A DNA stretch of 64,000 nucleotides from Synechococcus sp. UW140. Lineage in GTDB: Bacteria > Cyanobacteriota > Cyanobacteriia > PCC-6307 > Cyanobiaceae. The stretch is from positions 1-64,000 of the forward strand of contig NZ_UCOB01000004.1 of the NCBI RefSeq assembly GCF_900474295.1. The letters are read 5' to 3'. The notes under the pieces are model-generated. The model saw nothing but the letters and a program-made list of their open reading frames with translations. It did no database searches and was not told the DNA's origin. Positions 1 to 64,000 of this stretch are shown here, piece by piece. Positions within the stretch are counted from its first letter, which is position 1. The number at the start of each line of letters is the position of its first letter. The translations under genes and the position numbers were made by a program.

Positions 1-23
1 TGGTTGTTCGGGAGGAACGCCTG

Positions 24-293
24 ATGGACAAGCTGGAACGGTTTAAGCAGCTTTCTGACGCCATGCCGATGGCGACAAAGCTGGAGCTCTATCAGCAGTT
101 TGTTTCCAATCCAGAAGCAGGCATCAACAGCATCATTGCTCTAGCCGCCAAGGAAGGGCTGGAGCTCAATCAAGCTGAGGTCTCGGAGCTGATTAAAACC
201 ATTGATGTCGATGAAGAATTTGATGACATCGAACTCGATGCCATCGCTCTGGTCGCCATTGCTGGTGGGAACTATGGAGATGGTGGCTGCTGA
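24..293 (+). CDS. Nif11-leader RiPP precursor peptide
   Basis: An 89-residue peptide with a clear GGAGG ribosome site at 11-15. Residues 1-80 look like a Nif11-type leader: an amphipathic helical start (MDKLERFKQLSDAM), an acidic C-terminal part (VDEEFDDIELD) and a double-glycine cleavage motif (VAIAGG). In this family the leader is recognised by a modifying enzyme and removed by a C39-peptidase transporter. The part after GG is only NYGDGGC: one Cys and no Ser or Thr, so a normal lanthionine ring within the core is not possible. No modifying enzyme lies in the window. The leader call is firm; the product is unknown. Confidence 0.85.
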   Translation: MDKLERFKQLSDAMPMATKLELYQQFVSNPEAGINSIIALAAKEGLELNQAEVSELIKTIDVDEEFDDIELDAIALVAIAGGNYGDGGC

Positions 294-464
294 ACGATTG
301 GTTGGGAACGAACCAAGGACCTACAACGCGAATCCAAGGAGACAGTGCTCGCAGCACGCTGTATTGGATTGCAGGCGGCTTTGCCCTTCGACTTCTCATG
401 CCGCATCAAAAGGCATAGTGAGCTGTTTCTGGTATCACTAATAAACAGCCCTAGGACCACGACC

Positions 465-644
465 ATGACTCAACAGCAATCAGAAGAGCAGCTATCAGAA
501 GAGCTAAGCCAAGAAGAGCTAAAAAAGCTATCTGGTGGTGCTGCTCATAACCTGGGCGGGGATAAGAAGATAAACAAATTTGGCGGAAGGAACGTTGCAC
601 TGCTCTCGGGTGCTGCCAGCGTCTCTATACAGGGAACCTTGTAA
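465..644 (+). CDS. Double-glycine leader peptide, bacteriocin/microcin-like
   Basis: A 59-residue peptide starting at ATG 465. The acidic, Gln/Glu-rich leader contains ELSQEELKKLSGG, the typical double-glycine processing motif of class II microcin/bacteriocin-like peptides, which are exported and cleaved by C39-peptidase ABC transporters. Cleavage after GG would release a 35-residue core, basic and Gly-rich in its first half (DKKINKFGGR) and small/hydrophobic in its second (LLSGAASVSIQG). The core has no Cys. Similar GG-leader peptides are common in marine Synechococcus. It lies 171 bases after the Nif11 peptide on the same strand, so the two may be co-transcribed. The exporter is not in the window. 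Confidence 0.75.
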   Translation: MTQQQSEEQLSEELSQEELKKLSGGAAHNLGGDKKINKFGGRNVALLSGAASVSIQGTL

Positions 645-845
645 TTGACACTTCAGACCAAAATCTCTTTCCTGCTGTTGTGGGCCGTGGTGGCATGGCA
701 GACCTCACTGACCGGTAGCGACAAGATGACGCGTGCTTGTTTCTTTCTAGGCCCATCCCCTTGCAGCCAAGGAGATCAAGCCAGGGGGCTTCTGTATTTA
801 ATTGCTGGCGCGAGTGCCGTTGGGATCTTGATGCGTAAAGACTGA
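645..845 (+). CDS. Small membrane protein, unknown
   Basis: A 66-residue open frame that begins at TTG directly after the stop of the double-glycine peptide, so translational coupling is possible. It has a hydrophobic N-terminal segment (ISFLLLWAVVAW, about residues 6-18), a Cys-containing middle and a second hydrophobic segment (LLYLIAGASAVGILM) ending in RKD, which suggests two membrane spans. Position right after a bacteriocin-like gene would suit an immunity or accessory protein; that is inference from location only. The TTG start and lack of a recognised family keep confidence low. Confidence 0.4.
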   Translation: MTLQTKISFLLLWAVVAWQTSLTGSDKMTRACFFLGPSPCSQGDQARGLLYLIAGASAVGILMRKD

Positions 846-898
846 CAGACTGCTGGGGCTATACTGCTGCTATTCCAAGAAATCCAGACAGCGTCCAT

Positions 899-1198
899 GT
901 GGGCCTCCGTCTAGACGTAGACCAGCTAGCAAGGCTTGATGCATGGGCTAAAGAACACGGTGGTATAGACCGCACAAATGCCATCCGTACTGCGATTGAA
1001 TTGCTGCTAACTAGTGGCCCTGGCACTGTGATTAGCCCCCCTGTGCCCTCTGGCGGCCCTGCAGTAGATCAGCCTGTCCGTGAAGCCCTACAGAAGCTGT
1101 TAGCCCGCGTAGAGGCCTTGAAGACCAATTACATGCCATGCAGAAGGTGCCCACACCAGCTACAGAGTTCTTGTCTGGTTTCTGAAGCGCAGAGGTAA
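899..1198 (+). CDS. Ribbon-helix-helix DNA-binding protein
   Basis: A 99-residue protein with GTG start; the overlapping ATG at 896 hits a stop after five codons. Residues 2-38 read as a ribbon-helix-helix fold: a short strand (LRLDVDQ), helix A (LARLDAWAKEHG) and helix B (RTNAIRTAIELLL). Such proteins dimerise, insert the N-terminal strand in the major groove, and often regulate plasmid or island genes. After a Pro/Gly linker comes a helical segment (REALQKLLARVEAL) and a CRRC...C cluster (CRRCPHQLQSSC) that could bind metal. Its setting, inside an island of peptide genes, suggests local regulation. Confidence 0.65.
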   Translation: MGLRLDVDQLARLDAWAKEHGGIDRTNAIRTAIELLLTSGPGTVISPPVPSGGPAVDQPVREALQKLLARVEALKTNYMPCRRCPHQLQSSCLVSEAQR

Positions 1199-1201
1199 CC
1201 A

Positions 1202-1396
1202 ATGGATCTCCTTCTAGCAGTTGGTATTCCCGCAGTACTGTTAATCGTCGGGACTATTCTTCTCTCCAATGGCAATAAAGAATTAAGAGACAAGTTGTTC
1301 CGGTTTGAGATGAGTGGCACGTCCTCTCAGATATGGACATTCGGCATTCTCTTTATGTCAGTCGCGTCCGTCATCATTTACTTCTTCAAAAAGTAA
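1202..1396 (+). CDS. Small two-span membrane protein, unknown
   Basis: A 64-residue protein starting at ATG three bases after the stop of the ribbon-helix-helix gene, so very likely its operon partner. Two hydrophobic segments (LLLAVGIPAVLLIVGTILL and IWTFGILFMSVASVIIYFF) flank a charged loop (NKELRDKLFRFE), and the end is KK. Both ends would lie on the same side of the membrane. No family is recognised. A small membrane protein tied to a DNA-binding gene could be a toxin, an immunity protein or a membrane anchor; the sequence does not decide. Confidence 0.6.
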   Translation: MDLLLAVGIPAVLLIVGTILLSNGNKELRDKLFRFEMSGTSSQIWTFGILFMSVASVIIYFFKK

Positions 1397-1521
1397 GCGG
1401 CACATTAAAAAGGTCCCGTAGGAGCTGTTGGAATGATTGGGTTTTGATGGTGCTGGGTGAAGTTGTGGATAATTGGTTAGGAAGGACCATTGGCGTATTC
1501 CCTATCAGTGCCTTCGACTAC

Positions 1522-1647
1522 TCACGGGTCCGGTTTACCCTCTGATTCGTCCGCCTCAATAAGCGAAAGCTGCGGTGTGACCCACTCGAACTTTTCTTGA
1601 GTGGGCGCTAAGTCATTGAAGTCGTTGGTGAGGTCAGCGTCGGTCAT
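1522..1647 (-). CDS. Possible peptide precursor with WxxPxL motif
   Basis: A 41-residue open frame from ATG 1647 to TGA 1522. It starts acidic (MTDADLTNDFNDLAPTQ), has a central KFEWVTPQLSLI and ends EADESEGKPDP. An aromatic residue followed by xxPxL is reminiscent of leader motifs bound by PqqD-like recognition domains in lasso and related RiPP pathways, but the residues after it are too few for a lasso core. No strong ribosome site is seen. Codon use and composition look protein-like. It lies convergent to the gene at 1202. The RiPP reading is a hypothesis. Confidence 0.4.
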   Translation of the reverse strand: MTDADLTNDFNDLAPTQEKFEWVTPQLSLIEADESEGKPDP

Positions 1648-1747
1648 AAGTCAGCAGTCGAAGAATAACCTGCTCCTTCCATCACTGCCGCCCATCTAAC
1701 CTCCCAATCACTCCACCGTGGGCAGGAGATGACATCTCTCCAAACCA

Positions 1748-1773
1748 ATAAAACCCCCCGCTCGTGGCGGGGC
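1748..1773 (-). terminator. Rho-independent terminator for the minus-strand gene at 1799
   Basis: Arms CCCCGC (1756-1761) and GCGGGG (1767-1772) form a GC-rich hairpin. On the minus strand the hairpin is followed by a U-run (A-run on the plus strand at 1749-1753). It lies about 26 bases past the stop codon at 1799, which supports that minus-strand frame being a true gene. Confidence 0.8.
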
Positions 1774-1798
1774 TGGTGATCGTGTTGGCAGCAGGTGA

Positions 1799-2062
1799 TT
1801 AGATATCGTCACCACCAGGATCACCGCTGCCGGCGATGTTCTCCTTCAGGAAGGTGGTGCCACCAGGTCCAGAAGCCCCGCCGATACTCATCCTTACCTT
1901 GGCTTCTTGCACAACAGTGCTCCCCATTGACCCACCAGCTGCCTCCTGCTTCCACGTTGGCGCCCATTCGCTGCAACGCTTGTTGAGTTGCTTGCTTGCG
2001 TCGATCGCGTGGTGAAATGCGACGGGCTCACCCGTCTTCGCGTCGTAATGAGTGATCGCCAT
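1799..2062 (-). CDS. Hypothetical protein, Gly-rich C-terminus
   Basis: An 87-residue protein if it starts at the ATG at 2062 (MAITHYDAKTGEP); the frame is open upstream to a TTG at 2122. Residues 1-40 look globular (HHAIDASKQLNKRCSEWAP), and the end is Gly/Ser-rich with GGSMGS, IGGASGPGGT and AGSGDPGGDDI. No family is recognised. The strong terminator immediately downstream supports expression. It is the last gene before the tRNA-Lys fragment, so it may belong to the island rather than the core chromosome. Confidence 0.5.
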   Translation of the reverse strand: MAITHYDAKTGEPVAFHHAIDASKQLNKRCSEWAPTWKQEAAGGSMGSTVVQEAKVRMSIGGASGPGGTTFLKENIAGSGDPGGDDI

Positions 2063-2228
2063 CTGGTTGGGCGCGGAGGTCGATTCAGTGTTCCGGCGAT
2101 GGCCGACGCCACTCAGAGGCAAAGGAATGCGACGAACGACTAGGCCCTCAAATGTGACCAGATCTTCATGAAAACCGTGGCGGAACCCTAGTGATGAGAA
2201 GCCCGAGGAGATGGGGTAAGGGATCGTG

Positions 2229-2260
2229 TGCGGAAACTTTTGCGGAAACTTTTGGAAATT
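2229..2260. repeat. Tandem 12-base repeat next to the attachment site
   Basis: The unit TGCGGAAACTTT occurs twice in direct tandem (2229-2240, 2241-2252), followed by the related TGGAAATT (2253-2260). It lies about 40 bases from the tRNA-Lys fragment. Short direct repeats beside attachment cores are often arm-type binding sites for tyrosine integrases or their directionality factors; that role is inferred. Confidence 0.6.
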
Positions 2261-2300
2261 GCTCTAGTGGTGGACAGGCTTTTGAGGGATTAGCGACCCC

Positions 2301-2342
2301 CTTTTAACCGGCTGGTCCTGAGTTCGAATCTCAGGCGACCCA
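2301..2342 (+). repeat. 3' fragment of tRNA-Lys(TTT): att-site scar
   Basis: From 2301 the sequence matches the 3' half of a bacterial tRNA-Lys: anticodon loop CTTTTAA with anticodon TTT at 2303-2305, the 3' anticodon-stem strand, the T arm (CCTGAG TTCGAAT CTCAGG) and the acceptor strand CGACCC. The 5' half is missing: bases 2296-2300 (ACCCC) cannot pair with the anticodon-stem strand CCGGC, and no D arm precedes it. The identity beginning at the anticodon loop is the usual outcome of tyrosine-integrase insertion into a tRNA gene. The intact tRNA-Lys and the integrase would lie left of the window. Confidence 0.75.
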
Positions 2343-2383
2343 TTTCCCTCATCCTTCTGCTTGACGCTCCAGATTGCGCCAGG

Positions 2384-2821
2384 ATGGGAGTGTCTTTCGG
2401 TGATTGCGCCGTTCCTGTGGTGGAGACGTGTTCACAGACTGAAGCTGCTTCGGTTGCCGTCGTTGACGATGACCCTCGCCTCCGTTCTCTGCTTGAAGAG
2501 GAACTCCAGGATTTGGGCGTTGATCCCTTGCTTTGCGACAACGGTGCTGCGCTGATCGAGCTGCTCTCCAACCAGCGGGTCGACCTGATTCTGCTGGATC
2601 TGATGATGCCAGTGATGGATGGCTTCGCTTGTTTGGATGCCTTGCGCGACCAGCACTATGCCGGTCCGATTGTTGTCGTCACAGCCCACGGGGACCCAAG
2701 TTTTCGCAGGCGTGTTTTTGCTGCGGGTGCCTGTGATTACATCTTGAAGCCAGATCTGTTTGAGGTCCTTCCATTGCTGTTAAAGCGCCATCTCCAGGGT
2801 TCCCCTACCGAGGCTCAATGA
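2384..2821 (+). CDS. Single-domain response regulator receiver
   Basis: A 145-residue CheY-like protein. After a 22-residue N-terminal tail, residues 24-140 form one receiver domain: acidic pocket VVDDD (27-30), phospho-acceptor Asp 72 in LILLDLMMPVMDG, the Thr of VVVTAHGD and the Lys of YILKPD. There is no output domain, so it would act by protein contact, for example in a phosphorelay. It lies tail to tail with a histidine kinase gene and their 3' ends overlap by 17 bases; whether the two are partners is not shown by the sequence. It begins 42 bases after the tRNA-Lys fragment. Confidence 0.9.
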   Translation: MGVSFGDCAVPVVETCSQTEAASVAVVDDDPRLRSLLEEELQDLGVDPLLCDNGAALIELLSNQRVDLILLDLMMPVMDGFACLDALRDQHYAGPIVVVTAHGDPSFRRRVFAAGACDYILKPDLFEVLPLLLKRHLQGSPTEAQ

Positions 2822-3992
2822 GACAACCCTGCGCTTTGCCGCTGAAAGGAAGGCTGAGAACGATGCAACCGCCCTGCCGGATCGGTCCCGGCCTCGGGGT
2901 GCGGAGCTTCACCTCCACACGTCCTCCCATTCCTTGCATCAGCTCGTTGACGATCGCGAGCCCGAGTCCTGAGCCTTCCGGTCTGCTGTTAGAGCGGTGT
3001 TCTTCCAGACGCTTGAAGCGTTCGAAGATGCTGTTGACTTCAGCCTGCTCTGTGTCAGTAAACCCAGGCCCAGAATCCTCGAAGAAAATCAACACGGTTT
3101 CAGCATCTAGCCTGGCGGAGATCTCTACAGTCGCTTTTTGATCACTGAAGTGCAAACTGTTGTCGAGTAACTGATCAAGAACAATGCAGAATGCTTGTCT
3201 GTCTATCTTGGCGTAGCGGCACTTTGGGTCGAATCGAAATTTGATCCTTGCTGCCTTCTCTTTCGGTAAGGATGTTCTCCATTCCTCTAAAGCTTCTGAT
3301 AGGGATGTCTCCTCAATTGCCCAATTGAATTGACCAGTATCCAAGTCTGAGAGAAGCATCAGCTTGTCAACTAGCTTGCACACACGTCTCGATTCTGATG
3401 TTGCAGTTTCAAGATTTGAAAGCACTCGTTTGTCGTTCTGAATGATTCGACTTAAACGCTTGAGGCTGCCCGAAAGAATGGCCAAGGGTGTGCGCAGTTC
3501 ATGGGCGAGCGCCTGAATGAAGATCCGTTGTTTCAGCAGTGCTTGCTCTATCGGATCGAGATCACGAAGGATCAGGAGAAGAAAGGGTTCTCTGAGGTTG
3601 GTGATGTGTCTCCACAGCAGCAGCGACAGAGTTTGAGACGTAGAACCGGATTGATCTTCATTGTTGGCGATGAGAAGACGTTCTGTACCATCGCCATCTT
3701 CAAACCGATGACAAGGATGCTGCTCAGAGTCAGCTGGAAGAAGCTCACCCTTCAGGCTGTAAAAAGGGATGGCTTTGCTCAGTGGTTTGCCGAGCAGAAG
3801 TGCTGTCATTCCCTTGCTGCAAAGGTCAGCTGCTTTTTGATTGGCCCATCGGATCGTTTGTTTGTGATCGAGGATCAACATGGCTTCGTCAGTGCTGTCG
3901 AAGGCCACCCGCAGCAATCCAAGTGACTGCCGCATCTGGTCTAGAAGGTCCTGTTGGACGCTCTCCTGTTTTTCGCTGTCGTCAACAGGCAT
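2805..3992 (-). CDS. PAS-type sensor histidine kinase, soluble
   Basis: A 395-residue protein starting at ATG 3992, preceded by GGAAGGG. Residues 20-140 look like a PAS-type input domain. The H box is ALAHELRTPL with phospho-acceptor His 164. The ATP-binding domain shows the N box (LLDNSLHFSD), the G1 box (EDSGPGF) and the G2 box (GSGLGLAIV). No membrane span is seen, so it senses a cytoplasmic signal. Its start overlaps the end of the upstream PAS gene by 11 bases, which implies coupled translation. It converges with the receiver gene at 2384. Confidence 0.9.
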   Translation of the reverse strand: MPVDDSEKQESVQQDLLDQMRQSLGLLRVAFDSTDEAMLILDHKQTIRWANQKAADLCSKGMTALLLGKPLSKAIPFYSLKGELLPADSEQHPCHRFEDGDGTERLLIANNEDQSGSTSQTLSLLLWRHITNLREPFLLLILRDLDPIEQALLKQRIFIQALAHELRTPLAILSGSLKRLSRIIQNDKRVLSNLETATSESRRVCKLVDKLMLLSDLDTGQFNWAIEETSLSEALEEWRTSLPKEKAARIKFRFDPKCRYAKIDRQAFCIVLDQLLDNSLHFSDQKATVEISARLDAETVLIFFEDSGPGFTDTEQAEVNSIFERFKRLEEHRSNSRPEGSGLGLAIVNELMQGMGGRVEVKLRTPRPGPIRQGGCIVLSLPFSGKAQGCLIEPR

Positions 3993-4365
3993 GGGGCCCT
4001 TCCAGGGGGCGCAATGTTGCGGCAAAGCTCCAGTGATTATCGGTTGTTTTTTCAGCAACTATGAAATGTTCACTGCGCACACTGGTTCCATCACAGCAGA
4101 TAGTGATTAGTTCCAGAGGGTGATTCACCAGCTTGGATGTTTCCGTGAGCTTGAAGCGTGAGAAGCCACTGTGATGTTGCTCTCTGAATTCCTGAGGAAG
4201 GATGGCACTGATCGACTGACCGATCAATTGCTCATCCCAGCCATAGACATCGTGAAAGCGTGGATTGAACTCCATCACCCGGCCTTCCGCATCTGCGCGG
4301 ACAAACGGAAGGTCATGCCGCTCACGCAAGGCTGCAACGGCTCCTGGGGTCCACTCGCTGGCCAT
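3982..4365 (-). CDS. Stand-alone PAS domain protein
   Basis: A 127-residue protein that is almost entirely one PAS domain: VRADAEGRVMEFNPRF, the loop VYGWDEQLIGQSI, and the strands LVNHPLELITICCDG and HFIVAEKTTDNHWSF. PAS domains bind small ligands or cofactors and mediate dimerisation. Its stop overlaps the start of the downstream kinase by 11 bases, so the two are made together; it may be a detached sensory module of that kinase. No cofactor-binding Cys or His can be assigned with confidence. Confidence 0.8.
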   Translation of the reverse strand: MASEWTPGAVAALRERHDLPFVRADAEGRVMEFNPRFHDVYGWDEQLIGQSISAILPQEFREQHHSGFSRFKLTETSKLVNHPLELITICCDGTSVRSEHFIVAEKTTDNHWSFAATLRPLEGPHAC

Positions 4366-4442
4366 CGAAGGACTGCAATCCTGCTCAGGCTAGGGAGGGG
4401 AAGGGATTGCGTCTGCCTGCTGACCGCTAAACTCTGTTGCAT

Positions 4443-4516
4443 CGGGGTATAGCGCAGTTTGGTAGCGCGCCTGCTTTGGGAGCAGGATGCCGGGGGTTCA
4501 AATCCCTCTACCCCGA
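4443..4516 (+). tRNA. tRNA-Pro(TGG)
   Basis: A complete cloverleaf of 74 bases: acceptor strands CGGGGTA (4443-4449) and TACCCCG (4509-4515) with discriminator A4516, D arm GCGC...GCGC, anticodon stem CCTGC/GCAGG around loop TTTGGGA with anticodon TGG at 4477-4479, and T arm GGGGG TTCAAAT CCCTC. CCA is not encoded. It is followed by a terminator and then a decayed integrase gene. Confidence 0.95.
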
Positions 4517-4549
4517 CTCCTTCAAATGCCAGTCAAAGACTGGATTCTG

Positions 4550-4575
4550 AGCCGCCTTCCCAAGGCGGCTTTTTA
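4550..4575 (+). terminator. Rho-independent terminator after tRNA-Pro
   Basis: AGCCGCCTT (4550-4558) pairs perfectly with AAGGCGGCT (4562-4570) around a three-base loop, followed by TTTTA. It lies 34 bases past the tRNA. Confidence 0.9.
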
Positions 4576-4752
4576 TTGCTCGCAACCGCGTGTGTGGTCA
4601 GGGTGTGGTCAGGGCGCAAGACCATGCAGCGCTCACCACACAATTGTTCCTGCAGGTGCTTGTACGTAACGCGTGACGGCTAGCGTTGGTTTGCTGATGA
4701 GAGAAAGCGCTAAGGGCAGGGTTCACCCCCAGTCATTCCTTTTCGCGGCCTC

Positions 4753-4932
4753 TCAAGGCTCACCCTTTTTAGTGGGCTTTCCGTACTGCCATCGAGGGAA
4801 GGCTGGCTGATGGCGTCGGTTCTGTAAACCTCCCCCTGTGCGATGACGCGCAAACAGGACCGATACGCCGACAAGGCTGCCAATCAAGCCCGCGTCAACG
4901 GTGAAACCATCACCGCTGGGCGGAACGTTCAT
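4753..4932 (-). CDS. Doubtful small ORF, possible membrane peptide
   Basis: From the ATG at about 4932 the frame reads MNVPPSGDGFTVDAGLIGS, then the hydrophobic LVGVSVLFA, then a basic tail (HRTGGGLQNRRHQ) ending KKGEP. It lies between the tRNA-Pro and the decayed integrase and resembles no part of an integrase catalytic domain. It could be a small membrane peptide or chance. No ribosome site is evident. Confidence 0.25.
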   Translation of the reverse strand: MNVPPSGDGFTVDAGLIGSLVGVSVLFARHRTGGGLQNRRHQPAFPRWQYGKPTKKGEP

Positions 4933-5013
4933 GAGCTCCTCGAACTTTTTAGAACTCACGAAAGACCTGCTGATCACTTTCGGGGAGTTGCCCGTCACGC
5001 CAAAGAACGGCGT

Positions 5014-5520
5014 CTAAATGGTGTTCCGCTTGGGCTTCAGCACCTCTGGCAGCGCTGCAGGGGGTCTGTAAATGGGCTTGAGGTGTCCGCGTTGCACCGC
5101 CAAATTCAGGAAGCCGTAAAGCTTTTGGCGGGAGATCTGACGCATTCTTGAGCCCTGTTCCCATGGCGCCAGGCATTGCATCGCTAACGCTTCACCGTCA
5201 ACAGGTGGCTTGCCGTCGAAGGCTTTGGCGCAGTTGCGCAGCACAGGTCTATAAACGTGTTCCACTTGGTTGGGCCAGGGTTGGGCACAAACGCCTGATA
5301 TTTCTCGATGAACTGGCTGAAATTCAGCCTCTGGTGACGGCTGGAGGTATCGGCGTTCTGTGCAGCAGCAGCAAGGGTGATTTGCCCACCAGCCCAGCGC
5401 TTGAAGATCTGCTGAATGCGGGGCAGGGCTTTGGTGGAACCTTCAAGGGTCCAGGGCTAGGGCAGGAAAACGCTGCCTATCCCTTTGACCTGCAATCGCG
5501 GTCACTGTTGCTGATGAGGG
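5014..5520 (-). pseudogene. Decayed tyrosine-type integrase (N-terminal and core-binding parts)
   Basis: Read on the minus strand from about 5495, broken frames give pieces typical of cyanobacterial tyrosine integrases: VKGIGSVFLP, an in-frame TAG at 5457-5459, then TLEGSTKALPRIQQIFKRW and NFSQFIEKYQAFVPN. A frameshift near 5240-5270 leads to EHVYRPVLRNCAKAFDGKP and RMRQISRQKLYGFLNLAVQR, the core-binding (SAM-like) part. The frame stops at 5014 and no catalytic domain (Arg...His-x-x-Arg...Tyr) follows. The gene lies next to tRNA-Pro, its probable former target, and its coding direction points toward that tRNA. It cannot be functional. Confidence 0.7.
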
Positions 5521-5575
5521 GGCTTTAGCCTGCTCGATGCTCAATATCTCACAGGTGGCTCCCACTAATAGCAAC

Positions 5576-5601
5576 ACTCAGGCAAATGTTTTTGCCTGAG
5601 T
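5576..5601. repeat. Perfect 11-base inverted repeat
   Basis: ACTCAGGCAAA (5576-5586) and TTTGCCTGAGT (5591-5601) flank a 4-base loop. It lies between the decayed integrase and the secreted-protein gene at 5655. No T-run follows on either strand, so it may be an operator or RNA hairpin rather than a terminator. Confidence 0.6.
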
Positions 5602-5654
5602 TGCCTGACAAAAGGCCAGTGGTTGATCAGGCTGAGCTTTTCTGGGGCCTCCAC

Positions 5655-5999
5655 ATGCTTCGACCCTATTCCGTAGCAGCAGCAGTGTTTGCTGCTGCTC
5701 AGGTGTTCACTTTTGGTGCACTGCCAGGCAAAGCAGCTCAAAATTGCGGTCCTGATGCCCGTTGGGTCCAGACCGGCGCAATGCTGGGTGCTGGTTACTG
5801 CAAGCCCAAGCACCGTAAAGATCATTTCGTCTGCGCTATTGGTTACCACTACGCCGGCAAAGGACGGTGTGTCAGAAATGGTCCTTGGTGGACTGGTCGT
5901 AGACCCGTTGAATGGGGGCCTTATTACGAACCTCGCAATAAATCTGGCAGCATCACCTTTGAAGGACCTCACGGCGGGCAGTTGAAGCTCAAGTGGTGA
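5655..5999 (+). CDS. Secreted Cys-containing protein, unknown
   Basis: A 114-residue protein. The start at ATG 5655 is chosen because it opens directly with a signal peptide (MLRPYSVAAAVFAAAQVF... ending GKAAQ); the frame is open upstream to 5586. The mature part is about 85 residues and basic, with Cys in NCGPDARW, GYCKPKH, FVCAIGYHY and GRCVRNGPWW, so two disulfide bonds are possible in the periplasm. It ends in HGGQLKLKW. A terminator-like hairpin follows. No family is recognised. Confidence 0.65.
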   Translation: MLRPYSVAAAVFAAAQVFTFGALPGKAAQNCGPDARWVQTGAMLGAGYCKPKHRKDHFVCAIGYHYAGKGRCVRNGPWWTGRRPVEWGPYYEPRNKSGSITFEGPHGGQLKLKW

Positions 6000-6035
6000 G
6001 CATCAATCCGCCGCAAGCCTGACTTCGCTTGAAAC

Positions 6036-6070
6036 AGCACCACAGTTCCGCGGCGGTGCTGTGGTCTTTT
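6036..6070 (+). terminator. Terminator-like hairpin
   Basis: ACCACAG (6039-6045) pairs with CTGTGGT (6059-6065), followed by CTTTTCT. It is 36 bases after the stop of the secreted-protein gene. Confidence 0.65.
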
Positions 6071-6080
6071 CTAATCAGCA

Positions 6081-6115
6081 CCCATGCCTCCAATCAATCG
6101 ATATGGAGGCATGGG
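6081..6115. repeat. Perfect 12-base inverted repeat, unknown role
   Basis: CCCATGCCTCCA (6081-6092) and TGGAGGCATGGG (6104-6115) are exact reverse complements around an 11-base AT-rich loop. There is no T-run, so it is not a standard terminator. It lies in a 577-base stretch with no firm gene, just after the terminator at 6036-6070. A regulator-binding site, a mobile-element end or a structured small RNA are all possible. Confidence 0.7.
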
Positions 6116-6293
6116 GCAACGGGTGCAGCTTGAGGCAGAAACAGGTTTAACTGAACAAGCGGGTCATCGCTTCTTTGTATCACAACTATCGTGACTCCTC
6201 GCGAGAGGAAGCGTTCGATGCAGCTTGGTTTGACTGTGCACTGGCGGTCATCTTTTTATAACCGTTAGAATTAAGAGAGTATGAGTCAAGCAA

Positions 6294-6434
6294 GTGACAA
6301 AGCTCGGCGAAATTCAGCTTAAGCGGATTCAGCAGCTCAACCCTGCAAATAGTTCCTATCTGATTGATCTTGAATGGTTTGCTCTTCCTTTGTGGGATCC
6401 AATGACTGCTGATCAAGGTCATTGCTTGTGTTGA
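6294..6434 (+). CDS. Possible 46-residue peptide
   Basis: A short frame from GTG 6294 to TGA 6432-6434. The translation (TKLGEIQLKRIQQLNP then LIDLEWFALPLWDP, ending GHCLC) has a protein-like composition and a C-terminal CxC. There is no ribosome site or recognised family. It lies in the otherwise gene-poor stretch 6000-6576, where apart from two hairpins I see nothing else. Confidence 0.25.
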   Translation: MTKLGEIQLKRIQQLNPANSSYLIDLEWFALPLWDPMTADQGHCLC

Positions 6435-6576
6435 TTGGTGTGAGTTGATTTGCTGTATTTTGTTCGTGTTGATCTTGGTGAATGGTGTTATTCTGTTCGC
6501 CAAAACTTATCATGATTTTGAGTCAATGCCCTGATTCAGCCGCACAGGGTTTATGGAGTAATACCTTATTGTCTCT

Positions 6577-6903
6577 TTATCGATCCCAGATGCTGGTGCA
6601 GTTCTCCTTTTCGTATTGACGCCTATTTTCTCTAAAACTTAATTCCTGTTTGGCAAGTTGCTGACTCGCTGCTTCGACCACCTGCTCGTCATCGTTGGAG
6701 GAGATGATGAAACGGTTGATCGCCATGCTTCTTCCAAGCCTGCTCTGAGCAGCTTTGATCAGATCACAATGATTGGTGTCATTACTGTGGCTCGCTACTG
6801 GCACGACGATGGCTCCCAGTACAAGCAGTGCTGCAGTGATGGCTGTACGTCTCCCTTCGGCTGGATCAATACTGGAACTTGAATTCACGTTGGCTTGTCT
6901 CAT
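6577..6903 (-). CDS. Exported or membrane-anchored protein, unknown
   Basis: A 108-residue protein with ATG at 6903 and a good ribosome site (GGAGG, 7 bases upstream). An N-terminal hydrophilic stretch precedes a hydrophobic segment (AITAALLVLGAIVVPVA, about residues 21-37) that may be a late signal peptide or a single anchor. The rest is polar and helical (NHCDLIKAAQSRLG, EQVVEAASQQLAKQELSFRE) and holds two Cys. No family is recognised. The ribosome site and signal-like segment make it a probable gene. Confidence 0.6.
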   Translation of the reverse strand: MRQANVNSSSSIDPAEGRRTAITAALLVLGAIVVPVASHSNDTNHCDLIKAAQSRLGRSMAINRFIISSNDDEQVVEAASQQLAKQELSFRENRRQYEKENCTSIWDR

Positions 6904-7027
6904 TCGATGGCCTCCAGTGTCGTTCTTGTTAGCAGCAATCTCTGCCAGTTTTAGTTCTGCAATGGCTCACATGTTGATCACTCTTAATCCCTAAGCCTTT
7001 CACTTTGTGGTTTCATCTGACTCAACA

Positions 7028-7258
7028 TCACTTGTTGTGAACACCAACGCAGGGATCCTGTGCTCGGCCTGAGGGTAAATCTTCATCATCAATCATCCCA
7101 CTCAGAAACAGTTCGCACAATTCTGCGGGATTTCGGCTTTTGACCCAGCCCTCGAAGCCGTCATCGTCAAAGGCTCTCGCAGACGTTTGTGACAACCCTG
7201 AAGCAAGAAGCCCGAGACAAAACAGCAATGCAGCTCGTTGCATTTGGGTTTTTTGCAT
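7028..7258 (-). CDS. Small secreted protein behind a poly-G tract
   Basis: A 76-residue protein if started at ATG 7258: signal peptide (MQRAALLFCLGLLASGLSQ... ending ARA), then an acidic mature part (FDDDGFEGWVKSRNPAEL, CELFLSG, DDEDLP, DPCVG) with two Cys. The frame is open upstream through a run of 20 C (plus strand 7292-7311), read as Gly codons, to a start at 7342. I prefer 7258 because the signal peptide begins there. The homopolymer is then 33 bases upstream of the start, where length changes could alter expression. Confidence 0.6.
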   Translation of the reverse strand: MQKTQMQRAALLFCLGLLASGLSQTSARAFDDDGFEGWVKSRNPAELCELFLSGMIDDEDLPSGRAQDPCVGVHNK

Positions 7259-7291
7259 CACTAGCTCATGTCTAGCAATCCTTCCCGCTCT

Positions 7292-7311
7292 CCCCCCCCC
7301 CCCCCCCCCCC
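7292..7311. repeat. Homopolymer of 20 C
   Basis: Twenty consecutive C on the plus strand (G on the minus strand) directly upstream of, or within the 5' part of, the secreted-protein gene at 7028-7258. Tracts of this length are unstable in replication and also error-prone in sequencing. Confidence 0.9.
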
Positions 7312-7555
7312 AGCTCAAGCTGGTCTTCACCTCGACGCGCATCAGGGGGCGTCAGTAATGTCAGTCACGGATTTGGGATCAATTGGAGCCTCACTGCGAG
7401 CATGACCATCGATTTGATCTAATGTCCTGAACAGGGCCTCTCCGTTGTGTGCTTTTCGCTTCAGATTGTGCTGTTGTTTCTGTTTCCATACTTGTCATGC
7501 CTTTCGTCGAAACCACAAATGGGTGTCTAACATTTGACATGCATTGCACTGGATC

Positions 7556-7717
7556 ATGATCAGTACTGTTGCCTTCATGCTCGGTGAGCTTGAAATCAGC
7601 AATGTCACCGTGCTGTTTCTGGCGGTTGTTTCGCTTGTCTTTGTTGGCAGCTTTGCTGTTGTGTCTTGGCAGACAGGTGAATTGATTAAACCACCAAAAG
7701 ATGACCAAATGGATTGA
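7556..7717 (+). CDS. Small single-span membrane protein
   Basis: A 53-residue frame from ATG 7556 to TGA 7715-7717. After a short acidic start (ISTVAFMLGELEISN) comes a strong membrane segment (VTVLFLAVVSLVFVGSFAVV, residues 17-36), then a polar cytoplasmic-looking tail (SWQTGELIKPPKDDQMD). This layout resembles the many short single-span proteins of picocyanobacteria, including photosystem-associated ones, but I cannot match it to a named family. No strong ribosome site. Confidence 0.55.
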   Translation: MISTVAFMLGELEISNVTVLFLAVVSLVFVGSFAVVSWQTGELIKPPKDDQMD

Positions 7718-7861
7718 TTCCATAGGTGATTTCATATTGGTAAAATATGCCACTAGCTATTAATGCGCTCTTGTCTCCCTGATTCTGTACGATACCTCTT
7801 TTGTGCAAATAAGCTTTTGGTGCGACAAGGGCGATCTCCTGATCGCCCAGCTATCAGCCAC

Positions 7862-8155
7862 TTAATCATTCAGCTCTTCGGTTATGGTTAGGCTTAGTTC
7901 GGAGTAAGGCGTTCTGAGTTTGATGAGCTCTTGGTATTCCTCAGATTCATAAGCATCGATTGCGTTTTCTTTTGAGTCAAATTCTACAATCACGTTCACC
8001 GTACCTGGGCTACCTTCTCTTACGTCACTGCTAAGGTCTCGGATCAAAATCCTTGCATTGACTGTCGCTAGCCAAGCTGTGAACTTGCTGATGTAGGGCA
8101 CCATGCCCAGCGGAGTGTGAATTGTACCGGTGCACACCCAATACCCTTTCGGCAT
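7862..8155 (-). CDS. DUF1330-like protein (dimeric alpha-beta barrel)
   Basis: A 97-residue protein: MPKGYWVCTGTIHTPLGM, a central helix (YISKFTAWLATVNARIL) and NVIVEFDSKENAIDAYESEEYQEL, typical of DUF1330, a ferredoxin-like fold that forms dimers. In this family the FxSxxxAxxxYxSxEYQ pattern near the C-terminus is well conserved. The biochemical role is not established. It ends in an acidic tail (ITEELND). Confidence 0.8.
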   Translation of the reverse strand: MPKGYWVCTGTIHTPLGMVPYISKFTAWLATVNARILIRDLSSDVREGSPGTVNVIVEFDSKENAIDAYESEEYQELIKLRTPYSELSLTITEELND

Positions 8156-8244
8156 GAATCAAGCTTGAAAACCTGACCTTCTCACAGATTTGCTGACTTG
8201 TCTTGCCCCTTGTTGCAGATACCAATGATGCCTCAATTGCCTTT

Positions 8245-8457
8245 TCAGCCTAAACGCTGTATGCCGCTGTTCATCATCTCTGTGTAAGTCATGGCCCGGG
8301 CTGCTTTCAGCCTGTCGTCTCCTTCTGGCTGCGCTAGAGCCTTCTCCTCTTCGGAGCGCATCTCGATTTCCATTCCCTCGGGTTTCTTCCCCGTCATCTC
8401 GTTGGAGCGCCCATCTCCCACTGGCTTGTTCTTTCCCTGATCTTGATCCTGACTCAC
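8245..8457 (-). CDS. Hypothetical polar protein
   Basis: A 70-residue, highly charged protein. GTG start at 8457 overlaps the stop of the upstream frame as GTGA, a typical coupled arrangement. The sequence is low in hydrophobics (MSQDQDQGKNKPVGDG, EIEMRSEEEKALAQ) and ends MTYTEMMNSGIQRLG. No family is recognised; probably disordered with one helix. Confidence 0.4.
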   Translation of the reverse strand: MSQDQDQGKNKPVGDGRSNEMTGKKPEGMEIEMRSEEEKALAQPEGDDRLKAARAMTYTEMMNSGIQRLG

Positions 8458-8684
8458 CTTCGCCTCACTGTTGGCATCCGATTCTTGTAGTGTGCCGGAC
8501 TGATCGGGATTTGGCCTTTTCTGGGTCTGTTTTTCAACCTTCTTTGCGCCATCTCATGCTCCCAATGCTGGTTAACGGCACTGAGGACCAGATTTGAGCA
8601 TTGATACGGGCTCTCATTTCTATGTTTCAAGCCTTGCATTGCCTCGTTTGTCTCCTTCTTGGCTTCCTCGGTCATGACGATCAT
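8454..8684 (-). CDS. Hypothetical basic protein
   Basis: A 76-residue protein starting at ATG 8684 with a fair ribosome site (CAGGA). It starts helical (MTEEAKKETNEAMQGLKH) and ends very basic (RRLKNRPRKGQ, RMPTVRRR), so it could contact nucleic acid. The frame stays open for about 47 polar codons upstream without any start codon. It overlaps the next gene by four bases (GTGA). Not recognised. Confidence 0.4.
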   Translation of the reverse strand: MIVMTEEAKKETNEAMQGLKHRNESPYQCSNLVLSAVNQHWEHEMAQRRLKNRPRKGQIPISPAHYKNRMPTVRRR

Positions 8685-9008
8685 TCGTTCCTGCGAGACT
8701 CCGTTTCTTGTTGGCTTGTCAGCCCTTTCGTTGTCTTGGGCGACGTTGTTCTGTCTTGCTTCGCGTTGGTTATCCCTTTTACTCTTAGGGTCTTCAATCG
8801 TCCTAGTGCCTCCCTGGGGACCTATCTATCGTGTTTGAACGTGTATTGACTGTCGATTTCGTCAAGCACAATTGCGCTCTGCTTGTTGCTTTTATCTGTA
8901 TCATGGATCACAGTTTTTACTCAACTTCATCGATGCGCGAAGTTCGGTAAAGATGCTCCTCGCTCTATTGGCTTTGAATTTAGGTTCTGTGAACTGAATT
9001 CCATCACC
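8685..9008. other. 324-base stretch without a firm gene
   Basis: The minus strand stays open here in frame with the gene at 8454 but lacks start codons. I see no RNA gene, repeat or terminator. Confidence 0.5.
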
Positions 9009-9173
9009 ATGTACAAAATTGGCCAAATAGCCCGTAAGAAGCAAAATGCTCATCTTGAACATTTAGCGCGTGAAGCGGAGCATCGAGCTAATCAGGCAAG
9101 GGAAGATTATTTTCAGGAGCGCTATCGCTCAGTCGCAAACGAGGTGCAGGCATTTAGTGACTGCCTGGATTGA
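9009..9173 (+). CDS. Small coiled-coil-like protein
   Basis: A 54-residue frame starting at ATG 9009 (MYKIGQIARKKQNAHLEHLA); the frame is open upstream to 8883 but that part looks non-coding. Nearly the whole peptide is one long charged helix with heptad-like spacing (HLEHLAREAEHRANQAREDY, ERYRSVANEVQAF). No family is recognised and no ribosome site is visible. Confidence 0.45.
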   Translation: MYKIGQIARKKQNAHLEHLAREAEHRANQAREDYFQERYRSVANEVQAFSDCLD

Positions 9174-9531
9174 TTCCAGTTTAAGCCTCTATTCGCAACG
9201 TCTCTCTCCGTCTCATCATTGGTGTTTGTGGAGCTTGTCGTTCTCTGCATACCTGGAACCGCCAATATTTGTGCTTCCCTCTCTTGTGTCTTGCAACCCT
9301 TGACCTGCGTTGGCTGGGCACCCTTTCGACTCTCCATGGCGGCGCTCGTTATTCTCTGCGCCCTTCTCCTTCATCCAGCCTTGCGTGCGCTGTTGCGTTG
9401 GTCTCTGTCAGCGCACTCCCTTTGCTCTGCATCCCTAATCGCCGCCATTCCGATTGTTTCCTTTCATCTCAGGCGAGCATTTTTGATCCGTCCACTTTGT
9501 GTGAATACTTAGGGCTAGGCCTTCTTATTCA
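9174..9531. other. 358-base stretch without a firm gene
   Basis: Pyrimidine-rich on the plus strand. A hydrophobic frame at 9219-9512 starts at TTG and looks like translated non-coding DNA. No RNA gene or hairpin seen. Confidence 0.5.
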
Positions 9532-10533
9532 ATGTCGATAGACTTGGCTCGATTTGTTGTAGGGGTTTTAATGTTTTTAGTTCATAACTCGCCAGAGCAG
9601 GCTTCTCTTCTCGCCTCAGCACTGGTGCAGGTGCATCGTCCTGACGGTGTTTGGTATGCCCCTTCCCAAGCTGACTTGGCGCATTCGTTGTTTCTGAAGC
9701 TTCTCGGTGCCGAGATTGACTTCAATTCTCATCCTGGTCTTGCTCCAGCTTTTGTCACTACAAGTTTGAACACTCCTGGCGAGCGACAGGAGTTACTCGA
9801 GCTTCTCATCGCTTTTGAGATGCTTTGCAACCCCATCCCTGCAGCATTGGCTGATGATATTGACACCTGGTCTGAAACCCTTGACGTTCAAAGTGACTGT
9901 CTCTTGATGTCACGAGACTTGGCCCGTAATGCGATCGCGCAGGCGACCTCTGATTTTTATCGATTAAATTGGATTGGCAAGGGTGATCATCAGGATGATC
10001 CTGCCTTTCAGCACCTTGTGCAACAGTATGGTGATCATGCCTATGGGTTGTGTGTTGAAGCAGACTCAGAAGAGTTTTCTAAATGGAATCAACTTCAGTT
10101 TTTGCCTCCATACAGTCTTGGTAGAAGTCTCTGGGAGTTCTACCAAGCCAGAGGTTTTAAGCTTCCTGGTGAGCTTGGAGCTGGTAACGCTGCACTGGCA
10201 CATCATGATTGGATTCATTTGATTGCCGGTTACGACACCACTCCAATTGGTGAGTTGGAGGTGACATCGTTCATGGCCTCCTCCAGTGCCTCGCCTGGAG
10301 CAACGCTTGGATTTATAGGTGCAATTTCTATCTTGGAGACTGGTCTTCTTCATAGTTTTTATGGTGCCGACAAGTTTGGCTTGGCCCTTTCCTCTGGTGA
10401 TGGAATTTCCAGAGTCGCAAGCGCCATTCAGCGAGGTAAAGCCTGCCTTGTTGATCCCTTGATCGATTTTGACTACTTCGCAATCGCTGATCTGCCTCTG
10501 CTCGATATTCGCAATCAGTGGTGGGCTGTCTAG
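9532..10533 (+). CDS. Coq4-like protein with HDxxHx11E motif
   Basis: A 333-residue protein. The C-terminal half contains HHDWIHLIAG...GE: His 225, Asp 226, His 229 and Glu 241 fit the HDxxHx(11)E metal-binding signature of Coq4, a family needed for ubiquinone biosynthesis in mitochondria and some bacteria. The N-terminal half (residues 1-190) is helical and not recognised. Cyanobacteria make plastoquinone, not ubiquinone, so the role here is open: lipid or quinone binding, or oxidative chemistry on an isoprenoid, are inferences. It stands alone between gene-poor stretches. An internal ATG at codon 14 is an alternative start. Confidence 0.6.
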   Translation: MSIDLARFVVGVLMFLVHNSPEQASLLASALVQVHRPDGVWYAPSQADLAHSLFLKLLGAEIDFNSHPGLAPAFVTTSLNTPGERQELLELLIAFEMLCNPIPAALADDIDTWSETLDVQSDCLLMSRDLARNAIAQATSDFYRLNWIGKGDHQDDPAFQHLVQQYGDHAYGLCVEADSEEFSKWNQLQFLPPYSLGRSLWEFYQARGFKLPGELGAGNAALAHHDWIHLIAGYDTTPIGELEVTSFMASSSASPGATLGFIGAISILETGLLHSFYGADKFGLALSSGDGISRVASAIQRGKACLVDPLIDFDYFAIADLPLLDIRNQWWAV

Positions 10534-11076
10534 CGATCACAGCATTTGCGCCTTGTCGCGAGATTGAATCTTTCCCCCAGCCCCTGCTCCTTCATTCTTA
10601 TTTGAATGGCTGCACTGCAACGGTGTCCCAATGTTCCCATCTTGATGGGGCAATTCCGACCTGATTCATGGTTTCTGCAATTGTTTCGCTTCACGGATAC
10701 GTTTCACGCTTCTGTCGTGCTGGCCTTTTCCTCCCTAGCCCACCTTTTCTGGTTGGTCATGATCTGGCCGTTGTTTTGTCTCAGGCTGGCTCCTGCAAGC
10801 GAATCTTTGTTTGGGCTCTCGACGTCAGCACATGCTGTGGTGATCGCTACTCCTTGACTAATGGTGCTGTCCAGGAATGGTCGACTAAATCTGTTGATCG
10901 TTTATTTGTCACGAGTGACGCCCATGTGTGATTGCTCTTCAGATTGGCTCAGATCCGTACCAGAACTTCTGGTTGTGAGCACGATCACGCCAACCATTGA
11001 TCTAAGTCATCCCTGCTCAATGGCTTGAACCAGAAACTAGGCACCTCGGGGTTTCAACCTCATCGTGCTGCGAGCC
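10534..11076. other. 543-base stretch without a firm gene
   Basis: Two overlapping plus-strand frames (10606-10857, 10668-10931) have no ribosome site and no recognisable domain. No RNA gene is seen. Confidence 0.5.
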
Positions 11077-11400
11077 ATGCCTTCCAAGCCTGCCAGTCGA
11101 CACCTCGGCTTCGTCCTTTTTGGTGTCAGTGCATGTTTCGCTATTGCTGCCCCTGCTCTGGCCGCTGATGGTTGCGGAAGGTTCCATCGCTTTTCGTACC
11201 GCCTAGAACGTTGCGTCCTTCGTCGCGACGTGGGCCCCCGCCTGGTGCCGGCTGCTCCTCGTTATCGGCCTGGCTCTGTTCGCTTGGCCCCGACTTCCCC
11301 TCCTGGCATTCTTAATGGTCCGCCTGGGTATCGTCGCTATCGACTACCTGCGCGGCCCTTGATTCGTGTTCATTCGCCTTTGATGCGGATCTCGCTTTGA
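11077..11400 (+). CDS. Secreted basic Pro/Arg-rich protein
   Basis: A 107-residue protein from ATG 11077 (a GTG lies four codons upstream). Signal peptide: basic start (MPSKPASRHLG), hydrophobic core (FVLFGVSACFAIAAPA), cleavage near ALAAD. The mature part has two Cys (DGCGRFHRF, ERCVLRRDV) and is then rich in Pro, Arg and Tyr (PAAPRYRPG, PPGYRRYRLPARP). Its Cys layout loosely recalls the secreted protein at 5655. No family is recognised. Confidence 0.65.
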   Translation: MPSKPASRHLGFVLFGVSACFAIAAPALAADGCGRFHRFSYRLERCVLRRDVGPRLVPAAPRYRPGSVRLAPTSPPGILNGPPGYRRYRLPARPLIRVHSPLMRISL

Positions 11401-11920
11401 AATGTTGTTTGCAGGTCCAGTCGTCGCGGTTTCCCGTTCAGAGCCGATGGTTTGCGTCTCACTTGGGCTGTTCGTTGAGCGTGCTCGTCTCAACCTGCCC
11501 TAGTTCGTCTGATTCAGGCACTCTCGCTTGCGCTTCAGGTTGCTTCTCTCGGCTCAGAGCACCCATAAAAAACGGCCCCCCTCAGAGCCGTTATGTTTGC
11601 TCAGGAGCATTTCCCTGTTTCCAGTGTGTGTAACAACCCGAACATCCGCCAGGGGTGAATGACTCATTGCATGAGCTGACTCGCTGAGGTAAACGAAGCT
11701 GTTCCTTCTGCCGAGTCCATCTCGCTTTGCTTCTTCGTGGCCCTTGATTGCTGATGCGGCAGCCCCCCCTGGGGATTATTTTTCTATCGCCAATAATCGT
11801 GTTCTCTCTGATAGCCGATCAGGATTGGTTTTTCGTTTCCGAGGCAATTTTCTTGCACGCCATTGGCCTTCAGGTCTCTCCCCTCGCTGGCTTAGCGTTG
11901 AATCGAATCAGGCGTTTGCC
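11401..11920. other. 520-base stretch, only a terminator-like hairpin
   Basis: Apart from the hairpin at 11566-11592 I see no gene. The plus frame upstream of 11921 is open but looks non-coding. Confidence 0.5.
11566..11592 (-). terminator. Hairpin with U-run on the minus strand
   Basis: AACGGC (11571-11576) and GCCGTT (11587-11592) form the stem; the A-run at 11567-11572 becomes a U-run when read on the minus strand. No minus-strand gene is seen close upstream, so what it terminates (an antisense or small RNA, or readthrough) is unclear. Confidence 0.5.
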
Positions 11921-12151
11921 ATGACTGTTGCCTCTGCACCCAAGGCTCCAGTGTCTGAAGACACGCTCATTGATGCCTTGCGTGGTTGTGAGAACTTGCA
12001 GCAACTACTCCTGCTAAGAGATCAATTGGCCAAGGATCCTTCTAATCCTCAATTGTTCGACTGGGTCTGCTCCTTGCTTGTTCATCGCAGTGTTTCTCGT
12101 GGTCTTGCGGCCCGAGTTCTGCAGCAGCTTCATCATCATCCCTTGGCTTGA
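11921..12151 (+). CDS. Hypothetical helical protein
   Basis: A 76-residue protein from ATG 11921; the longer upstream frame looks non-coding. It is almost all helical (DTLIDALRGCENLQQLLLLR, LFDWVCSLLVHRSVSRGL, ARVLQQLHHHP) with two Cys. It converges with the large AAA+/ferredoxin gene and ends 40 bases from it. No known domain. Confidence 0.6.
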   Translation: MTVASAPKAPVSEDTLIDALRGCENLQQLLLLRDQLAKDPSNPQLFDWVCSLLVHRSVSRGLAARVLQQLHHHPLA

Positions 12152-12190
12152 GGATTTGCTCCCAAAGCGGGTTGCCGCCTTGGTGCACGA

Positions 12191-14299
12191 TCAGCTCCCA
12201 ACGAGCCATCTGCCGCAGCCCGCAACAGCGGTCAGCACCATGCAGGCTGCCAACCAAGCTTTGCGTTGGTTGCACAGCATTCGTCTCAGCACCACAACAC
12301 TGCCGAGAGCTCCCACTGTGACGACTGCACTCTGGCAGAACCGGATCACATGGGGATCAGCTTGCCAGTTTGGCAGCCCCAACGGAGGCAACGCCTGTAG
12401 GCCCTCCATGCTGACGGGTAGAAACATCCCCGCCTCCCTCATCCCTATCGGTAGATGGGAGGCCAGCAACAGTGCCCACAGCACTGGTAAGAAGCCATAG
12501 AGCGTGTGTTCTAGGCGTTGTTGGTTGATGATCATCCGGGCCATGAGATAAACCGCCGCCGGTAGGGCAAGGCTGAGGCATGCGATTGCTAACCGCGGTA
12601 GCAGAGGTCCACTTGTGATCGAGCTTGGCGTTAGACCAGTCCAGTCCCACAATTTCTGCCATTGCTGTAAGCAGATACTCCCGGTTAGGACCAAGACCAG
12701 GCCAGGTTCACCGTTGGGAATCACCATGTCGCGTTGAAGGTCGGCAGCAGGTGGCCGGATCGCTAGGCGTACGGACCGATGCGGACAGGCCTGTGCGCAG
12801 GTCATGCACAACACGCAATTGCGGTTATCGCGGAGATGGGCGGGATGGGTCCCAAGTGGGCAACCTGATGTCTGTAGTCCCTCCCCTTCAGCGGGCCCTC
12901 CTTTGAAACAGGCGTAACTGCTGCAATTTCCGCTGCAGACTCCGGCTTGGGCGCGTAATTCCAAAATGGACAATTTGGCGAACAGCCCGTTCATGCCACC
13001 GATTGGACAGAGATAACGGCACCAGAAGCGTTTTTCGAAGCGTATCGATCCGATCACGGCTCCTGCTGTGATTAGCAGCAACAGACAACTGCTGAGTTGC
13101 CCGTTCTGAGGCAAATCGCAGAGGCTTTCCCAGAGCAGGATGAGGGCAAATCCACCGGCCAGCCATCTTGAACCCCAGGCATCGTGATCACCACGTGGCC
13201 ATGGGGATGGGGTCCAGCCCAACCGCCGTGCCAGCTTCTGGCTTAGTTCACCCCAAACCATGAACGGGCAGAACGAACACCACAACCGGCCCACAACAGG
13301 AAAGCTGAGCAGAATCAGTGGCCACCACCAGGCCCAAAACAAATTGAGTGCTCCGTTGTGATCCCTGTCTTGGGGGCCAAACCACAACCAAAGATTGACC
13401 AGAACAAATAGCCAGCTCACGATTCCAAAGAGCAGGAGATTCCAGAGCTGAGGTGCGCGCATCCAGTTGCGCAACTTTGGTTTCCATGCCCACAGGTCAA
13501 ACCGTGAATGCTGTTGCCTTGGTGACGTCCAGAACACGTCCTCTGGCAACGCCTTCGGACTGTTGCCTTGGCGACGCACTTGCTGGAGTGCTCGCTCGAC
13601 CAACGCCTCGAGCTCGCGCAGATTGTTCGGAAAGTCATGGTTCTGCAGTTGTTTCACCACTGCAATCGGCAGCTTGGGTGGCTTCTTCCAGCCCAGGCGG
13701 CCACTCTGTTGTCGGATGCCGTAACGCAACCAATCTCCGAGATCCTGACGTCGTACCCGTAGTGGTGGCACTCGGATCAGCTGCGTAAGCGGTGACAACT
13801 CAGGGATGGCGCTTTCGGCGGTTATCAGCAGCCGTCCCCGAAAAGTCTGAGGTTTGCGCTCCAGCCCGGGAGATTGCCATCGGCCATTGGCTGCCATCTC
13901 CACAATCTTTTGGCGCACAGGCGCTTCGAGCTGTTCGAAGTTGTCGATGAGAAGACTGCCTTCGCCCACCAGCTCCAGAAGCGGGACCGGCTCATGGTCC
14001 CCTTGCCGCCCGAAGAGCTCACTGCCATCACTGCGCATCTGGGCCCCGTCCACGCGCAGCATCAGTTGATGCCTTCGTTTGGATCCAAAGTGAATCAGTG
14101 CTGCGAGGTTGTCTTTCTCAAGCCCCGGTTCACCCACCAGCAAAACTGCCTGGGGATGGCGATCCGTTGAGGCCTCATGTATCGCCTCCCTTAGTCGTCT
14201 TGCCTGCGGGCTATTGCCGACGACACCGCGGCGGGGCCTGGCCACTAAATAGGGGGCAAGCCGCTGAAGTGTTGCATTGCCTCCTGCACTGGTACTCAT
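12191..14299 (-). CDS. Degenerate sigma54-type AAA+ domain fused to membrane polyferredoxin
   Basis: A 702-residue protein. Residues 27-255 resemble the AAA+ domain of sigma54 activators, but Walker A is altered (GEPGLEKD, 56-63), Walker B ends in DN instead of DE (LLIDNFEQ), the GAFTGA loop after ELFG is missing, and there is no C-terminal HTH. Residues 285-445 are a NapH/NosR-like membrane part with two CxxxCP-type motifs (WCSFCPF at 340, WCRYLCPIGG at 427). Cys-rich motifs follow (CSGNCSSYAC, and CVLCMTCAQACP at 495-505), the latter a 4Fe-4S ferredoxin signature. Three to four more spans end the protein. A membrane electron-transfer role is likely; the AAA+ part is probably a scaffold or sensor, since cyanobacteria lack sigma54. 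Confidence 0.8.
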   Translation of the reverse strand: MSTSAGGNATLQRLAPYLVARPRRGVVGNSPQARRLREAIHEASTDRHPQAVLLVGEPGLEKDNLAALIHFGSKRRHQLMLRVDGAQMRSDGSELFGRQGDHEPVPLLELVGEGSLLIDNFEQLEAPVRQKIVEMAANGRWQSPGLERKPQTFRGRLLITAESAIPELSPLTQLIRVPPLRVRRQDLGDWLRYGIRQQSGRLGWKKPPKLPIAVVKQLQNHDFPNNLRELEALVERALQQVRRQGNSPKALPEDVFWTSPRQQHSRFDLWAWKPKLRNWMRAPQLWNLLLFGIVSWLFVLVNLWLWFGPQDRDHNGALNLFWAWWWPLILLSFPVVGRLWCSFCPFMVWGELSQKLARRLGWTPSPWPRGDHDAWGSRWLAGGFALILLWESLCDLPQNGQLSSCLLLLITAGAVIGSIRFEKRFWCRYLCPIGGMNGLFAKLSILELRAQAGVCSGNCSSYACFKGGPAEGEGLQTSGCPLGTHPAHLRDNRNCVLCMTCAQACPHRSVRLAIRPPAADLQRDMVIPNGEPGLVLVLTGSICLQQWQKLWDWTGLTPSSITSGPLLPRLAIACLSLALPAAVYLMARMIINQQRLEHTLYGFLPVLWALLLASHLPIGMREAGMFLPVSMEGLQALPPLGLPNWQADPHVIRFCQSAVVTVGALGSVVVLRRMLCNQRKAWLAACMVLTAVAGCGRWLVGS

Positions 14300-14368
14300 G
14301 ATTCAGCCTCGAATGGCCAGCTTTCGCATGTCATGGCTATGGAGTGAGTGGCAACCGCCATCTCCACC

Positions 14369-14752
14369 ATGCCTCGATTCTCAATCGCAGCCCTGCTGAT
14401 GGTGGTCAGTGCCGCCGTCATGCCGGCTGCCCTTGCGCAGCCGCGTGGTGTGCTCCCGCTGAGTGCTGGGCAACCCATTCTCGAGGCCGATGCTGTGTTG
14501 CTCGCTTCAGGTTGGAGGCCCCATCCCCAGCAACAACCAATGGCGTTGGATCAGCGTCGAGCTGGTGTGCCTCTCTCCAGCCTTTCCGCTTGTTCGGGCA
14601 CTGGTTATGGCTTCTGCCGATTTGATTACCGACGCAATGGACGTCAGCTTTCGGTGGTTACGATTCCAATCTCGCAGCGTTCAAGTCAGACCAGCCAGCT
14701 TGGCGGCGTGGTGAAGCGCTGGTGGGTCGAAACAGTGCAGAGCCGTCGTTAA
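14369..14752 (+). CDS. Secreted protein, unknown
   Basis: A 127-residue protein from ATG 14369; a GTG at 14348 is in frame and remains possible. Signal peptide: MPRFSIAALLMVVSAAVMPA with cleavage after ALA. The mature part begins QPRGVLPLSAGQ, includes VLLASGWRPHP and a Cys pair (SACSGTGYGFCRFDYR), and ends in VVKRWWVETVQSRR. The SGWRPHP...CxGxGYGFCxF pattern occurs in small periplasmic proteins of marine cyanobacteria of unknown role. It is divergent from the AAA+/ferredoxin gene. Confidence 0.75.
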   Translation: MPRFSIAALLMVVSAAVMPAALAQPRGVLPLSAGQPILEADAVLLASGWRPHPQQQPMALDQRRAGVPLSSLSACSGTGYGFCRFDYRRNGRQLSVVTIPISQRSSQTSQLGGVVKRWWVETVQSRR

Positions 14753-14764
14753 GGCGGTGGGTTT

Positions 14765-14977
14765 TCAGCCGATGGCAGTGGTCAGTCGAACGGTGCCCCA
14801 CAGATCGAAGACGCAGAAGATCACACCGATCACGATGATGTCCCAGGCTCGATGACGCACTGCCCATGGGGCGAGAAACAACTCGGCAATCCCATGCAAG
14901 GCGGTGCCAATGGCAATGTGCTCCAGCACCAGAAGCCCATGGGCAAGCAGAAACAGGGCACTGGCGATGCATCGCAT
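14765..14977 (-). CDS. Small membrane protein
   Basis: A 70-residue protein from ATG 14977 (a TTG twelve codons upstream is an alternative). Hydrophobic segments IASALFLLAHGLLVLEHIAI and WDIIVIGVIFCVFDLWG suggest two to three membrane spans. It lies downstream of the decayed phosphoesterase on the same strand and converges with the secreted-protein gene at 14369. Not recognised. Confidence 0.65.
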   Translation of the reverse strand: MRCIASALFLLAHGLLVLEHIAIGTALHGIAELFLAPWAVRHRAWDIIVIGVIFCVFDLWGTVRLTTAIG

Positions 14978-15060
14978 CAGCACGTCCCAGGATCCACTCG
15001 AGGCTTTCGGCAATGGACCATCAAGAGTCTCAGCACCTTAAGCCGACTGGCCGAAGGGAT

Positions 15061-15333
15061 TCAACCTCTCTTGGGCATCGGCCATCTCAGCAGTGTGTGT
15101 ATGAGGCGCCCATTGCTGCTTAGGTCCAGCAGGCGACCGCCAGGCAGCTGACTGCGTCCTAGTGGGCACGCCTGTAGTGCCGGAAAGGCGCAAAGCGTGG
15201 ATGGGCAAGCCAGCAGCGTGACATCGCTGCGTTCAGGCATCTAGCCTTGCCAGTGCTGCAATGCCGGACGCTGGCGAACCCATCCTGATGGTGTGCTCAC
15301 CAGGTGCGGGTCACTGAGCTGGACAACACGCAT
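15061..15333 (-). pseudogene. Internally deleted metallophosphoesterase remnant
   Basis: From ATG 15333 the frame reads MRVVQLSDPHLVSTPSGW and RQRPALQHWQ, the start of a class III cyclic nucleotide/metallophosphoesterase with the metal motif DPH. It then meets a TAG after 30 codons, and continues in the same frame with a typical C-terminal end of that family (STLCAFPALQACPLGR, LPGGRLLDLSSNGRL, TLLRW). About 150 residues holding the other metal ligands (GDxx, GNHD, GHxH) are absent, so the remnant cannot be active. Confidence 0.7.
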
Positions 15334-15391
15334 GACCTGCAGGGCTGACGGGCGCTCTCATTAGTGGCTACTCTTGAGAAGACCATATCGA

Positions 15392-15850
15392 ATGACGATG
15401 GCAACGAGTTCGTCTTCGACACCGGTTCAGGAGCCCCTTCAGCAGGGATTACATCAGGACGGTCGCCGTCTCACTCCCCAACGGCTGCGCATTCTGGATC
15501 TCTTTGAGCGCATGGGCGCAGGTCGGCACCTCAGTGCTGAAGACGTGCATCAGCAGTTACTCGAAGGTGAAGCGAAGGTTTCACTGGCAACGATTTATCG
15601 CACCTTACGGCTGCTGGTGGACATGGGTTTCCTCCAAGAGCTGGAACTGAGCGAGGCCGGCCGCCGCTTTGAGCTTTCCTCTGCGGATCATTGCGATCAC
15701 CATCACCTGGTCTGTATCCGCTGTGGTCGCACGGAGGAGTTCGAAAGTGTTCCTGTGATCTCTGCAGGCCAAGCGGCGGCCGATCAACATGGTTTTGACC
15801 TGATCGAATCGACCCTGAACGTCAGAGGGATCTGCCCAGACTGTCGCTAA
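15392..15850 (+). CDS. Fur-family metalloregulator
   Basis: A 152-residue protein from ATG 15392. The N-terminal winged helix (GRRLTPQRLRILDLFERMG, VSLATIYRTLRLLVDMGFLQ) binds DNA. The dimerisation part has the regulatory metal site HCDHHHLVCIRCG and a structural zinc pair (CIRCG with GICPDC at the end). The family covers Fur (iron), Zur (zinc) and PerR (peroxide); the sequence alone does not settle which. No znu or iron genes are next to it. It follows the phosphoesterase remnant and converges with the DUF3721 gene. Confidence 0.9.
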   Translation: MTMATSSSSTPVQEPLQQGLHQDGRRLTPQRLRILDLFERMGAGRHLSAEDVHQQLLEGEAKVSLATIYRTLRLLVDMGFLQELELSEAGRRFELSSADHCDHHHLVCIRCGRTEEFESVPVISAGQAAADQHGFDLIESTLNVRGICPDCR

Positions 15851-15872
15851 GTGTCTCGGTCGGCCTGATCCG

Positions 15873-16331
15873 TCAGTCAGTGCCTGGATGGTGTTCGCAG
15901 GGCATCCAGAGATCTCCCATGGCATGCACCCCTTGACAGCCGATCTTCTTCGCTTCCTCTTCGGCCTGTTCCCGACTGGGGTAGGCCATTGATGGCTCTG
16001 ACTTCTGTGCCGATGTTGTGTGGTTGTGCAATTGGTGGTCGTGGCTCTTGCTTCCGTCGAGTTGCACCAGCCCCATGCTCACCGGGCCCGCCGTCCAGAT
16101 CCCCATCGTGTTCACGCCGACGGCCAAGAGGCCCATGCCTACGACTGAAAGGTTGATCACGCCCATGGCGACAACGCCAATGGAGACAACTCCCATCGGC
16201 ACGACACCGATACAAACCACCCCCATGGGCACGATGCCGATGGACACAGTGCCAAGCGGGGCGATGCCGATAGCGAAGCGCTTGGGCTTGCTGCCGCAGT
16301 GGGCAGGTCCTGTGTCTGCTGATGCGCTCAT
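15873..16331 (-). CDS. Decapeptide-repeat protein with DUF3721 tail
   Basis: A 152-residue protein of two parts. Residues 19-88 are seven consecutive ten-residue repeats of the form VxIGVVPMGV (for example VSIGIVPMGV, VCIGVVPMGV, VSIGVVAMGV), each made of two pentads, which suggests a hydrophobic beta-helix. A His-rich linker follows (SKSHDHQLHNH). Residues 114-147 match DUF3721: MAYPSREQAEEEAKKIGC then GVHAMGDLWMPCEH, with two Cys. DUF3721 is widespread in marine cyanobacteria and has no known function. No signal peptide is evident, but the repeats could associate with membrane. Confidence 0.75.
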   Translation of the reverse strand: MSASADTGPAHCGSKPKRFAIGIAPLGTVSIGIVPMGVVCIGVVPMGVVSIGVVAMGVINLSVVGMGLLAVGVNTMGIWTAGPVSMGLVQLDGSKSHDHQLHNHTTSAQKSEPSMAYPSREQAEEEAKKIGCQGVHAMGDLWMPCEHHPGTD

Positions 16332-16358
16332 CGAGCCAGAAGGTGGTTTGGGATGACC

Positions 16359-17264
16359 CTAGGTGGTATTACTGCCTCCATTCAAAGCCCCCCCACAGCT
16401 GGAACCGCTGCCGGCGGTACAGCCGAAGCAGTGTTCGGCGACGGTGATCGCCTGGTGCTCTAGCTCTTGTGCAGGGATGCTCAACAGATTCTCAAGGGTT
16501 TGAACATTGCCGCCGCAGGCGATCCCGAGTTGCTGATTGAAATCACAGTCAAAGAGTCTCCCCTGCCAGTTCACGCTGATCAGGGACCTGCACATCACCG
16601 CCTCGAGGTTCTCCGTCCGGAATGACTGGCGCAGCAGCTCCCGATAGCTCTGCAGCTGATTGCTCCGTTCCAACTCTCTGGCGAAGCGTTCGATCGCCAT
16701 GTTGGTGATGGTGAGCAGATGGTTGAAGCGGATGCCGTGGTCGCTTAGCAGTGCCTGCCGGTAATGCTCTTCAAGCTGATTCTGGGCCGGTGGAAGCTTG
16801 GGACCGGCTGGGTTGTACACCAAGTCCAGGCTGAGGCCTGTGCTGGGGTCTCCGTATCCGAGCTGATTGAGTTGGTGCAGTGCCTCGAGACTGCGCTCAA
16901 ACACCCCTTGGCCCCTCTGGTCGTCCACCCGACCCTTTTCGGTACAAGGAAGGGATGCCACCACATGCACGCTCTGGTCGGCAAGGAAGGCTGCTAAATC
17001 GGCCTGCCCCGGTTCGTTGAGGATGGTGAGGTTGCAGCGGTCGATCACCTCCACTCCAAGCCGGCGTGCGTCTCGAACCAACTGGCGAAACAGGGGATGC
17101 AGTTCCGGTGCGCCGCCTGTTAGGTCCAGCACCTGCAGGTTGAGATGTTCCAACACGCGGGGGATCAATGTCACCTGCGATTCGGCCATCATCTCGGTGC
17201 GCCAGGGTCCGGCATTGACATGACAGTGGCTGCAGCTCTGATTGCAGCGGTAGCCGAGATTCAC
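16359..17264 (-). CDS. arsS: ArsS-type radical SAM protein (arsenosugar pathway)
   Basis: At least 301 residues. The radical SAM motif is CNQSCSHC, and the C-terminal Cys cluster CFGCTAGSGSSC is typical of ArsS, a partner of ArsM in making arsenosugars. GTG 17264 is the only normal start, but the same frame continues upstream with family-like sequence (TTTAPFPTLTRGALRTLQ joined to VNLGYRC) to about 17321. That stretch holds no ATG, GTG or TTG; an ATC sits at 17319-17321 where the start would be expected, so the true N-terminus is probably about 19 residues longer. No arsM is next to it. Confidence 0.8.
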   Translation of the reverse strand: MNLGYRCNQSCSHCHVNAGPWRTEMMAESQVTLIPRVLEHLNLQVLDLTGGAPELHPLFRQLVRDARRLGVEVIDRCNLTILNEPGQADLAAFLADQSVHVVASLPCTEKGRVDDQRGQGVFERSLEALHQLNQLGYGDPSTGLSLDLVYNPAGPKLPPAQNQLEEHYRQALLSDHGIRFNHLLTITNMAIERFARELERSNQLQSYRELLRQSFRTENLEAVMCRSLISVNWQGRLFDCDFNQQLGIACGGNVQTLENLLSIPAQELEHQAITVAEHCFGCTAGSGSSCGGALNGGSNTT

Positions 17265-17466
17265 TTGAAGTGTTCTCAGAGCTCCTCGCGTCAGTGTTGG
17301 GAAGGGCGCTGTGGTGGTGATGCAGTCGGTAGACGTTGGAGAGACGCTGATCAGTGGTAGGCCGAATCAGGCCTCATTCTGAGAGATCATTGCCACGATT
17401 GACGTTGACAGTGGTGCCGGCAGCCCCGACCCTGACCACAGGATTTGTTCTCACGCTTTCATTCGA

Positions 17467-18372
17467 GTGCGGCGACGTTGGCTGGCTTTGATAGCGCTGA
17501 CTTCAGCGGTCTTTGGTGCCGTGGCTGCCACCCTCCTGTCAGCACCGTCCTGGCTGCAGCAGTCGCCCAAGCTTCCCTTGACAAGCTTTGGCGTCGATCC
17601 CTCTCCGGATCTACCGCCAGCCCCTTCTCCCAGTGAGATCGCGGTTTTTATGCCTGATCAGTCCCTCGAGATTGAGAGGGAGGACGGCAGTGAGCTCACC
17701 ATCGCCTATTCCAGCGTGATCCTTGATCCTCGTTGGATCGACCTTCACTACTACGAAGGCTGGAGCCGGGAGTTTGATGCCAACACGGATCCTGAGGCGC
17801 TGCTCTTTTTCACTGGACCGACCTTTGAAAAAGGCCATCCCGATCAACCTCTCGGCATGGTCCTCCATGGAGACCTCAAGCTCACCAACCGACTGATTCG
17901 AGCTGGCAACCGAGCTGCTGCCGCTGGTCGTGCCTTCATTGGCATTCGTCACGACGGCACACTCACGTTTGGCTTCGGGCCATTCACCGCTTCAGCCGCA
18001 GATCACTTCCGCCTCTTCATCGGTGGATTGCATGCCTTTCACCATTCCTTTGAGACCCCACCGGCTGACTACAAGGGTGTGTATGGAGCCATGACGATGG
18101 CCGATGTGCGCATCGTCTACGGATTGAGAAAGGACGGTCGACTCGAGGTGGTGGAAACTGCTGATGGTGTGCTGTTCCCTGATTTGCGTTTGTTTGTGCG
18201 TGCCAAGGGTTTTCAGGCGGCCTATCTGCCAGACCATGCCTCGAAGTCGCGTTTGATCGTTCCCGGTCAACGCCTCTGGAGTGAGGAACAAGCTGAGTGG
18301 GTCAGCGGTGGGAAACCATCGATCACAGCGCTGCCATTCATGCTTCGGGTGGTGGCCCGGTCTACTCCCTAG
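17467..18372 (+). CDS. Exported protein, possible phosphodiester glycosidase-like
   Basis: A 301-residue protein with GTG start. The N-terminus is a signal peptide or anchor (RRRWLALIALTSAVFGAVAA), then a Pro-rich linker (PDLPPAPSPSE). The folded part contains FFTGPTFEKGHPDQPLGMVL, FIGIRHDGTLTFGFG and GVYGAMTMADVRIVYGLRKD. The layout loosely recalls secreted phosphodiester glycosidase (NAGPA) domains, but I am not sure. It converges with stpA and overlaps it by four bases. Confidence 0.6.
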   Translation: MRRRWLALIALTSAVFGAVAATLLSAPSWLQQSPKLPLTSFGVDPSPDLPPAPSPSEIAVFMPDQSLEIEREDGSELTIAYSSVILDPRWIDLHYYEGWSREFDANTDPEALLFFTGPTFEKGHPDQPLGMVLHGDLKLTNRLIRAGNRAAAAGRAFIGIRHDGTLTFGFGPFTASAADHFRLFIGGLHAFHHSFETPPADYKGVYGAMTMADVRIVYGLRKDGRLEVVETADGVLFPDLRLFVRAKGFQAAYLPDHASKSRLIVPGQRLWSEEQAEWVSGGKPSITALPFMLRVVARSTP

Positions 18373-19568
18373 GTGCGTGTCGCCAGTTGTTGGAACCAGG
18401 CAACGTATTGCTCTGGACCTCCTGGCATGAGCAGATCGAAATGGAGTGGATCCTCTGGATCGCTGATGCCAGTAAGGCTGTTGTTGGAGAGGCTAGGGCG
18501 ATCGACTTCACCGCCGCTGCTATCCACCAGAACCACACGGTTCGGTTGCCTGTAGCGCACACCGATGTCCTGCAGAAGCATCAGGAAGCCGCGATCACTC
18601 CCTCCACGAAGCCAGCCGTTTCCCTCTGCGGTCGGGGTGGACGTGACGGTGTCACCGACCCCGACAAGCACTGGCATTTGCTCCTTGGGAATGGCCTGCT
18701 CACAGAGGCTGATCAACGCTTGATGCTCTTGTGGTGCCGTTCTCACATTGAAATCATCCCCAAGCGGGGCCTTGCCCGTGCGGGCGGCGATGTGGCGATT
18801 GAGAAGCACGAGCAAGCCTGCTTCCTTGATCGCACCGCGCAACATGAATTGGATGTCGGTAGAACCCACATCACCTTCCTGAGCTGGTTTCAAGCGTTCC
18901 TTCCCCTCAGCATCCCGACCTAAATTCGGGGCCACATGGAGGAAAAAGGCATCGCTTAGACCCTCCATCGCTGCGAGCGTGAGGAGTTCTTCCATCAGGT
19001 CTTGCAGCATGGCCTGCAGGGCGCGTTGCAGCTTGACGTCATCGCGGCAAAGGCTGAATAGTCCGTTCAGATTGATGGTGGGAGAGACCTGGGTGTCGAG
19101 CACGGCCTTGCTCACCTCTGCCTGCAATTCTTCTCCGGTGAGGGACGGCATGAGGGCAGGTAGACGCTGGAGAAGACCTGCTTCCATGCGTTTGGGTAGA
19201 TCCGCCAGAAAGGTCATCTCTGCTTCGCTGACGCCAGGGTGCGACAGCTCTCCATGGCTGTTTTGAAGTTGTACGCCACCTGCGGCGAGTCCCGGCAGGT
19301 AGAGGCCATCACGGCCTGGATGCTGAGTCTTGCCAAGGGCTCGCTCAACTAGCCGATTGACTCCCCGTTTGCCCTCATGTTCGCCATTGGTGAGCACAGA
19401 GAATCGGCCTGCCATCCGCGCCACGGCTTCCACATAGCTCCGCTTGATGGTGCGCGTCAGAGGGTCCTTGACCAGATCCATGCAGACCCCATCGAGGTCC
19501 TGAACGATCAAGAGGTTTTCAAGGCCTGAAAGCTCATTGAGCAGCTCGTCAGATGTCAGTCGTGGCAA
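18369..19568 (-). CDS. stpA: Glucosylglycerol-phosphate phosphatase StpA
   Basis: A 399-residue protein beginning MPRLTSDELLNELSGLENLL. It has the HAD-type catalytic motif VQDLDGVCMDL with Asp 24 and Asp 26, followed by VLTNGEHEGKRGVNRLVERA, both characteristic of StpA. The enzyme removes phosphate from glucosylglycerol-phosphate, the last step in making the compatible solute glucosylglycerol during salt acclimation; the synthase GgpS is not in the window. Length matches the family. The 3' end overlaps the gene at 17467 by four bases. Confidence 0.9.
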   Translation of the reverse strand: MPRLTSDELLNELSGLENLLIVQDLDGVCMDLVKDPLTRTIKRSYVEAVARMAGRFSVLTNGEHEGKRGVNRLVERALGKTQHPGRDGLYLPGLAAGGVQLQNSHGELSHPGVSEAEMTFLADLPKRMEAGLLQRLPALMPSLTGEELQAEVSKAVLDTQVSPTINLNGLFSLCRDDVKLQRALQAMLQDLMEELLTLAAMEGLSDAFFLHVAPNLGRDAEGKERLKPAQEGDVGSTDIQFMLRGAIKEAGLLVLLNRHIAARTGKAPLGDDFNVRTAPQEHQALISLCEQAIPKEQMPVLVGVGDTVTSTPTAEGNGWLRGGSDRGFLMLLQDIGVRYRQPNRVVLVDSSGGEVDRPSLSNNSLTGISDPEDPLHFDLLMPGGPEQYVAWFQQLATRT

Positions 19569-19915
19569 GGTGTGTCGCGAGGTAAGAGGGGCTCGTGTCT
19601 AGCGTTGCTCAGCCTGGTGGTCAATCAACACCACCAGTGCATGGATGCAGAGTCAGATCCTGGCTGCCGCAGGGACCCTACGGCAAATGGCCAGGTTGCT
19701 CAGACATTGCCCAATGGATGACATTGATCACCAACGCCATCAGGGCACCGCTGGAACGCATCAGGAGGGCTGAGTGAGGTCGGCGGTGGAACCCTTGCTG
19801 ATCACCTCTGAACGGTCCGGAGCTAGGACCTCAAGACGCTTCGGCTTGGAAAAGATTTGATCTGATTGGATTGCGAAGATGCCACTGGCAAAATGGTGGG
19901 CGTCACAATTCAGCG
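19569..19915. other. 347-base stretch without a firm gene
   Basis: It holds the upstream region of stpA and of the gene at 19916. A 60-residue plus frame (19595-19777) has no recognisable domain. No tRNA or hairpin is clear. Confidence 0.5.
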
Positions 19916-20167
19916 ATGGCTGGCTTGCCTGATTTCAATAGTTCCGAAGAGAAGCGGGCCCGGTTCGGCAAGGTCTTCGCTCCTCGGGTTGAGAAATTAA
20001 TCGAGGATCTTCAGGCTGTGGCCAAGACGGCCAACCTCGAGATTTATGAATTCGACGATGCCTTGGTGAAAAAGCTGTTCGTTGAGCTGGCGAGGCGTTT
20101 TCGGCTTACCGCGCATCGCTTCGGCATTGACTTTGAGATCAGTGTTGAGGGTGAGCCGGTGGAGTGA
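19916..20167 (+). CDS. Conserved hypothetical protein
   Basis: An 83-residue protein from ATG 19916 (MAGLPDFNSSEEKRARFGKV). It is helical with a C-terminal strand-like end (FRLTAHRFGIDFEISVEGE). The pattern KRARFGKVFAPRVEKLIEDL and NLEIYEFDDALVKKLFVELA looks like a compact single domain. I know of no assigned function. The next short frame starts within its stop codon. Confidence 0.7.
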   Translation: MAGLPDFNSSEEKRARFGKVFAPRVEKLIEDLQAVAKTANLEIYEFDDALVKKLFVELARRFRLTAHRFGIDFEISVEGEPVE

Positions 20168-20325
20168 TCCCTGTTTGCGCCAGACAGCTTCAGCTGGCCA
20201 CGTTGCTGCAGCGTTGGAGCAACCTCACCTCTTGTTCGACCATCAAGTCATGCAATGACCCAGCAGCCACAAGCTTTGCAAAGGCTTGGGAGCTTCGTCC
20301 TGATCGCGATGATGACCAGGCTTGA
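20164..20325 (+). CDS. Possible small protein coupled to the preceding gene
   Basis: A 53-residue frame whose GTG start overlaps the previous stop (GTGA). It reads IPVCARQLQLATLLQRWSNL, has three Cys in all and ends RPDRDDDQA. The overlap suggests translational coupling. The family is not recognised and it could be chance. Confidence 0.4.
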   Translation: MIPVCARQLQLATLLQRWSNLTSCSTIKSCNDPAATSFAKAWELRPDRDDDQA

Positions 20326-20490
20326 GGGTTAGAGGCCGACGTACGGCTGAAGGATGGCGAGCAGTGCATAGACGTTGTGAATGAGATGGCGATGGATGCG
20401 TTCGCGCATGGCGAGTCATCACTTCATAGAGCCTTGTCACGAGGTGTGCTATAGGCAAAGTGGCCTATCTGCTCTTGCCTGCGAACGCGC

Positions 20491-21078
20491 TCAGCTTTGC
20501 AGTCCCATCGCTTTCCGGTAGGCGGGCCTCTGCTGCACTGAGGCGATCAGGGTTTGGATGGTCGGGTAAGGGCTGAGGTCGAGCTCGGGGAAGAACATCG
20601 GCAGGTAGGCCAGGTAGGCTTGCACAGCACAGTCGGCGGCGCCCCACTGGCGACCCACAAGAGGCTGGGCTGGGTCAAGTCTCTGGTTGAGCGCATCCAT
20701 CAGGCGCGGGAATTCGCGTTCCCGATTGCTGGGCACGAACAGGGCAATGGCCAAGGTTGCATTTGCGAACAGCAGCCATTGGCTGGTGAGGGCTCGCTCG
20801 GCATCGGATTGGATGTCTTGACTGTGACGGTCTGCAAGGTGGAGAAGGATTGCACCGCTTTCGAAGAGCTTCAACGGTTGTCCTTCGTTGTCGCAGAGGC
20901 TGTCATCCACAATGGCTGGCAGCTTGCCGAAAGGATTGATCGCCAGAAAGTCCGCTTGGCGGTGTTGATTGGCCTTCAGATCCAGTTCCACCAGCTTGTA
21001 GGCGATCTCTTTCTCTTCCATGTACCAGCGCGGCATCGATGCTCTTGTGCGCTGACCGCCGTAAAGGGTGAGTGTCAT
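20491..21078 (-). CDS. Glutathione S-transferase
   Basis: A 195-residue protein with the usual GST layout. The thioredoxin-like N-terminal domain shows LYGGQRTRASMPRWYMEE, the cis-Pro motif GKLPAIVDD and the glutathione-binding LFESGAILLHLAD. The helical C-terminal domain has VGRQWGAADCAVQAYL, the conserved N-capping/Asp motif. The catalytic residue is probably Arg or Ser in RTRAS. Substrate is unknown; roles in oxidative stress or reductive conjugation are usual for the family. Confidence 0.88.
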   Translation of the reverse strand: MTLTLYGGQRTRASMPRWYMEEKEIAYKLVELDLKANQHRQADFLAINPFGKLPAIVDDSLCDNEGQPLKLFESGAILLHLADRHSQDIQSDAERALTSQWLLFANATLAIALFVPSNREREFPRLMDALNQRLDPAQPLVGRQWGAADCAVQAYLAYLPMFFPELDLSPYPTIQTLIASVQQRPAYRKAMGLQS

Positions 21079-21134
21079 TGGTCTTGCTGATTAGGGTGTG
21101 AGGCGATCATCGCGCCAGTGAGTTGACCGGACGG

Positions 21135-22673
21135 ATGACGCTTGAAAATGGCCTTCGCAGCAATGCTTTCTTCCCTCGCAGCCTGGATGCCGATCTGATC
21201 AAGCAACGCATCCTCGATCTTGAGCGAGGCAAGGTCGGTCTGTACAGCGTTGGCCTATACCCCGCTTCACTGGCCTACAACTGCGCGATGCAGCAGGCAT
21301 CAGAAAATAGTCTGATGCTGGCGCCTCGCCCAGGTCGCGCCTTGTTCGGGGCCTTCCCAGCGAGCGCACTGGATGGGATGGATTCAGACCACGTCGATGC
21401 GATGGAGCGGATGGCCAGCCATGCCGTCGCTGGCGAGAGGGTGCCCAATACCCTCAGCGATCTGATTCGGGAGTGTGAACTGGTGGTGTTGGCGGCCAAC
21501 AGCAACCACATTGAGGAAGACCTGCAGGAGGCCTGCAGGTTGCGACAGGAGCTCGGTCGCGAAAACGTTGTGCTGGCCTGTCTGGCCGGATCCTTCAGTC
21601 ACGATCACATTCAGAACGAGTCCTATGTGCTCTGTGAACGAGAGCCCAATCTCGCCTTCTTTTCTGGATTCCATCGGCACGGTGCCCTACGCAATCCACT
21701 CGACAGCTTCACGGCAAACTTCTGCCATCCCAATGCGCTCACAGCGCTGCTTGGCGCACGCATGCTCGATCGGTTGTCACCGAACATTCAGGTTTCCCCT
21801 GGCGTGCACAACGTTGAGGGGCAATACATCAAGGCTGCGAAGAATATGTCTTCGGTGTTTGCTGGCTTTGGCTACACCTATCACCAGGAGAACCCTGGGG
21901 TCTTACCGACTCTGCTCACCCTTTTACTCGAGCAGTGCCTCGACCAAGCGGCAACGGTCTCGATGGCGCGCCGTGATCGTCAGAGGCTTTACAACCGTCA
22001 ACCCTTCCCTCTGACAGAGCTCGGCTATGGGGTGCAACGTATTGAGGCGGCCTTGGTGCGTGGTGGCGATATGGAGAAGGTTCGGGACCATACCTTCGCC
22101 CAACTCACGGCAATGGTTGCCGATGTGCGCGGCAGCATGATGTTGCCGGTTTCCGGTCGGCCTACACGCAACTTCCAGGCGGGACAGGTGCTTGCCGATC
22201 GGATGCGCGAGCTTCAGCGTTGTCCGGCTTCGATGGAGGAGCTAGAGGGCTGGTGCGAAGAAGAGGGGCTCAGTAAAGGAGGCCTCGAAGGTTTAAAGGC
22301 GTTGCGTTATTGGCCTCAGATCGTGCGCAAGTACGCCATCCCTGTACATGACGCGTCGATGGTCAACTTGCTGTATATGGCGATCTACGGCATACCTTCC
22401 ACGAAGGATGTGGCTTTATCGGTGATGACGGACAGTCGAGAACTCTCCACGTATTGCCAGGAGTCTGTGCGTCCGACCCACAGCCGACGTTATGCAGAGG
22501 CATTGCAGAGTTTGCAGCAGCCGGAGGCGATGGATCTCATCGTCAACGCGGTGATCGCCGATAACGCACGTAAGGCCATCCGTGATGATTTGGCCCTCGA
22601 CGAGGGGGACGATCTTGGCCAACCCCCTGCCTATCTGCGGGCCATGAATGTGATTGAAACCGCTCTGGATTAA
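21135..22673 (+). CDS. Large conserved protein, possibly dehydrogenase-like
   Basis: A 512-residue protein from ATG 21135 (a TTG four codons upstream is in frame). I do not recognise a named family. Features that suggest an NAD-dependent dehydrogenase of the 6PGDH/G3PDH type are CELVVLAANSNHIEEDLQEA (a Rossmann-like strand and loop), NVVLACLAGSF, and a helical second half with GVHNVEGQYIKAAKNMSSVF, where the Lys in an IKAAKN helix could be catalytic. The canonical GxGxxG is not clear near the N-terminus. It is divergent from the GST gene. Confidence 0.55.
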   Translation: MTLENGLRSNAFFPRSLDADLIKQRILDLERGKVGLYSVGLYPASLAYNCAMQQASENSLMLAPRPGRALFGAFPASALDGMDSDHVDAMERMASHAVAGERVPNTLSDLIRECELVVLAANSNHIEEDLQEACRLRQELGRENVVLACLAGSFSHDHIQNESYVLCEREPNLAFFSGFHRHGALRNPLDSFTANFCHPNALTALLGARMLDRLSPNIQVSPGVHNVEGQYIKAAKNMSSVFAGFGYTYHQENPGVLPTLLTLLLEQCLDQAATVSMARRDRQRLYNRQPFPLTELGYGVQRIEAALVRGGDMEKVRDHTFAQLTAMVADVRGSMMLPVSGRPTRNFQAGQVLADRMRELQRCPASMEELEGWCEEEGLSKGGLEGLKALRYWPQIVRKYAIPVHDASMVNLLYMAIYGIPSTKDVALSVMTDSRELSTYCQESVRPTHSRRYAEALQSLQQPEAMDLIVNAVIADNARKAIRDDLALDEGDDLGQPPAYLRAMNVIETALD

Positions 22674-22712
22674 GCAGTGATCCTGCCCAGGCGCCTGCTG
22701 TCTGGATTGTGT

Positions 22713-25454
22713 TTAGCCCAATGTGACGACGGTATCGGCAATCTCGCAATAGGGGCTGCCATCGCAACTGAGCACGATCACTTGCAAGCCGCTGTCCACC
22801 GCCTTCCTCAGCATCGCCAGAACGGTCTGGAGACGTTCCGGATCCGTGTTGGTGAAGGCATCATCAAACAAAACGGGTAGGCAATTGTCATGGCCAGAGC
22901 GCAGGGCGTCGGCAATGGCCAGTCGAAGTGCTGCGTTCAACTGTTCCTTCATGCCGCCACTAAGCGCTGTGAAAGGCAGCATCAGTCCGTCGCGTTGAAG
23001 GCTGAGATCCTTCAGTCCATCCTTGGCGGCATAGTTCAGGGCGCATGCATCGCCGGGGTGTCTGAGCAGCGGGGTTAGGTAGCTGCTGATGCCGTCACGA
23101 ATGGGTGCGGTGTAGCGGCTGGATAGATCGCTTCGCGCGGTGTCGAACAGTTCAAGCAGATGGCGATGGGCGCGCACCTGCAGTGCTTCGTCCTGATGCT
23201 CCTGTTCGGCCTGTTGCAGCAGCGTTCTGGATTCTTCGGTTACCGCATACGGATCTCCTTTGCCGAGGCTGCGGCATCGTTCCAGCAGTCCACCTCGTTC
23301 AGCACTGAGGTTCTGAAGCTGTTGCTGCATCGCCTGCTCCTCTTGCCGAAGCGTCGCCAACTGGCTTGCGGCGTTCGGTCGCTGAGCGTCATTGCTGCCT
23401 GCGGTGTCTGCGAAGGCTGAGAGCTTGGAGCGCAACTGTTCGATCTGTTCGGTGAGCTGCCGCAGCGTCTCCGTCAGCACGTTTCCATCGCCGTGGTCGC
23501 GAATCATGGTCTCCAGTTGTTTGTGGAGGCTGCGGGTTTCGGCTAGCAACCCCTCGCGCTTGAGTTGCAAAGCCTGGTGTGTGTTGCTGACGGTTATGCA
23601 CCTCTGCTCCAGGTCCTGCAACCCTTGTTGGGCCTTCTGGCCTTCATCCTTCACCTGGCGGTAGCGGCTGCGGCAGTGCGCAAGCTGCTGCTGGAGTGTG
23701 TCCCCATTCCGGCTGCTGCTGGACTCTGGCAGTGAGGGATCCACTGTTGTCAGTTCCTCGTCTGACAGTTCCTCGTCTGACAGTTCCTCGTCAAGATCAC
23801 GCAGCCGCTGCCGCAGGGTCTGTTCGTCCCTCTCCAGGCCCTCGTCAGTGCCTGCGGACGATCGCTGCTGCTTCAACAGGGATTCACGGGTGTGCAGTTG
23901 CATTCGCTTTTCAAAGCGCCCATCGAGTTCCTCAAGGCTGGTGGCCTGCCACGTTTTGAGGCTTGTTGCAATCGCATCCTGAAGCGCCTGTCTGTCCTGG
24001 CAGAGCTCTTCCAGGCCAGCGCCTCCTCCGGGGCTGATGCGCACCCTGACGTTCTCACCGATCGATAGAGCAAAGGTGCTGGATCGACGCTGGGATTCAC
24101 CTGTTGCGAGCGATTCGTCATCAAGGCGCACCTCTTGATCGCTGCGTTCGAGGGTGACCACCGAGGCCATGGCCTCAAGGCGGACCTGGACGGCCTCCAG
24201 TTGGCGTTGCTGATCCTTGAGGGTGTTCAGTTCCTTTCGCGCTGGTGCCCTCAGCCCGGCCAGGGCTTTGGTGATGTCGACGAGCTCCTGTTGCCAGGCC
24301 TGTTGATGCTGACGTTGTTGGATCAGGTGCCCCAGGCGTTCTTGCAGTTGCTTGTGTTCTTCCAGGCGCCTGAGCCTTTGGCCTTGCTGTTCCAATGCAC
24401 TGCGCTCTGCCTCGCGCTGGTCGCGGTTGCGACGCGCATTTTTTACCGCCTCCTCAGCCTGATTGATCGTTTCGCTGAGGCGGTTTAATTCGGCATCAAC
24501 CTGCTTCAGTTGTTTTTGCTGACGCTGGAGGCTCTCTTCGGTCTGGCGCAGATTGCGCTGCTGCATCGCCAATTGGCTCTGCTGTTGCTGCATGGGGATG
24601 AGTTGTTGTTCCACGCCCTTGCGCTCTGCCAAGGCCTTGTCTTGTTGCTGCTGCAGAGCAACGAGCCGCTGACGTTTCGCTTCCAACGACGGACTCTGAA
24701 CCTGCTCGAGTTGACGCTGCTTGTCTTCAATCGCATCCAACGCGGCGTTGGCCTGTTCATAACGCTCCAGGTCCGCGGTGGCGGCATCCAGCTGGAGGCG
24801 ACGCTCCTCCAACGCCTGTTCACACTGCCAAAGCCGGCTCTGATGGCGTGTGCCGCGGCTGGTGAGACTCGAACTCACCAACTGTTCGAGTTGACGATGC
24901 AGCTGTTGATCAAGAGGGGATTGCAGTGCGGCATCAGCCCGTTGCTCCAATTGCTCAATTAGACCGTGGAGGTCGTAATACTCACCACCGAGTTGGAGCA
25001 GATCTCTGCCGGCCTCTCCTTGCATGACCCACAGATGGGCCCAGCGGCTGGGTAATACACGTCCGGCTTGGCGGCTGCCGATGATCTCCTCCACGCCGAG
25101 CAAGGTTGCCAGATGTTCCTCGGCTTCTGCTCCCAGCCGAGGTGCTTCCCCAGTCCCCTTCAGGCTGGTCGTGCCGCTCTGCCCGCTAAACCGTTTTTGG
25201 AGGGCCCACTCTCGTCCGCGGGCTTGAAACTGGAGGTCAACCTGAGGATGGCCAGGGTGCTGAAGGGAGCGCATTCGCTGCACTGGGGCCCCAGTGGCAG
25301 TGGCCCGAAGGAAAAGGGTGCGGTGCAGGGCCTCCACCAGGGAGCTCTTGCCGGTTTCGTTGGCACCTGTGATCAAGGTGAGTCCAGGATCAAAGGCCAG
25401 CGTCAGCTCACGATGTCGGCGAACGCTGCTGAGCCTGCAATGCAGCAATTTCAT
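22713..25454 (-). CDS. sbcC: SbcC/Rad50-like SMC-type ATPase
   Basis: A 913-residue protein. ATG 25454 is chosen because it overlaps the sbcD stop as ATGA and opens with MKLLHCRLSSVRRHRELTL. Walker A is TGANETGKSS (30-39). A long coiled coil with many QQ/LE heptads fills about 170-740. The signature LSGGMKEQLNAALRLAIADA and Walker B PVLFDDAFTNTDPERL end the protein. With SbcD it would form a nuclease that opens DNA hairpins and blocked ends. I see no CxxC zinc hook at mid-coil. The coil contains three tandem DEELS units. Confidence 0.85.
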   Translation of the reverse strand: MKLLHCRLSSVRRHRELTLAFDPGLTLITGANETGKSSLVEALHRTLFLRATATGAPVQRMRSLQHPGHPQVDLQFQARGREWALQKRFSGQSGTTSLKGTGEAPRLGAEAEEHLATLLGVEEIIGSRQAGRVLPSRWAHLWVMQGEAGRDLLQLGGEYYDLHGLIEQLEQRADAALQSPLDQQLHRQLEQLVSSSLTSRGTRHQSRLWQCEQALEERRLQLDAATADLERYEQANAALDAIEDKQRQLEQVQSPSLEAKRQRLVALQQQQDKALAERKGVEQQLIPMQQQQSQLAMQQRNLRQTEESLQRQQKQLKQVDAELNRLSETINQAEEAVKNARRNRDQREAERSALEQQGQRLRRLEEHKQLQERLGHLIQQRQHQQAWQQELVDITKALAGLRAPARKELNTLKDQQRQLEAVQVRLEAMASVVTLERSDQEVRLDDESLATGESQRRSSTFALSIGENVRVRISPGGGAGLEELCQDRQALQDAIATSLKTWQATSLEELDGRFEKRMQLHTRESLLKQQRSSAGTDEGLERDEQTLRQRLRDLDEELSDEELSDEELTTVDPSLPESSSSRNGDTLQQQLAHCRSRYRQVKDEGQKAQQGLQDLEQRCITVSNTHQALQLKREGLLAETRSLHKQLETMIRDHGDGNVLTETLRQLTEQIEQLRSKLSAFADTAGSNDAQRPNAASQLATLRQEEQAMQQQLQNLSAERGGLLERCRSLGKGDPYAVTEESRTLLQQAEQEHQDEALQVRAHRHLLELFDTARSDLSSRYTAPIRDGISSYLTPLLRHPGDACALNYAAKDGLKDLSLQRDGLMLPFTALSGGMKEQLNAALRLAIADALRSGHDNCLPVLFDDAFTNTDPERLQTVLAMLRKAVDSGLQVIVLSCDGSPYCEIADTVVTLG
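23751..23795. repeat. Three tandem 15-base units inside sbcC
   Basis: CAGTTCCTCGTCTGA occurs at 23751-23765 and 23766-23780, with a partial third copy at 23781-23795. On the coding (minus) strand this gives the acidic run DEELSDEELSDEEL. Being in frame, copy-number changes would only lengthen the acidic linker. Confidence 0.85.
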
Positions 25455-26692
25455 GCGGCGGCCTCCAACGCTTCCTCCGCTTCCGCCGCCTGATAAAGCC
25501 TGTGCAGTTCGCACAGTGATGTCTCCAGTAGGGAAATCTGTTCAGAGTCCGTCGGGTCGGTCTGCTCGAGCTTGGTCTGAAGCGTCTGGGCAATCGAGCG
25601 CATGAGGGGAGCGTTGCTTCGATCCAACAGTTCGGAGAGTTCCGAGGCCTCAGGGCGGCGGTGACAATGTCCGCGGATCCTGAGGTGGAGCAGCCGGGTG
25701 CGTAGTCGATCGAGCCAGTGCTGCAAGGCGTGGTGATCCTCAAGGCCCAGCTGTCCATCGAGCTCCAGGCGGAGTAGGTCCCGTCCAACTCTGCTGCCGG
25801 TGAGGGTTTGGATCCGTTGTTTGACGCGTTCGAGATCCTTGCCGCTGCGGAGGCTGATCCGTTCGCTATGCCAGTGCATCCCAGCGGTGCACACCGGCCG
25901 GACATCCGGGGATTGACCGCGCTCCACATCGGCGATCAGCACCTGGTTGCGTTGGTCGTCGCTGCTGGTGGGAAAGCGGTCAGGTTCGGGGGTGCCGCAA
26001 TACCAGCCTTTTGGACCTACCGCCTTGAGAGCATGCCAATCGCCGAGGGCGAGATAGTCATAGGCCTCGACATCCCAACGGGATGGGTTGAGCTGATTGA
26101 CTGCTTGGGGTCGTTTGCTGTCTGTCTGGGCGACGTCGTCTTCGTTGTGAATGGATGCGTAGTCGGTGGCTGTGAAGCCTTGGATCGAGCCATGGGCCAG
26201 CACGATGCGGGCGAGATCTGGCTTGAGTTGGCTCCAGTCGAGAGTCTCGATCCAGGCGCCAGGACTGACGCTCTCGTGCTGGCGCCGTAAGGGGCAAGGC
26301 AGCACGGTGAAGCCGGCGATTTCCAACGGAACGGGCTCGAGGAGCAGATGGAGATTGGCGGCCCGTTGCTGCATTTCCACCTGCACATCGCCTCGGCGCC
26401 AGACGCCACCGGCGCCACCGTGGTCATGGTTTCCGGGAATAACCAGCACCGGAATGTTGATTGACCCAATCAGTTCGAGCACCTCCATCACCAGGGCACC
26501 GTCCACGGTGCTGCTGTCGAACAGGTCGCCAGCCACCATCACCACATCAACCGCATGATTTGCGGCTTGTTCGATGATCTGCTCGATTGCGACGAGTCGT
26601 GTCCGCTGCAGACGGCTGCGGCGTTCCGGATCAGTGATCCATCGATAGGGCTTGCCGATCTGCCAGTCAGCGGTGTGAAGCAGACGAGGCAC
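25451..26692 (-). CDS. sbcD: SbcD/Mre11-like DNA exonuclease
   Basis: A 413-residue protein with GTG start. It carries the calcineurin-type metallophosphoesterase motifs in order: LLHTADWQIG (motif I, Asp present but the usual His of DxH is Gln), GDLFDSSTVD, IPGNHDHGGAG, LAHGSIQGF and ALGDWHALK. The Gln form of motif I is also found in other bacterial SbcD-like proteins, so activity is not excluded. Its stop overlaps the sbcC start by four bases, so the two subunits are co-translated. Confidence 0.85.
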   Translation of the reverse strand: MPRLLHTADWQIGKPYRWITDPERRSRLQRTRLVAIEQIIEQAANHAVDVVMVAGDLFDSSTVDGALVMEVLELIGSINIPVLVIPGNHDHGGAGGVWRRGDVQVEMQQRAANLHLLLEPVPLEIAGFTVLPCPLRRQHESVSPGAWIETLDWSQLKPDLARIVLAHGSIQGFTATDYASIHNEDDVAQTDSKRPQAVNQLNPSRWDVEAYDYLALGDWHALKAVGPKGWYCGTPEPDRFPTSSDDQRNQVLIADVERGQSPDVRPVCTAGMHWHSERISLRSGKDLERVKQRIQTLTGSRVGRDLLRLELDGQLGLEDHHALQHWLDRLRTRLLHLRIRGHCHRRPEASELSELLDRSNAPLMRSIAQTLQTKLEQTDPTDSEQISLLETSLCELHRLYQAAEAEEALEAAA

Positions 26693-26787
26693 GGTGGAAC
26701 GAGGAACAACGGAGTTGCGCCCATGCTGCCTTGCGCTGTCATGGTTGGCGAATGGCGCGAAGATGAAAGGGCCTCGAAATCTCGCTG

Positions 26788-27009
26788 ATGGTTCTTAACC
26801 GTCTTCTCACCACTGGAACGTTGTCGCTGGCGATCAGTGTTGGGGTCGTTTCAGCCGTGGTGTCTCCGGTTGAAGCCAAAACGACCCGTTCTTTCAGCGG
26901 TTCCAACCCTGCTGAAGTGGAAAAGAACGCGCGGCGAGCTGGTTTCGACTACCCCGATGGCGAGATGAAATGCAGCAGCCGTTGCAATCAGCGCTGGGCG
27001 AAAGACTGA
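26788..27009 (+). CDS. Small secreted protein
   Basis: A 73-residue protein from ATG 26788. Signal peptide: TTGTLSLAISVGVVSAVVSP, cleavage near VEA. The short mature part reads KTTRSFSGSNPAEVEKNARR and FDYPDGEMKCSSRCNQRW, with a CSSRC motif that can form a tight disulfide. Small Cys-pair secreted proteins recur in this window. Function unknown. Confidence 0.7.
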   Translation: MVLNRLLTTGTLSLAISVGVVSAVVSPVEAKTTRSFSGSNPAEVEKNARRAGFDYPDGEMKCSSRCNQRWAKD

Positions 27010-27126
27010 CAACTGGCGCTGATTCTCTGCTCGCTTGCCCGTATAACGCCTGAGGTTCTGCACACTGCTGCCTGAATCTCAGGCTTCAACCCGCCAAGGT
27101 TGCGGTCTGAGACGCATGCGAATCGT

Positions 27127-28293
27127 GTGACCCTGGCTTCCTCCTCTGCTACTCGCTCTCTGGAGGTGATTGCCGGTCGTTTTCACCCACCGGATCAGAT
27201 TGATGCCATCGATGCCATCGGATCAGGCAATGTCAACGACACGTTTTTAGTGCGACTGGCCCGGGAGTCCAATCCCGATGCCTTTGTGATGCAGCGCATC
27301 AACACCCAGGTATTCACCAGGCCCGATCTCGTGATGGGCAATCTGATCGCCCTGGGGCGCCACGTGCAGCGCCGCATCGCCTCAGGGCTTCCCGAATTGG
27401 ATGGCCGCCGTTGGGAGGTGCCACGCGTGCTGTCCACCCTCAGCGAGGATCGTCATTGGGTGGAGCATGAAGGTCAGTTCTGGCGATCGATCAGCTACAT
27501 CGGTGCCGCCACCGCCCACGATGTTGTCACCGACTGTGCTCATGCCCGAGAGGTGGGTTATGGCCTGGGCATGTTTCACCATTTGATCAGTGACCTTCCG
27601 GTGGAGGCCCTTGCCGACACCCTTGAAGGGTTTCATGTCACGCCTGCGTATCTAAAGCGTTACGACGGCGTGTTGTCGGCTTGGTCTGGCGCTAATGGAG
27701 GTGTCGATGGAGATGTCGATGTTGATGCGTCTCGCTTGTCGGAGGCTTTCGCTTATGTCGCCCAAGGTCGAGCCGGGGCGGATGTGCTGGAAGCGGCCTG
27801 TTCAAGAGGAGAGCTGCAGCGCAGGCCGATCCATGGAGATCCGAAAATCAACAACGTGATGATCGATGAGAGCAGTGGTCAGGCCGTGGGCTTGATCGAT
27901 CTCGACACCGTGAAGCCCGGCTTGGTGCACTACGACATCGGTGATTGCCTGCGATCCTGTTGCAATCCGGTCGGTGAGGAGGTCAGCGACCTGAGCAAGG
28001 TCCGTTTTGATCTCGGCCTCTGTCGCGCCATCCTTGAGGGGTATTTCTCGGTGGCACGCGCTTTCCTCTCGTCTGCTGATCTGGCTTATTTGCCTGCCTG
28101 CATTCGCCTGATTCCGTTCGAGCTTGGTCTTCGTTTTCTGACGGATCATCTGGAGGGTGATCGGTATTTCAAGGTGGATCGTCGCGGTCAAAATCTGGAT
28201 CGTGCTCTTGTGCAGTTCGCCTTGATGCGTTCCATTGAGAACCAATTCGAGGCGATTGAGACCCTCGTTGTTGAACTGACAAGCACCACCTGA
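27127..28293 (+). CDS. NahK-like sugar kinase (APH fold)
   Basis: 388 residues from GTG 27127; a TTG at 27100 is an alternative. It has the aminoglycoside-phosphotransferase kinase fold. The nucleotide loop is AIGSGNVNDTFLV, then VMQRINTQVFTRPDLVMGN, the catalytic loop IHGDPKINNVMID and the metal motif VGLIDLDTVKPGL. This set, with YDIGDCLRSCCN, is closest to N-acetylhexosamine 1-kinases that salvage GlcNAc or GalNAc. The exact sugar is not shown. It is followed at short distance by the DOMON-like gene. Confidence 0.8.
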   Translation: MTLASSSATRSLEVIAGRFHPPDQIDAIDAIGSGNVNDTFLVRLARESNPDAFVMQRINTQVFTRPDLVMGNLIALGRHVQRRIASGLPELDGRRWEVPRVLSTLSEDRHWVEHEGQFWRSISYIGAATAHDVVTDCAHAREVGYGLGMFHHLISDLPVEALADTLEGFHVTPAYLKRYDGVLSAWSGANGGVDGDVDVDASRLSEAFAYVAQGRAGADVLEAACSRGELQRRPIHGDPKINNVMIDESSGQAVGLIDLDTVKPGLVHYDIGDCLRSCCNPVGEEVSDLSKVRFDLGLCRAILEGYFSVARAFLSSADLAYLPACIRLIPFELGLRFLTDHLEGDRYFKVDRRGQNLDRALVQFALMRSIENQFEAIETLVVELTSTT

Positions 28294-28304
28294 TCTGAGC
28301 CAAG

Positions 28305-28892
28305 ATGGCGCGCCACTCAACGATGGTTTGCCAGGTTTGCAGGCTGCAACCTCACTGCCTGGAACCAGCTCCATCCCTTGCGATCACTGCAGAGATCATC
28401 TGGCAGGAGGCCGGCACGATCCTTCTCAGTTATGGCGTTTTGCCAATTGGTGATCGCAAGGCTGCTGAGCCACTCGATCAACAGCTGGTCGGTCCCTGGC
28501 AGTGGGGTTGCCCGCAGGGCCAGCGTTGCGATCAGCTATGGCAGCACACCTGTTTTGAGGCCTTCCTGGGACTCCCTGGTAGTGAGGCCTATTGGGAGCT
28601 GAATGTGTCTCCTGGTGGGGATTGGAATCTTTATCACTTCAGCGGTTACCGCAGGGATGGGTTGGCCGAAATGGCGGCTGTTCCGCCTCTGGTATCGATC
28701 AAGCGACAGGGCCTGGGACTTCGCTGCACTGTGCAGTTGGATCCCCGAGGCTTCTGGCCAGCCTCGGCTGTGCCCGAGATCGGCCTGACCATGGTTGCGG
28801 AAGATCCCACGGGTGCCCTCAGCTACTGGGCCTTATCCCATCCTGGAGATCAGGCAGATTTTCACGATCGCCGCAGCTTCCTGGTTCCCTGA
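28305..28892 (+). CDS. DOMON-like domain protein
   Basis: A 195-residue protein. The core matches the cyanobacterial DOMON-like family: LLSYGVLPIGD, LWQHTCFEAFLGLPGSEAYW, ELNVSPGGDWNLYHFSGYR and a late Trp motif (LSYWALSHPGDQADFHDR). The fold is a beta-sandwich related to sugar- or heme-binding DOMON domains. No signal peptide is seen, so it is probably cytoplasmic. It is 11 bases after the NahK-like kinase and likely in its operon, which would suit a sugar-binding role. Confidence 0.8.
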   Translation: MARHSTMVCQVCRLQPHCLEPAPSLAITAEIIWQEAGTILLSYGVLPIGDRKAAEPLDQQLVGPWQWGCPQGQRCDQLWQHTCFEAFLGLPGSEAYWELNVSPGGDWNLYHFSGYRRDGLAEMAAVPPLVSIKRQGLGLRCTVQLDPRGFWPASAVPEIGLTMVAEDPTGALSYWALSHPGDQADFHDRRSFLVP

Positions 28893-28906
28893 TTCCTTCT
28901 CTTCCC

Positions 28907-29926
28907 ATGACCTCACTGCGGCGATGGATTGGCATTCTTGTCGCTGGCTGTGGTGTGCCCCTCGCCCTCGTCGCCCAGCAGCGCCTTGCCATCCCTTCCG
29001 GTGAAGAGATGGCTCCCTCATCGGTTCCGGCCACGAGCCCGTCTGAAGGCCCGATGCTGCCAACGGATCCCTTGTTGCCCCTCAGCCCAAGTGGCCGTCA
29101 CTATCCGCTAGTGCCCACCAAGGCCGATGCGATTGCCCAGCTGCTCAGCGTTTTAGAGGAGGCAATCCGCAACCCTGCCACCCCCTTCGATCAGATCCCC
29201 CAGCTCGCCCATCAGCAGCAGGTGATTTATCGGGTTTTGTCTCACGAGCCTGAGCGCGCAACAGCTGTGCGCAACGCCCTCCCAACCCGCTGGCGCTGGG
29301 TGTTCGATCAGCACATCGCTGCACGTCGGGAGTTTCTGGCGATGCATCGCGGTCCGGCTTCCGCTCGTGTTCCCGCATGGCGGATTCAATCGCCAGCGCC
29401 TGAAGCGCAGCTCCTTCGTGCCTATCGCAGCGCGGCTGAGGCCACAGGAATTCCCTGGACTGTCCTGGCTGCGGTGAATTTGGTCGAGACCGGAATGGGC
29501 CGCATCGATGGCGTGTCTGTGGCGAATGCCCAGGGCCCGATGCAGTTCTTGCCCACGACTTGGGCTGAGGCGGGCATCGGCCAAGGCGGAGACATCCGCG
29601 ATCCTTGGGATTCGATTCATGCTGCCGCTCGGTATTTGGTGCGTCGTGGCGGCCTGCGCGATCTTCGCCAGGGACTGTGGGGTTACAACAACAGCGATCA
29701 TTACGGTGAAGCGGTGCTGCGCTATGCCGCGCTGCTTGATCGCGATCCCCTGGCCTACCGGGGGCTTTATCACTGGCAGATCCATTACGCCTCGGCGGCT
29801 GGTGACCTTTGGTTGCATGAGGGCTATCACCGCAGCAAGCCTGCATCTGCCCATCAGCACAGCCGAGAGCAGCCGTTCAGCAAACCGCCCTCTACGCTGC
29901 CCTTAAGTACAAACACACAGAGCTGA
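28907..29926 (+). CDS. Lytic transglycosylase (SLT family)
   Basis: A 339-residue protein from ATG 28907; the longer upstream frame lies inside the DOMON-like gene. The N-terminal signal or anchor is IGILVAGCGVPLALVA. The catalytic domain (about 180-300) shows AAVNLVETGMGRI with the catalytic Glu, then NAQGPMQFLPTTWAEAG and the later LWGYNNSDHYGEAVLRYA. It would cut the glycan strands of peptidoglycan in the periplasm, giving anhydro ends. The C-terminal tail is Ser/Pro-rich. Confidence 0.88.
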   Translation: MTSLRRWIGILVAGCGVPLALVAQQRLAIPSGEEMAPSSVPATSPSEGPMLPTDPLLPLSPSGRHYPLVPTKADAIAQLLSVLEEAIRNPATPFDQIPQLAHQQQVIYRVLSHEPERATAVRNALPTRWRWVFDQHIAARREFLAMHRGPASARVPAWRIQSPAPEAQLLRAYRSAAEATGIPWTVLAAVNLVETGMGRIDGVSVANAQGPMQFLPTTWAEAGIGQGGDIRDPWDSIHAAARYLVRRGGLRDLRQGLWGYNNSDHYGEAVLRYAALLDRDPLAYRGLYHWQIHYASAAGDLWLHEGYHRSKPASAHQHSREQPFSKPPSTLPLSTNTQS

Positions 29927-30631
29927 GTGGCGAAGGAACTGACCCATCGCGCCGATGAACTTCAGGCCCTCGGCTGGTCTGCTGATGAGGTGGCTCGTTA
30001 TGCCGAACTCTGGGATTATCGCCAGCGCTGGGGTGCGATGAACCTCGAGCGGGAGGACCGACTTTTTCTGCGCAAGGCCGAGGCTGCTCTGCCGGCGATT
30101 GTGACCGGCAAGGCGGCAGCCAAGAAGAACATTCGGGAGAAGTCCTACTACCTCTGGTTGCAGTTCCATCTTGATGCGATGACCGCGGCGGAGCAGGGAT
30201 TCGGACTATCCGAGGGGGCCCGTGGGGCATGGGCGATGCTGCTTGAGGAGGAGCTACGCCTGCTCGACTATTACCAACCTGTGCTTGGTCTCCCCGACAC
30301 CCTGAAGGCCAAGGGGTTCGACGCTGTGCGCGCCGAGATGGCCGCTGATGCCGTCAGCCTCGCCGCCGATGGTGGTTCGATGCAGCAGTACGACTTCAAA
30401 GCAGCGCTGGACACCCTCAAGGCGACGGAAACCAGTCGTTGGCGTCACTTGTTGGATCAAGATGGTGCCCAGCCCTATCCAGTCCTGGATGGCCCAACGG
30501 CGGCGTCCTTCCGGCAGCAGGTTCGCAGCCGCTTCGTGCCCCTCGTTCGGCAGACCTTGCCTTCCCTGGCTGAGACCGACAAGCCCGAGCCTGCTGATGA
30601 GTGGAGTTGTGCCGTTGATGCCGACAGCTAG
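29927..30631 (+). CDS. Conserved hypothetical helical protein
   Basis: A 234-residue protein whose GTG start directly follows the transglycosylase stop (TGAGTG), so it is probably co-translated. It begins AKELTHRADELQALGWSADE, has a basic helix (TGKAAAKKNIREKSYYLWL) and an acidic C-terminal end. I do not recognise a function. No membrane span or catalytic motif is clear. Confidence 0.7.
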   Translation: MAKELTHRADELQALGWSADEVARYAELWDYRQRWGAMNLEREDRLFLRKAEAALPAIVTGKAAAKKNIREKSYYLWLQFHLDAMTAAEQGFGLSEGARGAWAMLLEEELRLLDYYQPVLGLPDTLKAKGFDAVRAEMAADAVSLAADGGSMQQYDFKAALDTLKATETSRWRHLLDQDGAQPYPVLDGPTAASFRQQVRSRFVPLVRQTLPSLAETDKPEPADEWSCAVDADS

Positions 30632-30652
30632 AACAGGATCACGCTCGCCTGA

Positions 30653-31987
<1,335 letters not shown>

Positions 31988-31999
31988 TTCATTGCAGTC

Positions 32000-32893
32000 A
32001 TGGCTCTAATTCTTCCGCGCAGTTATCACAAAATCGCCGCGGTTGAACGAAACCGGATCTCCTGGATTGAGCCTGTTTTGGCTGAACGCCAGGACATCCG
32101 CCCGCTGCGGATCGGCATTCTCAACATCATGCCTTTGGGAAAGCAGTATGAGTTCAACTTGCTGCATCCCCTTGGCCTCTCACCCCTGCAAATTGAGCCG
32201 ATCTGGATCCGGCTGAGAAGCCACTCGTACAAGACCTGGGACACACGTCACCTGGATCAGCTCTATGTGAGCTGGGAGGAAGCCACCGCTCATGCCCCTC
32301 TTGATGGCCTGATCATTACCGGTGCGCCAGTGGAGCATCTTCCTTTTGAGCAGGTCAACTACTGGCCTGAGCTGGTGGAGTTGATTGAGGATGCTCGCCG
32401 CAATTGTGCAAGCACCCTTGGCCTCTGCTGGGCCGGATTCGCACTGGCCTATCTCGCTGGAGTGGACAAGATTGCTTTTGAGCAGAAGTTGTTCGGTGTT
32501 TATCCGATGCGCAGTCTTGTGCCTGGCCATGCCTTGATGGGCACACAGGATGACGTCTTCCTCTGTCCCCAGAGTCGCCATGCTGGGCTTCCGGATGCAG
32601 CGATGGAAGCAGCGCAGCGTCAGGGCCGATTGCGCCTGCTTGCGCATGGGGAGCAGGTGGGATACACCATTTTTGAAACCACGGACCAGCGCCAGCTGAT
32701 GCACTTGGGGCATCCGGAGTACAACGCTGGTCGGATTCAGGCCGAGATGGAGCGTGATAAGGCTCGTGGCGATGTGCCACCCCCCGAGAACTTTGACTCA
32801 GACCAGGCGCAGACCCTCTGGAGATCACACCGCAATCTGTTGTTCCAGCAATGGGTGTGGTTCTGTTATCAGAGGGTCAGTCTGAATACCTAG
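32000..32893 (+). CDS. metA: MetA-type homoserine acyltransferase, probably acetyl-specific
   Basis: A 297-residue protein of the MetA family. Catalytic residues are in place: Cys 143 in LGLCWAGF, His 238 and Glu 240 in LGHPEY. In this family a Gly or Glu near position 111 selects succinyl- or acetyl-CoA; here TGAPVEHL carries Glu 112, as in acetyl-using enzymes of Bacillus. With metY next door, the product is inferred to be O-acetylhomoserine despite the usual database name homoserine O-succinyltransferase. Confidence 0.9.
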   Translation: MALILPRSYHKIAAVERNRISWIEPVLAERQDIRPLRIGILNIMPLGKQYEFNLLHPLGLSPLQIEPIWIRLRSHSYKTWDTRHLDQLYVSWEEATAHAPLDGLIITGAPVEHLPFEQVNYWPELVELIEDARRNCASTLGLCWAGFALAYLAGVDKIAFEQKLFGVYPMRSLVPGHALMGTQDDVFLCPQSRHAGLPDAAMEAAQRQGRLRLLAHGEQVGYTIFETTDQRQLMHLGHPEYNAGRIQAEMERDKARGDVPPPENFDSDQAQTLWRSHRNLLFQQWVWFCYQRVSLNT

Positions 32894-32922
32894 GCGATGT
32901 GCTTTGTTGCACTGGATCGTGT

Positions 32923-33162
32923 TCAGTTGAAGGTGACAGTGCAGCGGTAGCGGTAGCTTTCGCGCACCTGAAGCTCTGTGCAGTGCTGTCCTGTGATGGT
33001 CCGCCCTTTGGGCACCTGGTTCTGAGCACGCTCTAAGGCGTTGTTCTGATCCCAGATTGATTCTGCTGTCACACTTCCTGCCATCACAGGCAGCGGTGTT
33101 ATTGCGGAACAAACCAGGGGAATGAAGAGCCCTAAAGCATTCAGCAGTCTGGAATTGGGCAT
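32923..33162 (-). CDS. Small secreted protein with two Cys
   Basis: A 79-residue protein. Signal peptide MPNSRLLNALGLFIPLVCSA, cleavage near VMAGS. The mature part is polar (SIWDQNNALERAQNQVPKG) and ends HCTELQVRESYRYRCTVTFN, a likely disulfide hairpin. Similar small proteins occur in marine Synechococcus. Function unknown. It converges with metA. Confidence 0.7.
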   Translation of the reverse strand: MPNSRLLNALGLFIPLVCSAITPLPVMAGSVTAESIWDQNNALERAQNQVPKGRTITGQHCTELQVRESYRYRCTVTFN

Positions 33163-33193
33163 GGCAGAGACTGCGAATGCAGTCAGACGGTCT

Positions 33194-33487
33194 TTATGCC
33201 TTGGTAGCAGTTCTGTCTTTGCTTGTCGGGTGTTTCGCCAGGCTGCTGCGATTCAGTTCACGCTCAAGGAATTCAACCCGTTTCTCCCGCAAACAGTGCC
33301 TGCAGCCCCCGGTTGTCTGCAGATGTTTCTCCGGAGTAATGCAGATCAACTGCACTGGATGCTTGCGGCAGCGAATCTTGATCGGGCTTTTGTAGCTGCG
33401 GTAATGAATTTCGGAGTAATCAAAACGATCCCCGAAGCGCTGCTTAGCGCGCTCAAGAAATTGCTTTTCAGTGATCCGAGCTCCCAT
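33194..33487 (-). CDS. Zinc-ribbon protein of the DUF723/endonuclease-associated type
   Basis: A 97-residue protein. The pattern FLERAKQRFGDRFDYSEIHY, SPIKIRCRKH, a central Phe/Ile strand and GGCRHCLREKR resembles short domains found with homing or Vsr-like endonucleases, where two Cys pairs (here C, CxxC) bind zinc and contact DNA. The usual first pair is reduced to one Cys. No nuclease catalytic domain is attached. It is 31 bases upstream of the secreted-protein gene, same strand. Confidence 0.65.
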   Translation of the reverse strand: MGARITEKQFLERAKQRFGDRFDYSEIHYRSYKSPIKIRCRKHPVQLICITPEKHLQTTGGCRHCLREKRVEFLERELNRSSLAKHPTSKDRTATKA

Positions 33488-33540
33488 GCCATGAATCTAT
33501 GGGCAGAATCCAGGCGCGATCGATGCGGCGTTATGGCTTG

Positions 33541-35154
33541 TTACGTATCGTCCTCGGTTTTGAGCAGCTTTGCCAAGGCGGTGTTAACCGCTTCGAAAGC
33601 GGTTGTTTCATCAGCGCAAACGGTGCGTTGTTGCTCGTCTGCATCTAATGGCTCCAGCCATTGCTTCTGGCGCTCCCTGACAGCACTGTCGGCTTCAGAT
33701 GGGTCGTTTCCTATCTGCTGGCGCTGGTTAATCCGAGTCTGTGCCGTGGTCTCTTTGCAGTGGCAGTGAACGACCGCTAGGGGGCGATCCAGCCGTTGGG
33801 CCACAGCGGCCATGGTTTGTCGTTCGTGCCGACGTAGGAAGGTTGCATCAATGATCACGTGGAAACCGCTCATCAGGCAGTGCTCCGCCAGTTGAGGCAG
33901 TTGTGTCTCAAATAGCCAGGAGTTCACGTCCTGGCGATAGCGATTCCCTGAATACCTCGCTGGATGCGTTGCGGTGGCAGTGAAGGCCCTGGCTCTTTCC
34001 CGGTCGGAGCGAATGCGAACGGCACCGAGACTGGCGCAGAGTTGCTTGCTGATTGTTGATTTGCCACTGCCGCTGAGACCATGCATCAGCACGAGGCCTC
34101 CCCGCGCTTGCCTCTCATTGGTGCCAGCAGTGATCAGGTAGCGATCCAGATCTTGGAGTAAGCGTTGCTTCCGTTCAGGCTCGATGCACTGCTCGGCCTG
34201 GATTGCGCTGACTTTGGCCCTCACCATGGCCCGATAGGCGTGATACCAGGGCCAGAGATCCATCCCGTCGTAGGCCCCGGTGCATTCCAGCCAGGCATTG
34301 AGTAAGTCGATCGCCTGTTCTTGGTGGCCAAGCGTCTGCAGATCCATCACCAGAAACGCCATTTCGCTGATTGGATCGATCCAGCGCAGTGAAGGGTTGA
34401 AATCGATGGCGTCGAACACCTCCAGATGCCCTTGGGAGGTGAGGTGAATATTGCTGCAGTGCAGGTCGCCATGGCATTCACGGATGGCTCCATGCCTCTG
34501 GCGCGCGGCAAAGCGTTGCTTGAGCTGTTGCTGTTGCTGCTTAACCCAGTGGCGATGCCTGCTGAGCAGGTGCTGCTGGTCAGCCTTCCAGGCCAGGCGT
34601 TTGAGCACATCCAGGTTGGTGAACACCGGTTCGCACACCTGGTCTGGGCTCCCGAGGCGGCTGTCGGTGGCGGCGGGAATCGCGATCTGATGAAAATGCC
34701 CTAGATCCCAAGCCAGTGCATGGATTTGATTGGTTTCAATCGCTCCCTGAGCAAGGAGCTTGCTCAGCAGCTTCTGCGGCTGGAATTGGTGCATTTTGAC
34801 CGCTGTCTCAATCACGGTTCCGCTTTGACCGGCTTCGGAGGCGATGTCATCCGAGAGGATGCGTGCCTTTCCTTCTGGGCCCACTACAGGCACCACCCCG
34901 AGATAAAGCTCGGGTGCTAAGCGCCTGTTCAGGCGTAGTTCTTCCTGGCAGTAGTGCTGGCGTTGGCTCAGGCTGGCCGCCTGCACGAATCCCAGGTTGA
35001 TCGGCTTCTTGATCTTGTAAGCGAAGCGGCCGGTTAGAAGCACCCAAGAGATATGGGTTTCGATCAGCTCAATCGCTCCCACTGGGTGGGGATAGGCCTC
35101 GGGACGCAGAAGCGAAAGGATCAGCGGCGGTTGTCCCTCGCTGGCGCTCACCAC
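33541..35154 (-). CDS. Two-domain kinase: APH-like plus P-loop ATPase
   Basis: A 537-residue protein. The N-terminal half resembles aminoglycoside phosphotransferases: LLTGRFAYKIKKPINLGF (ATP Lys), EECHGDLHCSNIH-type catalytic loop (here RECHGDLHCSNIH) and VFDAIDFNPSLRW. The C-terminal half is a small P-loop kinase: LVLMHGLSGSGKSTISKQL as Walker A, then FHVIIDATFLRRHERQTM. This gluconate-kinase-like fusion is widespread and has no firmly assigned substrate. It is divergent from the AlkB-like gene with 24 bases between starts. Confidence 0.85.
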   Translation of the reverse strand: MVSASEGQPPLILSLLRPEAYPHPVGAIELIETHISWVLLTGRFAYKIKKPINLGFVQAASLSQRQHYCQEELRLNRRLAPELYLGVVPVVGPEGKARILSDDIASEAGQSGTVIETAVKMHQFQPQKLLSKLLAQGAIETNQIHALAWDLGHFHQIAIPAATDSRLGSPDQVCEPVFTNLDVLKRLAWKADQQHLLSRHRHWVKQQQQQLKQRFAARQRHGAIRECHGDLHCSNIHLTSQGHLEVFDAIDFNPSLRWIDPISEMAFLVMDLQTLGHQEQAIDLLNAWLECTGAYDGMDLWPWYHAYRAMVRAKVSAIQAEQCIEPERKQRLLQDLDRYLITAGTNERQARGGLVLMHGLSGSGKSTISKQLCASLGAVRIRSDRERARAFTATATHPARYSGNRYRQDVNSWLFETQLPQLAEHCLMSGFHVIIDATFLRRHERQTMAAVAQRLDRPLAVVHCHCKETTAQTRINQRQQIGNDPSEADSAVRERQKQWLEPLDADEQQRTVCADETTAFEAVNTALAKLLKTEDDT

Positions 35155-35178
35155 GACTCGATCCCAACAGCCTTCAGC

Positions 35179-35802
35179 ATGGTGGCAGTTGTCTCGTTCC
35201 GTTTGATGTCAGGCGTGCCCTGGAGGTTGTATAGCGGTTGGCTGAAGCCCTCGGAAGCCCGCCTCTGGCAGGGCACGCTCAGCCAACAGCTTGCTTGGGG
35301 ACAGCCGCAGGTTCTCGTGTATGGCCGCCGCTATCTCACACCTCGATTGGCGGCTTTTCTGGCTGAGTGCGGTGTGTCGTATCGCTATAGCGGTGTCGTT
35401 CACCGCGGCCAAGGGTGGCCAGATTGGTTCATGCCCTTGCTGCAGCAGGTGAATGCCCGCTGCGCAACACGTTTCAACGGCTGTCTCTTGAACTGCTACC
35501 GCGATGGTCATGACCGCATGGGTTGGCATGCCGATGACGAGCCGGAGATTGATCCCAGCCAACCGATCGCCTCTCTGTCGCTCGGCGCCACGCGCAGTTT
35601 TCAGCTGCGCCGCCGCGATGGTTCTGCCAGCCATTCCCTTGAGCTGGCCGATGGCGATCTGCTGGTGATGAATCCTCCGTGCCAAAGGGACTGGATGCAC
35701 GCTCTTCCAGTGCGAAAGCGCGTGGCTTGCTCTCGTCTCAACCTCACATTCAGAGTGTTCCGCTCGGTTGCAATAGCAAATACCACCAAAGCGGGACGCT
35801 GA
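35179..35802 (+). CDS. AlkB-like 2-oxoglutarate/Fe(II) dioxygenase
   Basis: A 207-residue protein from ATG 35179 (MVAVVSFRLMSGVPW; ATG 35206 is an alternative). The jelly-roll core has NCYRDGHDRMGWHADDEPEI with the iron ligands His-x-Asp, a second His in WMHALPV, and the 2-oxoglutarate-binding RLNLTFR. These define AlkB enzymes, which remove alkyl groups from DNA or RNA bases. PIASLSLGATRSFQLRR is the usual substrate-side strand. It overlaps the transporter gene at its 3' end by 53 bases. Confidence 0.9.
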   Translation: MVAVVSFRLMSGVPWRLYSGWLKPSEARLWQGTLSQQLAWGQPQVLVYGRRYLTPRLAAFLAECGVSYRYSGVVHRGQGWPDWFMPLLQQVNARCATRFNGCLLNCYRDGHDRMGWHADDEPEIDPSQPIASLSLGATRSFQLRRRDGSASHSLELADGDLLVMNPPCQRDWMHALPVRKRVACSRLNLTFRVFRSVAIANTTKAGR

Positions 35803-36703
35803 TCAGGGCCAGCAGGGTGCTTCTCAAAATCAAACGCGCGGCTCGATCAGCATCTTTGCCGGCATGTTCGGCCATCAGCAGCACGGAGATGGCGGCGGGG
35901 GCCGCGCCTTGCAGAACCAAGGCCTGACGGCTGAGTGTGGAGAGGGGTAGAAGACTGCACAGCAACCAGACCCAGGAGGGGAAGAGCAGCAGCTTGCAAA
36001 TCAGGGCGGCTCGGAGTTCCCCGCTTGGCTGTTGATCAAGCTCCGACCGCTTGTCGAGGTCAGAGGCGGACGCGTTCCTGGCGTCAGGAATGGCACCCAG
36101 CCGCATCCCCACCACCACCAAGGCGAGCACAATCACAATCCGGGAAGGCAACCACAGGCCTGAGGCGATTGCATCGCTCCATGGAGTGCTCTGTACGAGT
36201 AGGGCGCCGACCAGGCCGCGACTGGCAGGACTGGCGCTGATCTGACTGAGCAGAGCGCTGATGGTGCTTTGGCGCCCTGTAGACAGATCGGCTGCACGGC
36301 TTGGCGCGGATCTTCCACCTTGAGACCTGCGCCGGAGCCAGAAAGGGCCGAGGCTCCAAGCCAGCAGCGTCGCTCCGAGGTCATAGCCAATGCTGACTGG
36401 CAGGGCCTCACTGGGGAGCAGGGCTAGGGCGACGGGAATGCCGAAGTAGGCGGTGTTGCCCAGGGCGCAGCCGATCTGAAGAGTAGGACTGTTGACCGGT
36501 CGCCAGGCTGGGGGAAGCCCTTGCAGCACCAACATCCAGGTGCTGATGGCCAGGGCGGCAGTGAGCGCGATGGTGGCCAGGCTCCAGTTCAGCCCCCCTT
36601 TGAGCAGTAAGCCCATCACGCTTAGGGGCACGCCGAAACGCACGAGAGGAATGGCGAGCGGTTGGGTCCATCCCGGTCTGAGCCTGCCGATCCAGAACCC
36701 CAA
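35750..36703 (-). CDS. AEC-family transporter
   Basis: At least 317 residues with about ten membrane spans; GNTAYFGIPVALALLPSEAL and the C-terminal LVLQGAAPAAISVLLMAEHAG are typical of the auxin-efflux-carrier (AEC) family of bacterial transporters. The only normal start is TTG 36703, which cuts the first span; upstream in frame lies NPLILTLFAELIPCLGLGFW, clearly the missing part of span one, with no ATG, GTG or TTG before a TAA. The true start is uncertain. Substrate unknown. Confidence 0.8.
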   Translation of the reverse strand: MGFWIGRLRPGWTQPLAIPLVRFGVPLSVMGLLLKGGLNWSLATIALTAALAISTWMLVLQGLPPAWRPVNSPTLQIGCALGNTAYFGIPVALALLPSEALPVSIGYDLGATLLAWSLGPFWLRRRSQGGRSAPSRAADLSTGRQSTISALLSQISASPASRGLVGALLVQSTPWSDAIASGLWLPSRIVIVLALVVVGMRLGAIPDARNASASDLDKRSELDQQPSGELRAALICKLLLFPSWVWLLCSLLPLSTLSRQALVLQGAAPAAISVLLMAEHAGKDADRAARLILRSTLLALISVPLWWYLLLQPSGTL

Positions 36704-36897
36704 GCCCAGGCAGGGAATCAGTTCAGCGAAGAGTGTGAGGATAAGAGGATTCCGTTAAGCATCGGAAACCTAAACAAAAACCTGTTGACCCCTGTGCCAA
36801 AGTGGCTACTGTCCATTGATGAGCTTCGGTCGTGGCTTTCGCTTCAGCTCCTTCCTGCTCCATCCCGCTGAGGGTGGTCCACTTGCGGGCTTCGTTG

Positions 36898-37041
36898 ATG
36901 CGACGTCTGGATCAATTGCGGCTCACCTTGTCTGATCAGGTTGAGTCCCTTCCGTTCGGTAATGAAGCTTGGATGCAGACCGAGCGGGAGCTGGTGGCGG
37001 CTGAGCAGGCGCTTCGCCAACTGCGGAGCCTGGAGTGTTGA
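36898..37041 (+). CDS. Possible small helical protein
   Basis: A 47-residue frame from ATG 36898 (MRRLDQLRLTLSDQVESL), ending EREL and EQALRQLRSLEC; a GTG at 36832 is in frame. It is largely helical and amphipathic, like a short coiled coil. No family is recognised. It precedes the AbrB-type gene on the same strand. Confidence 0.45.
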   Translation: MRRLDQLRLTLSDQVESLPFGNEAWMQTERELVAAEQALRQLRSLEC

Positions 37042-37154
37042 GGTCTGGCTCCGACTGGAGCTAAGCCGAAGCTTTGGCATTGCGATGTCTGCCCAAACGT
37101 TTGGCGTCCTGATTGGTGGGTTTGAGTCTCATTTGGGCAGGTGAAACAATGCCC

Positions 37155-37182
37155 TTGCTGGCCGATTATTGAGCGCTATAAC
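37155..37182 (+). promoter_or_regulatory. Predicted promoter of the cyAbrB gene
   Basis: TTGCTG (37155-37160) and TATAAC (37177-37182) are spaced by 16 bases, matching a housekeeping sigma70-type promoter. Transcription would begin near 37189, about 15 bases before the ATG. Confidence 0.4.
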
Positions 37183-37203
37183 AATCGGGTTGCTTATTTT
37201 TCA

Positions 37204-37569
37204 ATGCTGACTGGCGTAGAGCTCCTCGCGAAAGTGAAGGAGATGGGAGATGCCTCCAAGACAGACCTGGCCACAGCATGCGGTTACGTCTCCCAGAAAA
37301 AGGATGGATCGGACCGTGTCAATTTCACGGCGTTCTATGAGGCCCTTCTCAATGCGAAGGGAATCGATTTAGGTGCCGGCAGTGCGGGTATCGGAAAAGG
37401 CGGTCGCAAGCTCTCTTACATCGCCAAGGTGCAGGGCAATGGCAATCTTCTGATCGGCAAGGCTTATACCGCCATGCTCGACCTCAATCCAGGTGATAAC
37501 TTCGAGATCAAGCTTGGTCGAAAGGTGATTCGTTTAATTCCTGAGGGATCTAGTGACGTTGAAGAGTGA
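37204..37569 (+). CDS. cyAbrB-type transcription regulator
   Basis: A 121-residue protein from ATG 37204. The N-terminal half (LTGVELLAKVKEMGDASKTD, CGYVSQKKDGSDRVNFTAFY) is the cyanobacterial AbrB-specific domain. The C-terminal half (GGRKLSYIAKVQGNGNLLIG, YTAMLDLNPGDNFEIKLGRK) is the swapped-hairpin DNA-binding fold. cyAbrB proteins regulate carbon and nitrogen genes in Synechocystis. A terminator follows. Confidence 0.93.
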   Translation: MLTGVELLAKVKEMGDASKTDLATACGYVSQKKDGSDRVNFTAFYEALLNAKGIDLGAGSAGIGKGGRKLSYIAKVQGNGNLLIGKAYTAMLDLNPGDNFEIKLGRKVIRLIPEGSSDVEE

Positions 37570-37591
37570 TTGAATCGTTGCCTTGATCATT

Positions 37592-37622
37592 GCCTGATAG
37601 CTCATCAGCTGTCAGGCTTTTT
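37592..37622 (+). terminator. Rho-independent terminator after cyAbrB
   Basis: GCCTGATAGCT (37592-37602) pairs with AGCTGTCAGGC (37607-37617) with one G-U-type mismatch, then TTTTTA. Confidence 0.9.
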
Positions 37623-37641
37623 ATTTGATCGAATTATTTGA

Positions 37642-38394
37642 TCAGTTGATCTGGTTGAGGAATTTTCTTGTGCGCTCTTCTTGCGCTTGATTAAAGAAGG
37701 TTTTGGCGTCTGCGCTTTCGATCACGCGCCCACTATCCATAAACAGAACGCGATCGGCAACCTCCCTGGCAAATCCGAGCTCATGGGTGACGACCACCAT
37801 GGTCATTCCTTGGTTCGCGAGCGTTCGCATCGCATCTAATACTTCTTTCACCCGTTCGGGATCGAGTGCGCTGGTCGGTTCGTCAAACAACATGATCTCT
37901 GGATTGAGCGCCAAAGCCCTGGCAATGGCGACCCTCTGCTGTTGGCCTCCGCTGAGTTGTGCGGGATATTTCTCCGCCTGTTCTGAGATCCCCATTTGCT
38001 TTAGAAGGCTGTGCGCTTTTGCTTCGGCCTGAACCCTTGCCTGCTTCTGAACACGCATTGGTGCGAGGGTGATGTTCTCGAGAATGGAGAGGTGGGGAAA
38101 CAAATTGAACTGCTGAAAAACCATCCCCACTCGCCTGCGAATGCGCTGAACATGGCGAGGGTCTGCCTCATTGTCGAGTTTGATGCCGAGCACATCCAGT
38201 TCACCTGAATCGATCTCTTCAAGACCGTTGAATGTGCGGATCAGAGTGCTCTTGCCTGAGCCGGATGGGCCCATCACCACCAGAACTTCGCCACTGATCA
38301 CGTCAACGCAGACATCGTCGAGAGCACGATGGTCAGCGCCGTAGGTCTTGCAGATGTGGTGAGCCTTAATGGCAGTGTTCATGGAGTGCGTCAT
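37642..38394 (-). CDS. Polar amino-acid ABC transporter ATPase
   Basis: A 250-residue GlnQ/AapP-type ATPase. Walker A GPSGSGKST, Q-loop VFQQFNLFPHLS, signature LSGGQQQRVAIARAL and Walker B IMLFDEPTSALDPE are intact. ATG 38394 is used; a second ATG lies four codons in. It is the last gene of a five-gene minus-strand operon and would power the two permeases encoded upstream. It converges with cyAbrB. Confidence 0.93.
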   Translation of the reverse strand: MTHSMNTAIKAHHICKTYGADHRALDDVCVDVISGEVLVVMGPSGSGKSTLIRTFNGLEEIDSGELDVLGIKLDNEADPRHVQRIRRRVGMVFQQFNLFPHLSILENITLAPMRVQKQARVQAEAKAHSLLKQMGISEQAEKYPAQLSGGQQQRVAIARALALNPEIMLFDEPTSALDPERVKEVLDAMRTLANQGMTMVVVTHELGFAREVADRVLFMDSGRVIESADAKTFFNQAQEERTRKFLNQIN

Positions 38395-38409
38395 CAGCGC
38401 AGGCAGTGA

Positions 38410-39432
38410 TCAGGCGGAGCGGCCGTTGAGGGTTGGGCCGCTGTGTTCGATCTTGCGTGCCAGCAGGGCCATGGCAGTACAGAACAGCCAGTAGAGCGCT
38501 CCAAGCCATACATACACCTCGAGGTGGCGGCCGATGAACGCCGGATTGGCGAGCAGGTTTCGACCGATGCCCAACAGTTCCACCAATCCAAGCAGGGCCA
38601 TCAGGCTTGTGTTCTGTAGCAGGCCGATGGCCTGGTTGGTCAGGGCGGGAATCGCGATGCGCAGAGCCTGTGGAAGCACCACAAGCTGCAGGCTCTGGAG
38701 GGGCGAGAGGCCAAGCACCGCAGCAGCTTCACGCTGTGTCTGTGGAATGGCCTGAAGTCCGCCGCGGACGTCTTCAGCCACATAAGCCGCTGCGAAGAGG
38801 GCGAATGCGACAACCGCTCTGAGCACCTGATTGATTTCCAGTTGCATAGGCAAGAACAAGGGGATTAGCAGTTTCCCGAAGAAGAGCACGGCAATCAGAG
38901 GGACTGCGCGCATCACATCGATATACAGACGGCTGCTGTGGCGGAGCACCGGAAGGTCACTGGTGCGCCCAAGCGCAAGCAGGATTCCGAAAGGGAGAGC
39001 GAGCACTGCGCTGCAGACGGTGAGTAGAAGGGTGAGGCTGATGCCCCCCCATGCACGACTGGGGACATTGGAGAGACCGAGACCGCCTGCCATGAGGACA
39101 AGGCCGAGCGGGATCATGCTGACCCAGCACCAGGGCAGGACCATCCCCATCCAGCGATTGGATCCACGCTTGATTGGAACGATCAATGTGATCAGGGTCA
39201 ATGCTGCGAGCAGTGATATCCAGAGCAGGGGGCGCCAGCGTTGATCAGGCGGGTAACTGCCGGTAGCGAACAAAGGAAGATGTGTACTGACAACAGACCA
39301 GTCAGCTGCCTGGACAATCCAGCTGACGCTGGCCCAGAGAACCCAGTTGATCAGTGCGATCACCCCAAGGCTCAACACACTGTCGATTGGATAAAAACGA
39401 CAGTGCCTGATCAAGGCTTTGCATGCACGCAT
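38410..39432 (-). CDS. Amino-acid ABC permease (AapM/NatH-like)
   Basis: A 340-residue membrane protein. The C-terminal half holds the transport domain with the ATPase-contact EAA loop RGGLQAIPQTQREAAAVLGL, then PALTNQAIGLLQNTSLMALL. The extra N-terminal spans (SLGVIALINWVLWASVSWIV) are typical of the long AapM-type subunit. Its ATG overlaps the stop of the HdeD-like gene by one base (TAATG), so the two are coupled. It pairs with the permease at 39966. Confidence 0.9.
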   Translation of the reverse strand: MRACKALIRHCRFYPIDSVLSLGVIALINWVLWASVSWIVQAADWSVVSTHLPLFATGSYPPDQRWRPLLWISLLAALTLITLIVPIKRGSNRWMGMVLPWCWVSMIPLGLVLMAGGLGLSNVPSRAWGGISLTLLLTVCSAVLALPFGILLALGRTSDLPVLRHSSRLYIDVMRAVPLIAVLFFGKLLIPLFLPMQLEINQVLRAVVAFALFAAAYVAEDVRGGLQAIPQTQREAAAVLGLSPLQSLQLVVLPQALRIAIPALTNQAIGLLQNTSLMALLGLVELLGIGRNLLANPAFIGRHLEVYVWLGALYWLFCTAMALLARKIEHSGPTLNGRSA

Positions 39433-39938
39433 TAGCCCGCTGGCGGTGCCGATTGCTCAGCTCTGAACAGATTGAGGGCGGTCATGAACAGACCAACGCC
39501 GAACAATGTGCCGAGTGCCCAGAGACTGTCGCTCGGCCATTCCAGAACAAGAAAGAGACCCAGTAGAGAGGTGATCAGGCCATCCACAAGCACAAAACCA
39601 CCGCTCTGGCCTCCAGCGCTGGCACCAGCCGCCAGTTCCATCACTCCATTCACCAACATCAGCACACCAGCGAACAGGGTGAGACTGATCTCACTGTCGA
39701 TCGGATCGACCAGTACCCAGACGGCAGCGGCGCAATACAACAGGCCGGAAAGAGCCCGAAACAGTTTGGCTGAGGCACCTTCCGGACCGCTGAGTCGGAG
39801 GAACTGGCCGATCCCCGCAGCGAAGGCGATGCCACCCAGGCCCACCGTCAGCAGGGTGGCCGAGAGGAAGGGAAGCAGGATCGCAGCCACGGCAGCGATC
39901 GTGAGCAGAATGGCTGCGAGTTTCGGCTTGGAAGGCAT
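39432..39938 (-). CDS. HdeD-like (DUF308) membrane protein
   Basis: A 168-residue protein with about six spans and the DUF308 repeats: FAAGIGQFLRL, LTLFAGVLMLVNGVMELAAG and GGFVLVDGLITSLLGLFLVL. HdeD of E. coli takes part in acid resistance, but the molecular activity is not known. Here it sits between the two permease genes of an amino-acid ABC operon and overlaps the second by one base, so it is probably made with the transporter. Confidence 0.88.
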   Translation of the reverse strand: MPSKPKLAAILLTIAAVAAILLPFLSATLLTVGLGGIAFAAGIGQFLRLSGPEGASAKLFRALSGLLYCAAAVWVLVDPIDSEISLTLFAGVLMLVNGVMELAAGASAGGQSGGFVLVDGLITSLLGLFLVLEWPSDSLWALGTLFGVGLFMTALNLFRAEQSAPPAG

Positions 39939-39965
39939 GATGCTGCCCGATGTGTCAGGCGAAGC

Positions 39966-40874
39966 TTAAGAGCGCTGTCCACGCCGAATCACGGCTCGGT
40001 TGAGCACTTGCATCACAGCGTTGATGAGCAGATTGAGCAGCAGGAAGCTCAGCAACAGCAGCAGAAAACCTTCAATCGCCCTGCCTGTCTGGGTGATGCT
40101 GGTGTCACTGACTGAGTAGAGATCGGAGTAACCGACAGCGATGGCCAGAGTGCTGTTTTTGGCGAGATTGAGATACTGACTGCTGAGGCCTGGAAGGATT
40201 GCTGGAAGAGCCTGGGGGAGCACCACTTTTCGCAGACCCAAGCGCTCGGATAGGCCCAGGCTTCTGTAGGCCTCCCATTGCCCGCGAGGGACCGAATCGA
40301 GGCCACCACGCACCACTTCGGCGATCGAAGCGCCTGTAAACACACTCAGTCCCAACAGCACAGCAGTGAATTCCACGCTGAGATGAACTCCCAGAATGGC
40401 GATCCCCTGGTTCGTGAGACTGAAGAGGGAGCCCAGCGGTGATGGATTCGATTGCGGTAGCCCGAGCAGGGCTACGAAATACCAGAAAAACAGCTGCAGC
40501 AGCAGGGGGATCTGGCGAACCACACTCACATAGAGAGCAGCTAGTCCTCGAAGCAGAGGATTGGTACTTCTCCGCGCCGAACCCGCGAGTACTCCGAGGG
40601 TTGTGGCGGCGACAAGACCGGCGCTAATCACCTTGAGGCTATTGATCCAACCCACGAGCAACGCCCAGGCATAGCTGTCTGAGGGCCTATAAGGCAGAGC
40701 GTGCTCGGCAAGGGCGAAGCCTGTGGGACGACTCAGCCAGCTGAAACTGAGCCCCAGACCTGTGCGGATCAAGTTGACCGCCAGGTTGTTGATCAGAACC
40801 CCCATCAGCGTGAGCAGCAGCACCACCACCGCGAGTTGCAGCAGCCAGCGGCGTGTCCCTTTCATGACTGCCAC
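39966..40874 (-). CDS. Amino-acid ABC permease (AapQ/NatG-like)
   Basis: A 302-residue permease. The EAA loop is RGGLDSVPRGQWEAYRSLGL; spans include LLQLAVVVLLLTLMGVLINN and a C-terminal LLLLLSFLLLNLLINA. The long periplasmic segment after span one (LSFSWLSRPTGFALAEH) is typical of AapQ. GTG 40874 overlaps the stop of the binding-protein gene by one base (TAGTG); an ATG three codons in (40865) is the other choice. Confidence 0.9.
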   Translation of the reverse strand: MAVMKGTRRWLLQLAVVVLLLTLMGVLINNLAVNLIRTGLGLSFSWLSRPTGFALAEHALPYRPSDSYAWALLVGWINSLKVISAGLVAATTLGVLAGSARRSTNPLLRGLAALYVSVVRQIPLLLQLFFWYFVALLGLPQSNPSPLGSLFSLTNQGIAILGVHLSVEFTAVLLGLSVFTGASIAEVVRGGLDSVPRGQWEAYRSLGLSERLGLRKVVLPQALPAILPGLSSQYLNLAKNSTLAIAVGYSDLYSVSDTSITQTGRAIEGFLLLLLSFLLLNLLINAVMQVLNRAVIRRGQRS

Positions 40875-41923
40875 TACTGGAAGGGCGGAGCTGTCATTGC
40901 TCCCCCATCGCGATACAGCTGATTGATCCCTCGTGGAATCGGTACGGCGCTGTCCGGGCCGAGATGACGGTTGTAGATCTCGCCATAGTTGCCAATGGCA
41001 GCAATCGTCTTGACGACGAAATCCGCTTCGAGACCGAGCTTCAGGCCCAGATCTCCATCAACTCCCAGGAAACGGCGCAGACGTGTTAGCTCCGTCTGTT
41101 TGTTTGCCTTGTCGAGCCAATCCCCCACATTCGCTTTGGTGATCCCTAGTTCCTCTGCCGTGATCAGGGCATACACCACCCAGCGCATTGCATCTCCAAG
41201 GCGTTGGTCCCCACCCGCCGACAGGGGAGCCAGTGGTTCTTTGCTCAATACGGCTTCGAGAATCTGGTGTTGCTTCGGATCCGCGAAGCCTGAACGGGCC
41301 GCCGCCAGTTGTGAGCGATCGGAGGTCATGGCCGCGCATCGACCCTGGAGGTAGCCGGCTACAACCTGGTTAAGGTCTTGATACTTGATTGGTGTGTAGG
41401 CAATTCCGCGTGCTTCAAAGGCATCGTTGAGGTTCTGTTCTGTGGTGGTGCCTGAGCCCACGCAGATGGTCTCACCGTTGAGGTCGTCGATCCTGCGGAT
41501 CCCTCGAGCGTTTTTCACCATCAAGCCCTGACCGTCGTGGAACACCACCGGCGCGAAGCTGACGCCATTGCCGCCAGCCGCATCCCTACTGAGGTTGAAG
41601 GTGGTGTTGCGCGAGAGCAGGTCGATCTCGCCAGTCCGAAGGGCGGTGAAGCGTTCTGGAGCTGTGAGCTGCCGGAACTCGATGGCATCGGCATCACCGA
41701 TGAAAGCTGCGGCAAAGGCTCGACATAGATCGATGTCGAGGCCGGAATAGTCGCCGTCTGAGCTCAGAAAGCTGAAGCCAGGGATTTTGCCGCTGACGCC
41801 ACACCGGAGCGTTTGACGTTGTTGGATCAGACCCAGGCGAGAGGCACCGCCTTCGCCAAGGGTGGCGCAAGCCTGCAGCATCAGTGCAGCGGCGAGCGAG
41901 ACCCAGAGGGTACGGAAGGGCAT
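40874..41923 (-). CDS. Amino-acid ABC substrate-binding lipoprotein (AapJ/NatF-like)
   Basis: A 349-residue protein. ATG 41923 starts a lipoprotein signal peptide (LWVSLAAALMLQAC), with lipidation at the Cys of LQAC; the frame upstream of it is overlapped by another gene and is not used. The binding domain has TLRCGVSGKIPGFS, GLDIDLCRAFAAAF and LLSRNTTFNLSRD, diagnostic of the AapJ/NatF group that binds acidic and neutral polar amino acids. It heads the operon that runs to 37642. Confidence 0.92.
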   Translation of the reverse strand: MPFRTLWVSLAAALMLQACATLGEGGASRLGLIQQRQTLRCGVSGKIPGFSFLSSDGDYSGLDIDLCRAFAAAFIGDADAIEFRQLTAPERFTALRTGEIDLLSRNTTFNLSRDAAGGNGVSFAPVVFHDGQGLMVKNARGIRRIDDLNGETICVGSGTTTEQNLNDAFEARGIAYTPIKYQDLNQVVAGYLQGRCAAMTSDRSQLAAARSGFADPKQHQILEAVLSKEPLAPLSAGGDQRLGDAMRWVVYALITAEELGITKANVGDWLDKANKQTELTRLRRFLGVDGDLGLKLGLEADFVVKTIAAIGNYGEIYNRHLGPDSAVPIPRGINQLYRDGGAMTAPPFQ

Positions 41924-42031
41924 GCTCAACTGCTGCGACCCCAAGTGTCTCAGACGCTTTGTGGATTTGCTTAGTGGCCAGACAGGATCATCCTCCTTAG
42001 CGTGAACAGAATTCCGCTCTTGGTTGCCTGA

Positions 42032-42355
42032 ATGAACGCCAGCCGATCCTGGCCAGCGCTGGCGTTGATGCTGATGGCCCTCACTTGGCCTGGTGCTGGT
42101 TTTTCTGCCGAAGATCCAGAACGGAGCACTTACAACAACAAGATGGCTCTGATTGGTGTGCTCAGAGAGAGCGCCCGTCAACGCGCCGTTGCCAGTGGGG
42201 ATCTTCAAACGCTCTGTCTGATTCTTGGCATTGGCGTTGACGTGACCGATCAATATCTGCAGGCTCTCGATGCCGATCCTGCGCTTCAGGAACGGCATCA
42301 GGTGATGAAAGCTGATCTCGACACTTGCCTCGTCGGTCTGCCAACAGCCGATTGA
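42032..42355 (+). CDS. Secreted protein, unknown
   Basis: A 107-residue protein from ATG 42032. Signal peptide: WPALALMLMALTWPGAG, cleavage near FSA. The mature part is helical (MALIGVLRESARQRAVASGD, LQTLCLILGIGVDVTDQYLQ) with two Cys. It is divergent from the ABC binding-protein gene, about 108 bases apart. Possibly a small periplasmic helper protein; no family is recognised. Confidence 0.7.
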   Translation: MNASRSWPALALMLMALTWPGAGFSAEDPERSTYNNKMALIGVLRESARQRAVASGDLQTLCLILGIGVDVTDQYLQALDADPALQERHQVMKADLDTCLVGLPTAD

Positions 42356-42425
42356 TCAGCTTGATGACTGAACTACTGACGTTGCGCTGATTGTTGTGGA
42401 GGCCAGGGAAGGCCTCCGGACGTCT

Positions 42426-44006
42426 CTAACCGTGAGCTGCTTCCGGCTGAGAGCCGATCCGTTCGAGCAGATCAAGACTTTCACGGTTGAGGCCCTCCAC
42501 GGTCACCACTGATCCTCCACGTTCCAGCTTGCGGGTGAGTTGCTTGAGGGCAGCGACACCGGTTTGGTCCCAGATGTGCAGGTTGCTGAGATCGATCGTG
42601 ATCCGCGGCGGATGTTGATGGACATCAAAGCCCTGGAGGAAATACACCTTGCTCACAAAGAACAACTGGCCTGTGACCCGATAACGACGGTGGTCTGGGG
42701 CGATGTCCTCGACATCCACCTTGATCACCTTCGCCACCTTTCTGCTGAACAGCAGAGCGGCGAGCGCTACACCTGCCAACACGCCTAGGGCAAGGTTGTG
42801 GGGGGTTGTGAGCATCGTCACCGCAAAGGTCATCACCATCACAGCGGTGTCGCTTTTGGGAATGCGGAGGATCGCACGCAACCCATTGATATCTGCTGTG
42901 CTGACGGCGATGCTGATCATCACTGCCACCAGAGCAGCCATCGGGATCTGTTGCACCCAGCCTCTGGCCAGAAGGATCATGGCCATCAGGCTGACGCCAG
43001 AGAACAGGGTCGAGAAGCGACCTCGTCCTCCGTTGTCGATGTTCATCACCGACTGCCCTACCAGTGCGCAGCCCGCCATCCCTCCGAACAGCGACGAGAC
43101 GAGGTTGGCAATGCCCTGCCCCTGCGCCTCACGGTTCTTGTTGGATGTGGTGTCGGTCTTGTCGTCCAAGATGTCCTGGGTCAGGAAGGTCTCCATCAGG
43201 CCGACGAGAGAGATCGACAGGGCTGTGGGCAAGACGATGCCAAACGTCGCCAGGCTGAAGGGAACCTTGCCATCGGTTAAAGCCCCGAAAGGAAGACTGG
43301 GGATCGGCAGATTGCCAGGCAGTTGCCCCAGGCTTTTAACCGTTGGGATGTCCAGATTGAGGTTGATGCTGATGACGGTCAGCACCACGATCGCCACCAG
43401 CTGTGATGGGATAAGCCTGGTCAACCTGGGGAGTCCGTAGATGATCACCAATCCCAAGACCACCAGCAATCCAACGGTCGGAATTTGTGCTGCAGCCAGC
43501 ACTGCCTGACCACCGTGGTCGCCGTGCTCTCCGAATTGCAAATTGATTCCCAACTGCGGAAGCTGTGCCTGAAAAATCAGCAGGGCTAGGGCATTAACGA
43601 ATCCACTCAGCACCCCCTGGGGTACAAAACGCATCTGGTGGGCCAGGCGCAGGTAACCCCAGAGAATTTGGAGCACACCGGTGAGAATGCCTGCTACAAG
43701 CAGATATTGCAGGCCAAGGCCTTCCACACCAAGCTCAAGGCCGCGGGCATTCCCACTGGCCACCAAGCTGGTCATCAGCAGGGCCGTGGAGCCTGTGGCC
43801 GAGGTGATCATGGCTGTGCGACCGCCCACGAACGCGATCGTCACCGACAGGCAAAAAGCCCCGAAGAGACCCACCTGAGGGTCAACATGAGCGATGCCGG
43901 AAAAGGCAATCGCTTCCGGAATCATGGCGAAAGCCACCACCAGGCCAGAGAGAACCTCCTTGGCTGGATTGTCGAACCACTGCCGCATGCCAACGCTGTT
44001 CGTCAT
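42426..44006 (-). CDS. SulP-family anion transporter with STAS domain
   Basis: A 526-residue protein from ATG 44006 ([19 protein letters not shown]); the longer frame upstream overlaps the neighbouring gene. About ten to fourteen spans include [20 protein letters not shown] and [20 protein letters not shown]. The C-terminal cytoplasmic STAS domain carries [19 protein letters not shown]. The family includes BicA, the sodium-dependent bicarbonate transporter of marine cyanobacteria, and sulfate carriers; bicarbonate is the likely substrate, but not shown. Confidence 0.88.
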
Positions 44007-44046
44007 GCGGCGACCGTATCTCACTGCCCCTAATCCCTCCCAGTAT

Positions 44047-45315
44047 TCACAGCATCGGCAGCACCCCGTTGGGATCGAGTCGTTGCTTGAGATCCCGTAG
44101 ATGCGGCAGCCAGGATCCGAAGGCTTGCTCGAGTTCGCGGGCGTGCCAGGGAAGATGGTCGTGAAGCTGGGCCAGATGCACCCCTGGGCAGAGGGGATGG
44201 AGGCAGTCTCGAACCTGCTCAAGCCAGCGCAGACTGGCTTGGCGACCGCTCTGATCTCCAGGCAGCCAGCTGGCGGTGATCCACGGTTTCCATTCCGCCT
44301 GGCGGTGGATGAACGAGCTGCTGTTGAAGGGCTGTTGGCTCACGGCTCCTCCCAATTGTTGGCAAGCGATCGTGCATCGGTGGTGAGGGCGATTGGCCAT
44401 GGCCACCCCCAGCGCCGTGATCAGGGCCTGGCTTTGATCGCTCCATCGGGGTCCAAGCAGGCCTAAAACCTCTTGGTGCACGGGCGCTTCATCGGTCCGG
44501 GCCAGACTCATCGCCCCAAAGGCCGGAAGCTGATGAATCCCGCTCAGGCAAGTTTGCAAAGGTTGTGAGAGCTTTCGCTCGTCGCGTTGACGCCTGAGAA
44601 TCTGGAGGGCTAGAAGATCGTCTGATCTGGCCACAAGCATGACTTCAAGTCGTGCTCCCCAGCACCACTGCAGGCTTATCCCGTTCGGGAAGCTCTCTGC
44701 CTCCAAGATCAGCGCCACTAGCTCTTGTGGTGTCACACAGCCTTGAAGGATCTCCACTGATCGGAGGGGGGTCGTTTGCAGATCGAGCTCCTGCACCACC
44801 CCGAGAAAGAGCGCAGCTCCAAGCAGCCCTCGCCATTCCATGTGCTCGGGCCTGTGCTCCAGCAGGGCAACACCGGGTCGAGTGATGCGGAAGCGGCTTC
44901 CATTCCCCCAAACGCCTCTGATCGCCTCGATGTGGTCGATGGCTAGCCCGAGGCTGCGGCTAAGGGGGCCCATACCACCGGTGACTAGGAACCCAGCGCC
45001 GGGCAGACCCGATAGGCCTGTGGGGATCATCCTCCCGTGGATGGCCAGCTCCGCTTGAATCTCGCCCATGGTCAGGCCTGCACCCAAGCGGACACTGGTG
45101 TGGTCGTTGTTCAGGACAAGGGTTCGGTGCCCGTCGCTTAGATCAAGCGTCCAATGCTGATCCTCTGTGCAACGACTGGTCGTACCACCGCTGCAGATTC
45201 TCAGTGGTAATGGTTGTGGTGTGCTGCGCAGGATCGATTCGACCTCCGTCGATGAGGGCAAAAGAGTTCCCTTCGTCAGGCAATCAGCAGCGAGGGGATT
45301 GCGGACCGGGGCCAC
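44047..45315 (-). CDS. FAD-binding oxidoreductase (PCMH/BBE type)
   Basis: A 422-residue protein of the vanillyl-alcohol-oxidase-like class. The FAD domain shows [34 protein letters not shown] and [20 protein letters not shown]; the C-terminal end [15 protein letters not shown] is the berberine-bridge (BBE) signature. No HxxxxC double flavin attachment is clear. Substrate unknown; families here oxidise alcohols, sugars or hydroxy acids. It lies 40 bases upstream of the SulP gene, same strand. Confidence 0.82.
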
Positions 45316-45386
45316 TGGCGATCAGCGCTCTATAGAAATCATCGCGTCATTGCTGGCGATAGGGTCCCCTCAGGTGAAAAAGACGT

Positions 45387-46493
45387 GTGACTGCGGGTTT
45401 GTCTGAGTTCAAGGCAGAAGATGTGGGCGTCCTCATCTGTGGTCATGGCAGTCGCAACCGTCAGGCGGTTGAGGAGTTCGCCAGCCTTGCTGCCGGACTC
45501 AGGCCAAGAATGGGCGGCCTGCCGGTGGAGCACGGTTATCTCGAATTTGCCAAGCCGATCCTGCGAGACTCCCTTGATCGACTCCGGGCTCAGGGGGTGA
45601 AGCGTGTTCTGGCCGTGCCTGCGATGTTGTTCGCCGCCGGGCATGCCAAGAACGACATTCCTTCGGTTCTCAATACATACAGTGCCGAAACGGGGCTGAC
45701 CATCGATTACGGCCGTGAGCTTGGGGTGGATCGCTTGATGATCGCTGCGGCCGGCGCGCGCATTGAGGAAGCCTTGGCACAGTCCCCCAGTGACGTTCCA
45801 CTCGAAGAAACGCTTCTGGTGGTCGTGGGCCGTGGCTCTTCCGACCCGGATGCAAATTCCAACGTCACCAAGATCACCCGCATGCTTGTTGAGGGACTCG
45901 GTTTCGGGTGGGGTGAATCGGTGTATTCCGGCGTGACGTTCCCTTTGGTGGAGCCAGGCCTGCGCCATGTGGTGCGTCTGGGCTTTAAACGAATCGTCGT
46001 GTTCCCCTATTTCCTCTTTTCAGGCGTTTTGGTGAGCCGCATTCGTCAGCACACCGCCTTAGTGGCTGCTGACCATCCTGAAGTGGATTTTGTCTCAGCT
46101 GGTTATCTCGGAGATCACTCGCTTGTGCTCGACACCTTTGTGGAACGGGTGCGGGAAGTGCTTGGGGGCGAGACGGCGATGAATTGCTCGCTCTGCAAGT
46201 ACCGGGCTCAGGTTCTTGGCTTCGAGGCTGAGGTTGGCCTGGCGCAGGAAAGTCACCACCACCACGTGGAGGGCCTCACCGATGGATGTGAGCTCTGCGA
46301 ACACGAGTGCACAGGTGCGTGTCAACCCGACGGCATCCCGATCCCTCTGGGTGGAGGGCATCAGCACAGCCATGATCATTCCCACGAGCATGGACACGGA
46401 CATCACCCCTATCCCCATGCCGATCACCCTCTAGGGCCGGAGACTCTTCGCAAGGTGTCTGCAAAAGGAGAACCTTTTGACACCGAAACCTGA
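45387..46493 (+). CDS. Sirohydrochlorin chelatase (SirB/CbiX long form)
   Basis: A 368-residue protein with GTG start. Two CbiX-type halves: VLICGHGSRNRQAVEEFASL with the metal-binding His, and VVVGRGSSDPDANSN. They insert Fe2+ or Co2+ into sirohydrochlorin for siroheme or cobalamin. The C-terminal extension holds MNCSLCKYRAQ, matching the MxCxxC iron-sulfur motif of long CbiX, then CEHECTGAC and a His-rich tail (HQHSHDHSHEHGHGHH) that probably binds metal. Confidence 0.9.
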   Translation: MTAGLSEFKAEDVGVLICGHGSRNRQAVEEFASLAAGLRPRMGGLPVEHGYLEFAKPILRDSLDRLRAQGVKRVLAVPAMLFAAGHAKNDIPSVLNTYSAETGLTIDYGRELGVDRLMIAAAGARIEEALAQSPSDVPLEETLLVVVGRGSSDPDANSNVTKITRMLVEGLGFGWGESVYSGVTFPLVEPGLRHVVRLGFKRIVVFPYFLFSGVLVSRIRQHTALVAADHPEVDFVSAGYLGDHSLVLDTFVERVREVLGGETAMNCSLCKYRAQVLGFEAEVGLAQESHHHHVEGLTDGCELCEHECTGACQPDGIPIPLGGGHQHSHDHSHEHGHGHHPYPHADHPLGPETLRKVSAKGEPFDTET

Positions 46494-46883
46494 AGGAAAC
46501 CAGTGGATCTGGGGACCTCGTTGATCTCAATCTCGCCCTGGTCTCTTGAGACTTTCTCTCATAAGGAGGGCTTATCGATTTTGCTCCTCGAGCTTTCTTT
46601 TGGTGTTTTCCACAGCTTTGCGGTTGTTTTCCACGACACCTCGGCGTTTGGGCCGGAAACTGGGGAATGCTTCGGTTGGACGCTTCTGTATCGGACACTT
46701 CTTGACAGCTTCTCCGGGTTCTCTCTCGTCTTTGTCGATCGCAAGTCGTCGCTGATAGGCCCCCTGCGCTGCAGTGAGTCTCGCTAGAGATTGGGGTATG
46801 GTCGATTTTGAGCGCACCCTTTGACGTTCCCCCTTGGTTTGTGGCTTCTTAGTGGGACAGCAATGACCGCCTGAGGGGCCTAA
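46494..46883. other. 390-base stretch, gene content unclear
   Basis: On the minus strand 46572-47036 is open and its C-terminal part (AYQRRLAIDKDEREPGEAVK, AVENTKRKLEEQNR) looks protein-like, but it starts inside the DUF2811 gene on the other strand and has no good start. The plus strand has no firm frame. It may hold an RNA or a small minus-strand gene. Confidence 0.3.
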
Positions 46884-47162
46884 GTGGATCGAAACCATCT
46901 CGAACTTTGTGTTGAAGCAGCAGAGACTCTCGAGGTCGGCAGCTCCGCTTTGCCTGCTCCCTCCAGCTTTGTCAGTCTGGAAGCTGAAATTCCCGAGCTG
47001 CTGTACCGCGGCATGAAGGACTTCATCGGTCGTCATCCCAGCTGGGACCAGTACCGGGTGATGAGCTCGGCTCTGGCCAACTTCCTGTTCCAGAACGGTT
47101 GTGAAGACCGTGCAGTCACTGAGCGCTATCTGGATGATTTGTTCAGTCGTTCCCGCCTTTGA
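46884..47162 (+). CDS. DUF2811 protein
   Basis: A 92-residue protein with GTG start. The core SLEAEIPELLYRGMKDFIGR, HPSWDQYRVMSSALANFLFQ and RAVTERYLDDLF matches DUF2811, a small helical family of cyanobacteria without known function. Its 3' end overlaps the convergent GMC oxidoreductase gene by 20 bases. Confidence 0.88.
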   Translation: MDRNHLELCVEAAETLEVGSSALPAPSSFVSLEAEIPELLYRGMKDFIGRHPSWDQYRVMSSALANFLFQNGCEDRAVTERYLDDLFSRSRL

Positions 47163-48780
47163 TGGCGTTCTGGCATGCCCTTCGGGTGACAGCCATCATT
47201 GTCAGCGTCGGGCTTTGCCAGGCTGAGGTGGGCCAACAGGCACCGTCGACCACCAGAACGTTCGGGCAGCGCCAGAGTCTGTTCCATCCATTCACCACGC
47301 TGGTGCATTCATCGCTGCCCATGGCGGCGCCTCCCACTTCATGGATGTAGTACCCCGGGGGAGGTGCTCCACTGTCGAGCGCTGCGCTCCCAGCCACCAG
47401 TGGTTCGATGAGGGGCATGTGAACAAGATCCTGGAGCGGCCTCATCTCTCCACCAGCAGCTTCGATGGCCTGCTTCATCGTGCTCTGCATGTGCTCCACC
47501 ATCGCTTCTTCGTTCAACCCCCAACGACAGTCGATGTGAACGATGGGGACGTCCCATCGATCGGTTTGGGTGGACAGACTGACTTGGTTATGGGCCTGTG
47601 CAAGCACTTCGCCATGGCCGATCAAGAAGCCCAGACGAGAGTGTGATTGGCGCTTAAGAGCTTCAGGAGGGTCAAAGCGATTGATCCCTCCCCACAGGCC
47701 ATAGCCCCGAAGGAAATTCACAGGCCTTGTGCCTTCAAGACAAGGTCCAAAGGGGATGAAAAAGCTTCCCGCCCCTGAAAGGGGTGCCGGATTGATCACG
47801 TCCGACTGGGCTGGAATCGCAAAAAATCGACAGCTGGAGACGTGGTCCATCAGGTATTGGCCTAGCTGCCCAGAGGGATCCCTGAAACCATCGCTGCAGT
47901 GTTGCTGTTCTGAATTCAGCAGAATGCGCAAACTTTGAATCGTGGAGGCGCAAAGCACGATCAGGGGAGCTTCAAGACGGCAGCGGCTGCCGTTGCTCAG
48001 GTTCACTGCGATCACGCCCGTGGCCCGATCTCGGCCTGGTGCCATCACCAGCTTCTCCACCATCTGATGGCTACAAACCTCCACCAGCCCCGTGGCCAGA
48101 GCGCGTTTCAGAGTGCTGCCCTTGCTGCTTGAACGGGGCCAAGCGGCCTCTTGGCTTTTGGACGGTTGTTCAAATCCCCGAGAAGGAATCCAGGGGAAGC
48201 CCAGCTGTTGTTGCACTTTGGAGGCGAAGGCCTCTTCTTCGTTGGTGGAGGGCAGTGCAGTGGTCGCCCACCCATCGGGCAGTTGCTCGAGGCCATCGCG
48301 ACGACCATGAACCGCCAGCAGTTGTTCGAGGGCGGTGTAGTGCGGTGCCAGATCGTTGTAGTCAATCGGCCACTCCGATCCATGACCATCCTCGGCGGCA
48401 GCCTTGAACTCACGATTCGATAACCGCAGGGTGATGCCTCCCCAGGTCAGGCTTCTTCCGCCCACCTGATGGCCGCGGGTCCAGAGGAATGGGCGATCAT
48501 TGGGATGGCTGTAGGGATGCTTCTGCTCATCGATATAGAGCAGGGGATTTTGTTTCCAATAACCGGGATGTTGGGCCTGTCGGCGATGGGTGCCCCCGAT
48601 CAGTCCTTCCAGCCTGCGGATGCTGTTGCCAGGTTCTCCTCCCATCGCCTTCCGGGGGGTGAGATCAGGACCCGCCTCAAGCACCAGAACACGGACCCCT
48701 GCCTCTGCCAGAGTCATCGCTGCCACCCCTCCGGTGGCACCTGAGCCAACCACAATTGCCTCAAATGGGCTTTGGTTCAT
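47143..48780 (-). CDS. GMC-family FAD oxidoreductase
   Basis: About 545 residues if started at ATG 48780 (MNQSPFEAIVVGSGATGG); ATGs at 48804 and 48819 are also in frame. The FAD-binding GxGxxG is VVGSGATGGVAAM, followed by RVLVLEAGPD and the GMC motif RSLTWGGITLR. The C-terminal motif HEVGGAAMGSDECTSV supplies the active-site His. The family oxidises alcohols, sugars and sterols; the substrate here is unknown. It is preceded by the initiator tRNA gene and its terminator. Confidence 0.87.
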   Translation of the reverse strand: MNQSPFEAIVVGSGATGGVAAMTLAEAGVRVLVLEAGPDLTPRKAMGGEPGNSIRRLEGLIGGTHRRQAQHPGYWKQNPLLYIDEQKHPYSHPNDRPFLWTRGHQVGGRSLTWGGITLRLSNREFKAAAEDGHGSEWPIDYNDLAPHYTALEQLLAVHGRRDGLEQLPDGWATTALPSTNEEEAFASKVQQQLGFPWIPSRGFEQPSKSQEAAWPRSSSKGSTLKRALATGLVEVCSHQMVEKLVMAPGRDRATGVIAVNLSNGSRCRLEAPLIVLCASTIQSLRILLNSEQQHCSDGFRDPSGQLGQYLMDHVSSCRFFAIPAQSDVINPAPLSGAGSFFIPFGPCLEGTRPVNFLRGYGLWGGINRFDPPEALKRQSHSRLGFLIGHGEVLAQAHNQVSLSTQTDRWDVPIVHIDCRWGLNEEAMVEHMQSTMKQAIEAAGGEMRPLQDLVHMPLIEPLVAGSAALDSGAPPPGYYIHEVGGAAMGSDECTSVVNGWNRLWRCPNVLVVDGACWPTSAWQSPTLTMMAVTRRACQNAIKGGND

Positions 48781-48892
48781 GGCAGTGCTGAATCCTGAAG
48801 CCATTGTGTGTTGATCCATGCCCTCCGCTAAGAACAATGTCGCAGGATCTGCGCCTGTTTCGTTGACAGCAGCGCAGGCTCTTGGCCAAACA

Positions 48893-48930
48893 ACAAAAAA
48901 CCCCCGAAGCGTTTGGCCTCGGGGGTTTTG
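48893..48930. terminator. Bidirectional terminator after tRNA-fMet
   Basis: CCCCCGA (48901-48907) pairs with TCGGGGG (48919-48925), with an A-run at 48895-48900 and T-run at 48926-48929, so it can act on either strand. Its main use is to end the tRNA transcript on the minus strand. Confidence 0.9.
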
Positions 48931-48933
48931 AAT

Positions 48934-49010
<77 letters not shown>

Positions 49011-49062
49011 ATGACTCAAAAAGTATACATCCCGTGGTTCGCCGCCGCCGCTACTCAATCCT

Positions 49063-50043
49063 TCAGCTCTCCTGGAAGCGCAGGGCTCCCTCCACCTCTA
49101 GATGCACTCCTGGATTGAGGATTAGCACCTGCTCTTCAAGCTCTTGAAGGCTCCCGGGCGTCAACCAGTCCAGTTGTTGAAGCAGATGAAGAGCGACGGC
49201 TTGTTTGGCACGTCTGGCACCGTCTTCCACCTTGATCGCGACGCCCATTCCTTCGCCGATCCTGCTGAGGCACTGAATACCTTCGGCGCCACCTTTGCTC
49301 AGTACCTGACCATGGCTACGGCGCATCAGTTCGGTATCGAATCTCCCCTCGCCCGCCACGATGTGTGGGTGCGCCAGCATCGCCCTGCTGATCTGCTCCA
49401 GTTCTGCCTGAGTTGATGCTCCGAGATGGGCGTAAAGCAAGGCCATCTGCGGGAGTTGGAGACGCAGTGTTGGTGCACCACAGTCGTCCCTGGCGGCGAT
49501 CAGTTCATCGGGCGGTAGGCCCAAAAGCTCGGCAACCCGTCGGTTCACCTCTTGCTGCAAGGGATGATCGCCTTGGAGATAACTCTCTGTGGGCCAAGCC
49601 ATCTTTCGACAGGTTGCCAGAAAGGCAGCGTGCTTGCCTGAGCAGTTGTGTTCCAGCGGACTGCTCGCTCCATCAGGTATCGGACACTGCAGCTGTGAGG
49701 ACTCCAGTTCGGCATTCCAGAGAATCTTGAAGGCTTCGCGGGCATGCTCGGCAGTGCCGGAATGGGAGGCGCAGCTGATGGCCAAGCCCTTATCGCCGCA
49801 TTGCACTTGGGCTGCCGCGCCACTACTGAGAAACGGCAGTGCCTGGAATGGCTTGAGGGCGGAGCGGATGAAGCTTTCATAGTCAGCCCGTCCAGCCCGC
49901 ATCAAAATCCGACCGCGCTGATCACAGACCACGGCATGAACGCGGTGCACGGATTCCACGCTGGAACCGCGTTTCAGCCTCACTTCCAGAGGGGGCATGC
50001 CCGTGGAGGAAGGACCGCCGCCGAGGCTAGAGGGCAGTGCCAT
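49063..50043 (-). CDS. Asparaginase of the AnsII/rhizobial type
   Basis: A 326-residue protein from ATG 50043 (MALPSSLGGG); ATG 49998 is the other candidate, while the TTG at 50094 would overlap the neighbour. The motifs LKPFQALPFLSSGAAAQ, ISCASHSGTAEH, EHNCSGKHAAFLATCRK and ARDDCGAPTLRLQL define the thermolabile rhizobial-type (class 3) L-asparaginase, which splits asparagine to aspartate and ammonia using two Ser-Lys pairs and a zinc site. It could support use of organic nitrogen. Confidence 0.88.
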   Translation of the reverse strand: MALPSSLGGGPSSTGMPPLEVRLKRGSSVESVHRVHAVVCDQRGRILMRAGRADYESFIRSALKPFQALPFLSSGAAAQVQCGDKGLAISCASHSGTAEHAREAFKILWNAELESSQLQCPIPDGASSPLEHNCSGKHAAFLATCRKMAWPTESYLQGDHPLQQEVNRRVAELLGLPPDELIAARDDCGAPTLRLQLPQMALLYAHLGASTQAELEQISRAMLAHPHIVAGEGRFDTELMRRSHGQVLSKGGAEGIQCLSRIGEGMGVAIKVEDGARRAKQAVALHLLQQLDWLTPGSLQELEEQVLILNPGVHLEVEGALRFQES

Positions 50044-50065
50044 GGGAACGGCCGGTTCGTTGTGT

Positions 50066-50563
50066 TCAGAGAGCCTGGCAGAGACTGGCGCCAATCAGCA
50101 TCAGTCCAGCAGTCCAGGCCATGGCTCGGGCGAGTCGTCCAAGGATCGGTCGCACTTCATGGCGTGCCATGAGCAGGTCACGCTGCCGCCATGCAAGCGG
50201 CTTTTCCCACACCTGACCGTCATACCAGCCTGATTCCTCGTATTCCACCTGTTCTGAGAGCAGGCGTTTGTGTACGTAACTCCATCCCAACCACTGACGT
50301 ACCAGCAGCAGCATGGGAAGCACTAGGGCAGAGACGGCCCCGGCTGCCAACAGTCTGGGGAGGTCGTTACGCAGGAGCCAGCTGCCACTGGCCACGATCA
50401 TGGTGATCGGCATGATCCCAAGCCAGCTGATCAGCAGTGCCTGATCAAGACTGCGTTGGGATGTCGTGGGCCAGGTGAAGAACCAGGAGGCACACAGCTG
50501 CTGGAATTCCTCCTGGGGACGTTGCTCGTGAGGCACTGGGCAGGCACTGGTGCTGGCCATCAA
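50066..50563 (-). CDS. CGLD27-like membrane protein
   Basis: A 165-residue protein. It begins with a Cys/Pro-rich segment (CPVPHEQRPQEEFQQLCASW), has two spans (LLISWLGIMPITMIVASG, LLAAGAVSALVLPMLLLVR), then YVHKRLLSEQVEYEESGWYDGQ and a third span near the end. This is the CGLD27 family, shared by cyanobacteria and chloroplasts; the plant protein is linked to iron or photosynthesis stress. Exact function unknown. Confidence 0.87.
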   Translation of the reverse strand: MMASTSACPVPHEQRPQEEFQQLCASWFFTWPTTSQRSLDQALLISWLGIMPITMIVASGSWLLRNDLPRLLAAGAVSALVLPMLLLVRQWLGWSYVHKRLLSEQVEYEESGWYDGQVWEKPLAWRQRDLLMARHEVRPILGRLARAMAWTAGLMLIGASLCQAL

Positions 50564-50569
50564 CGCTGA

Positions 50570-50938
50570 TCAGAGTGCCTGTTCGGCTTGTGACGCTACG
50601 AAGCCTTTGCGTTCTCCGTGACCCCAAAAGGCTTCGAGGTCATAAAAACTGCGTTCACCCGGCTGAAGAATATGAACGATCAACTCCCCATAGTCGAGTA
50701 GAGCCCAACGGCCTTCGTTCACCCCTTCTTTGCGCAGAGGAAGTCGGCCTGTGGTTTCTTCCAGCTTGTCCTGCACGGAGCGGGCGATGGCACGCACTTG
50801 AACATCACTTTGGCCACCGGCGAAGACCATCCAGTCGGCCAGGCTTGAAACCTCGTCCACCCGGATCAGTTCAATGTCGGTTGCCTTGCGGTCATCACAG
50901 GCATCGGCAGCCATTTGGGCCAGCTGCTCGCTATCCAT
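50570..50938 (-). CDS. rsfS: Ribosome silencing factor RsfS
   Basis: A 122-residue protein from ATG 50938; upstream in-frame ATG and GTG at 50944 and 50950 are less likely. Motifs: AADACDDRKATDIELIRVDE, SLADWMVFAGGQSDVQVRAI, GRWALLDYGELIVHILQPGE and RSFYDLEAFWG, standard for RsfS. It binds uL14 and keeps 50S subunits from joining 30S when nutrients are short. Its start lies inside the end of the DUF3318 gene (8-base overlap). Confidence 0.93.
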   Translation of the reverse strand: MDSEQLAQMAADACDDRKATDIELIRVDEVSSLADWMVFAGGQSDVQVRAIARSVQDKLEETTGRLPLRKEGVNEGRWALLDYGELIVHILQPGERSFYDLEAFWGHGERKGFVASQAEQAL

Positions 50939-51566
50939 AAACATTCTCACTGGTCACAGATTCTCTCGACCCCTGTTGCTGAGCCATTTCAGCCCTTGCT
51001 TTGCTGGCGCTTTTGCGCAGGGCCTCAAGACGATCTTCGTAGAAGCTGCGCTTTTTCTTCTTGCGCGTCTGCTCCACCAATTCTTTCAATGCCCCGCCAA
51101 GACTTTTGTAGGCATTGGGAACGCTATAGCCGAATCGGCAGGCCAGATCAATTGCTCTTTCGTCGGCCGCGATCGCGTCCTGCAAGCGCTTCTCTGAATT
51201 GTTTTTGAGATAAAGCCTGTAGCCGGCAAAGCCGGAGAGACCTAGAGCCATCAGCAGTAGCAGTCCGTCTTGGACCCACAGCTCACCGATGGCACCGCCC
51301 AGGCCGATTGCCAATGCCGCCATCTCCCAGCCGTCACGAGGGATGGTGTCGTTCTGAACCCGACCCACCTCATGCCAGAACAGCAGATTGCGGTGGTCTA
51401 GAGCGAGGTTGTCCCAATGCTCCAGATCCACCTGGATTTCCACCTCATCTCTGCCGATCTCCTCCAGGGTGATCAGCGGCGGTTCAACGGCAGCTGCGGC
51501 CTCCACGAACACCCAGCTCTGCATTTCCGGTGGCAGCAGCCCCTTGAGGCGCTGGAGCTCGCTCAT
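50931..51566 (-). CDS. DUF3318 protein
   Basis: A 211-residue protein. MSELQRLKGLLPPEMQSWVF, ITLEEIGRDEVEIQVDLEHW and LALDHRNLLFWHEVGRVQND match DUF3318, a cyanobacterial family. A paired hydrophobic segment (MAALAIGLGGAIGELWVQDG, LLLLMALGLSGFAGY) suggests a membrane hairpin. HNLLFWHEVG-type sequence (here RNLLFWHEVGRV) could hold metal, as in HExxH-like sites, but the second His is missing. Overlaps rsfS. Confidence 0.87.
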   Translation of the reverse strand: MSELQRLKGLLPPEMQSWVFVEAAAAVEPPLITLEEIGRDEVEIQVDLEHWDNLALDHRNLLFWHEVGRVQNDTIPRDGWEMAALAIGLGGAIGELWVQDGLLLLMALGLSGFAGYRLYLKNNSEKRLQDAIAADERAIDLACRFGYSVPNAYKSLGGALKELVEQTRKKKKRSFYEDRLEALRKSASKARAEMAQQQGSRESVTSENVYG

Positions 51567-51677
51567 AGTCCTTCGCTTCCTTCCCTATCCATTCACGCTA
51601 GCGAGTGATGGTTGAAAGCCGCCGTGTTGGGGGTGTCGCGTGGGAGGCTGTACAGGTTTGGCTACTTGCAAAGGCCC

Positions 51678-54600
51678 ATGCCCCGGCGGTCTGATCTTCG
51701 TCGCATCCTTCTGCTGGGTTCCGGTCCGATCGTGATCGGACAAGCCTGTGAATTTGATTACTCCGGAACGCAGGCCTGCAAAGCTCTTCGCGCCGATGGT
51801 TACGAAGTGGTGTTGGTGAATTCCAACCCCGCCTCAATCATGACCGATCCGGAGCTGGCGGATCGTACGTATATCGAGCCCCTTACCCCGGAGGTTGTCA
51901 CCCGGGTGATTGAAAAGGAGCGCCCTGATGCACTGCTCCCCACCATGGGTGGACAGACGGCTCTCAACCTTGCAGTTGCCTTGGCTGAGAACGGAACGTT
52001 GGATCGCTTCGGCGTGGAACTGATCGGTGCCGACCTCCCTGCTATTCGCAAGGCGGAGGATCGCCAACTGTTTAAGCAGGCCATGGAGCGCATTGGCGTG
52101 AAGGTGTGTCCTTCCGGGATCGCTTCAAGTCTTGAGGAAGCTGAAGCCGTGGGCGCTGCGATCACGACCTTCCCTCGCATTATTCGACCAGCCTTCACCC
52201 TTGGCGGTAGTGGAGGGGGCATTGCCTACAACCCAGAGGAGTACGCCGCAATTTGCAAAAGCGGATTGGAGGCCAGCCCTGTTTCCCAAATCTTGATCGA
52301 ACAGTCTCTGCTCGGTTGGAAAGAATTTGAGCTGGAGGTCATGCGCGATCAGGTCGACAACGTCGTGATCGTTTGCAGCATCGAAAACCTCGATCCGATG
52401 GGGGTGCACACCGGCGATTCGATCACCGTGGCTCCTGCTCAGACTCTGACCGATCGGGAATATCAGCGCTTACGCGATCAGTCGATTGCCATTATTCGCG
52501 AGATTGGTGTGGCCACTGGGGGCAGCAACATCCAGTTCGCCATCAATCCTGTGGATGGCGACGTTGTGGTGATCGAGATGAACCCTCGGGTCAGTCGATC
52601 CTCCGCCTTAGCGAGTAAGGCCACCGGATTCCCGATTGCCAAGATTGCTGCCCGATTAGCCGTTGGTTATACCCTCGACGAGATCCTCAACGACATCACG
52701 GGTAAGACGCCGGCCTGTTTTGAGCCGACGATCGATTACGTGGTTACCAAAATCCCTCGCTTCGCCTTTGAAAAGTTCCGCGGTTCGCCTGCGGTTCTCA
52801 CCACTGCGATGAAATCCGTGGGCGAGGCGATGGCGATTGGTCGCTGCTTCGAAGAGTCGTTTCAGAAAGCGTTGCGCTCGTTGGAAACCGGCCTCTCTGG
52901 CTGGGGTTGTGATCGCCCTGATGCTCCTGTCACGGCAGTGGAACTGGAACGCAGTCTGCGAACGCCTTCTCCCGACCGGATCCTTGCTGTGCGAGCGGCG
53001 ATGGTGGAAGGTCGCACTGATGCTGAGATCCATGCACTGAGTCGTATTGATCCTTGGTTCCTCGCCAAGCTGCGCAAGCTGATCGATTGCGAGAAAGCGC
53101 TTTTAAGCAACCGCAACTTGGAACAACTGAATGCGGATGATCTGCTTCAGCTCAAGCAATTGGGCTATTCCGACCGTCAGATCGCTTGGGCCACAGGTTG
53201 TGAAGAGCTGGATGTACGCAGTCGACGCCATCAATTAGGCATCACGCCACTGTTCAAAACCGTTGATACCTGCGCTGCTGAATTCGCGTCTACCACCCCC
53301 TATCACTACTCCACCTATGAGCGACGCGTTCAGCGTCTTAATGCCGCTGGAGAACTGGACACTCTGCCTCCGATGAATGAGGTGCAATCGGAGCAACGCC
53401 GCAAGGTGATGATTCTCGGCGGTGGGCCCAACAGGATCGGTCAGGGCATCGAATTTGATTACTGTTGCTGCCACGCTTCGTTCTCCGCCCAGGAACGGGG
53501 CTTCGCCACGGTGATGGTCAATAGCAATCCCGAGACGGTTTCCACCGACTACGACAGCAGTGACCGTCTTTATTTTGAGCCGCTCACCCTAGAGGATGTG
53601 CTCAATGTGATCGAGGCCGAACGTCCTGAAGGGGTCATTGTCCAGTTTGGTGGTCAAACCCCCCTCAAGCTGGCCCTCCCTTTACTGCGCTGGCTTGACA
53701 GCGAAGCTGGACGCCAGACCGGTAGCCGCATTCTGGGTACGTCGCCTGCTTCCATCGACCGGGCGGAAGATCGGGAACAGTTCGAAGCCATTCTGCGCGA
53801 GTTGGAGATCCGTCAGCCTCGGAATGGTCTGGCTCGAAGTGAAGAAGAGGCTCGTTCGGTGGCGGATCGGGTTGGTTATCCGGTGGTCGTGCGTCCTTCC
53901 TATGTGCTCGGTGGTCGGGCGATGGAGGTGGTTTTCGATGAGCAGGAGCTCAATCGCTACATGGTGGAAGCTGTGCAGGTGGAGCCTGATCATCCAGTGC
54001 TGATCGATCAGTACCTGGAGAACGCAGTTGAGGTGGATGTTGATGCCCTCTGCGATCTGGATGGGGCCGTGGTGATCGGGGGGCTCATGGAGCACATCGA
54101 GCCCGCGGGCATCCATTCAGGTGACTCAGCCTGTTGTTTGCCATCGGTTTCGCTTGGCAAGCAGGCGCTCCAACTCATCCGCCGCTGGACCGAAGCCTTG
54201 GCCCTAGCGCTCAAGGTTCAGGGGTTGATCAACCTGCAGTTCGCCGTGCAGCGCGATGCCGAGGGAGACGAGGTTGTCTTCATCATCGAGGCCAACCCTC
54301 GCGCTTCCCGCACGGTGCCGTTTGTGGCCAAGGCCACCGGAGTTCCGCTTGCCCGTATCGCCACCCGGCTGATGACTGGAGAAACCCTCGCTGACGTTGG
54401 CTTATTGGCAGAGCCGCAACCGCCTTTGCAGGCAGTGAAGGAAGCGGTTCTGCCCTTCCGGCGATTCCCTGGTGCTGACTCCGTGCTCGGCCCCGAAATG
54501 CGTTCCACCGGTGAGGTGATGGGCTCAGCCCGCGAGTTCGGGATGGCCTATGCCAAGGCTGAACTCGCGGCTGGGGATGCACTGCCAACCTCTGGACGCG

Positions 54601-55001
54601 TGTTCCTCTCCACCCATGATCGTGACAAACAGGCCCTCGTCCCGGTGGCGTTGCGACTCATCGAACTTGGCTTTGAGCTCACGGCCACATCCGGTACTGC
54701 TCAAGCTCTCAAGCAGGCCGGCCTTGAGGTCAGCTCCGTTTTGAAGGTTCACGAAGGCAGACCCAATATTGAGGATCTGATCCGTTCGGGCGGGATTCAA
54801 TTGGCGATCAACACGCCGATCGGCCGTCAGGCAGCCCACGATGATCGTTACATCCGTAGAGCTGCGCTGGATTACTCAGTGCCAACCGTGACCACCCTGG
54901 CAGGGGCTAGGGCTGCGGTTGAAGCGATTGCAGCCCTGCAGGCAGAAACCCTTTCAATCCATGCCTTGCAAGATGTTCACCAGACAATGCCAAGCCATTA
55001 A
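51678..55001 (+). CDS. carB: Carbamoyl-phosphate synthase large subunit CarB
   Basis: A 1107-residue protein from ATG 51678 ([20 protein letters not shown]). Two homologous ATP-grasp halves: the first has [20 protein letters not shown] and [13 protein letters not shown]; the second [20 protein letters not shown] and [16 protein letters not shown]. An oligomerisation segment joins them, and a MGS-like regulatory domain ends the protein ([14 protein letters not shown]-like, [13 protein letters not shown]). It makes carbamoyl phosphate for arginine and pyrimidines together with CarA, which is not in the window. Confidence 0.96.
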
Positions 55002-55030
55002 GGTCGTCTTCAACGACATCCCTTCTCGTT

Positions 55031-55702
55031 GTGACCCAGGCCCTTCCCACCCAGATTGCACCCGGCAGTGATTGTCGGGAGGCTTTTCAAGCCGCTTACG
55101 CCAATCGCTACACCTGGGATCCTGGTTTCGCTGGTTACAAGGGTCGTTGCGTCTGGGAGCAAGGCGACCGTCGTGTGGAGGGCACGTTCAGCGTGGGAGC
55201 CGATCTGAAGGCCTCTGTGGACGGTGTTGATGATGCTGAAGTGCAGAAAGCGCTTGCCTCTCAGCTCTGGGAAGTCGCCATCCACCGTGTGCGTCGCAGT
55301 TTCGACCAAGTGCATGGCGACAACACGTTCACGGCTGGTGAGAGTACCGATGCTGGAGTGGAAGTGATCATCGGCGGCAAGGGTGAAGGTGATCGTTATC
55401 GGATCAAGAACGATGTGGTGACGATGGTTCATCGCCATATTCACGGAACGGTGGTGACCATTCACACCGGCAGTACCACCGACACCGGAGCCGGCTATCT
55501 CAGCCATACCTACACCAGTCAGTACTCCGACCCGGCGACGGGTGAAGCGCGTGGCCCTGAAAACCAATTTGAAGACACGTTTGTGCCCCTAGAGCCAGGT
55601 GGTTTCTGGGTTCTTCAGCAACGTGTGATCAAGACCGCTGCTGATGGTGATGACTCCCTTGGACGTCAGGTTTTCCGATTTGAGTCACTTCAATCGCTTT
55701 GA
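55031..55702 (+). CDS. DUF3386 protein
   Basis: A 223-residue protein with GTG start. CREAFQAAYANRYTWDPGFA, GYKGRCVWEQGDRRVEGTFS and YLSHTYTSQYSDPATGE match DUF3386, a family of cyanobacteria and plastids with no proven function. The fold is probably a lipocalin-like beta barrel. It is 29 bases after carB, same strand. Confidence 0.85.
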   Translation: MTQALPTQIAPGSDCREAFQAAYANRYTWDPGFAGYKGRCVWEQGDRRVEGTFSVGADLKASVDGVDDAEVQKALASQLWEVAIHRVRRSFDQVHGDNTFTAGESTDAGVEVIIGGKGEGDRYRIKNDVVTMVHRHIHGTVVTIHTGSTTDTGAGYLSHTYTSQYSDPATGEARGPENQFEDTFVPLEPGGFWVLQQRVIKTAADGDDSLGRQVFRFESLQSL

Positions 55703-55762
55703 ATCTTGGATTCTCTTTTTGGCTTTTGAGAATTTTACGATTCCGTTTTTCTGGTTTTTAAG

Positions 55763-57121
55763 ATGAAAGATTTCATCACGCTTGTTAACTCCAAGGTGGG
55801 TGCATTCGCATGGGGGCCATGGACTGTGGCTCTCATAGCAATTACAGGCATCTTTTTGATGGTTGGGCTTCGCTGTATTCCGCTGCGCAAGCTCGGATAT
55901 GGCTTCAAGCTCCTCTTTGAGCCTGTTGATCAGCGTGGTGAGGGAGAGATCTCTCCGTTCCAGGCATTGATGACGTCGTTGGCCGCCACCATTGGGACCG
56001 GAAACATTGCTGGGGTCTCCACGGCGATCGCCGTTGGTGGTCCGGGGGCAATCTTTTGGATGTGGTTGATCGCCATCTTCGGGATCGCGACTAAATATGC
56101 AGAAGCAGTGCTGGCTGTCCATTTCCGTGAAACTGACGCGGAAGGCAATCATGTGGGCGGCCCGATGTATTACATCCGCAATGGATTGGGCCATGGTTGG
56201 ACCTGGATGGCAGGCTTGTTTGCTTTGTTTGGCATGCTCGCCGGCTTTGGAATCGGCAATGGTGTTCAGGCATTTGAACTGGCTAAAGCCCTCGAAAAGA
56301 CCACGCAAATCCCCCGCAGTGCGACTGGCGTTGTACTTGGCGTACTGATTTTTCTGGTTGTGATCGGTGGTGTCCGTCGGATTGCGAGAGCGGCTTCTGC
56401 GATTGTTCCTGTGATGGCAATCCTCTACATCGGTGCATGCCTTGTCATCCTTTCGATGCACATCAATCAAATCCCAAGTGCTTTTGGCCTGATCTTTAGT
56501 TCCGCATTCAGTGGTCAGGCTGCAGTTGGTGGTGTGTTTGGAGCCGTTGTGCTGCAAGGCCTCAAGCGGGGCATTTTCTCCAATGAAGCCGGTTTGGGTA
56601 GTGCTCCGATAGCCCATGCTGCTTCTAAAACCACCAGCGCAGTTCGTCAGGGATCAGTTGCCATGCTGGGCACCTTCATTGACACATTTGTGGTCTGCAC
56701 GATGACAGCTCTCGTCGTGATCACAAACTATTCTGAAACTCTGTTGGGGATGACTGATAAGGCAAGGAAGGCTTTGTCTGGATCTGACATTTCGATCACG
56801 GCTTTTGGGCTTGGCATTAATGGTGGTGGATTGATTGTGACTGCAGGCATTGTTGTTTTTGCATTTACGACAATTCTGGGATGGAGTTTTTATGGAGAGA
56901 AGTGCACCCAGTTCCTGTTTGGAGAGAAGGCCATTCTTCCCTACCGCCTGGTTTGGATTGCAGTTGCTGTTTGTGCAGCTATTGCTGGAGAGAAAGGTCT
57001 TGTTTGGAATGTTTCTGACACCCTTAATGGCTTGATGGCTCTGCCGAATCTTTTGGCGCTCCTGCTTCTGTCTGGAACCGTGTTTAAGCTCACACGTGCC
57101 CATCGCTTTTCTGAAGGTTGA
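55763..57121 (+). CDS. Alanine/glycine:cation symporter (AGCS)
   Basis: A 452-residue protein with about ten to eleven spans. Signature motifs: ALMTSLAATIGTGNIAGVST, AVGGPGAIFWMWLIAIFGIA, GGPMYYIRNGLG and FSNEAGLGSAPIAHAASKT. These define the AGCS family, which imports alanine or glycine with sodium or protons. The end KLTRAHRFSEG is cytoplasmic. A shared terminator lies just downstream. Confidence 0.93.
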   Translation: MKDFITLVNSKVGAFAWGPWTVALIAITGIFLMVGLRCIPLRKLGYGFKLLFEPVDQRGEGEISPFQALMTSLAATIGTGNIAGVSTAIAVGGPGAIFWMWLIAIFGIATKYAEAVLAVHFRETDAEGNHVGGPMYYIRNGLGHGWTWMAGLFALFGMLAGFGIGNGVQAFELAKALEKTTQIPRSATGVVLGVLIFLVVIGGVRRIARAASAIVPVMAILYIGACLVILSMHINQIPSAFGLIFSSAFSGQAAVGGVFGAVVLQGLKRGIFSNEAGLGSAPIAHAASKTTSAVRQGSVAMLGTFIDTFVVCTMTALVVITNYSETLLGMTDKARKALSGSDISITAFGLGINGGGLIVTAGIVVFAFTTILGWSFYGEKCTQFLFGEKAILPYRLVWIAVAVCAAIAGEKGLVWNVSDTLNGLMALPNLLALLLLSGTVFKLTRAHRFSEG

Positions 57122-57153
57122 GATTGAAGAGCTGATTTTTCCTGGCTGAAACA

Positions 57154-57187
57154 ACAAAAAAGCCTCCGAATTTGCGGAGGCTTTTTC
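57154..57187. terminator. Bidirectional terminator between converging genes
   Basis: AGCCTCCG (57161-57168) pairs with CGGAGGCT (57175-57182), with an A-run before and T-run after, so it serves both the symporter (plus) and the DUF6447 gene (minus). Confidence 0.92.
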
Positions 57188-57221
57188 TTGGTCGTTTTGG
57201 CTATGCAGTTTCTGCTGTTGT

Positions 57222-57461
57222 TCAGCCTTCCTCAGGCAGAGGGGTGACGTCGTTGAGACGTTCGTTCAGCTGCATGGCCATCGACTGTCGACCCACGGCC
57301 AGCACCTTGAGTGTGTCTTCGTGCATGCGCAACTGAGCATCAGCAACTTGCATGCCACGCACCAGTTCCTTCAGTTCGTCGGGAAGTGCATTGAGGTCAT
57401 AGCGCTTGCCTTCGAAAGTGAGTACGGGGTTCTGGTCTTGGGAGAGGTCTGAGGTGGTCAT
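57222..57461 (-). CDS. DUF6447 protein
   Basis: A 79-residue protein. TFEGKRYDLNALPDELKELV and RGMQVADAQLRMHEDTLKVL followed by VGRQSMAMQLNERL are typical of the short DUF6447 family of marine cyanobacteria. It looks like a helical oligomerisation peptide. The ATG overlaps the stop of the upstream gene by four bases (ATGA). It is last in the ABC exporter operon. Confidence 0.85.
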   Translation of the reverse strand: MTTSDLSQDQNPVLTFEGKRYDLNALPDELKELVRGMQVADAQLRMHEDTLKVLAVGRQSMAMQLNERLNDVTPLPEEG

Positions 57462-57910
57462 GAATCTTTTTCACTCTGAGAGACTTTACCGGCGTCGGCC
57501 TTGTCAGCTTCGCTGGGTTGGCCGGTTGTCTGATCTGGTTTGCCCCTCTGCAGCCGTTTGAAGAAAAACATCAGCAAACCACCTACTTGGCTGGTCTCCA
57601 CAAGCTCCCATCCTTCGTTGCCGAGCAGATTGAGGAAATGCTGTAGCTGTGCCGCAGGGTGCTTCTGCTCCAAGGGTTGCTGCTGATACATCTGGGGGAA
57701 TTCACGCTTAATGAATTCCGGACTTAGGGAACCCTGAAGTTTTTTGCTGGCTGCCTCTGGGGTCGATGGCTTGGGTGGAGCATCGTTGTTGATGTTGATA
57801 TGAACGACGCGATATTCCCAGCGTTGCAGAGGGTTGTTGGCTTCGTTGTCCGTCGTTGCGAGTTGCTCACTCTGTTGCGGACCGGTGGGTGTGGGTTGCT
57901 GGTTCTCCAT
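57458..57910 (-). CDS. DUF4177-like protein
   Basis: A 150-residue protein. The disordered N- and C-termini flank a small domain: RWEYRVVHININ and FLNLLGNEGWELVETSQVGG then LLMFFFKR, the strand-helix pattern of DUF4177-like proteins. Its start overlaps the exporter stop by one base and its stop overlaps the DUF6447 start by four, so all three are co-translated. Function unknown. Confidence 0.8.
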   Translation of the reverse strand: MENQQPTPTGPQQSEQLATTDNEANNPLQRWEYRVVHININNDAPPKPSTPEAASKKLQGSLSPEFIKREFPQMYQQQPLEQKHPAAQLQHFLNLLGNEGWELVETSQVGGLLMFFFKRLQRGKPDQTTGQPSEADKADAGKVSQSEKDS

Positions 57911-59661
57911 CAGTCGCTTGCGATGGCATTGACCCGGATGAACTGCCGCTCACACAATTCGCGGTAGCGACCATTGCTGGCCATCAGTTGGTCGTGGCTT
58001 CCTTGCTCACGGATGCTTCCTTTCTCCAGAACAACAATCTGGTCAGCTTCCTGCACGGTTGCAAGTCGGTGGGCAATCACCAACACAGTTCGCCCCTGCA
58101 TTGCCTGACGAAGCCCCAGTTGCACTGCGGCTTCAGCTTCTGCATCGAGTGCACTTGTGGCCTCATCCAGTAGCAACACCGCAGGATTGCCAAGCACCGC
58201 TCTGGCAATGGCGATCCGCTGTAACTGGCCACCCGACACGTTGGTACCGCGTTCTTCCAGCTGTGTGTCATAGCCATTGGGGAGGGCCATGATGAAGTCA
58301 TGGGCATTGGCCAGACGAGCCGCTTCGATCAGTTGGTCGTGACTGATGGTGCGCCCAAAGCGAATGGCATCGGCGACGCTGCCTGAGAACACGGTGGTTC
58401 GTTGTGGCACCAGTGCGACCTGTTGGCGAAGCTCGCGTGCTCTCACTTGACTGAGATTCTTGCCATCAAGGCAGATCTCGCCAGATTGGGCTGTGTTGAA
58501 GCGCAGCAGCAGGGAAAACAGGGTGCTCTTACCAGCGCCTGATGGTCCCACCAGGGCAACTACTTGACCGGCCTGAATGGTCAGGTTGATGTCGCGCAGC
58601 ACCGGTTTGCCATCTCCATAGGCAAAGTTCACCTGTTGTAGAAGCAGGTTGCCCTGGGGACGACCGAGTGAAAGGGCTGGTGATGGATCCTTGGCTTCTT
58701 GGGGTTCCTTTTCGATCTGTCTCAGTCGCCTCAATGAGGCCTGACCTTGCTGGAATTCATTGAAATTGTTGGTGACGTGTGCGATCGGGTCAATCAGCAC
58801 CACAAGACCCGTGAGATAGCTGCTCAAGCCAGCAATGCTTAGGCCATCGTTCTGAATCCTCCAAGCAGCCAGCCCCAGAACGGAGAAGAGCCCGACGACC
58901 TCGATCATTCCCACGACGGGGTGCTGGAGTGCCACAAGGCTGTAGGTGCGGTGCCGGGCCTGACGGTGTTGGTCAATCTCCTCTTCGAAACGACCCTGCA
59001 GCCAGGGTTCGGCGGCGAAGGCACGCACAAGCGGAAGGCCTTCGATCGCTTCTCCCAGCAGACCGGCTAGTTCGCTCACTTTTTTCTGGCTGCGTTCGGT
59101 GGCGGCCATCACCCGTGCTCCGAACAAGCTGATCAGCCAGATGATCACTGGGGCGAGCAGCAGGATCGATGCCGTCAGTTTCCAGTCCAGCCAGAGCATG
59201 TAGCCGAGAACGGCCAGCAACTGGAGGACGCTGGGAAGCGTGTCGTGGATGGATTTGTAGAGCACCTCGCTGACGCGATCTGCGTCTTCGGTGAGTCGGT
59301 AGGTGAGATCGCCTGCTGACAGCTTTTCCAGTGCTCCTAGCTCAACCGTCTGCAAACGGCTGAACAGATTGCTGCGCAGCGTCTTGCTCACCTGTAGAGC
59401 CGGTCCAGCAAGCAGGGAGTCTTGACCGAACTGGGCCAGCTTCTGAACCGCGAAGATCAACACGCCTTGCCCGATCAGACCGAGCACCCTGCCAAGATCC
59501 CTTGATCCGAGTGCAGGGAAGAGAGCACCTGCCAGATTGAGCAGCCATAGGAAACTGCTCACGTACACGAGCATGCACAACACCCCCAGCGCCAACTGCC
59601 GCAGATGGGGGCGGAGCAGGGGCAGAAGCCTGCGAAAGCCTGCCTCGGAGGGTTTCAGCAT
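57910..59661 (-). CDS. ABC exporter half-transporter
   Basis: A 583-residue protein: six-span transmembrane domain (about 20-320), then the ATPase with Walker A GPSGAGKST, Q-loop LVPQRTTVFSG, signature NVSGGQLQRIAIARAVLG, Walker B VLLLDEATSALD and H-loop VIAHRLATVQ. It would work as a homodimer exporting lipid, peptide or drug-like molecules. It is the first gene of the three-gene minus operon that ends at 57222. Confidence 0.92.
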   Translation of the reverse strand: MLKPSEAGFRRLLPLLRPHLRQLALGVLCMLVYVSSFLWLLNLAGALFPALGSRDLGRVLGLIGQGVLIFAVQKLAQFGQDSLLAGPALQVSKTLRSNLFSRLQTVELGALEKLSAGDLTYRLTEDADRVSEVLYKSIHDTLPSVLQLLAVLGYMLWLDWKLTASILLLAPVIIWLISLFGARVMAATERSQKKVSELAGLLGEAIEGLPLVRAFAAEPWLQGRFEEEIDQHRQARHRTYSLVALQHPVVGMIEVVGLFSVLGLAAWRIQNDGLSIAGLSSYLTGLVVLIDPIAHVTNNFNEFQQGQASLRRLRQIEKEPQEAKDPSPALSLGRPQGNLLLQQVNFAYGDGKPVLRDINLTIQAGQVVALVGPSGAGKSTLFSLLLRFNTAQSGEICLDGKNLSQVRARELRQQVALVPQRTTVFSGSVADAIRFGRTISHDQLIEAARLANAHDFIMALPNGYDTQLEERGTNVSGGQLQRIAIARAVLGNPAVLLLDEATSALDAEAEAAVQLGLRQAMQGRTVLVIAHRLATVQEADQIVVLEKGSIREQGSHDQLMASNGRYRELCERQFIRVNAIASD

Positions 59662-59704
59662 CGCGTCAGACTATGTCAATGCTCTTTCTCGCAATCCATT
59701 GCCC

Positions 59705-59887
59705 ATGCGGCTCGATCAATTCCTGAAGTGGCAAGGTTGGGTCGCGACCGGTGGAGAGGCCAAGATGCGCATCCAGGCGGGAGACGTACAGGTGAATGAC
59801 GTTGTTGAAACCCGTCGTGGCCTTCAGCTTCAGGTTGGTGATCGCGTGACGATGGGCTGCGATCAAGCCGAAGTCACTGTGGTCTGA
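59705..59887 (+). CDS. S4-domain RNA-binding protein
   Basis: A 60-residue protein from ATG 59705. The whole chain is one S4 domain: MRLDQFLKWQGWVATGGEAK, RIQAGDVQVNDVVETRRGLQ and QVGDRVTM, as in YbcJ-like proteins. It binds structured RNA, perhaps during ribosome assembly. It lies 43 bases from the divergent ABC exporter start. Confidence 0.88.
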   Translation: MRLDQFLKWQGWVATGGEAKMRIQAGDVQVNDVVETRRGLQLQVGDRVTMGCDQAEVTVV

Positions 59888-59947
59888 GGCCAAAAAGCTC
59901 GCGCTGGAACGTAAGTTGTCTGCTGCTGACCGTCCGAGGACCCGAGC

Positions 59948-60679
59948 GTGCGTAAACCGGTGATCGCTGGCAACTGGAAGATGCACATGACCTGTGCTCA
60001 GGCCAGGGAATGGATGGCCACGTTTCTACCGTTGATCGCTGCCACCCCAAATGATCGAGAACTCGTGGTGGCGCCACCCTTCACGGCGATCTCCACCATG
60101 GCTGATTTGGTGAAGGGGTCGACGCTTGAACTTTCCAGCCAAAATGTGCACTGGGAAGGGCACGGTGCTTACACCGCCGAAATTGCTCCTGGAATGCTTC
60201 TGGAGCATGACGTTGTCTACGCCATTGTTGGCCACAGTGAGCCTCGCAAATATTTCAGCGAGAGTGACGAACAAATCAATCATCGTGCCCGTTCCGCCCA
60301 ATCGAATGGATTGATCCCGATCGTCTGTGTTGGTGAAACCGACGAGCAGCGCACGCGTGGAGAAGCCGAGCGGGTGATCCGTCGTCAGGTTGAACAGGGG
60401 CTTGAGGGCCTTGATCCCGCCAAGCTGATCGTGGCCTATGAGCCGATCTGGGCCATCGGCACCGGCAAAACATGTGAATCCACCGAAGCGAACCGTATCT
60501 GTGGTCTGATTCGCAGCTGGGTTGGTTCCCCTGATCTGATTATTCAATATGGAGGATCGGTCAAACCAGGCAATATCGATGAATTGATGTCGATGAGCGA
60601 CATTGATGGAGTGCTTGTGGGTGGTGCGTCTCTGGAGGCGGAAAGCTTCGCTCGGATTGCCAACTATCAGGCTGGCTGA
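59948..60679 (+). CDS. tpiA: Triosephosphate isomerase
   Basis: A 243-residue TIM barrel with GTG start. Catalytic residues: Lys in AGNWKMHM, His in [12 protein letters not shown] and Glu in [13 protein letters not shown]; the phosphate loop is [11 protein letters not shown] and [10 protein letters not shown]. It interconverts dihydroxyacetone phosphate and glyceraldehyde 3-phosphate in glycolysis and the Calvin cycle. folP follows after a few bases. Confidence 0.96.
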
Positions 60680-60684
60680 ACGGT

Positions 60685-61530
60685 GTGATGACGCAGCCCC
60701 GATCTCCTTGGCCAGCAGCATGGGGAACGCGAACGGCTGTGATGGGGGTGATCAATCTCACCCCCGACTCATTCAGTGATGGTGGTCGTTTTAATACACC
60801 TGAGTTGGCACTGAGACAGGCCAGTCGCCAGTTGTCTGATGGTGCTGATGTGCTGGACCTTGGTGCCCAAAGCACCAGGCCCGGTGCGGAGGAGGTGGGG
60901 GCTGTTGAGGAGATCAGTCGGTTGCTGCCGTCGTTAACAGCCATTCGTTCTGCCTATCCGCAGTCGTTGATTTCCGTCGACACCTTTCTTGCTCCTGTGG
61001 CGGAAGCAGCTCTTGAGGCAGGGGCTGATTGGATCAATGATGTCAGCGGTGGGCGGCGTGATCCGGGCATGTTTCCCCTCATTGCTGCTGCAGGTTGTCC
61101 TTATGTGCTGATGCACAGCCGTGGCGATAGCAAAACGATGGATGCCATGACTGACTACCACGATGTAGTCAGCGACGTGCTCCAGTCTCTTCAGGAGGCG
61201 AGCAATCGTGCAGCAGCGATCGGTGTCGCACGCAATCAGCTGATTTGGGATCCGGGTTTGGGTTTCGCCAAAACGACAACACAGAATCTGGTGTTACTCC
61301 AGGAGTTGGAGCGATTGGTGGCCGTCGGGGTACCCCTGTTACTCGGCCCCTCTCGAAAACGCTTTATCGGTGATGTGCTGAATGAGAAGCGTGCCAAGGC
61401 CCGCATCTGGGGCACGGCGGCTGTTTGCTGCCGTGCTGCGGCAGCTGGTGTTGGAGTCTTGAGGGTGCACGATGTTGCCCCGATTCGTCAGTTGGTTCAG
61501 ATGTCCTCTGCAATCCTTCCGATTCGCTAG
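60685..61530 (+). CDS. folP: Dihydropteroate synthase
   Basis: A 281-residue protein. GTG 60685 and ATG 60688 are adjacent possible starts, five to eight bases after tpiA. Motifs: MGVINLTPDSFSDGGRF, DLGAQSTRPGAEEV, WINDVSGGRRDPGMF, IWDPGLGFAKTTTQN and LLGPSRKRFIGDVL. It joins pterin pyrophosphate to p-aminobenzoate in folate synthesis and is the sulfonamide target. Confidence 0.95.
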   Translation: MMTQPRSPWPAAWGTRTAVMGVINLTPDSFSDGGRFNTPELALRQASRQLSDGADVLDLGAQSTRPGAEEVGAVEEISRLLPSLTAIRSAYPQSLISVDTFLAPVAEAALEAGADWINDVSGGRRDPGMFPLIAAAGCPYVLMHSRGDSKTMDAMTDYHDVVSDVLQSLQEASNRAAAIGVARNQLIWDPGLGFAKTTTQNLVLLQELERLVAVGVPLLLGPSRKRFIGDVLNEKRAKARIWGTAAVCCRAAAAGVGVLRVHDVAPIRQLVQMSSAILPIR

Positions 61531-61558
61531 AACGATTGCCTCTAACGCGCCTTCTGTT

Positions 61559-61966
61559 GTGAGCAGCCCAGCGGCCGAACTCACCTTTCTGTATGACGGC
61601 GCTTGCCCGTTGTGTTTGCGCGAGGTGCGATTTCTGCGTCGCCGTGATCACCATCACCGCATTCATTTTGTGGATGTTGATGCTGAGGACTACGACCCAT
61701 CTCTTTGGGCGGGGATCAGTTATCGAGCAGCGATGACGCGGATTCATGCCATCCGGAACGATGGTTCAGTGCTGACGGATGTCGCTGTTTTCAGGGAGTG
61801 CTATCGATTGATCGGCATGGGTTGGTTGTATGCACCGACAACCTGGCCCGTCCTGTCTGGTTGGGTCGATCGTTTTTATGGCCTATGGGCTGCTCAACGA
61901 CTCCGCCTGACGGGACGTTGCGATTTGAATTCCCTTTGTGATTGTAGGAAGCAAAGCCCTGTTTGA
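61559..61966 (+). CDS. DCC-family (DUF393) thiol-disulfide protein
   Basis: A 135-residue protein, GTG start at 61559; the frame is open upstream into folP but that part is unlikely. The motif TFLYDGACPLCLREVRFLRR gives the DxxCxxC active site of the DCC family, then FVDVDAEDYDPSLW, RIHAIRNDGSVLTDVAVFRE and a hydrophobic C-terminal part. Members are small thioredoxin-like proteins of uncertain redox role. Confidence 0.87.
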   Translation: MSSPAAELTFLYDGACPLCLREVRFLRRRDHHHRIHFVDVDAEDYDPSLWAGISYRAAMTRIHAIRNDGSVLTDVAVFRECYRLIGMGWLYAPTTWPVLSGWVDRFYGLWAAQRLRLTGRCDLNSLCDCRKQSPV

Positions 61967-61972
61967 TGCCAT

Positions 61973-62006
61973 AAAAAACCCCTGCTTTTGAGTTGGAGCA
62001 GGGCCG
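61973..62006 (-). terminator. Terminator of chlH
   Basis: CCCTGC (61980-61985) and GCAGGG (61998-62003) form the stem; the A-run at 61973-61978 gives a U-run on the minus strand, 40 bases beyond the chlH stop. Confidence 0.85.
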
Positions 62007-62045
62007 ATTATTGGTTGATTGATTTGATATAAATTCTTTCTTGGC

Positions 62046-64000
62046 TCAGCTCACACCCTCAATCTTGTCTTCTACTTCTTGGTAGAGCTCCTGCAGTTGT
62101 TGGATGTTCTCATCAGACGTCTCCCAGTAGCCGCGTCCATTGACCTCAAGCAATGTTCCGACGATGCGACGGAAGCTGTGGGGGTTGAGTTCTAACAGAC
62201 GCTTGCGCATCTCTGGATCATTGATAAAGGTTTCATTGGCCTCTTCGTAAACGAAGTTGTCAACACTGCCGCTCGTTGCGCTCCAGCCCAGGGTGAAGTT
62301 GAGGCGCTTGGCAACCTCTCGCACTCCTTCATAGCCGGAGTCGAGCATTCCTTCGTACCACTTGGGATTGAGAAGCTTTGTGCGTGAATCCAGGCGGATG
62401 GTTTCACTTAAGGAACGTACCTGTGCGTTCGCAGTTGTGGTGTCTGCGATGTAGCTGGTTGGTGCCTTGCCATCCTCCCGCAAGCCTTGAATCAGTTTGG
62501 TGGGGTCGCTGTCGAAGTAGTGGCTCACATCCGTGAGGGAGATTTCTGCTGAATCAAGATTCTGGAAGGTGACGTCAGCAGTTTTCATTGCTGATTCGAA
62601 CACCTCTCGCTTTTGATTCATTTCACCAGGGTTGTCGGCATTGAAGGCGAAGGTTTTGCGAGAGAGGTACATCTCCTGAAGCTCTCCTTCTTCTTCCCAC
62701 GTACTGTTCTCCACGGCGAGATTGACGTTGGAGCTGTAGCTGCCGCTGGCATTCGAGAAAACTCTGCAGGCGGCATCTCGGAGACTGGTTCCATCTTTTT
62801 CCGCTTGCTCAAGTGAGTGCTTGCGCACGAAGTTTTGCTCCAGTGGCTCTTCAGCCTCTGCTGCCATCTTCACTCCCTGATCGATCAATGCCATCTGGTT
62901 GATAAATAGATCGCGGAAGACACCTGAACAGTTCACCACCACATCGATGCGAGGACGTCCAAGTTCTTCGAGGCTGATCAGTTCCAGCTTGTTAACGCGG
63001 CCAAGGGAGTCAGGAACTGGGCGCACACCGATGAACCAGAGAATCTGGGCTAGCGATTCTCCATAGGTTTTGATGTTGTCAGTGCCCCAAAGAACGCAGG
63101 CAATCGTTTCGGGCCATGTGCCCTCTTCTTGTTTTTGCCGCTCGATCAATTTGTCCACCACACCTTTGGCCGCAGCCACGGCGGCTCGCGTTGGGATGGC
63201 CTGGGGATCAAGCGCGTGAATGTTTTTCCCACTCGGAAGCACGCCGGGATTGCGAATCGGATCACCCCCTGGACCGGGAAGTACGTATTCACCATCGAGG
63301 GCGCGCAGAAGGCTTCCCATCTCCATGTCTGCGCAGATCTGTTCAAGGCAGAAGCGCAAGTAAGCAAAGAGTTTGTCGAGTTCTGCTGCATTCGTGTTCG
63401 AGAAGCCGGCGGTGCAGCATGCGCGCAGCCACGGGGAGGCAGGCTTAAAGCCAAACTTGGCCAGCAACTCGTAGAACCAGGCAAAGCTGTTGCGCAGGCT
63501 GACGCGACCATCGCGACCGGTGAGCGATTGCACCATGGCGCCAACTGCAGCACGGGAGGTCTCCGTGATGGTGCGGTTCAGTTCCACATCAGCGAGCACA
63601 CCGTCGTCGTTGCCTTTGTAGACGTCTTCGATGGATCGGCCCATGGCTTCGGCCAAGAGGCCAGGCAAGGAGCGCAGCCCATCTTCTTCACGCTCCAGTG
63701 CTGCGATGTTGACCAGAGTGGCAATCGCTTCTTCCGCAGTGGGTGGTTTGCCGATGGTGTGCAGACCACAGGGAAGTAGACGACTCTCAATTTCCATCAA
63801 CTGGCGATACACCGCTCCGACGAGGGCATCACGGCCTTCGAGATCAAGCGCAGAGGAATCGTCGTCGGGTAACTCGACATCTTTATCGAGATTGCACAGA
63901 CGTGCCGTCTCCACGATCGTGTTGACAATTTGGATTCCACGCCCACCCTCGCGGAGCTGCTGGTATGAACCGACAAGTTCACCAAGCTCCTTCAGGCCCT
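62046..64000 (-). CDS. chlH: Magnesium chelatase subunit H, C-terminal part (runs off the right edge)
   Basis: About 650 residues to the window edge, with no start inside: the frame continues upstream of 63914 ([30 protein letters not shown]). Diagnostic stretches: [80 protein letters not shown] and [20 protein letters not shown]. ChlH binds protoporphyrin IX and with ChlI/ChlD inserts magnesium, the first step of chlorophyll synthesis. Full length in the family is about 1330 residues, so roughly half is missing here. Confidence 0.96.

Follow-up and report, generated by a model that had tools for sequence, protein, structure and literature searches.

The window, the whole stretch of 64,000 nucleotides of Synechococcus sp. 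UW140 DNA that was analysed, carries at positions 12191-14299 of the reverse strand an open reading frame without internal stop that encodes 702 amino acids. We confirm that this protein consists of an AAA+ domain joined to a NapH-like polyferredoxin with nine transmembrane (TM) helices. A sequence-only reading of the locus had proposed an enhancer-binding-type AAA+ module fused to a membrane iron-sulfur protein, and both halves of that proposal are borne out by the matches described below.

Domain architecture and relation to known iron-sulfur carriers

The sigma54-activator-type AAA+ domain with its lid occupies amino acids 24-262 (positions 13514-14230, reverse strand), as judged from Pfam families PF00158 and PF25601, matches of the structural model and dN/dS values. 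Sigma54_activat was matched at residues 27-162 with an E value of 2e-7 and a score of 31.1 bits, above the cut-off of 20.2, and AAA_lid_14 at residues 181-263 (5e-7). This part is closest in sequence to sigma54 activators of known structure, and NtrC1, PspF, FleQ and DmpR were the top structural matches of its model, with Z scores of about 18-20 over about 225-235 residues (VIA-align). It contains a Walker A motif, GEPGLEKDN (residues 56-64; positions 14108-14134, reverse strand), and a Walker B motif, SLLIDN (residues 115-120; positions 13940-13957, reverse strand), in which an asparagine is found where the catalytic glutamate is expected. No family of DNA-binding (HTH) domains was matched in the 702-residue protein (Pfam), nor was such a domain found in full-length relatives.

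The membrane part begins with TM helices 1-4 and their membrane-edge motifs C341xxCP and C427xxxCP (residues 284-450; positions 12950-13450, reverse strand), recognized from model helices, hydropathy, positive-inside alternation and the conservation of the cysteines. A cytosolic two-cluster [4Fe-4S]-type domain follows (residues 451-522; positions 12734-12949, reverse strand), in which Fer4 and NapH models coincide with the cysteine sets C455-C459-C464-C480 and C495-C498-C501-C505; Fer4_5 was matched twice in the protein (2e-7; Pfam). The C-terminal block (residues 523-702; positions 12194-12733, reverse strand) comprises five TM helices and the invariant residues E622, G624 and Q656. Hydropathy and counts of lysine and arginine in alternating loops give four TM helices before the iron-sulfur part and five after it, and this topology predicts that the AAA+ domain shares the cytosolic side of the membrane with the full set of 12 motif cysteines. 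The AlphaFold model of the whole protein has a mean pLDDT of 68.9, which is higher in the AAA part. For the C-terminal half, modelled with a mean pLDDT of 70.9 and very low confidence (<50) in the iron-sulfur part, no PDB match was obtained with Foldseek, and Z scores did not exceed 6 with VIA-align. A new fold for this half was set aside, since a modest-confidence model without PDB match is uninformative.

Among the nearest described proteins is NapH/MauN (TIGR02163), NapH being a quinol dehydrogenase subunit, which shares the multi-TM iron-sulfur layout, the CxxCP/CxxxCP motifs and the two [4Fe-4S]-type motifs. However, the match at residues 335-511 (E value 6e-9; NCBIfam) scores 35.8 bits against a curated cut-off of 213, and the family has five extra TM helices as well as an AAA+ and cNMP head. 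An assignment as NapH equivalog was rejected because the score is far below the cut-off and the genome has no NapA over the cut-off, the search for NapA having returned only sub-cut-off pieces of a 749-residue frame. The sequence-only reading had spoken of a NapH/NosR-like protein, and only the first of these names can be kept. NosR and the PceC-type flavinylated NapH-like proteins are also fused multi-domain membrane polyferredoxins, but they carry an extracytosolic FMN-binding domain that the family protein lacks; no FMN_bind family was matched in the protein (Pfam) or in the genome, and NosR was therefore rejected. Flavinylation has been reported to be under-represented to a striking degree among Cyanobacteria (PMC8238504).

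Distant relatives of the C-terminal half were encountered beside FTR1 in a Rhizobium FTR1/cupredoxin iron-uptake operon. Polyferredoxins of the FtrD/CcoG type, which serve in iron uptake and Cu(II) reduction, are NapH-like membrane iron-sulfur carriers like the family, with different head domains. No NCBIfam model of CcoG or FtrD was matched, and FTR1, P19 or cbb3-oxidase neighbours were not noticed in the family neighbourhoods. In NapH-like proteins electrons travel across the membrane or along it, and we tentatively propose that the family protein works in the manner of a carrier of NapH type to which a new head has been added.

A sigma54-activator domain in genomes without sigma54

Motifs were counted in an alignment of 177 distinct family members. 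The four cysteine motifs contribute 12 cysteines, all of them invariant (177/177), as is the lysine of Walker A (Lys62 in the window protein; 177/177). In clade A, to which the window protein belongs, the Walker A motif is mostly GEPGLEKDN, with most of GExGLxKDN nearly invariant, and in clade B the canonical GKT is present. At the position of the Walker B glutamate (residue 120), glutamate is never found (0/177) and N, K, Q, C, G or D occur, and the GAFTGA loop is absent from every member (0/177). Alignments to NifA and to a 653-residue activator from another class of the phylum (L053:7249-9210, reverse strand) showed that the FRxDLYYRL segment with the arginine fingers, which precedes PPLRxR, is missing, and the stretch E162-P178 is 16-19 residues long in all members. 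That activator keeps GAYTGA and a Walker B DE, unlike the family. Sensor II is often lost in the family. The degeneracy claimed by the sequence-only reading thus holds for Walker B and for the missing GAFTGA loop, whereas its description of Walker A as weak was overstated given the invariant lysine. From an AAA+ domain that lacks the Walker B glutamate and the arginine fingers ATP hydrolysis is not expected. Between pairs from the genus of the window genome, dN/dS in the AAA part is 0.12-0.21, so that this part is under purifying selection and is not simply decaying.

The rpoN gene is absent from the genome itself (99.98% complete), and in 195 genomes of the class only fragment-sized matches were obtained, one of them over the cut-off (38/160 positions), in a search in which 4 control genomes were positive. 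The lineage therefore lacks sigma54, as had been supposed from the sequence. Neither an rpoN gene together with intact activator motifs in homologues nor an N-terminus other than AAA+, which the sequence-only reading had named as grounds for abandoning it, was found. Bacterial enhancer-binding proteins such as NtrC1, PspF, NifA and FleQ have in common with the family the AAA+ fold, the lid and the Walker A lysine, whereas the family lacks GAFTGA, the Walker B glutamate, the arginine-finger segment and a DNA-binding domain, is membrane anchored and occurs in a lineage without sigma54. On these grounds, including the missing rpoN partner, a function as sigma54 activator was ruled out. The presence of such a domain in genomes without sigma54 suggests that it was recruited onto a membrane iron-sulfur protein and stripped of its catalytic and sigma-contacting parts.

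Distribution and genomic surroundings of the family

The family was searched for in 291 genomes of the phylum and in the public genome collection. The same fusion occurs throughout the cyanobacterial class, at no fewer than 519 loci, and a full-length match was obtained in most genomes of the 195-genome class sample. It is near universal in larger-genome cyanobacteria, being found in nearly all those sampled outside the most streamlined marine lineages. Among the Cyanobiaceae, 81 of 160 genomes and half of the window genus have the gene, and among the matches listed it was not found in Cyanobiaceae genomes near 1.6-1.9 Mb. The class-wide recurrence of the fusion and the low dN/dS of its AAA part argue that it is not due to chance. 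Trees of either half place the Cyanobiaceae in one clade (support 0.998 and 1.0), and the AAA tree and the C-terminal tree give the same split into clades A and B with support of 1.0 each, so that the fusion is older than the A/B duplication. The fusion module goes back to the ancestor of the class and is no special feature of the window genome.

Surveying the domain pairing across genomes, as the sequence-only reading had recommended, also revealed a third domain. The usual family form has about 850 residues with a cNMP_binding domain at the N-terminus, which is present in full-length relatives and absent from the window protein (Pfam). It is missing in other lineages too, with proteins of 728 residues in L223/L224 and of 723-725 residues in L024 and L032. 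In the lineage of the window, this cNMP-binding-like domain has been lost.

Among variant forms, two loci (L220, L221) encode a fusion of 1121 residues in which the degenerate AAA+ domain is duplicated in tandem. Broken, split or remnant copies occur in some Cyanobiaceae genomes (G304:C8, G251, G340, G407, G221), where frameshifts due to sequencing errors are possible; the break in G304 lies near the AAA/membrane junction. Phage records gave no match to the family protein. Family members are annotated as transcription regulator or cyclic-nucleotide-binding protein. A keyword search of open-licence papers found none on the family, and a paper on the oxygen response of Acaryochloris does not mention it under domain-type names. 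The family is widespread and strongly conserved, and apparently unstudied.

Clade A genes of the Cyanobiaceae show recurrent linkage to hemN. In three genomes of the window genus (L181-L183), hemN precedes the family gene by 11-36 bp in the same orientation, and the two form a predicted operon. In 8 of the 51 Cyanobiaceae genomes holding both genes (G356, G364, G413, G358, G342, G300, G303 and G339, from five genera and in several orientations), hemN is found within 10 kb, where about 0.36 would be expected. A binomial test on seven linked genomes gave 8e-8, and a smaller value with eight, though these figures overstate independence because the genomes are related. Near the gene in further Cyanobiaceae genera are AcsF/ChlA, heme oxygenase, a fatty-acid desaturase, aldehyde decarbonylase and an ArsR regulator. 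Some loci (L242-L245, L251) were picked after the hemN linkage had been seen or as part of a wider sample, which biases counts over the examined loci. In the Cyanobiaceae sample 51 of 52 hemN genomes also hold the family gene, a figure confounded by descent and genome size; strict co-occurrence of hemN with clade A does not hold outside the Cyanobiaceae in the 195-genome class sample. In most cyanobacteria clade A genes stand as singletons, and outside the Cyanobiaceae no conserved neighbours of theirs were found. Some Cyanobiaceae orthologues lie within the gene set of the low-oxygen ChlR regulon, which consists of chlAII-ho2-hemN and desF (PMC4500134). However, the family protein is not a listed member, the reported ChlR targets in Synechococcus 7002 being only acsFII, ho2, hemN and desF (PMC4500134), and hemN is absent from the window genome.

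Clade B, represented by 22 loci, has cysK nearby in 17 of them; in 16 of these 17, cysK lies 3' of the gene in the same orientation, no more than 535 bp away and mostly within 40 bp. Also found around clade B genes are psbA (223 bp upstream in L050), cydAB for cytochrome bd, an SQR-like flavoprotein, MBL-rhodanese and rhodanese proteins, a YgaP-type TM protein, a Rieske protein, ArsR regulators and HdrB/C-like proteins. Among the matches listed, a partial set, hemN is present in 12 of 13 clade B genomes compared with 83 of 195 overall (P 2e-4). Taken together, the genome neighbourhoods suggest a role when oxygen is scarce or sulfide present.

The sequence-only reading had suggested a check for co-occurrence with the neighbouring Fur and secreted-protein genes. 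G348, a near-identical genome, is the only one in which these neighbours are kept, so that they tell nothing about function; more can be learned from relatives, in which the gene is linked to low-oxygen tetrapyrrole genes and to sulfide genes, a linkage that is invisible in the window alone. In this part of the window lie a Fur-family regulator of 158 residues (15374-15850, forward strand), a small repeat-rich protein with GLTT repeats followed by a terminal DUF3721 domain (15873-16331, reverse strand) and ArsS, an arsenosugar-biosynthesis radical SAM protein with DUF3641 (16359-17264, reverse strand; TIGR04167, 426.9 bits). The Fur, secreted and ArsS neighbours were for the same reason rejected as partners. 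In L040 a Fur-family gene is found 5 bp downstream, and the arrangement in L041 is similar; this is an isolated case. Control by NtcA was rejected, since GTAN8TAC upstream of the gene was not above expectation.

Proposed function and its alternatives

The reading that we favour, with a probability of roughly 40%, is that the protein carries electrons in the membrane, has a head that binds nucleotide without hydrolysing it, and serves in microoxic or sulfidic conditions. The head would bind ATP or ADP without turnover and would probably be the part through which a ring or dimer is assembled. Together with the cNMP-like domain, where present, it might gate the flow of electrons under microoxic or sulfidic conditions, and the electrons may pass from a cytosolic donor such as ferredoxin to the membrane quinone pool or to a thiol or sulfur acceptor. 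It is doubtful, though worth stating, that the family forms a class of membrane electron carriers in which the flow is gated by an AAA+ assembly that binds nucleotide but is catalytically dead, joined in most cyanobacteria by a cyclic-nucleotide-type domain; such a protein would be a retired transcription activator, reused at low oxygen or in sulfide to couple transmembrane redox chemistry to the state of energy or of a signal.

Alternatively, the polyferredoxin could sense redox state or oxygen and the pseudo-AAA+ head could act as the output through the binding or release of a partner such as a regulator, an RNA polymerase subunit or an enzyme. The descent of the AAA+ domain from transcription activators, the cNMP-binding-like domain as a regulator module and the linkage to low-oxygen and sulfide genes are all consistent with a sensor, and there are precedents, as NosR-type proteins were once viewed as regulators and NifL controls NifA. 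However, neither a DNA-binding domain nor sigma54 was found, and nine TM helices with 12 invariant motif cysteines are more than a sensor needs and resemble an electron-transfer protein, so that we regard a sensor as unlikely.

Rather less probable is a substrate-specific reductase, acting on sulfur species such as persulfide or polysulfide, with the sulfide captured by CysK in clade B, or on a metal ion, as CcoG does on Cu(II). The direct linkage to cysK amid sulfide genes in clade B and the Rhizobium iron-uptake operon of the distant C-terminal-half relatives would fit such an activity; clade A, including the window gene, is without linkage to sulfur or metal genes, no separate catalytic subunit was seen, and cysK may merely serve sulfide assimilation.

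It is improbable that the AAA+ part is a structural or oligomerization remnant that binds no nucleotide on a plain NapH-like carrier, as the losses of the Walker B glutamate, arginine fingers, GAFTGA and often sensor II and the split near the domain junction in G304 might indicate, because the lysine of Walker A never varies and the motif around it hardly does over most of its length in clade A, the AAA part is under purifying selection and no cyanobacterial family member without it was established.

A stand-alone relative of the C-terminal half, 452 residues long and 29% identical over about 309 query residues, is encoded on a plasmid of Deinococcus ficus (L138), where it sits behind a His-rich, secreted-looking protein.
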